A stretch of DNA of 40,259 nucleotides, from assembly GCA_007692645.1 (NCBI GenBank), contig REBR01000146.1, positions 1 through 40,259 on the forward strand, read 5' to 3'. Numbering within the stretch: the stretch's first letter is position 1; every line of letters starts with the position of its first letter. Shown here piece by piece: positions 1-40,259 of the stretch. Origin of the DNA: Halomonadaceae bacterium (GTDB taxonomy: Bacteria > Pseudomonadota > Gammaproteobacteria > Pseudomonadales > Oleiphilaceae). The notes under the pieces are model-generated. The model did not search any database, had not been told where the DNA came from, and worked only from the letters and a program-made list of their open reading frames with translations. Position numbers and translations under genes: made by a program.

Positions 1-387
1 TGGGCAGCCACCACCCCGGGGGCCGCCAACCAGGCCTATAACACCGTCAACGGCGACGTCTTCCGCTGGCGCCGCATGTGGCGCGAAATTGGCGACTACT
101 TCGGCCTTGAAGTGGCGGACTGCCCGGAAACGCCACAGCCTCTGGAGCAGCAGATGGCTGACGCCCCAGCCACTTGGCGCGAGATTGCCAGCAAACATGA
201 CCTGGTAGAACCGGACGTAGACAAGCTGGCTTCCTGGTGGCACACGGACGCGGATCTGGGCCGGGATCAGGAGTGCGTTAACGATACCACCAAGTCACGG
301 GACTTCGGCTTCCACCATTTCCGCGAGACCCGGGGTGCTTTTTGCGATCTCTTCGATCGTTTGCGCGCCGAAAGGCTCATTCCCTGA
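1..387 (+). CDS. 3' part of a PRISE-like SDR family oxidoreductase (5' end outside window)
   Basis: Frame is open from base 1 (WAATTPGAANQAYNTVNGDVFRWRRMWREIGDYFGL...). NTVNGDVFRWRRMW resembles the progesterone 5-beta-reductase/iridoid synthase-like SDR family. Confidence 0.75.
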   Translation, partial: WAATTPGAANQAYNTVNGDVFRWRRMWREIGDYFGLEVADCPETPQPLEQQMADAPATWREIASKHDLVEPDVDKLASWWHTDADLGRDQECVNDTTKSRDFGFHHFRETRGAFCDLFDRLRAERLIP

Positions 388-494
388 AATTTTCATGACA
401 ACATCCGTCAATGAGCCCGGCGCCACAAGGCCCCGGGCCTATTGTGAGAAATGCCCCCGTCAGCAACCCTTGTCGCCAGAACCCACAGCCTATA

Positions 495-514
495 AACTGT
501 TTTTTTATACAGTT
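495..514. promoter_or_regulatory. LexA/SOS box upstream of umuD
   Basis: aaCTGTttttttatACAGtt matches the CTGT-N8-ACAG consensus with flanking A/T; it lies just upstream of umuDC. Confidence 0.88.
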
Positions 515-549
515 ATTTGATAGCCACCACTGGTCGCGAGGTTGTCCCC

Positions 550-984
550 ATGAGTGCTGTCTGGTTGGGTCGTAGTGTTGTGGGTCGGTTGTTATCCATA
601 CCCCTGTTCGCAGAGCGGGTGGCGGCGGGGTTTCCGTCCCCGGCCCAGGGCTATGTGGAACAAACCCTGGATCTGAACGAACTCTGTGTGCGCCACCCGG
701 CGGCCACGTTTTTTGTCCGTGCCCAGGGGGATTCCATGACCGGTGTGGGCATCTACCCCAACGATGTGCTGGTGGTGGACCGCTCACTGGCGGCCCGCCA
801 CGGGGATATTGTGATTGCTGGCATTGATGGTGAATTCACCGTCAAGGAACTGCAACTGCACCCCAGCCCCCGGCTGCTGCCCCGTAACCCCGCCTATGCC
901 CCGGTGCCCATTCCGGAAGGCTCTGAGCTGGAGATCTTCGGGGTCGTCACCAATGTGATCCGTCAACTGTCCCGGCAACGATGA
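550..984 (+). CDS. umuD: UmuD-like translesion synthesis subunit/S24 peptidase
   Basis: S24 motifs: FPSPAQGY near the cleavage site, FFVRAQGDSMTGVGI catalytic Ser, DGEFTVKEL catalytic Lys. ORF overlaps umuC. Start chosen at MSAVWLG; the ORF track begins at 517. Confidence 0.9.
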   Translation: MSAVWLGRSVVGRLLSIPLFAERVAAGFPSPAQGYVEQTLDLNELCVRHPAATFFVRAQGDSMTGVGIYPNDVLVVDRSLAARHGDIVIAGIDGEFTVKELQLHPSPRLLPRNPAYAPVPIPEGSELEIFGVVTNVIRQLSRQR

Positions 985-2267
985 CACCGGTGTTTGCCCT
1001 GGTGGACTGCAACAACTTCTACGCTTCCTGCGAGAAGCTGTTCCGCCCGGATCTGCGCCAGCGCCCGGTGGTGGTGCTGTCCAACAACGACGGCTGTGTA
1101 GTGGCCCGTTCCCGGGAAGCAAAGGATCTGGGCATCAAGATGGGGGTGCCCATTTTCCAGATCCGGGATGCCATCCGCCGCCATGGCATTGTGGTGTTTT
1201 CCTCCAACTATGCCCTGTATGCGGATATGTCCTCCCGGGTGATGCGGGTGCTGGAAGATCTGGCCCCGGCGGTGGAGGTGTACTCCATTGACGAGTCCTT
1301 TCTTGATCTTACCGGCGTGAGCCGGGCCATGGCCCTGGAGGACTTTGGTGTACAGGTGCAGCAGACCGTACTGAACTGGACCGGCCTGCCAGTGTGTGTG
1401 GGCATTGCCCCGAGCAAGACCCTGGCCAAGCTGGCCAACTACGGGGCCAAGAAATACCCCGCCACCGGGGGTGTGGTGAATTTGAGTGATCCCCAACGAC
1501 AGCACCGGCTGCTGCAACTGGCCCCGGTGGAGGAAGTCTGGGGGGTGGGTAATCGCCTGACCCGGCGGCTGAATGCCCTGGGTATCCATACGGCACTGGA
1601 CCTGGCCCAGGCGGACCCGGCGGTGATGCGCCGGCAGTTCTCGGTGGTGCTGGAGCGTACCGTGCGGGAACTGAACGGGGAGTCCTGTATTGCCCTGGAA
1701 CCGGTGGCGGCCACCAAGCAGCAGATCCTCTGCTCCCGCTCTTTCGCCGAGCGGGTACTGGACTATGGGGTGATGCGCCAGGCCATCAGCGGCTATACTG
1801 TGCGGGCCGGGGAAAAGCTGCGCCAGGAAAAACAGACGGCGGCGGTGCTCACAGTGTTTATCCGCACCAGCCCGTTCAACCCCAACGAGGCCCAGTACGC
1901 CAACAGCGCCACCACCACCCTGCCCTTTCCCACGGACGATACCCGGCTGCTGCTGCAAGCGGCGCAAAAGCTGCTGAAACAGCTCTGGCGGGATGGCTAC
2001 CGTTACAGCAAGGGGGGCATCTGCCTGAGCGGTTTCCATCAGCCCGGCAACTACCAGCCGGGACTGTTCGACACGGTCAAAGAGCGCCCCAACAGCCGCC
2101 GCCTGATGGCGGCCCTGGACCGTATTAACCGCAACGCCCCCCATGGGGCCAGCGGCAAGGTGTGGTTTGCCGGTGAAGGGGTGAACGGCCAGGCCTGGTC
2201 CATGCACCGCCAGCACCTGTCCCCTGCTTACACCACCCGCTGGGGGGAACTGCTGCAGGTGTATTGA
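981..2267 (+). CDS. umuC: Y-family DNA polymerase UmuC
   Basis: FALVDCNNFYASCEKLFRPDL, VYSIDESFLDLTG, CVGIAPSKTLAKLAN; ATGA overlap with umuD. Confidence 0.95.
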   Translation: MTPVFALVDCNNFYASCEKLFRPDLRQRPVVVLSNNDGCVVARSREAKDLGIKMGVPIFQIRDAIRRHGIVVFSSNYALYADMSSRVMRVLEDLAPAVEVYSIDESFLDLTGVSRAMALEDFGVQVQQTVLNWTGLPVCVGIAPSKTLAKLANYGAKKYPATGGVVNLSDPQRQHRLLQLAPVEEVWGVGNRLTRRLNALGIHTALDLAQADPAVMRRQFSVVLERTVRELNGESCIALEPVAATKQQILCSRSFAERVLDYGVMRQAISGYTVRAGEKLRQEKQTAAVLTVFIRTSPFNPNEAQYANSATTTLPFPTDDTRLLLQAAQKLLKQLWRDGYRYSKGGICLSGFHQPGNYQPGLFDTVKERPNSRRLMAALDRINRNAPHGASGKVWFAGEGVNGQAWSMHRQHLSPAYTTRWGELLQVY

Positions 2268-2657
2268 TCAGGGGGTAGCGGGGGTGAGCGACAACATTAA
2301 TCCCAGGGATTTTCTGAGCCACCTCCAAGAGTTTGTAAAAAATTGTCATGGATTACATTTTGTCACAGTAATGTTTTACAGATTCTGTTCAGAACAGCCA
2401 GAACGGCGACAGCCACACAGGAGATAAATACCGTTGATTTACAATTCAGTTACCGATAGCAAACACTTACGACTACCACTCCGTTAACATGAAATACCTG
2501 TAAACCTACACTTATGAGTGCAACTGCTAATTGACGTAGGCAGGGCGCACTGCTTGGATTGCTGCTATAAGCACCGTTGTGTGTGTGTATTTTATGCTTG
2601 CTCTCAACCCGGAATGGGGACAAGTGCTGAGCCCAAGGACAGCAAAGAGTACTCAGA

Positions 2658-5069
2658 ATGACAGAGCGGCGTAAGCAGTTAACTCCGGGAAACCGCCCCC
2701 GGCTTCGTATTATGGTGCTCACTGGCGGGCTGTTTCTGGTTGCCATAGCCACTGCCGTGTTCAGCATCACCACCGTACAAATCCAGTCAGCCACTACCGC
2801 CTATGCCGGCGGCGAGAGCGCCTGGTCCCGTGGTCAGGTAGCCACCGTGCATTACCTGAATGTCTATGCGGAAACCGGCGATACCGCGGCCCTGGAACGG
2901 GCCAGACAATGGCTGGCACTGCCTCTGGGGGACCGTCGCGCCCGTGAGGCCATGGAGACAGCCCCCATCGATTACCCCACGGCACAGGAGGGGCTGCTGG
3001 CGGGGGCCAACCACCCGGACGATATACCCCGCATGATCTGGTTGTACCGGTACTTCTCCCATGCGCCGTATTTCCGCGAAGCGGTCCGGGTATGGCAGGA
3101 AAGCGACCCGTATCTGGATAAGCTGGTAAGTATTGCCGACCTGCTTGAAAGCACCTGGGCCAGCAACAGTCCGGCCTCCGCAGAGGCCCGCCGGCAACTT
3201 CGGCAACAGCTGAATGAAGTGGACCAGACCCTGAGTGTGATGGCCAATGAATTTCGTGAAGCCACCGGGGCCGCAGCACGGTGGCTCAGCCAGCTACTGT
3301 CCATTGTCAGTGTGGTGTTTCTGTTTACCCTGGGCCTGTTTACCGCTCTGCTGGTATGGCGCCTGACCCGGGTGATCACCGAATCGGAAGAAAACTTCCG
3401 TACCGTGTTTCAGCAGACCGCCATGGGCATGGCCCAACTGGACCAGCAGAGCCGACTGCTGGATGTGAACCAGGCCCTGTGTGAACTGCTGAAACAGCCC
3501 CGGGAAAAACTGCTGAAGCTCAGCTACCGGGATCTGGTGATTGCAGAAGACTGGGAGATCGGCCTGGAGGAGCGGGAGCGCATGCTGCAGGGTGAGCAGG
3601 ACAGTTACAGCGTGGAACAGCGCCTGCGCCGGGGTGACGGTAAAACCGTCTGGGCCCGCATGACCCTGTCGCGCATTGTCCGCACCAACGATCGCCGCCT
3701 GCGCTACGTACTGGCCCTGGAAGATGTGTCGGAGTCCCGCCGGTTATCGGTGAAACTCAATTACCAGGCCACCCATGACGAACTCACCGGTCTGCTTAAC
3801 CGCCGTGCCTTTGGCCGCCACCTGGCAGAATTCCTGCGCCGTGCCCGCAACGACGACTCTGAACATGTCCTGTGCTTTATTGATCTGGACCAGTTCAAGA
3901 TTGTTAACGACACTGCGGGTCACCAGGCCGGTGACCAGTTGCTGCGGCAAATTGCCAAACTGTTACAGGCCAATATCCGCGACCGGGATCTGCTGGCCCG
4001 GCTGGGGGGGGATGAGTTCGCCATCATCCTGGAAAACTGCAAGCTGGAGACAGCACAGGAACTGGCGGAGAAACTGCGTGGGTTGCTGGAGGGGCTACAC
4101 TTTAGCTGGAACGAACTGCGCTTCCAGATCGGCTGCAGCATTGGCGTGTCACCGATTCTTTCCAGCAGCGCCGATACCTCTTCATTGCTGCGTTCCGCGG
4201 ATATGGCCTGTTATATGGCCAAGGAAAGCGGCCGTAACCGGGTGTATACCCTGCAGGAAAACGACCAGGACCTGGCCCAGCAGCGGGGCGAAATGCAGTG
4301 GCTGGGGCGGATTCGCTCAGCCCTGGATGAAAACCGGCTGTTTCTCGATGCCCAGCGCTTTGAGTGTTTCCGGGACCCCCACAACCTGCGCTATGAAGTG
4401 CTGGTGCGACTGATCAACGAAGAAGGTGCCGTAGTGGCACCAGGAGCCTTCTTACCGGCTTCGGAACGTTTTGGCGTGATTCACCAGATCGACCGCTGGG
4501 TAATCGCCACCGTGTGCCGCAAACTCGCCAGCCACCCGGAACATCTGGCAGTCCTGGACGCCTGTCATATCAACCTGTCTGCCCGTTCCTTTGAACAGCC
4601 GGACTTTGCCGATTATGTGCTTGGCACCATGAAGCAACATGGCATTCCACCCAGCAAACTGTGCTTTGAGATCACTGAAACCGCCGCCATCCGTAACCTG
4701 GTGGATATCACCGGCTTTATGGACCGGCTGAGCGAGGAAGGCTGCACTTTTGCATTGGATGACTTTGGTGCCGGCTTCTCGTCGTTTGGTTATTTGCGCA
4801 ACCTGCAGGTGCACTGCCTGAAGATCGACGGGGTCTTTGTGCGGGATATTGTCACCGACGAAACCGACCTGGCCATGGTGCGGGCCATCAATGAGATTGG
4901 CCAGACCCTGGGCAAAACCATTATTGCGGAATTCGTGGAGTCTTCAGAGGCGGCGGAGCAACTGCGGGCCATGGGGGTTCATTATGCCCAGGGTAACTAT
5001 ATTCATTACCCCTGCCGCTTCACGGAGATACTCACCGACCCCACCATCAATCAGAGCCGGCTCTACTGA
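2658..5069 (+). CDS. Membrane-anchored PAS-GGDEF-EAL cyclic-di-GMP protein
   Basis: Two TM segments flank a periplasmic domain, then PAS, LARLGGDEFAII with RDRD I-site five residues upstream, and EVLVRL / ALDDFGAGFSS / LKIDGVFV EAL-domain motifs. Confidence 0.92.
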   Translation: MTERRKQLTPGNRPRLRIMVLTGGLFLVAIATAVFSITTVQIQSATTAYAGGESAWSRGQVATVHYLNVYAETGDTAALERARQWLALPLGDRRAREAMETAPIDYPTAQEGLLAGANHPDDIPRMIWLYRYFSHAPYFREAVRVWQESDPYLDKLVSIADLLESTWASNSPASAEARRQLRQQLNEVDQTLSVMANEFREATGAAARWLSQLLSIVSVVFLFTLGLFTALLVWRLTRVITESEENFRTVFQQTAMGMAQLDQQSRLLDVNQALCELLKQPREKLLKLSYRDLVIAEDWEIGLEERERMLQGEQDSYSVEQRLRRGDGKTVWARMTLSRIVRTNDRRLRYVLALEDVSESRRLSVKLNYQATHDELTGLLNRRAFGRHLAEFLRRARNDDSEHVLCFIDLDQFKIVNDTAGHQAGDQLLRQIAKLLQANIRDRDLLARLGGDEFAIILENCKLETAQELAEKLRGLLEGLHFSWNELRFQIGCSIGVSPILSSSADTSSLLRSADMACYMAKESGRNRVYTLQENDQDLAQQRGEMQWLGRIRSALDENRLFLDAQRFECFRDPHNLRYEVLVRLINEEGAVVAPGAFLPASERFGVIHQIDRWVIATVCRKLASHPEHLAVLDACHINLSARSFEQPDFADYVLGTMKQHGIPPSKLCFEITETAAIRNLVDITGFMDRLSEEGCTFALDDFGAGFSSFGYLRNLQVHCLKIDGVFVRDIVTDETDLAMVRAINEIGQTLGKTIIAEFVESSEAAEQLRAMGVHYAQGNYIHYPCRFTEILTDPTINQSRLY

Positions 5070-6004
5070 GACGCTGCCCGCCCCTGCAGTGAGCGGCGCA
5101 CCCAGCCGGTGACCAGCCCCCGCTGGGGGGCAAACAGGAACGCCAGGGCAAAGAAACTGGTTACCACCAGCACCATGGTGCCCCCGGAGGCCACGTTCAG
5201 GTGGAAAGACAGATACAGCCCCAGCACCGCAGACACCATACCAATCAGGGTGGCCAGAGCCATCATCGCCGGCAGGCTGTTCACCAGCAGATAGGCGGTA
5301 GCGCCGGGGGTAATCAGCATAGCCACCACCAGAATAATGCCCACGGTTTCCAGGCTGGCAACAATGGTTACCGTCAGCAGCAACATCAGGCCGTAATGAA
5401 TAAGCCCGGTGTTAAGGCCCAGGGAGCGGGCCTGCACCGGGTCAAACACATAAATCAGCAGCTCTTTGTAAAACAGCACCACCAGCAGCACTGCCACCAG
5501 CGCCACCGCCAGGGTCAGCATCAGGGCCGGATAGCGAACCCCCAGCACATTACCGAACAGGATGTGCATCAGGTGGGTGGAGGTGGCGATCTGGCTGATA
5601 ATCACAATACCCAGGGCAAAAGCGGCGGTAAACATCAGCCCCATGGCCGCATCTGGCTTGATGCGGGAATGGCGCTCAATGGCACCAATCCCCAGAGAGG
5701 TCAGGGCACCGGTAATAAAGGCACCGATAAAAAACGGCCAGCCCAGCAGGTAGGCAATGGCCACCCCCGGCAGCACCGCGTGGGAAATGGCATCCCCCAG
5801 CAATGACCAGCGTTTGAGAATGACATAGCTGGAGAGCATGCCACAGAGCCCCCCCACCACAATGGCGGTGAGCAGGGCCCGCTGCATAAAGGCATACTGA
5901 AAAGGACCCGCTACCGACTCCGGCAGCAGGTTTACCACCAGCATCATCAGGCTGATCAGCCCATCAATGGCGAGCATTCCCAGATCGTACAGGCTGTCCA
6001 TCAT
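5063..6004 (-). CDS. Metal ABC transporter permease (ZnuB/MntB/SitC-D family)
   Basis: Multi-TM ABC-3 family protein (LLTAIVVGGLCGMLSSYVILKRWSLLGDAISHAVLPGVAIAYLLG); operon with ATPase and binding protein. Confidence 0.9.
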   Translation of the reverse strand: MMDSLYDLGMLAIDGLISLMMLVVNLLPESVAGPFQYAFMQRALLTAIVVGGLCGMLSSYVILKRWSLLGDAISHAVLPGVAIAYLLGWPFFIGAFITGALTSLGIGAIERHSRIKPDAAMGLMFTAAFALGIVIISQIATSTHLMHILFGNVLGVRYPALMLTLAVALVAVLLVVLFYKELLIYVFDPVQARSLGLNTGLIHYGLMLLLTVTIVASLETVGIILVVAMLITPGATAYLLVNSLPAMMALATLIGMVSAVLGLYLSFHLNVASGGTMVLVVTSFFALAFLFAPQRGLVTGWVRRSLQGRAASQ

Positions 6005-6813
6005 GGGTTCCCTGCCCTGACGGTGCCGGAAATGCTGCTGTCCCGGCTCATGGCCCGTTCACCAATCCAGTTTACGGTGGCTACCCGGGAGAGCATGTCA
6101 TCGGTGAGCATGTCACCCGGGGGGCCCTCACCCACCACCTTGCGGTTGATCAGCACCACATGGTCGGCGTCCCGGCGGGCGCTGATAATATCGTGGGTCA
6201 CCATGACCACGGTGCGGCCCTGATCCCGGGCCTGGCGTAACACCGACATAATCAGGTTTTCACTCACCTGGTCGACCCCCACCAGGGGTTCATCCAGCAA
6301 TAACAGGCGGGCATCCTGGGCCAGGGCCCGGGCCAGCAATACCCGTTTGCGCTGACCCCCGGAGAGGGTATCAATGGCACTGTGGCGCAAGTCCATCAGC
6401 CCGGTATCCTCCAGAGCCTTTCTGGCTGCCTGGCGGTGCACGGCGGGGGTCAGGGACAGGGGCAGAAAACGCCGCCAGCCCCCCTCCTGGCGAATGCGCC
6501 CGTAACGACCAGACAGCACCACATCCCATACCGACAGGGGAAAGTCCCAGTCAATCTGTTCCTGCTGGGGCATATAGGCAATCAGGCTTTCTTTACGCTG
6601 GGCTTCGGCAGTACGTCCCAGAACCGTCACTGAGCCGGTGGAGGGGGTCAGGCTGCCCGCCAGGACCCGCAGCAAGGTGGATTTACCGGCGCCGTTGGGG
6701 CCCACCAGGGTAATCAGCCGGTTCGCCGGCAGATTCAGGTTCAGACCCGAAAGCACCGGCTTGCTGTCGTAGGCAATACTCAGGTCGGTGACGATCACCG
6801 CCGCATCAGTCAT
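6001..6813 (-). CDS. Metal ABC transporter ATP-binding protein
   Basis: Walker A GPNGAGKST, signature LSGGQRKRVLLARAL, Walker B LLLLDEP. Confidence 0.92.
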   Translation of the reverse strand: MTDAAVIVTDLSIAYDSKPVLSGLNLNLPANRLITLVGPNGAGKSTLLRVLAGSLTPSTGSVTVLGRTAEAQRKESLIAYMPQQEQIDWDFPLSVWDVVLSGRYGRIRQEGGWRRFLPLSLTPAVHRQAARKALEDTGLMDLRHSAIDTLSGGQRKRVLLARALAQDARLLLLDEPLVGVDQVSENLIMSVLRQARDQGRTVVMVTHDIISARRDADHVVLINRKVVGEGPPGDMLTDDMLSRVATVNWIGERAMSRDSSISGTVRAGNP

Positions 6814-7699
6814 TCCCCAGGGCCTTCCGCAGTAGTGCGGCGTTGTGTTGCATCATATGGATATAGGTACTGGCGCCACTGTTGCCGTCACCCAGGGAGT
6901 CTACATAGAGGGGCCCGGCATAGGGGGTATTGGTGTCCTGGGACACCCCTTCCACATAACGGCTGGAAATGGTGCTTTCCCAGAAAATCGCTTTCGGTTT
7001 GCGCTGCTCAATAATATCAATGATGCGCATCAGCTGAGAGGAAGTGCCTTCCGTTTCGCTGTTGGTACCCCAGATACCGTCATGGTGAAAATCATAGGCA
7101 TTGGCAAAGTAGAGGAAGGCCGCTTCACTGGTAATCAGTATCCGGTGGTCTGAATCGATCGCCTCCAGCTGCTGCTGCAATTGTTCATGCAACTCTGCCA
7201 GTTGCTCCCGGTATCGGGCTGCGTTGCGCTGGTATTGCTCAGCATGGTCCGGGGCAATCTCCACCAGCGCCTCTTCAATGACGGTGACATAGGCTTTGGC
7301 CGCACGGGGGTCCATCCACAGGTGGGGATCAGGGTCGCCGCCGTACTCACCGGTAACGATGGGCTGGGTGGGGTAACCGCTTTCCCGGGCCAGTGAGATA
7401 ACCGGCACCCCTTTGGCAGTAGCCCGCAGCTGCCCCATCCACTGCTCCAGATTATAACCGTTGTAGAGCACCAGATCCGCCTGCTCCAGATTAACGAAAT
7501 CCCGGGGCCGCAACTCGTACTCGTGCACTTCTGCCCCCACGGGAGCCAATACCTTCACCTCCCCCCGGTCACCCACCACCTGACGGGTAAAATCCCCCAG
7601 AATGCTGAAAGTGGTCACCACTACCGGACCTCTATCGGCCTGAACCGGCGTCGCCGGTAACAACAGAAACAACAGCAGTAATGGGAAAAATGCGCGCAC
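6806..7699 (-). CDS. Metal ABC transporter substrate-binding protein (SitA/PsaA-like, Mn/Fe/Zn)
   Basis: Signal peptide, VVVTTFSILGDFTRQVVGD, VHEYELRP, DPHLWMDP, TSEAAFLYFANAYDF; overlaps the ATPase gene. Confidence 0.9.
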   Translation of the reverse strand: MRAFFPLLLLFLLLPATPVQADRGPVVVTTFSILGDFTRQVVGDRGEVKVLAPVGAEVHEYELRPRDFVNLEQADLVLYNGYNLEQWMGQLRATAKGVPVISLARESGYPTQPIVTGEYGGDPDPHLWMDPRAAKAYVTVIEEALVEIAPDHAEQYQRNAARYREQLAELHEQLQQQLEAIDSDHRILITSEAAFLYFANAYDFHHDGIWGTNSETEGTSSQLMRIIDIIEQRKPKAIFWESTISSRYVEGVSQDTNTPYAGPLYVDSLGDGNSGASTYIHMMQHNAALLRKALGND

Positions 7700-8068
7700 A
7701 GAGTGATCTCCTTGTAGGTTTCAAGCGATGGCGAATCATGGCCAGCCAGTTAGTTGCGGACAGTGTAACACTCCGGGGCCTCTTTCCGGAGTCGGGCCAG
7801 TAACAGAAAACCCTTGGGGGCATTTTAAATTCAACATTGTTTGTCGCTTTAAATATTACGCGGTGGAAAGCCGTCGGATTACTCCTGCCAGTAACAAAAT
7901 CGCAGCCACAAAAGTGTGCAACTACAAAAGTTTCATAAAAACACATTCTTCACAGTCTGTTTTCTGATCAATGGCGTAATTTCCTCTGAACAACTTGTAA
8001 TGCAAAACCTGACTGCCAGGTTCCTGGCGTCAACGGCTCAACAACAATCTGTACAAGGAATACTCTTT

Positions 8069-8851
8069 ATGCTGGATATGGGAACCCTGTCGGTAGGGCA
8101 ATATAACTTTGTCGGCAACGCTTTTTCTTTCGGTCTCGCTGTGATGGCAGCAACGACCATCTTCCTCTGGCTGATGCGTAATGAGGTGGCCCCGGCTTAC
8201 CGTATGGCCATAACCATTACCGGCCTGGTTACTGCTGTAGCGGCTTACCACTACCTGCAAATCATGATGTCCTGGAATGCAGCGGTGGATATTTCCTCAG
8301 GGGCTGTGGTCAGTACTGGCGAACCGTTTAACCAGGCCTATCGCTATGTGGATTGGCTGCTGACGGTTCCGCTGCTGTTGGTTGAACTGATCCTGGTCAT
8401 GAAACTGACCCAGTCCGAAACCTGGCGCAAGTCACTGACCCTGGGTGGTGCTGCAGCACTGATGATCATCCTGGGCTACCCGGGTGAAGTGGCTGAATCT
8501 CTGGGCCCACGGTTCATCTTCTGGATCCTGTCCATGATCCCGTTCCTGTACATCCTCTACCAGCTGGTGATCGGTCTTAAAGACTCCATTTCCAAGCAGC
8601 CGGAAAATGTGCAGCAACTGATCAAAGTCGCCATCTATCTGGTGGTTGCCTCCTGGGCCTTCTACCCCATCGTTTACCTGTTCCCGGCCATTGGCCTGAC
8701 CGGTGGCGCTGCGGTCACTGCCGTGGAAGTGGGTTACACCGTGGCTGATATTGTTGCCAAGGCGGTCTTCGGCCTGTTGATCTTCATGATCGCAGTACGC
8801 AAGTCCGAGCACGAAACCGGCAAAGCCAGCACCGCCGCCAAGAAAAGCTAA
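8069..8851 (+). CDS. Microbial rhodopsin, predicted H+ pump, xanthorhodopsin-like
   Basis: RYVDWLLTVPLLLVE (D95/T99/E106, L103), AAYHYLQIM (H61), VGYTVADIVAKAVFG (Schiff-base K231), LGYPGE. AAGGAA RBS lies 8 nt before the ATG at 8069; the ORF track begins upstream at 7916. Confidence 0.96.
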   Translation: MLDMGTLSVGQYNFVGNAFSFGLAVMAATTIFLWLMRNEVAPAYRMAITITGLVTAVAAYHYLQIMMSWNAAVDISSGAVVSTGEPFNQAYRYVDWLLTVPLLLVELILVMKLTQSETWRKSLTLGGAAALMIILGYPGEVAESLGPRFIFWILSMIPFLYILYQLVIGLKDSISKQPENVQQLIKVAIYLVVASWAFYPIVYLFPAIGLTGGAAVTAVEVGYTVADIVAKAVFGLLIFMIAVRKSEHETGKASTAAKKS

Positions 8852-8900
8852 ACGGCGTTGATGTCCGGCGGTGGGGCCCTGTGCCCTGCCGCCGTTTCTT
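8850..8900 (+). other. Inverted repeat between rhodopsin and crtE, possible attenuator
   Basis: AAACGGCG (8850-8857) pairs with CGCCGTTT (8890-8897), with nested GGCGG/CCGCC, followed by tttctttc. Confidence 0.45.
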
Positions 8901-8915
8901 TCGCTGCTGGATGGA

Positions 8916-9992
8916 ATGGACATTATGGCTGCCGTACAAATAACAAACCGAACATCGGAAACTGCCAGCACCACCCCCCTATTTACCAACGCAGTGCGGC
9001 CTCAGCCGTTACTGCCGAGGGGTGACCGCAGACCGGACCCAGGTCCGGTTTCGGCGTCACCCCTGAGCCCAAAGCTGGCTCAGGAACTGGATCAGGTCAA
9101 AGACCTGATGATTCACAGCCTGGGTCAGGCCCATGAGTTACCGGCAACCCAGGCCAGCCGTTATCAGATCGATACCGGCGGCGGCTTGCTACGGGCCCGC
9201 CTGGCCCTGATCAGCGGTGATCACTTTGGCGCATCGGCGGATTATCGTATTGCCTCAGCCGCGGCCTGCGAGCTGATGCACAACGCCTCTCTGGTGCATG
9301 ATGACCTGTGTGATGGGGACATCCTGCGCCGGGGCAAGGCCACGGTGTGGCACCACTTTAACCGCCAGGTGGCCCTGTGCGCCGGGGATTTACTCATGTG
9401 TGCCGCTTTTATGGCCACTACCGAGGTGGCCAGCCCGCGCCACTCCCAGCAATTGAGTCGCTGCCTGGCCAGACATACCCGCACGGTAATCACCGGGCAA
9501 AGCCTGGAGGTGGCCCCAGAGCCGGCTACCCGGCCCAGCCTGGGGAGTTATCTCAAGGCAACCCGGGCCAAGACGGCACCGTTTATCCTGTTGCCCCTTG
9601 AAGCGGGGGCACTGGGTGGCGATGCCACACCGGGGCAACTCAGCGGTCTTACCCGAGCAGCGGATGCCATTGGTCTGGCCTATCAGGTGGTGGATGATCT
9701 GGATGATCTGGCTGAAGGCAACGGGGAGTTCCACCCCTACCACGCCTGGCTTCATCACCAGCCACCGGCAGACTCGTCAGCATCCGGGTCCCTGGTATCT
9801 GATCACCTGCAATCTGCCACCCTGCACCGGGCAACCCGCCATGCCCTGGCGGCGCTGGGCCGTGCACAGCAACAATTGACAGCACTGTCACCGCTGCTCT
9901 ACCAGGCACTGAAACCCACTATTCAGGGTCTGCAGCAACGGGCCAACCACCATTTGGAGGCACTGCCCTATGTCCTCAGCATCCGCTTCTGA
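8916..9992 (+). CDS. crtE: Geranylgeranyl diphosphate synthase (polyprenyl synthetase)
   Basis: First Asp-rich motif LVHDDLCDGDILRRGKATVWHHF, second VVDDLDD; first gene of the crtEIBY-blh run. Confidence 0.9.
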   Translation: MDIMAAVQITNRTSETASTTPLFTNAVRPQPLLPRGDRRPDPGPVSASPLSPKLAQELDQVKDLMIHSLGQAHELPATQASRYQIDTGGGLLRARLALISGDHFGASADYRIASAAACELMHNASLVHDDLCDGDILRRGKATVWHHFNRQVALCAGDLLMCAAFMATTEVASPRHSQQLSRCLARHTRTVITGQSLEVAPEPATRPSLGSYLKATRAKTAPFILLPLEAGALGGDATPGQLSGLTRAADAIGLAYQVVDDLDDLAEGNGEFHPYHAWLHHQPPADSSASGSLVSDHLQSATLHRATRHALAALGRAQQQLTALSPLLYQALKPTIQGLQQRANHHLEALPYVLSIRF

Positions 9993-11529
9993 CCCCAGCT
10001 CACTCCCCTCCTCAGTGGCCGCCCTGGTGGTGGGGGCAGGGTTTGGCGGGTTGGCCGTGGCACTTCGCCTGCTGGCCCGGGGCCATCAGGTGGATTTACT
10101 GGAAAAGCACCCGGATCTGGGGGGGCGCGCCCGTACCCTGACCCTGGATGGGGTTTCATTTGATGCCGGTCCCACTGTGATTACCGCCCCTTTTCTGTTT
10201 GCAGAGCTGTTTGCCGCTTTCGGTGAAACCCTGTCTGACCATGTGACACTGTTACCCGTAGACCCCTTTTACCGTATGGAATTTGCCGACGGCAGCCACT
10301 TTGATTACCGGGCTACCCTGGAGGGAACACTGGAGGAAGTGGAGCGCCTGTCCCCCGGCGCCAGTGCTGGGTATCACGCATTCCTGGCGGCTTCACAGGC
10401 CATGTATCAGCGGGGATTTGTGGAGCTGGGCCGGAAACCCTTTACCCGCATCAGGGATATGCTGGAAGTGATTCCTGACCTGGTGCGGCTGCGGGCCGAT
10501 CGCAGCATTTATCAGTTTGTCTCCAGTTTTTTTGCGGATGAGCGCCTGCGCCGTGCGTTCTCGGTACCGTCTCTGCTGGTGGGGGGCAACCCGTTTCGTA
10601 CCTCTTCCCTGTATGCCCTGATCCACGCCCTGGAGCGCAAGGACGGGGTCTGGTATGTGCAAGGTGGCACCGGGGCCCTGATCAAGGCCATGGCAGAACT
10701 GTTTGTGCGCCATGGCGGCCGGCTGCACTGCAATCAATCTGTCGCCCGGCTGGCCATGAAAGGCCACCAGGTGGTGGGGGCCCACTGTGAGTCCGGGGAT
10801 TATTTCCCCGCGGATCTGGTGGTGAGCAACGCCGACCCCCTCTATGTTTACCAGCAATGGATAGAACGCAGCCTGGCGGAGAAAGCCGCTGACCTGCACC
10901 GGGAACGGTTAAAGCAGTCCATGGGGCTGTTTGTACTGTACTTCACCACCGAGCGCAGTTACCCGGAACTGGAGCACCACACCATTATTTTCGGTGAGAC
11001 TTTCCGGGAAATCCTCACCCAGATCTTCGATCACCATCAGGTGCCCGACGACCTGAGCCTTTACCTGCACCGCCCCGGCGCCACTGACCCTGCCATGGCA
11101 GCACCAGGCCGTGATGCCTTCTATGTGCTGGCCCCGGTTCCCAACCTGCAGGGCAACCAGGACTGGGAGACCCTGGCGCCGGTGCTGCAGGAGCAGGTAA
11201 TCAGCACCCTGGAGCAACGGGTAATGCCGGACCTGCGGCAGCAGTTACGAGCCACCCACTGCCTGTCACCGGTGTACTTTCATGAGCAACTCAACAGCCC
11301 CTTTGGCAGTGGCTTCTCCATTGCCCCGGTACTGACCCAGTCCGCCGGGCTGCGCTTTCACAACCGCTCACCCCGTTACCCCAATCTGTACTTTGTGGGG
11401 GCCGGCACTCACCCCGGTGCCGGTGTGCCCGGGGTCGTCTCTTCTGCAGCGGTGGTTGAACACCTGGTGGCAGAAGACTTCCCTGGCCCGGCCATTGTGC
11501 CGCTACCAGCAGAGGCCAGGTTGCCATGA
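9970..11529 (+). CDS. crtI: Phytoene desaturase
   Basis: VVGAGFGGLAVALRLLARGHQVDLLEKHPDLGGRA dinucleotide-binding motif; GAGTHPGAGVPGVVSSA C-terminal motif. Confidence 0.95.
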   Translation: MSSASASDPSSLPSSVAALVVGAGFGGLAVALRLLARGHQVDLLEKHPDLGGRARTLTLDGVSFDAGPTVITAPFLFAELFAAFGETLSDHVTLLPVDPFYRMEFADGSHFDYRATLEGTLEEVERLSPGASAGYHAFLAASQAMYQRGFVELGRKPFTRIRDMLEVIPDLVRLRADRSIYQFVSSFFADERLRRAFSVPSLLVGGNPFRTSSLYALIHALERKDGVWYVQGGTGALIKAMAELFVRHGGRLHCNQSVARLAMKGHQVVGAHCESGDYFPADLVVSNADPLYVYQQWIERSLAEKAADLHRERLKQSMGLFVLYFTTERSYPELEHHTIIFGETFREILTQIFDHHQVPDDLSLYLHRPGATDPAMAAPGRDAFYVLAPVPNLQGNQDWETLAPVLQEQVISTLEQRVMPDLRQQLRATHCLSPVYFHEQLNSPFGSGFSIAPVLTQSAGLRFHNRSPRYPNLYFVGAGTHPGAGVPGVVSSAAVVEHLVAEDFPGPAIVPLPAEARLP

Positions 11530-12527
11530 CCGCCGCTCAGTCTGACACCCGTTCTGAGCACCGGTCAGAGGCCCAAATGCCCACACTGGCACAGGCTCAG
11601 TCCCAGCTGCGCCGCCATGGCCGCAGTTTTTACTGGGCCGGGCATTTTCTGCCCCGTCACAGCCGGTATCAGGCCACCCGCCTGTACAACTTGTGCCGGC
11701 AGATAGATGATCTGGCGGATAATGCCAGCACACCCCAGGAACAAACCCGTGCAGGCAAGCAGTTGCTGGCCCTGCAACAGGCCATCATCCACTCCGCCCC
11801 CGCCCAGTCCCCCCTGGCTGCCCAGGCGCTGGATCTGTGTCAACACCAACCGTTATTCCGCCAGGCACTGATCGATCTGCTGGCCGCCGTTCAAGGGGAC
11901 TTGCAACCGGTTCAGATGGACCACTGGCCAGGGCTGCTGGGCTATTGCTATGGAGTTGCCGGTACCGTGGGGGTCATGATGGCGCAACTCCTGGAGGTAG
12001 AACAGCAGCCATTGGCACTGCCCCATGCCATTGATTTGGGTATCGCCATGCAACTGACCAACATGGCCCGTGATGTACTGGAAGATGCTCATATGGGTCG
12101 GGTTTACCTGCCTGCCGATGGTGCCGCTGGCAGGCTCTCGGCCCATGCTCTGGCCAGGGGCGATACCCAGAGCCGTAGGCAGGCCTGGCAAGGGGTACTG
12201 GAGTTGCTGGAGCGGGCTGACCATTACTACCGCAGCGGCTGGCAGGGGCTGGGGTTTATTCCGGCCCGGCCCCGGCTGGCCATCGCTATTGCTGCCCGGG
12301 TGTACCAGGATATCGGCCCGGTGATACGCCGCCAGGGCCCTACCGGCTACTGGCAGGGACGGGCCCGGGTGAGTGGCCCACGCAAACTGCTGTTAACCCT
12401 GGCCAGCCTATGGCAAGTTCCTGACCACACGGGTTATGTGCAACATGACGGGCAACTGCATCAGGACTTTATCAGCTGCCTGAACCCTCGCCCCGAGCCC
12501 TGGTATCCAGAGGATGTGCACCCGTGA
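11526..12527 (+). CDS. crtB: Phytoene/squalene synthase family protein (phytoene synthase)
   Basis: SFYWAGHFLPR, LYNLCRQIDDLADN, GVAGTVGVMMAQLL, AMQLTNMARDVLEDAHMGRVYLP. Confidence 0.94.
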   Translation: MTAAQSDTRSEHRSEAQMPTLAQAQSQLRRHGRSFYWAGHFLPRHSRYQATRLYNLCRQIDDLADNASTPQEQTRAGKQLLALQQAIIHSAPAQSPLAAQALDLCQHQPLFRQALIDLLAAVQGDLQPVQMDHWPGLLGYCYGVAGTVGVMMAQLLEVEQQPLALPHAIDLGIAMQLTNMARDVLEDAHMGRVYLPADGAAGRLSAHALARGDTQSRRQAWQGVLELLERADHYYRSGWQGLGFIPARPRLAIAIAARVYQDIGPVIRRQGPTGYWQGRARVSGPRKLLLTLASLWQVPDHTGYVQHDGQLHQDFISCLNPRPEPWYPEDVHP

Positions 12528-13735
12528 AGCAGCCGGCCCCAGACTATGATTTGGTCATTGCCGGTGCTGGGCTGACCGGGCTCAGCCTCGCCTGCTGGCT
12601 ACTGGACCTGGCTACCCAGCGCCGCCAGCCCCTGCCGCGAATACTGATGCTGGAACCCCGCAGCCACTACAGCAACGACCGCACCTGGTGTTTCTGGGAC
12701 CGTCAGCCGCAGCCGTTTCGCCACTGTATCCGTCAGCGCTGGCCCCGCTGGGCGGTGCAGCAGGGGCAGCAGCGCCAGCAACAGCAGGGGGATCATGCCC
12801 CTTATGCCATGCTGCCTGCCGAGGATCTTTACCGGGAAGCCCTGGCACGCATTAACCGGGAACCGGCCATTACCCTCAAGCAGGGAGTGACTGTGCAGCA
12901 GTTGCTGGAACAGCCGCAACAGGTTCAGGTGGTGACCAGTGATGGGCACTTCAGTAGCCATGCGGTTATCGACACCCGCCCACCGGCCCGTGAGGCAATG
13001 GCTGAAGAACAGGGGTTATGGCAGGTCTTTACCGGGCTGGAGCTGGCCTTGCCAGACCATGGATTTGAGGCGGACTGTGCCCTGCTGATGGATTTCCAAC
13101 CGGGTGTGGGGGATACCCGGTTTGTCTATGTTCTGCCCCTGGGACCAGACCATCTGCTGGTGGAATGGACCGCCTTTCAACCCCACCTAAGTGCCCCTGC
13201 CCTAAGTGCCGACTTTGATCACTGGCTGAACATCCACCTGGGAACAGGTTACCGTGTTCTACGCCAGGAACAGGGCGCCTTGCCCATGATGCCCCTGCGC
13301 CCCCGCTCAGCTACTGCACCGGTCTCACGGCGTATTGTTACCGCCGGCACTGCGGCCGGCTGGCTGCGCCCTGCCACCGGCTACCTGTTTGCCACTTGCC
13401 AGCGGGGTGCCAGGGCTTTGGCGGAACAGGTGCTGGACGCTCACCGCAGCGGGGTTTGGGAGTTGCCGGGCTGGCAGCCCCGCAGTGCCCTGCTGAACTG
13501 GATGGACCGGGTCTTTCTGCGCGCCTTGCAGCGTCACCCGGAGCAGGCACCGCAATGGTTTCTGAGGCTCTTCGGCGGCACATCACCGGAGCGCCTGAGC
13601 CGCTTTCTCAGTGATCAACCAGGCCTGCTGGATATCCTCGCCATTATGACTGCGCTACCCCCCTGGCCCTTCCTGCAGTCGGCCCTGTCACGCCCCCACC
13701 CCAGACTGCCCGCCACCGGGAGCCCGAAACCATGA
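12524..13735 (+). CDS. crtY: Lycopene beta-cyclase
   Basis: DLVIAGAGLTGLSLA, NDRTWCFW; GTG start overlapping the crtB stop (GTGA). Confidence 0.92.
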   Translation: MKQPAPDYDLVIAGAGLTGLSLACWLLDLATQRRQPLPRILMLEPRSHYSNDRTWCFWDRQPQPFRHCIRQRWPRWAVQQGQQRQQQQGDHAPYAMLPAEDLYREALARINREPAITLKQGVTVQQLLEQPQQVQVVTSDGHFSSHAVIDTRPPAREAMAEEQGLWQVFTGLELALPDHGFEADCALLMDFQPGVGDTRFVYVLPLGPDHLLVEWTAFQPHLSAPALSADFDHWLNIHLGTGYRVLRQEQGALPMMPLRPRSATAPVSRRIVTAGTAAGWLRPATGYLFATCQRGARALAEQVLDAHRSGVWELPGWQPRSALLNWMDRVFLRALQRHPEQAPQWFLRLFGGTSPERLSRFLSDQPGLLDILAIMTALPPWPFLQSALSRPHPRLPATGSPKP

Positions 13736-14673
13736 ATCCCGCAGGGCACCAGACCCTGGTCATTGCCTTCGCGGTGGCTGCCACGGTCGTGGCCCTGCTG
13801 CTTCCAGAGCTGTCTATTGCCACTCAGTTCTGGGTCATTCTGGTACCCGTGGCGCTGTTTGGCTTATCCCATGGCGGTGCAGATCCGCTGATTCTGAAAA
13901 CCCTGACCCGGGTGCAGAAAGGGCCCCGACTATGGCTGGCCATGGGCCTATACAGTGGCCTGGCGGTGGCATTTATCCTCTTGATCTGGTGGTCACCGGT
14001 GCTGGCCCTGGGCTGCTTTCTACTGCTGTCCCTGTGGCATTTTGGCCGTACCGATGTGACGGCATTTAGCGGTGAAGAACAGGCCGGACCGGCACCGGCC
14101 CAATGGGGGCGAGTCTGGCTGGCGGGAGGGCTGCCCATTATCGGTCCGGTAACGGGGCACCCACAACAAACCGGTGAGCTGTTTGCCTGGCTACTGGGGA
14201 TGGAACCCGTGCCGGTGATTGCTTTCACCCTGACCTTGGGGCCCTGGCTGGCGGGCTTGTGGTTAGTGGGGTTTGTCGGGTTGCTGGCAGGTTACCGCCG
14301 AAGGCTGGGCTGGCCGGTGTATCTGGAGTTGCTCAGCCTGGCTGCGGCCATGGTGCTATTGCCGCCATTGCTGGCATTTACCTTCTATTTCTGTGGTGTA
14401 CACAGTGTGCGGCACTTTATGGCGGTGGCCAGACATACACCCCGGGAAGACCATGCCGGCACCCTGGGGTTTCTGGCCCGGCAGGCGGCCCCGGCTACTT
14501 TGGCCGCCATCATCATGGCAGCCATGGCCTGGGGATTGATCGTGACCCTGGCGCCGGCAACCGACCTGATGGTGGAGGCGGTACGCATTCTGTTCTGGGG
14601 CCTGGCTGCCCTGACTGTGCCCCATGTGCTGGCGGTGGAGTGGTGGTGGTCCAGGGGAACTACAAAAGCCTGA
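13732..14673 (+). CDS. blh: Brp/Blh family beta-carotene 15,15'-dioxygenase
   Basis: Multi-TM protein with His-bearing motifs FGLSHGGADP, LLSLWHFGRTD, CGVHSVRHFMA, VPHVLAVEWW; ATGA overlap with crtY. Confidence 0.93.
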   Translation: MNPAGHQTLVIAFAVAATVVALLLPELSIATQFWVILVPVALFGLSHGGADPLILKTLTRVQKGPRLWLAMGLYSGLAVAFILLIWWSPVLALGCFLLLSLWHFGRTDVTAFSGEEQAGPAPAQWGRVWLAGGLPIIGPVTGHPQQTGELFAWLLGMEPVPVIAFTLTLGPWLAGLWLVGFVGLLAGYRRRLGWPVYLELLSLAAAMVLLPPLLAFTFYFCGVHSVRHFMAVARHTPREDHAGTLGFLARQAAPATLAAIIMAAMAWGLIVTLAPATDLMVEAVRILFWGLAALTVPHVLAVEWWWSRGTTKA

Positions 14674-14778
14674 TTGCTTTAAGGGTAGATCAGGGTCATT
14701 TGCTGGAATTTGTTGTGGTTCTTCCAGGCTGATGTCAGATATGGGCGATGCCTGGAAGGATTGGCGGGGCTGGGAATT

Positions 14779-14851
14779 GATCGCGGCTATAGCCGCTCCC
14801 ACAGGGTGTAGGAGTGGATGTGAAACTGTGACAGCGGCCATGGCCGCGATA
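14779..14851. repeat. REP/BIME-like inverted pair
   Basis: gatcgcggctatagccgctcccacag followed by inverted ...tgtaggag...agcggccatggccgcgat; shares atcgcggcc-type stem and GGGAG core with 30191-30262. Confidence 0.7.
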
Positions 14852-14875
14852 AGGTTTGCAGTAATATCCGGCGTC

Positions 14876-15277
14876 TCAAATACCGCGACTCATTTCCTTT
14901 AACTGTACTCCCTTAATACGCCACTCCTGATCTTCCTCCACCAGGGTGTAATGCCCTTGCCAGTATCGCCCTTCGGGGCCCCGCAGGGTGATTTGCTGCA
15001 CTACAAAACCGTTATGGGGCACCGGTTTTTTAAAATCCACATAACCCGCCCGGTATACCGCCGGATAATCCTCTGCAACGATGGTGATAAAATTTTCCGC
15101 GGTCACAAACAGTGACTGGATTTCACGACTGGCGTAACTGAAGGCTTTCTCCGCATCATCTTCAGCAAACGCGGCAATCTGTGACTTAATTACCGTCTTT
15201 ACCGCTGTCTGATAATCCTCTGCCTGCACAGACAAGGGAAGCAGTAACAGCAACCCTAAAACCCACTTGTTACCCAT
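14876..15277 (-). CDS. Secreted DUF4864 domain-containing protein
   Basis: Signal peptide MGNKWVLGLLLLLPLSVQA; VIKSQIAAFAEDDAEKAFSYASREIQSLF resembles DUF4864. GGAG-type RBS before the ATG at 15277. Confidence 0.75.
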   Translation of the reverse strand: MGNKWVLGLLLLLPLSVQAEDYQTAVKTVIKSQIAAFAEDDAEKAFSYASREIQSLFVTAENFITIVAEDYPAVYRAGYVDFKKPVPHNGFVVQQITLRGPEGRYWQGHYTLVEEDQEWRIKGVQLKEMSRGI

Positions 15278-15354
15278 AATCTTTCTCCGTTGCATTGGCA
15301 GAATATACGTTTCTCCAACAACAACGGATGCCGGTAAGCCTGACCATTCCCGGT

Positions 15355-16689
15355 TCAATAAAGCGGGTCACCCGGGGCCACTGGCCAGTCTGCCGCATCC
15401 ACCGTATGCAGGCCCACGGGCTGGGCGGCATTGCCCTGCCATCGCTCCACAAAATCCCCCCGGGGGTCATAGGTTTTTCCCTGTTTTTCCAGATTGAACT
15501 GGCGCAGCCCCCGGGGGTCGGCACCCACCCCTGCCAGGTATTGCCAGTTGCCATAGTTACTGGCCGGGTCGTAATCCACCAGTTGCTCTTCAAACCAGGC
15601 AGCGCCGTAGCGCCAGTCCAGCCCCAGTTCATGGACAAAACAGCTGGCCACCAGTTGCCGGCCACGGTTCGACATATAGCCGGTTTCCCGCAACTGGTTC
15701 ATGCAGGCATTCACAATCGGGTACTGGGTTGTGCCCTCGCACCAGGCCCGGAAACGGTGGGGGTAGAAAGACACGGCCCGGGCACGGTTACTGACACCGT
15801 CACGGCTGAACAGCCGGTCACCCAGGAACTGGCCGTTCCAGTGAAAGAATTCCCGCCACAACAGTTCAAAGTAGAGCCAGTAGGTGGAGTCGTTTCGCTG
15901 CACTTGCCGTTCGTAATCAGCAATCCGTGCTGCGGCCCTGCGCACCGACAGACTGCCGTTGGCCAGCCAGGGGGAGAAACGGCTGGAGGCTGACCAGTCA
16001 TCCAGTGCGTTACGGGTCTCTTTATAGGTGGCGATACCCTGGGTGGTAAACAGGAAATCTTCCAGTTGGGCCAGTGCTGCCTGTTCACCCCCCTGGTGCG
16101 GATCATTTTCCACCATGACCGGCTGCGGACAGCGCCCACGGTCATCCTCTGGCAGGCCTGGGGCCGGTGGCAGGGAACGGGGAGGGTCCACCGGTGGCCG
16201 TGGTGGCAGTAACGGCCGCTCCACTTTTTTACGGAACTGGGAAAAAGTCTCAGGCATGTCTTCCAGGGCAAAAGGCAGGTCCAGCTCCCGAAACAGGCCC
16301 TGGGTTTCCACCTGGGCCGCCTGCACCTTGGGCAGTGCCGCCACGATCTGCTGCCACTGGGCAGCCTCATCACTGCCCACCAGCCGGCTGCGCATCAGTA
16401 CCGACACGCCGTGGCGCTGGCACAGGGCCGGGATCACCTCTACCGGGTTGCCCCAGGCAATATGCAGCCGTTGCCCCAGGGTTTTGAGCTCAGCTTCCAG
16501 AGCCATCAGGCTCTGCCACAGGAAGCGCCAGCGGTGCTCCCCCATTGGCCGGCTTTGGAAGCGCCCGGGGCGGAACCAGTCCGGGTCCACCACATAGGTG
16601 CACAGCAGCATGTCACTGTCTGCCGCCAGTTTCAGGGCCGGGTTATCGTGTACCCGCAAGTCGCGAGTGAACCAGAGCAGGGAGGGCAT
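15355..16689 (-). CDS. Cryptochrome-DASH / deoxyribodipyrimidine photolyase family
   Basis: LLWFTRDLRVHDNPAL; WCEGTTQYPIVNACMNQLRETGYMSNRGRQLVASCFVHELGLDWRYGAAWFEEQLVDYDPASNYGNWQYLAGVGADPRG is DASH-type. Confidence 0.93.
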   Translation of the reverse strand: MPSLLWFTRDLRVHDNPALKLAADSDMLLCTYVVDPDWFRPGRFQSRPMGEHRWRFLWQSLMALEAELKTLGQRLHIAWGNPVEVIPALCQRHGVSVLMRSRLVGSDEAAQWQQIVAALPKVQAAQVETQGLFRELDLPFALEDMPETFSQFRKKVERPLLPPRPPVDPPRSLPPAPGLPEDDRGRCPQPVMVENDPHQGGEQAALAQLEDFLFTTQGIATYKETRNALDDWSASSRFSPWLANGSLSVRRAAARIADYERQVQRNDSTYWLYFELLWREFFHWNGQFLGDRLFSRDGVSNRARAVSFYPHRFRAWCEGTTQYPIVNACMNQLRETGYMSNRGRQLVASCFVHELGLDWRYGAAWFEEQLVDYDPASNYGNWQYLAGVGADPRGLRQFNLEKQGKTYDPRGDFVERWQGNAAQPVGLHTVDAADWPVAPGDPLY

Positions 16690-16810
16690 GAATGTCTCCG
16701 CCAGATAGAGGAATCAGACAACCGGGCGATATGCCGGGTTTCATGGACAACAATGCCAATAGATACGCGGGTGGGGAGCGGTAAGACCAGTTTCAGGAGG
16801 ACTGAAACAA

Positions 16811-16840
16811 CACAGGCCTGCCCCGAAGGGCAAGCCTGTG
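16811..16840 (-). terminator. Rho-independent terminator of the SOD gene
   Basis: cacaggcctgcccCGAAgggcaagcctgtg: long stem with 4-nt loop, T-rich tract (tgttgttt) on the minus strand. Confidence 0.7.
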
Positions 16841-16881
16841 GATACAGTCCCGGGAGACCGGGGCTGATGTGGCAGCGCAAG

Positions 16882-17493
16882 TTAGCCTTTGGCGGCCTGG
16901 AAGCGGCTTTCCACCTCGTCCCAGTTCACCACGTTATAGAACGCAGCAATATAATCAGGACGCTTGTTCTGGTACTTCAGGTAGTAAGCGTGCTCCCACA
17001 CGTCCAGACCCAGCACCGGGGTGTTGCCGTGCATCAGGGGGCTGTCCTGGTTGAGGGTGTTTTCCACCACCAGCTTGCCCTGGGGCGTAACACTCAGCCA
17101 GGCCCAGCCGCTGCCGAAACGGGTCAGGCCCGCTTTGGTGAAGGCATCTTTAAAGGCGTCAAAGCCACCCAGATCGCTATCGATGGCCTTGGCCACGTCA
17201 CCCTTGGGGTTGCCGCCGCCGTTGGGGGACATCATCTGCCAGAACATGGAGTGGTTGGCATGGCCGCCACCGTTGTTGGTAACGCCCTGGCGCTTGTCTT
17301 CAGGCACTTTATCCAGATTGGCAACCAGTTCAAACACCGACAGGTCTTCCAGACCGGTGCCTTCCAGCAGGCCGTTCAGGTTGTTGATGTAAGTCTGGTG
17401 ATGCTTGCTGTGATGGATCTCCATGGTGGCCGCGTCAATATGCGGTTCCAGGGCATCATAGGCATAGGGTAATTCAGGCAGTGTATGTGGCAT
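16882..17493 (-). CDS. Superoxide dismutase (Mn/Fe family, Mn-type motifs)
   Basis: [74 protein letters not shown]. Confidence 0.95.
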
Positions 17494-17750
17494 GGTTGTT
17501 TCTCCATTGATGAATCAAATGTGGCAACTGCTTATCAGAGCCTGACAGGATGCCAGAGCCACGGGTTTTTGGCCAATAAAAGCCAACCATGGCGCCTATT
17601 TACCCAGGCTTTAACCGGATTTCAAGGGGCTTTTTTACCCCTGTTCTGGCCAATAACTGCTACTCTCAGGCGGACCCGTCAAAGAACAAGAATGCATGGC
17701 CCCAGGTTTCACCGGGTCACCCTGGGGGCACGTTAAAGGACAGTCCGGTA

Positions 17751-20700
17751 ATGGCCAGCAATCTGCTACTGATTTACGGCGCCCTCTATGCCTTGCTGCT
17801 GATCGCCCTGGCCTGGCTGGCGGAACAGTCTGGCCGCTGGCCCCATAAGGGCCAGGCCATGCTATATGGTTTGTCACTGGGGGTGTACTGCAGTTCCTGG
17901 ACCTTTCTCGGGGCCGTGGGTAATGCCGACAGTGGGGGCTGGAGTTACCTGCCCATTTACCTGGGGCCGATTCTGCTGTTTCTGTTTGGCTGGCCATTTA
18001 TCCGCCGCCTGTTGCTGGCCGGCAGTCGTAACCGGGTCACCTCCATTGCTGACTTTATCGGCTCCCGCTTCGGCAAGGATCAGCGCCTGGCCGCCACCGT
18101 GACCCTGGTGGCAGTCATCGCCACCCTGCCCTATATCGCCCTGCAGTTGCGGGGCATTGCCCTGGCCTGGAGTTCCGCCACTGCCACCCAGTGGGATGCG
18201 GACTTTGCCGTGGGCACCAATGCCAGCTTTTTTGCCGCCCTGTTCCTGGCCTGGTTCGCCATTACCTTCGGCACCCGTATCATCGACGGCAGCAACCGTC
18301 ACCGGGGGCTGCTGACGGTGGTGGCCATTGAATCCGTGGTCAAGCTGTTCGCCTTTCTCGCCCTGGGCCTGTTTGCCACCTGGTACCTGTTCGACAGTCC
18401 CGAGCCCCTGACCAGGGAAGCCTCTGCTTTTAGCTGGCAGTCACTGGGGCAGATGGGGTTTTACAGCCAGATTCTGATCAGCGCCATGGCCATTGTCTGC
18501 CTGCCCCGGCAGTTCCACGTAATGGTGGTGGAATACCACGACGAGAACGCCGCCCGCTGGGCTCGCTGGCTGTTCCCTCTGTACCTGGCACTGTTCGCCA
18601 TTGCGGTCATCCCCCTGGTGGAAGCCGGGCGCATGGCCCTGGGCAACATGGGCATTCCCAGCGACAGTTATGTGTTGGCCCTGCCCGCGGTGGCGGGCCA
18701 GTCCTGGCTGACCCTGGTGGCTTTTGTCGGCGCCCTGTCCGCCGCCACGGCCATGGTGCTGGTGGCCACCATTGCCCTGTCACTGATGATCTCCAATGAG
18801 CTGATTCTTCCCCTGTACCTGCGCCTGCGTAACCGCGCCCGCAACCCCCGGGGGGACCTGGGTAATGTGCTGCGACTGGTACGCCGTGGCGCCATTATTG
18901 CCATCCTGATCATGGGCTGGATGCTGGAGCAATCCACCCGTTTTACCGATGGGTTGTCCTATATGGGGCTGCTGGCGTTTACCTCCAGCGCCCAGCTGAT
19001 GCCTGCCATTGTCAGCGGTCTGTATTGGTCCGGGGCACACCGCCATGGGGTGCTGGTGGGGCTGCTGGCGGGCACCGGCCTGTGGTTTTACTGTCTGCTG
19101 TTCCCGGTCATGGCGGCACCGGATCACCCGTTACTGGTCCAGGGCCCCTGGGGGCTGAGCTGGCTGGCACCGGAAAACCTGTTCCATAGCGGTGCCCTCA
19201 TGGACCCCCTGACCCATGGCATTTTCTGGAGTCTGCTGGCAAATGTGCTGTGCCTGGTGCTGATTTCCCGGCGCAGCCGCCTGGGCTATCTGGACCGGCG
19301 CCAGGCCAGGGCCTTTATGGAATTGTCCCCGGAAAACACGGATACCAGCCAGGATTTCCAGCTGACCAATATTGACATGCAACAACTCCACGCCCTGATC
19401 CGCCCGCTGCTGGGTGATGAGCAGGCAGAACTGCTGTGGAAAGAGCTGGAGCAGCGCCAGGAGCATCGCATTCTGCCCCAGGACCGGGCACCCCGCTACG
19501 TGGTGCAGACGGTGGAGAGCCGCCTGGCTTCCATTATCGGGGCCACCTCTGCCCACCGGGCGATTACCTTGCTGGAGCGCCAGGTGCCGCTGCAGATGGA
19601 GGACCTGGCAGACCTGATGGGGGGTACCTCGGAACAGCTGCAGTTCTCCCGCCACCTGCTGCAGACCACCATGGAAAATCTGCCCCAGGGCATCAGTGTG
19701 GTAGACCGCCACCTGCGCCTGGTGGCCTGGAACGGCCAGTACGAACGCCTGTTCGATTACCCGGCCCGGTTGTTGTACATCGGCTGTCCCATTGCCCGTA
19801 TTTATGAGTTCAATGCCGACCGGGGCCTGCTGTCCCAGACCAGTGGCGAGCAGCCCCATGAGGCGGTGGAGCGGCGCCTGCAGATGTTGCGCAGTGGTCA
19901 GCCCTATCGCCTGGAAAGGCATCTGCCCGGGGGCGGGGTGATTGAGATCCGTGGCAAACCGATCCCCACCGGGGGCTATATCACCGCCTATAACGATGTC
20001 TCTGACTATCACCAGGTGATGTCCCAGCTGGAAGAATCCCGGGCCACCCTGGAGCAGCGGGTGCAGGACCGCACCGCAGCCCTGTCTGAAGCCAACCGTT
20101 CACTGCAGGAAGAAAACCGCTTACGGGCCCTGATTGAAAAGGAGCTGCAGGAAGTGCATGCCAGCAAAAGCCGCTTTCTGGCCGGTGCCAGCCACGACCT
20201 GCTGCAACCGATCAATGCCGCCCGCCTGCTGTCCTCTGCCCTGACCCGGCAGCAGGGGGATGCGGCCCCGCCGGAGCTGAAACACATCGACAGTGCCCTG
20301 GCCAGCGCCGAAACCCTGATCAGCCATTTGCGGGAAATCTCCCGGCTGGATTCCGGCCACCTGGAACCGGACCTGCAGGCCCTGCCCCTGAATGACTTGC
20401 TCCAGGAGCTGATTCACGAGTTTCGCATGAGCGCTGAAGCGAAAGGTATCCGGCTGCGCTTTGTGCCCTGTCGCTACTGGATACGCAGCGACCCCCATCT
20501 GCTGCGCCGGGTGCTGCAGAATTTCCTCAGCAATGCCCTTAACTACACCCGTACCGGGTCGGTATTGCTGGGCTGCCGCCGCCAGGGTGACCATGTGAGC
20601 ATTCAGGTATGGGATAGCGGCAGTGGCATCCAGGAGAAAGACCAGCAGCGGATCTTTGTGGAATTTGAACGGTTACACAATAATGGCCACCGGGAAGTGA

Positions 20701-21245
20701 CCGGGCTGGGTCTGGGGTTGCCCATTGCCATGCGCATCGCCCGGTTACTGAAACATGCTCTGGAGTGTCATTCAGTGCCGGGCAAAGGCTCACTGTTTAG
20801 TCTTACTGTGCCCATCACCAAGGCGCGACCCAAGATATCCAGCGCACCCGCTGAACTGAACACAGACCCCCAGTTACAGCAGTTAAGCGTGCTCTGCATT
20901 GATAATGAACCGCACCTGCTGGCGGGACTGCAGGCGCTGCTGACCCAGTTCGGCTGCCGGGTGACTACCGCCACCACTCTCGGGGAAGCCATGCAGCATT
21001 GCCCCCGGCCCCCGGACCTGATCATTGCCGATTATCATCTGGATCACGGGGAGACCGGTCTGGCACTGACCCAGGCCCTGACCCTGCACTGGCAGCAGCC
21101 CTGCCGTACCCTGATTATCAGTGCCGATGACAGCGACCCCCTGCGCCAGGCCGTGGCAGATGCTGGTCTGGCGTTCCTGGCCAAACCGGTAGAGGCCGCC
21201 AGCCTGCGTCTGAGCCTGCGAAGGCTGTTGCGGCGCCAGGCCTAA
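17751..21245 (+). CDS. SSS-domain hybrid sensor histidine kinase/response regulator (CrbS/MxtR-like)
   Basis: N-terminal multi-TM Na+/solute symporter-like domain, PAS, coiled coil, H-box FLAGASHDLLQPINAARLLSSAL, ATPase GSGIQEKDQQRIF / GLGLGLPIAMRIA, C-terminal receiver LIIADYHLD. AAAGGA RBS before the ATG at 17751. Confidence 0.93.
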   Translation: MASNLLLIYGALYALLLIALAWLAEQSGRWPHKGQAMLYGLSLGVYCSSWTFLGAVGNADSGGWSYLPIYLGPILLFLFGWPFIRRLLLAGSRNRVTSIADFIGSRFGKDQRLAATVTLVAVIATLPYIALQLRGIALAWSSATATQWDADFAVGTNASFFAALFLAWFAITFGTRIIDGSNRHRGLLTVVAIESVVKLFAFLALGLFATWYLFDSPEPLTREASAFSWQSLGQMGFYSQILISAMAIVCLPRQFHVMVVEYHDENAARWARWLFPLYLALFAIAVIPLVEAGRMALGNMGIPSDSYVLALPAVAGQSWLTLVAFVGALSAATAMVLVATIALSLMISNELILPLYLRLRNRARNPRGDLGNVLRLVRRGAIIAILIMGWMLEQSTRFTDGLSYMGLLAFTSSAQLMPAIVSGLYWSGAHRHGVLVGLLAGTGLWFYCLLFPVMAAPDHPLLVQGPWGLSWLAPENLFHSGALMDPLTHGIFWSLLANVLCLVLISRRSRLGYLDRRQARAFMELSPENTDTSQDFQLTNIDMQQLHALIRPLLGDEQAELLWKELEQRQEHRILPQDRAPRYVVQTVESRLASIIGATSAHRAITLLERQVPLQMEDLADLMGGTSEQLQFSRHLLQTTMENLPQGISVVDRHLRLVAWNGQYERLFDYPARLLYIGCPIARIYEFNADRGLLSQTSGEQPHEAVERRLQMLRSGQPYRLERHLPGGGVIEIRGKPIPTGGYITAYNDVSDYHQVMSQLEESRATLEQRVQDRTAALSEANRSLQEENRLRALIEKELQEVHASKSRFLAGASHDLLQPINAARLLSSALTRQQGDAAPPELKHIDSALASAETLISHLREISRLDSGHLEPDLQALPLNDLLQELIHEFRMSAEAKGIRLRFVPCRYWIRSDPHLLRRVLQNFLSNALNYTRTGSVLLGCRRQGDHVSIQVWDSGSGIQEKDQQRIFVEFERLHNNGHREVTGLGLGLPIAMRIARLLKHALECHSVPGKGSLFSLTVPITKARPKISSAPAELNTDPQLQQLSVLCIDNEPHLLAGLQALLTQFGCRVTTATTLGEAMQHCPRPPDLIIADYHLDHGETGLALTQALTLHWQQPCRTLIISADDSDPLRQAVADAGLAFLAKPVEAASLRLSLRRLLRRQA

Positions 21246-21892
21246 CCATTACCCGGATCAGGCAGGTCCAGGCTACCCAGCTTGAGCGCTGCCTGGGTGC
21301 GGGAATGCACTCCCAGCTTGCGGAACACTTCCGTCACATGGGCCTTCACCGTGGCTTCGGTCACTGTCAGCTCATAGGCAATCTGCTTGTTCAGCAACCC
21401 CTGGCTGATCATGGTGGCGACCCGGAACTGCTGTGGGGTCAGCTCCCCCAGGGCCGCTGCAACCCCGGACTCCTCAGCACCAATGGCCGGCCGCGACAGA
21501 TCCACCCCGGAAGGGAACGACAGATCACCCCGGGCCACCCGCTGTACCGCAGCCCCTATGGCTTCCATGGAAGCACTCTTGGAAATAAAACCGGCAGCCC
21601 CATGGTCTGCCGCCCGGCGAATGATGTTGTCCTGCTCATTGGCGGACACCATCAGCACCGGCGTTTGGGCATAGTGGGCGGTGAGAAATAACAGGGCACT
21701 GAAACCGTGTGCCCCCGGCATATGCAGGTCCAGCAATACCAGTGCCGGTTGTGGATGCTCCACCAGGCATTGCTGCAACTGCGCAAAACTGGCGGCTTCT
21801 ACAACATCCGCCCCGGGCATGGCCTGGCGGATAACGTCCTGCAGCGCAGCACGAAACAGCGGGTGGTCGTCGGCAATGATTAATGAAGCCAT
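21242..21892 (-). CDS. NarL/LuxR-family response regulator (CrbR/ErdR-like)
   Basis: SLIIADDHPLFRAALQDV, LVLLDLHMPG, C-terminal HTH LTPQQFRVATMISQGLLNKQIAYELTVTEATVKAHVTEVFRKLGV. Confidence 0.92.
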   Translation of the reverse strand: MASLIIADDHPLFRAALQDVIRQAMPGADVVEAASFAQLQQCLVEHPQPALVLLDLHMPGAHGFSALLFLTAHYAQTPVLMVSANEQDNIIRRAADHGAAGFISKSASMEAIGAAVQRVARGDLSFPSGVDLSRPAIGAEESGVAAALGELTPQQFRVATMISQGLLNKQIAYELTVTEATVKAHVTEVFRKLGVHSRTQAALKLGSLDLPDPGNG

Positions 21893-21953
21893 GGTGTGGT
21901 GTTCTTATTGTTGAATGCGACACAACCTTAGACTGAATGCGGGTGCACAGACA

Positions 21954-21985
21954 ATAAAAAAGGCGGGGAAACCCCGCCTTTTTTA
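21954..21985. terminator. Bidirectional Rho-independent terminator
   Basis: ataaaaaaggcgggGAAAccccgccttttttat: GC stem with A tract on one side and T tract on the other. Confidence 0.9.
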
Positions 21986-22014
21986 TGCTTTCAATGAATT
22001 AGAGGGGATCAGCC

Positions 22015-22326
22015 TCAGAAGCCTTCCTGCTCATCTTCCTCTGCGTCGATATCCGCGTCATCGTCATCTTCACCCCACTCATCGTCCTGATCCTGTTCCT
22101 GATCCCAGCCTTCCTGCTCTTGCTCACCAGGACGCTGCTCTTGATGCTCCTGCTGCTGTTGCGGATCACCGTAGGCTTCCCCTTCCTGCTGCTGTTGCTG
22201 CTGACCCCGGGGGTCCTGCTCACCAGCACCACCGCCGGCCCCTGTGCCTGCAGCACCCCCGAACGCTACCGGGGCGGAAAACAGAAATGCGGTGGCTATC
22301 AATCCAATAAAACCTTTAATCATCAT
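22015..22326 (-). CDS. Small secreted Q/E/D-rich low-complexity protein of unknown function
   Basis: AAGGAG RBS; signal peptide MMIKGFIGLIATAFLFSAPVAFG; then GEQDPRGQQQQQQ...DDEWGEDDDDADIDAEEDEQEGF; terminator downstream at 21954-21985. Confidence 0.75.
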   Translation of the reverse strand: MMIKGFIGLIATAFLFSAPVAFGGAAGTGAGGGAGEQDPRGQQQQQQEGEAYGDPQQQQEHQEQRPGEQEQEGWDQEQDQDDEWGEDDDDADIDAEEDEQEGF

Positions 22327-22515
22327 ATGCTCCTTGATGTCGCTGTACCTGTCGCAAGCAGGTGTAAGATGTAAAGCTCAGTTCCATACTACGCTCTCCA
22401 CCCTACCCTGCCTTGTACGGCCAGTTACTCTTTATCCATACCACCAGGAAACATTTACAGGCTTTTTTTTTCAGGCCACTGAAGCCTTCTAATTCCATAT
22501 TTTAACCCATAAAAA

Positions 22516-22541
22516 AAGGCCGCCCTGGTTAACAGAGCGGC
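22516..22541 (-). terminator. Probable terminator downstream of acs
   Basis: ggccgc-N13-gcggcc inverted repeat with a run of A on the + side (T run on the minus strand). Confidence 0.65.
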
Positions 22542-22614
22542 CAAAAGCGGCAAGCTATCTGGCGATAGTTCCTGTCGCCTGAGGAGCGCTGCCGTCTCCG
22601 GCAGCCAACGACCT

Positions 22615-22680
22615 TCAATCCGACTTGTGATCGTCAATCAGGCCTGCCACCACCCGGGGATCTACCCGGGCAGCGGCGAT
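22615..22680 (-). pseudogene. Diverged partial second copy of the acs 3' end
   Basis: Minus strand reads ...ARVDPRVVAGLIDDHKSD* beside the acs tail [19 protein letters not shown]; 33 of 45 nt identical by hand alignment. Confidence 0.6.
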
Positions 22681-22688
22681 GTTGCTTT

Positions 22689-24644
22689 TTAACCCGCTGC
22701 AGCCTTGTGGCCTTCAATCAGGTCTTCAACCACTGAGGGGTCTGCCAGGGTGGAGGTATCCCCCAGTTGGTCGTATTCGTCTGCCGCGATCTTGCGCAGG
22801 ATGCGACGCATGATCTTGCCGGAACGGGTCTTGGGCAGGCCATCGGCCCACTGGATATGGTCCGGTGTGGCGATGGGGCCGATTTCCTTGCGCACCCATT
22901 TCTTCAGCTCTGCCGCCAGTTCGTCACTGGGGGTAAAGCCGTGGTTCAGGCTGACGTAGACATAAATGCCCTGACCCTTGATCTCATGGGGGCACCCCAC
23001 CACAGCGGCCTCTGCTACCGCTTCGTGGGCCACCAGGGCGCTCTCCACTTCCGCGGTGCCCATGCGGTGGCCGGAGACGTTCAGCACATCATCCACCCGG
23101 CCGGTGATCCAGTAATAGCCGTCTTCGTCACGACGGGCGCCGTCGCCGGTGAAGTAGCAGTTGTCGTAAGTGGAGAAATAGGTTTCCACAAACCGGTCAT
23201 GGTTGTGCAGGATGGTGCGCATCTGGCCGGGCCAGCTGCCCTTGAGCACCAGGTTGCCGTTAGTGGCACCGGTGAGCTCATTGCCATCCGCATCCACCAG
23301 GGCCGGGCGGACACCGAAGAACGGCAAGGTGGCGGAGCCGGGCTTCAGTGGCGTCGCTCCCGGTAACGGGGTAATCAGTGCCGCACCGGTTTCGGTCTGC
23401 CACCAGGTGTCCACAATGGGGCACTGGCCGTTACCGAATTTCTGGTGAAACCAGCGCCAGGCCTGGGGCTGAATCGGCTCACCCACGGTGCCCAGCAGCT
23501 TCAGGGAACTCAGATCGCAGCCGGCGGTGGCCTTGTCACCTTCCGCCATCAGGGCGCGAATGGCGGTGGGGGCAATGTAGAAGGTGCTGACGTTGAACTT
23601 ATCAATGATCCGCGCCATGCGGCCCGCATCCGGATAGGTGGGCACGCCTTCGAACATCAAGGTGGTGCCGCCATTGATCAGGGGGGCATAGACCACGTAG
23701 GAGTGGCCAGTGATCCAGCCCACATCAGCGCCACACCAGTACACTTCACCGGGGCGGTAATCGAACACGTATTCGTGGGTCATGCCCGCATACAGCAGGT
23801 AACCGGCGGTGCTGTGCACCACCCCCTTGGGCTGGCCGGTGGAGCCGGAGGTGTACAGCACAAACAGCGGGTCTTCCGCGTTCACTGCCACCGGTTCGCA
23901 CTCGGCTGACTGGCTTTTGACCAGTTCATGGTAGTCCTGGTCCACCGGCTGCTTCGGCACGTCAGCACCGGTGTGCTTGAGCATGACTACGTGCTCGATG
24001 CGGGTGCTGCGGCACAGGGTCAGGGCCTCGTCCACGTTGCCCTTGAGGGGAATGGTGCGGCCACCGCGACGGCCCTGGTCGGCGGTCAGCACTACCCGGC
24101 TGCCGCCATCGTCCATACGCCCTGCCAGGGCCTCCGGGGAGAAGCCGGCAAACACCACACTGTGCACCGCACCCAGGCGGGCACAGGCCAGCATGGCATA
24201 GGCCGCTTCCGGCACCATGGGCATGTACAGGGTGACCACGTCGCCTTTCTTAACACCCAGACTTTTCAGGGCGTTGGCCAGGCGGCTGACTTCCTGGTGC
24301 AGCTCGCTGTAGCTGATCACCCGGCTGGGCTGACCTTCTTCATCCGGCTCCCAGATAATGGCGGGCTGACCGCCCCGCTCTGCCAGATGGCGGTCGATAC
24401 AATTGGCGGACGCGTTAAGACTGCCATCTTCAAACCAGCGGATATGCACATCATCACGTTGGAATGAACAATCACTGACCTTGGTAAAGGGGGTGATCCA
24501 GTCCAGGCGCTGCCTGCCCTGCTCACCCCAGAACCCGTCCGGGTCATCCAGGGACCGCTGGTACATGGCTTTATAGTCGTCTGCGCTGATCAGTGCATTA
24601 CGGACAAAGTGCTCCGCGATGGGGTAGACCGTCTCTTCGCTCAT
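22689..24644 (-). CDS. acs: Acetyl-CoA synthetase
   Basis: [111 protein letters not shown]. Confidence 0.97.
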
Positions 24645-24736
24645 GGGAAATCTCCTGTTCCTCAGCCGTGGTGCCGGGCCGTGTCGGTGGCTCAAATCAT
24701 GGCCATCAGTCTCCACCAGCCCGCAGCAGGGCGCTA

Positions 24737-24775
24737 TTAGACCATGGTCTAACCCCGCCTTAGACCAAAGTCCAA
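24737..24775. promoter_or_regulatory. Two tandem palindromic operator candidates between acs and actP operons
   Basis: TTAGACCATGGTCTAA (24737-24752, perfect palindrome) and TTAGACCAAAGTCCAA (24760-24775, imperfect), centres 23 bp apart. Confidence 0.75.
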
Positions 24776-24891
24776 TGGTGGTAGAAACCGTTAGGATTAA
24801 AGCTAGGGGTCACAGGTGGCTGTTCGCCTGTCATACGCGCACTAACAAAAGCAGGCTTCACCAATAAAAGCTGTTAACGGGGGAAACACCC

Positions 24892-25167
24892 ATGGCATTT
24901 AAAACTGAAGACCTTAAAAAGGCCTACTGGCGGGATAACCTCAAGATCGTCGGGGTGTTGTTGAGCATCTGGTTCGCTGTGTCCTACGGGGCCGGGATTC
25001 TGTTTGTTGATCAACTGAATAATTTCTCTATCGGCGGTTACCCAATGGGCTTCTGGTTCGCCCAGCAAGGTGCCATTTATGTCTTTGTGATACTGATTTT
25101 TGTCTACACCCGGCTCATGGGCCGGCTGGATCGCAAATACGGTGTTGAAGAAGTCGACGAAAAATAA
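24892..25167 (+). CDS. DUF485 domain-containing membrane protein (YjcH-like)
   Basis: Small 2-TM protein (IVGVLLSIWFAVSYGAGILFVDQLN...GGYPMGFWFAQQGAIYVFVILIFVYTRLM) directly upstream of actP. Confidence 0.92.
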   Translation: MAFKTEDLKKAYWRDNLKIVGVLLSIWFAVSYGAGILFVDQLNNFSIGGYPMGFWFAQQGAIYVFVILIFVYTRLMGRLDRKYGVEEVDEK

Positions 25168-25181
25168 CAGGAGTCCCAACA

Positions 25182-26912
25182 ATGGACCAGCAAACACTGA
25201 TCTACCTTGTAGTCGGGGCGACCTTTGCCCTCTACATCGGTATTGCGATCTACTGCAAAGCCGGCTCAACCAAAGAGTTCTATGTCGCCTCCGCAGGCGT
25301 TAACCCAATAGCCAATGGTATGGCCACCGCTGCTGACTGGATGTCTGCCGCCAGCTTTATTTCCATGGCCGGCATGCTTGCCTTTATGGGCTATGAAGGC
25401 TCGGTATTCCTGATGGGCTGGACCGGTGGCTTCTGTCTGCTTGCCATGCTGCTGGCACCTTACCTGCGTAAGTTCGGCAAATTTACGGTACCGGAGTTTA
25501 TCGGTGACCGTTACTACTCCAAGACGGCCCGGGTCATTGCCGTTGTCTGTCTGATCATGGCATCACTGACCTATGTTATCGGCCAGATGACCGGTACCGG
25601 TATTGCCTTCTCCCGCTTCCTGGAAGTGAATTACAACACCGGCCTGTCTATCGGCATGGTCATTGTTTTCATTTACGCGGTTATGGGTGGCATGAAGGGC
25701 ATCACCTATACCCAGATCGCCCAGTACTGCGTCATGATCATGGCTTACACCATTCCTGCCATCTTTATCTCGCTGCAACTGACCGGCTGGGCAATACCAC
25801 AGATCGGTCTCGGTTCCGGACTGGTGGATGGTGGCCAACTGGTACTGGATCGCCTGGATCAGGTGCTCTCAGAGCTGGGCTTCAGTGAATACACCTCCAC
25901 CGCCGGCCTCTCTACCACCAACATGTTCTTCTACACCCTGAGCCTGATGATCGGTACTGCGGGTCTGCCCCACGTGATTATCCGCTTCTTCACCGTACCC
26001 CGTGTCCGTGACGCCCGCTCCTCTGCCGGTTGGGCCCTGTTCTTTATTGCCATTCTCTACACCACTGCCCCGGCTGTGGCAGGTATGGCGCGACTGAACC
26101 TGATTGATACCCTGGGTGCCACTTCCGAGACCGCCATGGTCATCGAAGAGCGTCCCCAATGGTTCAAGAACTGGGAATCCACTGGTCTGTTGTCCATCGA
26201 TGACAAGAACCAGGATGGCCGTGCCAACTACACCTCCGATCCGGCAACCAACGAAGTGAACGTCAACCGGGATATTATCGTGCTGGCCAATCCGGAAATT
26301 GCCGGTCTGCCAAGCTGGGTGATTGCCCTGGTGGCTGCAGGTGGTCTGGCAGCTGCGTTGTCCACGGCAGCAGGTCTGTTGCTGGCGATATCCTCGGCAG
26401 TGTCTCACGACCTGTTGAAAGGGGTGTTCAAGCCGAATATCACCGAGAAACAGGAGCTGTTGGCGAGCCGTGTCTCCATGGCAGGTGCCATAGCCTTGGC
26501 CGGGTATCTAGGGTTCAATCCACCGGATTTTGCCGCGGGTACTGTCGCTATCGCCTTTGGTATTGCCGCAGCCAGTCTGTTCCCGGTACTGATGTTGGGT
26601 ATCTTCTACAAGCGTTGTAATAAAGAAGGTGCCATTGCCGGCATGATCACCGGTCTGGTGGTGAACCTGCTGTATGTGTTCCAGCATACCGGTTGGTTCT
26701 TCATTGAAGGCACCTCGTTCCTCGGTCCCATGCAGGCCAACTGGTTCCTGGGCATTGAGCCCAACGCCTTTGGCTCCATGGCAGCACTGTTCAACTTTGC
26801 CGTGGCCATCATCGTGTCCAACCTGACTCCACCACCACCCAAGTATATTCAGGATCTGGTGGACGAAGTTCGGGTACCGGTGGGCGCAAAACTGGCGCCG
26901 GATATCCACTAA
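25182..26912 (+). CDS. actP: Cation/acetate symporter (SSS family)
   Basis: GVNPIANGMATAADWMSAASFISMAG, GTAGLPHVIIRFFTVPRVRDARSSAGWAL; acs/DUF485 context. Confidence 0.95.
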   Translation: MDQQTLIYLVVGATFALYIGIAIYCKAGSTKEFYVASAGVNPIANGMATAADWMSAASFISMAGMLAFMGYEGSVFLMGWTGGFCLLAMLLAPYLRKFGKFTVPEFIGDRYYSKTARVIAVVCLIMASLTYVIGQMTGTGIAFSRFLEVNYNTGLSIGMVIVFIYAVMGGMKGITYTQIAQYCVMIMAYTIPAIFISLQLTGWAIPQIGLGSGLVDGGQLVLDRLDQVLSELGFSEYTSTAGLSTTNMFFYTLSLMIGTAGLPHVIIRFFTVPRVRDARSSAGWALFFIAILYTTAPAVAGMARLNLIDTLGATSETAMVIEERPQWFKNWESTGLLSIDDKNQDGRANYTSDPATNEVNVNRDIIVLANPEIAGLPSWVIALVAAGGLAAALSTAAGLLLAISSAVSHDLLKGVFKPNITEKQELLASRVSMAGAIALAGYLGFNPPDFAAGTVAIAFGIAAASLFPVLMLGIFYKRCNKEGAIAGMITGLVVNLLYVFQHTGWFFIEGTSFLGPMQANWFLGIEPNAFGSMAALFNFAVAIIVSNLTPPPPKYIQDLVDEVRVPVGAKLAPDIH

Positions 26913-26929
26913 CCTTTAAAGTGACTAAC

Positions 26930-26956
26930 GCGGGGGCGTGGTGCCCCCGCTTTTTT
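26930..26956 (+). terminator. Rho-independent terminator after actP
   Basis: gcgggggcgtggtgcccccgctttttt. Confidence 0.9.
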
Positions 26957-26963
26957 CCTGCCA

Positions 26964-27043
26964 CTGTAGGAGCCTGCCCTGGCAGCGCTCCATGGCAAGC
27001 CCGACCGGCACCCGCACTGGGCTGCCAGGACCGGCTCCTACAG
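26964..27043. repeat. Large imperfect inverted repeat, REP-like (ctgtaggagcc...ggctcctacag)
   Basis: Outer arms ctgtaggagcc/ggctcctacag and inner ctggcag/ctgccag, located between actP and the next gene. Confidence 0.6.
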
Positions 27044-27094
27044 GGACAGATTGCGCTGATAACAACACGGCCACAGGCCAAAAGAGGACACCCC

Positions 27095-27604
27095 ATGCTG
27101 CTGAAAAACGGACACGTTATTGTCGCCATGCTGGTGGCACCGGTGCTGGCGGTAATCAGCTACTTTGCGGTGGATTTCATGGTCCGTGATGATCCCCAGG
27201 TGGCTCAGCCCGGGGACGAGTACCGCCTGATCTCCCGCTCTAACTGTCGCTATGAAAGCGGTGAATGCGTCATGGAAAATGGTGAATTCCGGCTCACCTT
27301 TACCGCTGAGAGCACCGCCCCTGACCGGGTCATGCTGCGGGTCAGTTCTGCTCACCCGCTCCAGGGCATTCAGGCTGCCTGGGCAGATAATCCAGACCAG
27401 GATGGCCCTTCCGGCACCTTGTCACCGGTCAACGGCGATCGCCTGCAGTGGCAGGGTGAAGTGCCCGCCACCTCCGGCCAGGATGCGTTCCTGAGAGTCG
27501 CAGCCAAAGCCAACGACGCGGTGTATTTTGGCCAGACACATGCTCGCTTCATGAATTATGAAACGAGTTACGGTGAAGATTTCCGTATCAACCGGGGTCA
27601 GTAA
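27095..27604 (+). CDS. Conserved hypothetical protein with N-terminal TM segment
   Basis: AGAGGA RBS and ATG at 27095; MLLKNGHVIVAMLVAPVLAVISYFAVDFMV; soluble domain predicted extracytoplasmic. Confidence 0.75.
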   Translation: MLLKNGHVIVAMLVAPVLAVISYFAVDFMVRDDPQVAQPGDEYRLISRSNCRYESGECVMENGEFRLTFTAESTAPDRVMLRVSSAHPLQGIQAAWADNPDQDGPSGTLSPVNGDRLQWQGEVPATSGQDAFLRVAAKANDAVYFGQTHARFMNYETSYGEDFRINRGQ

Positions 27605-27626
27605 ACGGCCACCACCGGAGTCACCC

Positions 27627-29483
27627 ATGAATACTCAAAGCCTGTCACCGGAACTGTCTGCCATCGTCGACTTTATCCGGCAAACCCTGCCCTTCAGCGC
27701 CCTGCCTGACACGGAGCTGCATGATCTGGTGCGCAGCATCGAGATCACCTATTACCGCAACGGCCAGGTCTTTGATGACCGCACCCGGGAACAGGGTCTG
27801 CGCATTGTGCGCAGCGGCGCGGTGGAACTGCGGGGTCAGGACGGGGATCTGCTGGACCGTCTGGGGGAAGGGGAAAATTTCAATCTCCATGGGTTGATAG
27901 CGGCGGACCCCGGCGTGCGGGCGATACTCATCGAAGACAGCCTGTTGTATTTTCTGCCCCAGGCCGAGTATCAGGAGTTGCGCAAGCGCCACCGGGACTT
28001 TGACCGTTTTTTCAATGGCCAGCGCAGCCGGCGCCTGTTCCGTGCCACCCGCAGCATGGTCTCCAACGGCACCATGACCCGGCCGGTACGCACCCTGATG
28101 ACCCGGGATCTGGTGAGCATTCACAGCTCTGCCACTATCCGCGAGCTGGCACAGCTGATGTCAGAGCAGCGGGTTTCATCGGCACTGGTGCTGGAAGAGG
28201 AGCGTCTGCTGGGCATTATTACTGACCGGGACCTGCGCACCCGGGTGCTGGCGGCAGGGCTGGATGGCAACGCCGGGGTTCAGGAAATCATGACCCCGGA
28301 GCCTATCAGCCTGGGGGAAAGCGCCACCCTGTTTGACGCCATGCTGCTGATGACACAGCACGGCCTGCACCACCTGCCGGTGGTGGAAGGCCAGCAACCG
28401 GTGGGAATTCTCACCACCTCTGACCTGATCGTGGCCCGCCAGGATGACCCGGTCTATATCGTGCAACGGCTTTCCCGGGCCACCTCTGCCGGGGAAATAC
28501 ACCAGATGCTGGAAGATGTGCCCCGCTTCCTGATGCACTGGAGTGACGACGGCGTGCCCGCGGACCAGGTCAGCCATGTACTGACCGCAATCAGTGATGC
28601 GGTGACCCGGCGCCTGATTGTGCTGGCAGAGGACACACTGGGGCCGGCCCCGGTGCCTTATTGCTGGGTGGGTTTTGGTTCACAGGCCCGGGGCGAGCAA
28701 CTGCTGAACGCGGATCAGGACAATGCCCTGATTATCAGCGATGAGGCGACAGCCCAGCAGTTACCCTGGTTTGAGGCCATGGCCAAACAGGTGAGCGACG
28801 GCCTGGACCTGTGTGGTTATGTCTATTGCAAAGGCAATATAATGGCCACCAATCCGGACCTGCGCCGCAGTGTCAGTGAATGGCAGGCCGCTGTGGACCG
28901 CTGGACTACAAGCTTTACCCCCCGTCATGTGATGGAGGTGAGTATCGTGTTTGATATTCGCGCCATTCACGGGGACCCGCAACTGGCCACCCAGGTACAG
29001 CAGCACATGTTGCGCCGGGTACAGGCCAGCTCCATTTTCCAGGCGGCACTGGCGGGTAATGTGCTGGGGGACACCCCCCCCATCGGCATATTCCGGCGCT
29101 TTGTGGTGGAACATAACGGCCAGCACAAAGACACCCTGAACCTGAAAAAGCGGGGTCTGCTGCCGATTGTGGAAATGGTGCGGCTGCATGCACTGGCAGC
29201 GGGCATCAGCAGTGTGAACACCCTGGAGCGTTTACAGGAACTGGCCCGCAGCAAGCGCATGACCCGCTATGACAGCCGCAACCTGGCGGATGCCCTGCGT
29301 TTTCTGATGCAGGTCAGGCTGCAGATTCAGGCCGCTCAGATCCGGGAAAGCAAGCCCCTGAGCAACCATGTTAACCCCCGGGAATTGCCCAAACTGGCCC
29401 GTGAGCAGCTGCGGGATGCGTTCAAGATTGTGGACAATGCACAACGCTCCGTTCGCCTGACTTACCTGCAGGGTATGCGCTGA
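27627..29483 (+). CDS. Cyclic nucleotide-binding/CBS/DUF294 putative nucleotidyltransferase
   Basis: cNMP-binding-like N-terminus, two CBS motifs (LGIITDRDLRTRVLAAGL, VGILTTSDLIVAR), DUF294 core YCWVGFGSQARGEQLLNADQDNALI. Confidence 0.9.
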   Translation: MNTQSLSPELSAIVDFIRQTLPFSALPDTELHDLVRSIEITYYRNGQVFDDRTREQGLRIVRSGAVELRGQDGDLLDRLGEGENFNLHGLIAADPGVRAILIEDSLLYFLPQAEYQELRKRHRDFDRFFNGQRSRRLFRATRSMVSNGTMTRPVRTLMTRDLVSIHSSATIRELAQLMSEQRVSSALVLEEERLLGIITDRDLRTRVLAAGLDGNAGVQEIMTPEPISLGESATLFDAMLLMTQHGLHHLPVVEGQQPVGILTTSDLIVARQDDPVYIVQRLSRATSAGEIHQMLEDVPRFLMHWSDDGVPADQVSHVLTAISDAVTRRLIVLAEDTLGPAPVPYCWVGFGSQARGEQLLNADQDNALIISDEATAQQLPWFEAMAKQVSDGLDLCGYVYCKGNIMATNPDLRRSVSEWQAAVDRWTTSFTPRHVMEVSIVFDIRAIHGDPQLATQVQQHMLRRVQASSIFQAALAGNVLGDTPPIGIFRRFVVEHNGQHKDTLNLKKRGLLPIVEMVRLHALAAGISSVNTLERLQELARSKRMTRYDSRNLADALRFLMQVRLQIQAAQIRESKPLSNHVNPRELPKLAREQLRDAFKIVDNAQRSVRLTYLQGMR

Positions 29484-30172
29484 TGGGGTTATTTCTGGAC
29501 CGGCTGCGCCACCGCCGGGCCTGGCGCCGCTATCAGCGCCACCCGCAACCACAACCACAGCTGGAAAAACTGCTGCAGGTGCCCTGGCCCCAGGGTAATA
29601 CCCTCTGGGACCAGGCGTCCTGGCTGGCCATTGATCTGGAAACCACCGGTCTGGAGCCCCAGGAAGGCTACATTATCAGTATCGGCTGGGTAGCCATTGA
29701 AGAGGGCCGGGTAAAGCTGGAAAGCGCCCGCCATCTGCTCATCGACAGTGCCAATCTGGTAGGTGACAGCGCCACCATTCACCATATCCGGGACCGGGAC
29801 CTGGCCGCCGGGGTACCACTGGCCGACGCCCTTCTGGCCCTGGCCAGTGCCCTTACCGGGCGCCTGGCGATCATGCACCACAAGCCCCTGGATGAAGGTT
29901 TCCTGAAGCTGGCATTCCAGGAACAGTTCGGCCTGGACTGGGTGCAACCCGCCGCCGACACCCTGGCCCTGGAGCGGCGCCGCATGGCCCGCCGGGAAGC
30001 CGGCATTCACCAGGGCGCCCTGCGCCTGGGCAGCTGCCGCCGCCGCTACCGCCTACCAGACTACCCCGCCCATAACGCCCTGGACGACGCCATCGCCTGC
30101 GCCGAACTGTTTATCGCCCAGGCCCGCCACGTCAGTGCTGCCGGGCCCCGGGTGAGTCAGTGTTTGTCCTGA
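29483..30172 (+). CDS. 3'-5' exonuclease (DnaQ/PolC epsilon-like)
   Basis: LAIDLETTGLEPQEGYIISIGWV (ExoI DxE), HNALDDAIACAEL (ExoIII). Confidence 0.9.
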   Translation: MGLFLDRLRHRRAWRRYQRHPQPQPQLEKLLQVPWPQGNTLWDQASWLAIDLETTGLEPQEGYIISIGWVAIEEGRVKLESARHLLIDSANLVGDSATIHHIRDRDLAAGVPLADALLALASALTGRLAIMHHKPLDEGFLKLAFQEQFGLDWVQPAADTLALERRRMARREAGIHQGALRLGSCRRRYRLPDYPAHNALDDAIACAELFIAQARHVSAAGPRVSQCLS

Positions 30173-30189
30173 CCCTGGCTTAAGGGCTC

Positions 30190-30262
30190 AATCGCGGCCA
30201 TGGCCGCTCCCACATGGAACTCTCCCACATGGAACTCTGCCTGCCCCTCCCCTGTGGGAGCT
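30190..30262. repeat. REP-like element with internal short duplication
   Basis: atcgcggccatggccgctcccaca ... cctgtgggagc, with catggaactctcccacatggaactct containing duplicated tggaactct. Confidence 0.65.
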
Positions 30263-30348
30263 TTTATTGCCCGTGAGGTGCAAAAGCGCAGGCTCAGCAA
30301 AATTCCGCTAAACTTGTCTGCGTCTTCCCCGGCCCGGACTTGCCTTTG

Positions 30349-30987
30349 ATGGATTCTGCTTTGCGCTCATTACTGATCCTGCTGCTGTTACTGCTGCTGA
30401 CGGGCTGTGCCGTGTTTGCGCCGTCGCCCCCTACCAACCAGAGTGATGTCTGTGCCATTTTCGAGGAACAGCCTGCCTGGTATGACTATGCGGAGCGCTC
30501 CCGCAAACGCTGGGGCACCCCTATTGGCACCCAGATGGCCTTTGTGCAGCAGGAGTCGTCATTTCGCAGCCATGTGCGACCGCCCCGCACCCGCCTGTTG
30601 GGGTTTATTCCCTGGCGCCGGCCTTCTTCTGCCTACGGCTATGCCCAGGCACAGAATCCGGTGTGGGGGGAGTATCGGGAAGATTCCGCCAGTGGCCTGC
30701 TGGCCCGGCGAACCCATATGAAGCACGCGCTGGATTTTATCGGCTGGTATAACAACGACACCCACAATCGCCTGGGTATCTCACTGCAGAACCCGGAACA
30801 CCTGTATCTGGCCTACCACGAAGGCCGGGGGGGTTATGCCCGTGGCAGCTACCGGGCCAAGCCCCAGTTGATGCGGGTGGCCCGCCGGGTTAATGACCGG
30901 GCCAACCGCTATGAAGCCCAGCTAAGGGAGTGTGAAGATGCCCTGCGCTGCCGCCGCTTCTATCAGTTCTGGCCGTTCTGCCGGTAG
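30349..30987 (+). CDS. Lipoprotein with lysozyme/SLT transglycosylase-like domain
   Basis: Lipobox LLLTGC; TQMAFVQQESSFRSHVRPPR, SSAYGYAQAQNPVWGEY, LAYHEGRGGYARGSYR. Confidence 0.82.
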   Translation: MDSALRSLLILLLLLLLTGCAVFAPSPPTNQSDVCAIFEEQPAWYDYAERSRKRWGTPIGTQMAFVQQESSFRSHVRPPRTRLLGFIPWRRPSSAYGYAQAQNPVWGEYREDSASGLLARRTHMKHALDFIGWYNNDTHNRLGISLQNPEHLYLAYHEGRGGYARGSYRAKPQLMRVARRVNDRANRYEAQLRECEDALRCRRFYQFWPFCR

Positions 30988-33476
30988 GGGTTGGTGGCGT
31001 CCCAGTTGGCGCTCCAGCCCATGACCTCATGGGCGGGCATGGGCCGGGCAATGCCGTAGCCCTGCATGAAATGACAGCCCATGGCTAACAGTTCCCGGGC
31101 ATGTTCATCGGTTTCAACCCCTTCTGCCAGCACCGGGCGATCAAACTTTTGGGCCATAAACACCACGCTTTCCACGATGGCCCGGTCATGGTTATCCTTC
31201 AGCATATCCCGGATAAAGCTCTGATCGATCTTGATCAGATCCACGGGCAGTTTGCGAAAGTAGGTCAATGACGAGAAGCCGGTGCCGAAGTCATCCAGGG
31301 CAACCTTAAAGCCCAGTTCCTGGCAATGGCTGATCACCTCCCAGGCCTCGCACATATCGTGCAGTGCGGTGGTTTCCAGAATTTCCAGGCTGATCATGGG
31401 GGGCGCCACCTGTGAGTGGCGGACCATGGTCTGCTCCAGGCAGGCAATGAACCGGGGGTCCAGCAAATGGTTGGCGCCGATGTTGATACACACCGGAAAC
31501 TGCCGGCCCGCTGCCTGCCAGGCCGCCAACTGGGTAAAGGCGGTGTTGATGACCCACTCCCCCAGGGGTTGCTCCAGCTCACTGCCTTCAATAAGTGGTA
31601 AAAACGCCGCCGGGGCCAGTAAACCCTGCTCTGGATGATGCCAGCGGATCAGGGCTTCCATGCCAATGATGATGCCACTGCGCATATCCACCTGGGGCTG
31701 GTAGAACAGCACAAACTCTTCCTCCTCCAGGGCCTGGCGTAAGCGGTTGAACTGCTGCCGGTGGCTGCGGCGCTGGGCATCGTGGCTGGAGTCAAAGAAA
31801 CTGAAGCAGTTCTTGCCCGCTTCTTTGGCCTGGTACATGGCCTGGTCTGCGTGGCGCAGCAGCATATCGCTGTCTACCAGATCCTCCGGAAACGGGGTGA
31901 TTCCCAGGCTGACCGTGGGCTGCAGGGTAATCCCCCCCAGCACCATGGGCACCGAAATGGCGTCCAGTAAACGCTGGAACAGGTGTTCAGAAGTCGCCCC
32001 ATTGAGCAGCAGGACAAATTCGTCACCCCCTAACCGGGCCACGGTGTCGTCTTTGCGCACTTGCTGGTTCAGGCGCCGGGCCATTTCCTGCAGTACCTTG
32101 TCACCCAGCTCATGGCCATAAGTGTCATTAATGGGCTTGAAGCCATCCATATCCAACAGACAGACTGCCAGGGTTTCACCGGCCCGCTCGGCACGGGCCA
32201 GGGCATGGCTCAGGCGGTCCGCCAGCAAACGGCGGTTGGGTAGCCCAGTAAGTACGTCATAATTGGCGGCGGCTTCCAGCTCTGCCTGATGGTTCTTCAG
32301 CTCAGAGATATCCGAGAACACCGCCACCTGATGGCTAACGGCGCCGTCATCGTCATACACCTGGGAAATGGACAGCATCTTGGGGTAGCTGTCGCCGCTC
32401 TTGCGACGGCTCCAGACCTCCCCACGCCAGTGGCCATTTTCCGCCACTGCCTGGCGCACCTGGGGGTAGAAGTTGTCGTCGTGAAGATCGGCACTGAAGA
32501 ACTCAGGGGGTTTGCCCTGAACCTCTTCCAGTGCAAAACCGGTAATCCGGCTGAAAGCGGGATTCACGTCTTTCACCAGTCCGTCGCAGGCAATGATCAT
32601 GACCCCGTCAAAACTGTTTGCAAATACGCTGGCGGCAACCGCCAGGGCTTTACTGGCCCGCTTCTGGGCGGATATGTCCCGGGCAATGGCGACAAACTGG
32701 TCGCTGCCATCTTCCAGGGCCACATACTGGATGGAGACGCTGGCCGCTAATGGGCTGCCGTCGGCGCAACGCAACAGGGTGTCGAACTGCAACGCCTTGC
32801 GTTCACCCCGGATCAGCCGGTTCAGGGTCATTTCACTGCTGGACTTGGTAATGTCCAGCATCAGGCTCTGGGGCTCCATGGCCATCAGGCGCTCACGGTG
32901 GTAGCCCAGCTGGTTAACGGCACCCTGGTTAACATAGGTAAAACAACGTTGCTTGCGGTCGATGAGAAATACCGCATCCATGGTCTGGTCGAGGGTGGAG
33001 CGGAATTGGCTAAGGGTGATTTCTGCCTGTTTACGCCGGGTGATATCCGTCTGAATGGCAATAAACCCTGTCAGACCCTGGGCCTTTTCACAGATCGGGT
33101 GACATTGAATATGCACCCAATAGGGGTGACCGCTGCGGTGATAGTTCAGCAGGTCAACATCAAAGCCCTGGCCCATGGCCAGGGCTTCTCTCATCAGCAC
33201 CACGGTTTCCCGGCTGGTAGCCGGGCCCTGCAGCAGATGCCCGGGTTTTTTACCCATAATCTCAGCAGTGCTGTAACCGGTGAGGTGGAGAAACCCCTCG
33301 TTCAGCCACTCCACTTCACCGTCCAGGTTGGTCATCACCACACCATCGGCGATGGTCCGGGCCAGCAGGGAAAGCCGTTCTGTCAGCAACTGCTGAGATG
33401 CCTGGGTGTTCTGATGGGTGCTGGCACTTTGCTGTTCAGACTGTGATGTGGGGTTGGACTCATGCCCTAATGCCAT
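30963..33476 (-). CDS. Multi-PAS GGDEF-EAL cyclic-di-GMP signalling protein
   Basis: Three PAS segments; RKDDTVARLGGDEF with I-site RxxD; MEALIRW, ALDDFGTGFSSLTYFRKLPVDLIKID. Start chosen at MALGHES; the ORF track starts at 33551. Confidence 0.93.
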   Translation of the reverse strand: MALGHESNPTSQSEQQSASTHQNTQASQQLLTERLSLLARTIADGVVMTNLDGEVEWLNEGFLHLTGYSTAEIMGKKPGHLLQGPATSRETVVLMREALAMGQGFDVDLLNYHRSGHPYWVHIQCHPICEKAQGLTGFIAIQTDITRRKQAEITLSQFRSTLDQTMDAVFLIDRKQRCFTYVNQGAVNQLGYHRERLMAMEPQSLMLDITKSSSEMTLNRLIRGERKALQFDTLLRCADGSPLAASVSIQYVALEDGSDQFVAIARDISAQKRASKALAVAASVFANSFDGVMIIACDGLVKDVNPAFSRITGFALEEVQGKPPEFFSADLHDDNFYPQVRQAVAENGHWRGEVWSRRKSGDSYPKMLSISQVYDDDGAVSHQVAVFSDISELKNHQAELEAAANYDVLTGLPNRRLLADRLSHALARAERAGETLAVCLLDMDGFKPINDTYGHELGDKVLQEMARRLNQQVRKDDTVARLGGDEFVLLLNGATSEHLFQRLLDAISVPMVLGGITLQPTVSLGITPFPEDLVDSDMLLRHADQAMYQAKEAGKNCFSFFDSSHDAQRRSHRQQFNRLRQALEEEEFVLFYQPQVDMRSGIIIGMEALIRWHHPEQGLLAPAAFLPLIEGSELEQPLGEWVINTAFTQLAAWQAAGRQFPVCINIGANHLLDPRFIACLEQTMVRHSQVAPPMISLEILETTALHDMCEAWEVISHCQELGFKVALDDFGTGFSSLTYFRKLPVDLIKIDQSFIRDMLKDNHDRAIVESVVFMAQKFDRPVLAEGVETDEHARELLAMGCHFMQGYGIARPMPAHEVMGWSANWDATNPYRQNGQN

Positions 33477-33605
33477 CTTTTTTAACCTGCTCCAGGGACT
33501 GTGCCCTAACGGGCGTAATGAAGGCAGTATAGTCTTTCTGGGCCATGGCACCGTGGTAAATCTGTACCCGTCTGTTATCGGTCCATTACCGGACAGACCC
33601 CGCTA

Positions 33606-34283
33606 TCAGGAGTTTCCTATATCAAAGGTAACGCCAATACGCTGCGCCTCCCTGGCCGCCCGGCGGTTACGCTCCCGGGGGTCAGTGATATGTTGCTGCA
33701 GAATTTCCAGCTGCAGGCGGTGGGCGCCACTGCGGTCCAGCACCTGATGCTCCAGATGCCATGGCAGCTCCTCCAGCAGCTTTTCCGCCAGGGCAGCCCG
33801 ATGGTCATCCTGGCCGGCCCCTTCCAGTTCCTGCCAGCGCTCTTTCTGTTTGTGAAAGCGCAGCCGGTTGACCAGATTCACCAGTTCCTGCTCCGGGTCC
33901 GGGTGCTGCCCGGCCACGTTTCGAAAAACTGCCCACTCCACCGGCGACACAAACGCCGGGCGCTGGGTCAGTGGAGCCTCCAGGGGAGCGCTACCCACGG
34001 TCTCTGTCACTGCCGCCATGGCCTGCTGCTGCTGAGTGGTCACCTTTTCAGGGGTGAGCTGCTGCAGATCCTCAGGGCTCATAGCCTCTTCTACTGTGCT
34101 TGCCTGTGCTGGCGTGTCTGGGCTGGTTTGGGTCAGAGCCGGCACTGGGGGAGCGCTGCCCGGGTCTTTAAGAAAGAGCCATAACCCGGCCCCTGCCAGC
34201 ACCACAACAGCAGCCACTGCTACCAGCACCTTGCCCCGGCCAGGTCCGGCTTTAGGGCCATGCTGATGATTAAAATCCGTCAT
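33606..34283 (-). CDS. Hypothetical single-TM, helix-rich protein downstream of the lipase gene
   Basis: N-terminal TM (VLVAVAAVVVLAGAGLWLFL), Pro/Thr/Gln linker, charged helical C-terminus; same strand as lipase. Confidence 0.65.
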   Translation of the reverse strand: MTDFNHQHGPKAGPGRGKVLVAVAAVVVLAGAGLWLFLKDPGSAPPVPALTQTSPDTPAQASTVEEAMSPEDLQQLTPEKVTTQQQQAMAAVTETVGSAPLEAPLTQRPAFVSPVEWAVFRNVAGQHPDPEQELVNLVNRLRFHKQKERWQELEGAGQDDHRAALAEKLLEELPWHLEHQVLDRSGAHRLQLEILQQHITDPRERNRRAAREAQRIGVTFDIGNS

Positions 34284-34398
34284 GATAATACCTCCAGAGG
34301 GTGACGGAAAAAGCCACTGAAGCCGGCCCGCAGGCTGACATCAGTGGCAAAGTCCTCACTATTAATGGGAAATACCGCTTATCCCGTTACCATTACCG

Positions 34399-36207
34399 TT
34401 ACCACTGCACGGGTGCAGGTGGCTTCACGGTGAAGCTGTACTGCTGGCCATCGCCGCTCATCAGCGCACTGAACATGCCATTGAACAAGCCGCAGCCGGT
34501 CATGGAGGGGAAGTTGGTAGTGCCGGTGAACCTGAGTCCACCAGCGCCCATGGCCGAAACCGGTCCTTCAAAGCCCAGAGGGAAGTTCACCGGTGCCTCA
34601 GTTTCACAACCAAAGGGAATCTGGAACCAGCCAAAACCGGCAGAGGCCACCTTGATGCGGGTTTGCGCGTCACCGTTGATGCTCAGACGCCCCTCATTGC
34701 TCAGGGCGATGCTGCCAGTGGTTGGACCCTCAGGGGTAATCACCAGATCCACGTCCAGATTTAACAGAATGTTCAGTGGCGCGCGGAACTTCGGAATATC
34801 CAGATCCCCGTCCAGGCTTTGGGCTGTCATGTCCGCGTCGGCGGAGAAGCTGGAATCTTTTGGCATGACCACCCGTTGATTCAGGGTCTTCAGGTCAACA
34901 TGAGCGTCCAGTTCCCACTCATCCAGGGTCACCACAAAGTTGCCGCCACCGGGGTTGTGGGTAGAGACGGGGGCGGAGCTGTTCAGGCCACAGTTATTGG
35001 GGGCTGAGCGGCCGGCAAAGCGATCACCCAGATAAGCCAGAACATTGGGGGCCGCCTGGAACTGGGTGGCAATGTGCTCACTGGGATACAGGTCGAAGAA
35101 CACATCGGCGTTCATGGCACAGTATTGCTGCTTCAGGTTGTACGCCTGCTCCAGGGGAATAAATTCATCCGCCTGGCCATGGTAGTGATACATGGGCGCA
35201 GAAGGCATGCCATTACCCAGGTTCTGGCCACTCACTGCCTCGTTGACAGATGGAATACTGAGCACGTCATCCAGGGTTTCACCGTTTTTGGTGTAATCGG
35301 AGATGCTGTCATTCATAAAGGTAAACAGTGCTTCAAACACACACTGGGATTTACCGGTGGCAATGGCCGCTTCCCCCTGGGGGCTGATCAGGTCCATGAG
35401 AGGGATATTGTCCGGGTACTGCTCTTCCAGGCCAATGACCGCGGCTAACAGAAAGGCACTGCCGGAGCTGCCATCCAGAAAACGACCGGTGGTGGGGAAG
35501 TCCGCGGGGGTGCCGCCAGCGGCCAGGCCCACCAGATTCAGGTTGGGGGCATAGCTCTGCTGTATCTCACCCGCCCAGGAAGCGGTCTGGCCACCCTGGG
35601 AGTAACCCCAGATAGCTGCCGGTGCATTGGCAGAGATATTGCCACCGGGAAGCTGTGAAGCCGCGGTGAACATATCCAGTACCGCCTGGCCCTGGGACTT
35701 GCCTGCCAGGTAGGTGGGGCTGTCGCCGGTGGTGTAGCCGGGGTTATCCGATACCAGCACGGCGTAACCGGCATTCAGGCTGGCGGCAATGTTGGCATTC
35801 TCATAGTCCGTGCCCTGGGCCATCTGCAAAGAAGGCGCGCAGCTTTGCTTGAGGCCGTGGGTGCCCACCGCATAACCAAGCACCGGGCGCTGGCCGGAAC
35901 CCTGCCAGGCAGCCTGTGGCACCAGTACAGTACCGGTGACCATGTTCTCAGCCCCCAGAGCGTCGGTGGAGCGGTACAGCACTGTCCAGGCTTTGGCCGC
36001 CGGGGCCTCCGGGCCCAGGTCCACTGTGGTTTCACGGTAGCGGATCAGGTCACCTTTGGCGGTGCCGAAAATGGAGGGTGCCACGTAAAAGCTCATATCA
36101 TTGGGGCCCACTGAGGGGGCACCCATGACCGGCGCCGAGGCCAGGGGTAACGCTATGGCGGCGGCGATACCCAGCAGCAGCGGTTTCATTGTTAGGGTGT
36201 GTTTCAT
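34399..36207 (-). CDS. Secreted lipase/esterase-family protein with extra C-terminal domain
   Basis: Signal peptide (PLLLGIAAAIALPLASAPVMGA), VLGYAVGTHGLKQSCAPS, nucleophile elbow IWGYSQGGQTA, separate ~170 aa C-terminal beta-rich-looking region with two Cys. Confidence 0.85.
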   Translation of the reverse strand: MKHTLTMKPLLLGIAAAIALPLASAPVMGAPSVGPNDMSFYVAPSIFGTAKGDLIRYRETTVDLGPEAPAAKAWTVLYRSTDALGAENMVTGTVLVPQAAWQGSGQRPVLGYAVGTHGLKQSCAPSLQMAQGTDYENANIAASLNAGYAVLVSDNPGYTTGDSPTYLAGKSQGQAVLDMFTAASQLPGGNISANAPAAIWGYSQGGQTASWAGEIQQSYAPNLNLVGLAAGGTPADFPTTGRFLDGSSGSAFLLAAVIGLEEQYPDNIPLMDLISPQGEAAIATGKSQCVFEALFTFMNDSISDYTKNGETLDDVLSIPSVNEAVSGQNLGNGMPSAPMYHYHGQADEFIPLEQAYNLKQQYCAMNADVFFDLYPSEHIATQFQAAPNVLAYLGDRFAGRSAPNNCGLNSSAPVSTHNPGGGNFVVTLDEWELDAHVDLKTLNQRVVMPKDSSFSADADMTAQSLDGDLDIPKFRAPLNILLNLDVDLVITPEGPTTGSIALSNEGRLSINGDAQTRIKVASAGFGWFQIPFGCETEAPVNFPLGFEGPVSAMGAGGLRFTGTTNFPSMTGCGLFNGMFSALMSGDGQQYSFTVKPPAPVQW

Positions 36208-36397
36208 GATGATGTTCCTGTTTGCTGTTTTTTTTATGCTGTGGGGCCTTACTGTCACCGTGCCGATGCCCGGCCACACAATCCCTTTAACGACAGAACC
36301 TGGGAAGCTGAAAAACAGATGCTCGCTCCCCGGTCGCTGAGGATGAACTTATTACGGGGGCGCTATGGCCACAGGATAGAAGCGGACAGGGATCGGT

Positions 36398-37512
36398 TTA
36401 ATCTGGCCAACCGGAGGTCACTGAGGAGTCAGTCACATCTTTTTGCTGCTGTTGTTGCATAAAGGCACTGGGGGACATGCCGCTCCAGCGGCGGAAGGCT
36501 TTGGCGAATGCAGAGGAATCGGTATAACCCAGGGCCAGTGACAGCTCGGTAATGGACTGACCGCCACGGCTGAAATATTCCCGGGCCAGTTTCTGCCGCA
36601 CCTGATCCAGCTCCTCCTGATAGCTGGTACCAGAGTTTGCAAGCTTGCGCCGCAGGGTGCGTCCACTCATACCCAGCTCACGGGCGGCCATATCCAGGGA
36701 GGGAAAGGTGCCGTAATAGCCCACCAGCAGGCTGCGCAAACGCAACGGCAATAATCCCATGGCCCGGTACGAGGTTTTCTCCAGCAGGGTGCTTTCTGCG
36801 GTCATGGCTGACAGCCGGTTAGCCATGGGGATCTCATAACCCGCCAGTTCAGCATCACCCACAATGCAGGTCTCTGGCTGATCAAACAGCACCGGGCATC
36901 TGAAATAGCGCCGGTACAGGTTACCCCAGGGGGGCTCCGGGTAACTGAAACAGACCCGGTAAGGCTGCATACCCCCAGCAGATGGAGAAAGATATTGGTG
37001 AAGCTGATCATCACCAGTTCATGGAAGAAGCGCCGGTAGGGCCCCAAGGGCAGGTTATCCCGGATGGCAAAGACGCCGTTTTTGCCCCGCACAAAGCCAG
37101 GCATATCCAGGGGCGGAAAAAGGCCCCGGTTGAAATCGGCAATGGCGTCCAGGCATTCACCAAAGGTCGTGCGGGTGATGGCAGAAACCCCCATGGTGCC
37201 GTAATGGGAGATGGTCATCAGCTTGCCAATCGCCAGCCCAAGGTAAGGCACATCCAGGCCTTCAATGGCCTGTTCCACCAAGCTCAGACACTGACGGGTG
37301 CTGATCAGGTAACCTGGCCCCCGGTCTTGTGGAATACCGGCCCGGCGATAAAATCCCTCCTCGTCGAGACCGCTAAGGGCGCTCAACAGGAATTGCGGGG
37401 TGGGATGCAGAAAGCGTCTTTCCAGCCAGCTGGGCTCCATCACCAACGTTTTACGCAGGTCAAAATAGCTCTGCATGTACTCTAAAGAGATGCATCGGGT
37501 ATCCAGATCCAT
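36398..37512 (-). pseudogene. AraC-family transcriptional regulator, frameshifted
   Basis: N-terminal ligand-binding region in ORF 36802-37512; HTH region ORF 36398-36970 (LDMAARELGMSGRTLRRKLANSGTSYQEELDQVRQKLAREYF, SITELSLALGYTDSSAFAKAFRRWSGMSPSAF). Frames join at a G5 run (36972-36976). Confidence 0.85.
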
Positions 37513-37672
37513 GGCAGCCCCTGATCATGTGCTTACGTAAGCCCATGATAAGGTAATAAAAGCACCGGCTCTTTAGCCGCAGATACCAGCCCTTTATCTC
37601 CTCACAGGCCATGTCATGGCGGGCCTGAACCCGGTCACAAACTCTGGGGGTTTTCCCTCTGACAAGCCAGGA

Positions 37673-38341
37673 TCAATGGGCTACCACCGGGTAACAGGGC
37701 TCACCCCAGTCCGACGCCGGGTGGGTCATCATCAGGGTGATAATCACCGGCACCAGTTGCCCGAGAATATTGCCCCCGTCCCGCACCTGGTCCCGGTTCA
37801 CCGAGCTGTTCCAGGTGGAACCCCCATGGATAATCTGGTTGCGCAGGGTATAAAGCCGGGAGAACACATTACCCAGCACCCGGGCGGTGTCGTCTGACCC
37901 CAGGGCCCGGGCGGCGGTCACCTTGGCCCGCTCGAACAGGCCAGACCACTCGCCCCGGGGGCGGCGGCCGTTCTGGGAGTCCCAGTAGGGCTGGAACACA
38001 TACTGGTTGTTCAGCAGCAACTTAATCGCCCGGGGGAACTCGGTCCAGACCATGGCAGACAGGTGCTTATCACTGTCCAGGGTCACCAGCCGGTGGAGAA
38101 AGTTCCGCAGCAGCTCCTGCTCCGGCAGCACATCGGTGCTGGCGCCGTCATGGCGGATTTCCTGGGCGTAGGCGGCGTTAAAGGCAATCCACAGGAAAAT
38201 AAACCGGCCGTCATCGTCGTCGCTACACTGCTCCGCCCGCTGCAACCAGCTCAGTGAGCGGTGCACCCGCAGATCCAGGGAACGGGGAAAGCTGTCACGG
38301 ATCTGCCGGTGGCGGTCTTTCAGGGTCTGGTAATGGGACAT
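37673..38341 (-). CDS. Apea-like HEPN domain protein
   Basis: RFIFLWIAFNAAYA and LYTLRNQIIHGGSTW (RNxxxH). Confidence 0.75.
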   Translation of the reverse strand: MSHYQTLKDRHRQIRDSFPRSLDLRVHRSLSWLQRAEQCSDDDDGRFIFLWIAFNAAYAQEIRHDGASTDVLPEQELLRNFLHRLVTLDSDKHLSAMVWTEFPRAIKLLLNNQYVFQPYWDSQNGRRPRGEWSGLFERAKVTAARALGSDDTARVLGNVFSRLYTLRNQIIHGGSTWNSSVNRDQVRDGGNILGQLVPVIITLMMTHPASDWGEPCYPVVAH

Positions 38342-38550
38342 GGCCGAAGGCCCTCGGGCTGGTTGGGCTAAAAGTGGATTCTACCTTAAATGCTACGGCC
38401 TGCCCCGGCGGTCTGCCACACACCAGGGGGGATAATTGCCCATTTCACCCCCCTTGGCGGTACAGCAGGGATTATCTGTCATCCGGGCCGTGGCCTTTAA
38501 CGGGGCCGGCTGGCAGACTGATGCCACTGACATTCACCCAGGAGAGACCC

Positions 38551-38973
38551 ATGGCGGTTCAACGCATTCATATCGAGCACCATTTCCCTTACTCTGTAGA
38601 GGCGGTTTTTGGCTTTCTCAGTGTGCATAAAAATCTGGAGAAGGTGTTCTTCCCCGCCAAGATCAAGCGCATCAAAGATGGCAGCGACACCGTGGATGGC
38701 ACCGGTTCCGTGCGCCGCATGCGCCTGCCACTGGCCCCGGCCTTTGAAGAAACCGTCACGGAAATGCAGCCCAACGAGAAAATCGTTTACCGCATCAGCA
38801 AGGGCAGCCCCCTGCGTAACCACCAGGGCACCATGGTATTTTCCGGCACTACCGGGGGCTGCAAACTGGATTACCAAATGGAATTTGAAGGCCGCTTCCC
38901 TCTGGTAGGCCCGGTGGTTAAAGTGGCTTTGGAGCAGGGTATTCGCCAGGGCCTGAAGCGTCTGCGCCTGTAG
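38551..38973 (+). CDS. SRPBCC family protein
   Basis: RBS aggaga before the ATG at 38551; HHFPYSVEAVFGFLSVHKNLEKVFFPAKIKRI polyketide cyclase/START-like fold. Confidence 0.85.
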   Translation: MAVQRIHIEHHFPYSVEAVFGFLSVHKNLEKVFFPAKIKRIKDGSDTVDGTGSVRRMRLPLAPAFEETVTEMQPNEKIVYRISKGSPLRNHQGTMVFSGTTGGCKLDYQMEFEGRFPLVGPVVKVALEQGIRQGLKRLRL

Positions 38974-39007
38974 TCAGTCACCCTTCCCGGCTCAGGGGGA
39001 ATCGGTC

Positions 39008-39631
39008 ATGGCCTCACTGCCGTCGCTGCAGCAACAGATTGCACGGTGCCGCCTGTGCCGTGACTGCCCCACAGAGTCCGCCCGGCTACCCCATGAACCA
39101 CGCCCGGTGCTGCAACTGGGGCCCGGGGCCAGAATCTGCATTGCCAGCCAGGCCCCGGGCAAGCGGGCCCATGAAAAAGGGCTGCCGTTTTATGACCCCT
39201 CCGGGGTCCGGCTGCGGCAATGGCTGGACATGGATGAAGCCACTTTTTATGACCCGGACAAGCTCGCCATCGTGCCCATGGGCTTCTGCTTCCCCGGCTA
39301 TGACCGCAACGGCGGCGACCTGCCGCCGCGGCGGGAGTGCGCCCCCCAGTGGCGTCAACAGGTGTTCGACGCCCTGCCCAATCTGTCACTGATTCTGCTG
39401 ATCGGCCAGTACGCCCAGGGGTACCACCTGCCACGGGAACAGCGCGGCTGCACCCTGACGGAAACCGTGGCCAACTGGCGGGAGTTGCTGGATGGCGGGC
39501 AACACCCTGCCGTGCTGCCACTGCCCCACCCTTCCTGGCGCAATAATGGCTGGCTTAAACGCAACCCCTGGTTTGCAGAGCAGTTGCTGCCGGTGCTGCG
39601 CCAGCGGGTGCATGGGCTGCTGAAGGAGTGA
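39008..39631 (+). CDS. Uracil-DNA glycosylase superfamily protein
   Basis: Cys-rich N-terminus CRLCRDCP, IASQAPGKRAHEKGLPFYDPSGVRLRQWL, LPLPHPSWRNNGW. Confidence 0.88.
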   Translation: MASLPSLQQQIARCRLCRDCPTESARLPHEPRPVLQLGPGARICIASQAPGKRAHEKGLPFYDPSGVRLRQWLDMDEATFYDPDKLAIVPMGFCFPGYDRNGGDLPPRRECAPQWRQQVFDALPNLSLILLIGQYAQGYHLPREQRGCTLTETVANWRELLDGGQHPAVLPLPHPSWRNNGWLKRNPWFAEQLLPVLRQRVHGLLKE

Positions 39632-39637
39632 CGGGCC

Positions 39638-40138
39638 TCAAATGTCCGGGGTACTTGTCTGGATGCGAATGGTGGTGCCAGTGGTGGCCGAGTTGTTCAC
39701 GCTCAGAGGCCAGCCAAGGCGTTCGCAGACCAGCTGAACAATGAACAGACCCAGTCCCCGGGTCATGCCGGGCACCCAGGTGGTATGCTGCACCGGGCTG
39801 ACAGCCAGTTGCTGAATCACCTCCCGGGACAGACCGGGTCCAGTATCGCGAATGTCCACCGCCGCTGCTGAGAGGGTGATATACACGTCGCCGTGGGTAT
39901 GTTTCAGGGCATTTTGCAGGAGGTTACGGAACAGCATTCTCACCAGTGCCGGGTTGGCATCCACCGGCTGCTGCAACCCTTCACCCTGAATCACCAACCG
40001 CCCGACCTGCTGTGGCTGGGATTCCTCCAGCTCAGCCACCACAGCACGGATCTGGTCTCCGGGCAGCAATCTTGTGACCGCTTCCTGCTGACCCTCACCC
40101 CGGGTCAGGGCCAGCAGCACTTCCACATCCGCGCTCAT
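39638..40138 (-). CDS. C-terminal part of a sensor histidine kinase (possibly disrupted upstream)
   Basis: N-box RNLLQNALKHT, VDIRDTGPGLS, RGLGLFIVQLVCERLGW; reading frame closed by TGA at 40211-40213 before an H-box is seen. Confidence 0.8.
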   Translation of the reverse strand: MSADVEVLLALTRGEGQQEAVTRLLPGDQIRAVVAELEESQPQQVGRLVIQGEGLQQPVDANPALVRMLFRNLLQNALKHTHGDVYITLSAAAVDIRDTGPGLSREVIQQLAVSPVQHTTWVPGMTRGLGLFIVQLVCERLGWPLSVNNSATTGTTIRIQTSTPDI

Positions 40139-40259
40139 ATCCTCCGTTGCCCGACGGATACGCTCACCAGTACGCCGGTCACTGTCACTCAGGGTGCCGC
40201 GCTGGTATCGTCATCGCATCATGGATGCGCTGACGTTGCGCCTGCTGGGCCCGGTGCAA

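Follow-up and report, generated by a model that had tools for sequence, protein, structure and literature searches.

The window analysed here is the whole 40,259-nucleotide stretch of contig REBR01000146.1 (assembly GCA_007692645.1), from a Halomonadaceae bacterium that GTDB places in the Oleiphilaceae. A rhodopsin gene lies on its forward strand at 8069..8851 (260 amino acids plus a stop codon by translation) and matches the Pfam family Bac_rhodopsin (E = 9e-42). A start at 8069 is plausible, as an AAGGA motif about 10 bases 5' of it fits a start there and the N-termini of related rhodopsins begin at the same place. Directly after the rhodopsin, on the same strand, come five genes that together make up the usual pathway leading to beta-carotene and on to retinal. 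These are crtE, geranylgeranyl diphosphate synthase (8916..9992, +; Pfam polyprenyl_synt, 1.5e-34; likely ATG at 8916 in a reading frame that opens at 8871), crtI, phytoene desaturase (9970..11529, +; TIGR02734, 554.8 bits against a cut-off of 238.1), crtB, phytoene synthase (11526..12527, +; Pfam SQS_PSY, 1.5e-59), crtY, lycopene cyclase (12524..13735, +; Pfam Lycopene_cycl, 5.3e-54) and blh, the beta-carotene 15,15'-dioxygenase of retinal synthesis (13732..14673, +; TIGR03753, 188.7 bits against a cut-off of 95.25; Pfam BCD, 5e-56). Between the rhodopsin and crtE, a GC-rich hairpin of 12 pairs (10 of them GC) followed by TTTCTTT (8866..8894, +) resembles a terminator, as a match to the consensus only, and may let rhodopsin transcripts exceed those of the pigment genes. 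A gene of the DNA photolyase/cryptochrome family lies shortly downstream of the cassette on the opposite strand (15355-16689, -).

The rhodopsin has the residues of a proton pump. A sequence-only reading of this DNA had listed a DTE motif (D95, T99 and E106), H61 and the Schiff-base lysine K231, and all were confirmed by translation and a check of their positions. The protein thus combines the Bac_rhodopsin family with a Schiff-base Lys, an Asp acceptor and a carboxylic donor, and we infer that it is an outward proton pump. L103 had been assigned to the colour-tuning position equivalent to GPR 105, and our alignment places Leu there as well. This Leu is common to all of the XR-type sequences, while Gln stands there in two members of the family with PR-type rhodopsins, and the protein is predicted to absorb green light through tuning by Leu. 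The closest solved structures were those of psXR (9wfa), Salinibacter xanthorhodopsin (XR; 3ddl), Kin4B8 (7ytb/8i2z) and Gloeobacter rhodopsin (GR; 6nwd), with E values of 1e-65 to 1e-71 in sequence searches and 45-50% identity to these antenna-type relatives. The query shares its fold family and its DTE proton pump with GR, XR and Kin4B8. It differs from them in the carotenoid slot, where they have Gly and conserved helix E/F residues and the query has Trp in poorly conserved surroundings.

According to PMC12308411, Gly at the fenestration is the main criterion by which a carotenoid site is judged. In the query this residue is W152 (codon 8522..8524, +). The sequence-only reading had equated W152 with GR Gly178, and had proposed alignment with GR, XR and Kin4B8 as a check. 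The alignment agreed with it, placing Trp, not Gly, opposite GR Gly178, XR Gly156 and Kin4B8 Gly153 without gaps (helix E with GR, zero gaps: LGPRFIFWILSMIPFLYILY / ITTRIIWGTVSTIPFAYILY); ungapped alignment of helix E to several solved structures spans 20 residues. The preceding residue, which the earlier reading missed, is also exchanged (GR W177 to F151), so that the pair Trp-Gly becomes Phe-Trp. GR T179 and T182, which aid keto-ring binding (PMC9151804), correspond to I153 and M156. Across 16 salinixanthin-pocket and helix E/F sites of XR, taken from papers plus neighbouring residues and hence not exactly the published 16, the query keeps four, compared with 8-10 in the antenna-type references. 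As conservation is low in the helix F part of the slot too, a Gly at position 152 might by itself be insufficient for carotenoid binding. In GR, the substitution G178W abolished canthaxanthin binding, raised stability and improved pumping, and Trp occupies this position in 24% of 150 GR homologs (Chuon et al. 2022, PMC9151804). This loss of binding supports the earlier proposal that a bulky Trp blocks the canonical antenna site. By analogy with GR, W152 should block that site in the query, and the antenna is presumably absent.

Rhodopsin matches were found in 12 of the 151 genomes of the family, two of them (L011 and L012) being of the more distant PR type. Scanning of named genomes yielded 29 rhodopsin loci. 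The nearer loci came from Marinobacter, an Oleiphilaceae MAG, Halomonas/Vreelandella/Halovibrio, Spiribacter, other Ectothiorhodospiraceae and Salinivibrio, and the more distant ones from Wenzhouxiangella, Luteimonas, Loktanella, Aquisalinus, Roseicyclus and Filomicrobium. No relatives were found among viral contigs, and a comparison within the genus was confined to this genome, its only representative. The 26 sequences that share the close clade with the query (Marinobacter, Halomonas, Spiribacter and Salinivibrio) all have Phe-Trp. The rhodopsins of Wenzhouxiangella, Luteimonas and the alphaproteobacterial Loktanella, Aquisalinus and Roseicyclus resemble the query in overall sequence (57-62% identity), in having the same or a similar cassette and in having Met at XR Thr160, but differ from it in keeping Trp-Gly at the fenestration. 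The Filomicrobium rhodopsin has Trp-Trp. This MAG gene (L036:84-821) and the rhodopsin at L059 each contain an in-frame stop, and are either pseudogenes or assembly errors.

Among the related loci the order rhodopsin-crtE-I-B-Y-blh recurs almost throughout, at the Phe-Trp loci and at most Trp-Gly loci. The sequence-only reading had taken the absence of a ketolase or hydroxylase from the operon as support for the lack of an antenna. This argument is weak, because Gly-keeping relatives are surrounded by the same cassette without either gene, so that such a cassette is hardly informative on the use of an antenna. As the cassette is shared by most Gly- and Trp-type loci, we rejected operon content as a sign of it.

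Carotenoid-modifying genes were sought genome-wide with CrtZ and CrtW probe sequences, of which CrtW was confirmed by an NCBIfam model and CrtZ was used without one. CrtZ had no match in the query's own genome (88% complete) or in any Phe-Trp genome, and matched in Aquisalinus alone, a Gly-type genome in which the matching stretch has one in-frame TAG. PF04116 likewise had no match in the query's genome at this completeness. Strong CrtW-family matches were confined to the Filomicrobium MAG, the one with the Trp-Trp rhodopsin and the in-frame stop; the query's genome, at 88% completeness, gave two weak matches below the cut-off. Fenestration residue and carotenoid-modifying genes showed no real correlation across genomes, as most Gly-type genomes also had neither CrtZ nor CrtW. 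One of the two weak CrtW matches is a protein of the fatty-acid-desaturase family whose nearest model is that of the beta-carotene hydroxylase CrtR (127 bits, far under the cut-off of 475). It is encoded on another contig of the query's genome, remote from the carotenoid cassette (G000 contig C274:7190-7972; L060; L045:1318-2229). Judged by this match, the putative CrtR-like protein might conceivably provide hydroxylated carotenoids in this organism. Weak CrtR-like matches also occurred in two family genomes (L061 and L062).

Alternatively, the rhodopsin could still bind a carotenoid, in a displaced pose or at another site; a hydroxylated xanthophyll from the CrtR-like enzyme would be a candidate. 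The presence of that enzyme in the genome speaks for this, as does the report that xanthophyll binding has requirements different from those of ketocarotenoids (PMC12308411). However, a bulkier residue at the Gly position prevents zeaxanthin binding in Kin4B8 (PMC12308411), as Trp prevents canthaxanthin binding in GR (PMC9151804), and the CrtR-like protein falls well short of the cut-off of its family and is encoded at a distance from the cassette. We consider such binding very unlikely, and its fuller form, a carotenoid antenna bound, despite the Trp, at a novel site or in a novel pose and supplied as a xanthophyll by the CrtR-like enzyme from elsewhere in the genome, slightly more unlikely again.

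A tree, also proposed in the earlier reading, was built by maximum likelihood without the two fenestration columns. Together, the 27 sequences with Phe-Trp (the query among them) formed one group (support 98/99) that needs a single change, and GR, psXR, XR, Kin4B8 and TR formed a separate one (100/100); the remaining sequences have a poorly settled backbone, the PR outgroup is attached by a long branch, and we claim no order for the deeper forks. The change from Trp-Gly to Phe-Trp most likely took place a single time, in the ancestor of a gammaproteobacterial rhodopsin clade associated with halophiles, and became fixed there. The tree overturns the view of the query as an antenna-less exception inside an antenna-binding group, since all of its close relatives have Phe-Trp and the antenna-type references belong to another clade. 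The preponderance of antenna binders among the structural relatives found by sequence search might suggest that W152 is peculiar to the lineage of this genome, but this is refuted by the tree and the residue table and runs counter to the known occurrence of Trp in subgroup II (PMC3646047); we give it hardly any credence.

Xanthorhodopsins divide into subgroups I and II, with Gly at position 156 in all of subgroup I and Trp in the majority of subgroup II, whose opsins sit in retinal-synthesis cassettes (Vollmers et al. 2013, PMC3646047). The Octadecabacter rhodopsins of subgroup II pump protons and leave salinixanthin unbound despite having Gly (Vollmers et al. 2013, PMC3646047). Spiribacter rhodopsins were filed under subgroup II as antenna-less (PMC3832224). 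For the Salinivibrio rhodopsin, several replacements in the pocket have been described, among them Gly156 to Trp and Thr160 to Met, along with the absence of a ketolase, a Leu that tunes it to green and a relationship with Marinobacter and Spiribacter (PMC4094778). The query falls outside the XR/GR group (subgroup I) and with Spiribacter and Salinivibrio, which the papers place in subgroup II; its own placement there is by way of these two, the tree having been built without Octadecabacter sequences. It has Trp at XR 156 in a poorly conserved keto-carotenoid slot, and its opsin lies within a conserved crtE-I-B-Y-blh retinal cassette. With the subgroup II rhodopsins of Spiribacter (PMC3832224) and Salinivibrio (PMC4094778) it shares this Trp, the green-type Leu, the DTE motif and the cassette with no ketolase. 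Identity to such members of the clade is about 66-79%, and the differences are only at the level of species. Thus, of the earlier assignment to a xanthorhodopsin-like group in which antenna binding is common, the xanthorhodopsin-like membership stands, but the common antenna binding does not, as the query falls in subgroup II, where Trp is in the majority and antenna loss has already been described (PMC3646047, PMC3832224, PMC4094778).

The reading we favour, at a probability of about 0.93, is a rhodopsin of XR subgroup II that would be tuned to green, pump protons outward with retinal alone and carry no antenna at the W152 slot. Light would isomerise retinal on K231, and, as suggested by the conserved DTE residues, the Schiff-base proton would be accepted by D95 and returned by E106. 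The products of the downstream crtE-I-B-Y-blh genes would make beta-carotene and then cleave it to retinal. W152 would occupy the helix E slot in which the carotenoid ring of antenna-bearing xanthorhodopsins lies beside retinal, and because it fills this slot no antenna is expected to bind there. A role as a sensor, or as a pump for an ion other than the proton, has nothing specific in its favour and a negligible chance of being correct given the DTE motif, the retinal-synthesis cassette, the lack of a transducer gene directly adjoining the rhodopsin and the much weaker matches to sodium and chloride pumps in sequence searches.

The rhodopsin of this halophile-type gammaproteobacterium is a further sequence of a known type, the antenna-less subgroup II xanthorhodopsin, and will not surprise a specialist; the closed antenna pocket is common to the whole clade and has been described in papers since 2013. 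One more species is added to this clade. The small added value lies in the single change from Trp-Gly to Phe-Trp, which apparently became fixed in bacteria of the Marinobacter, Halomonas and Spiribacter types. The Gly-bearing relatives (Wenzhouxiangella and Rhodobacterales) keep an open site, and are the ones of interest with respect to hydroxylated carotenoids.

Further observations concern the loci of the Phe-Trp genomes. Rhodopsin identity to the query was ~70-79% in all of them (loci L014-L031), and at the same loci GGPPS, CrtB, CrtY and Blh fell to ~30-54%. CrtI identity was 65-76% in Marinobacter, Halomonas and Salinivibrio, and ~50% in Spiribacter. In Salinivibrio socompensis S35 (L031) the rhodopsin frame ends early, without the retinal lysine, as reported for the strain in PMC4094778. 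One family genome (G134) has two Phe-Trp rhodopsin copies (L008 and L013), with crt genes beside each.
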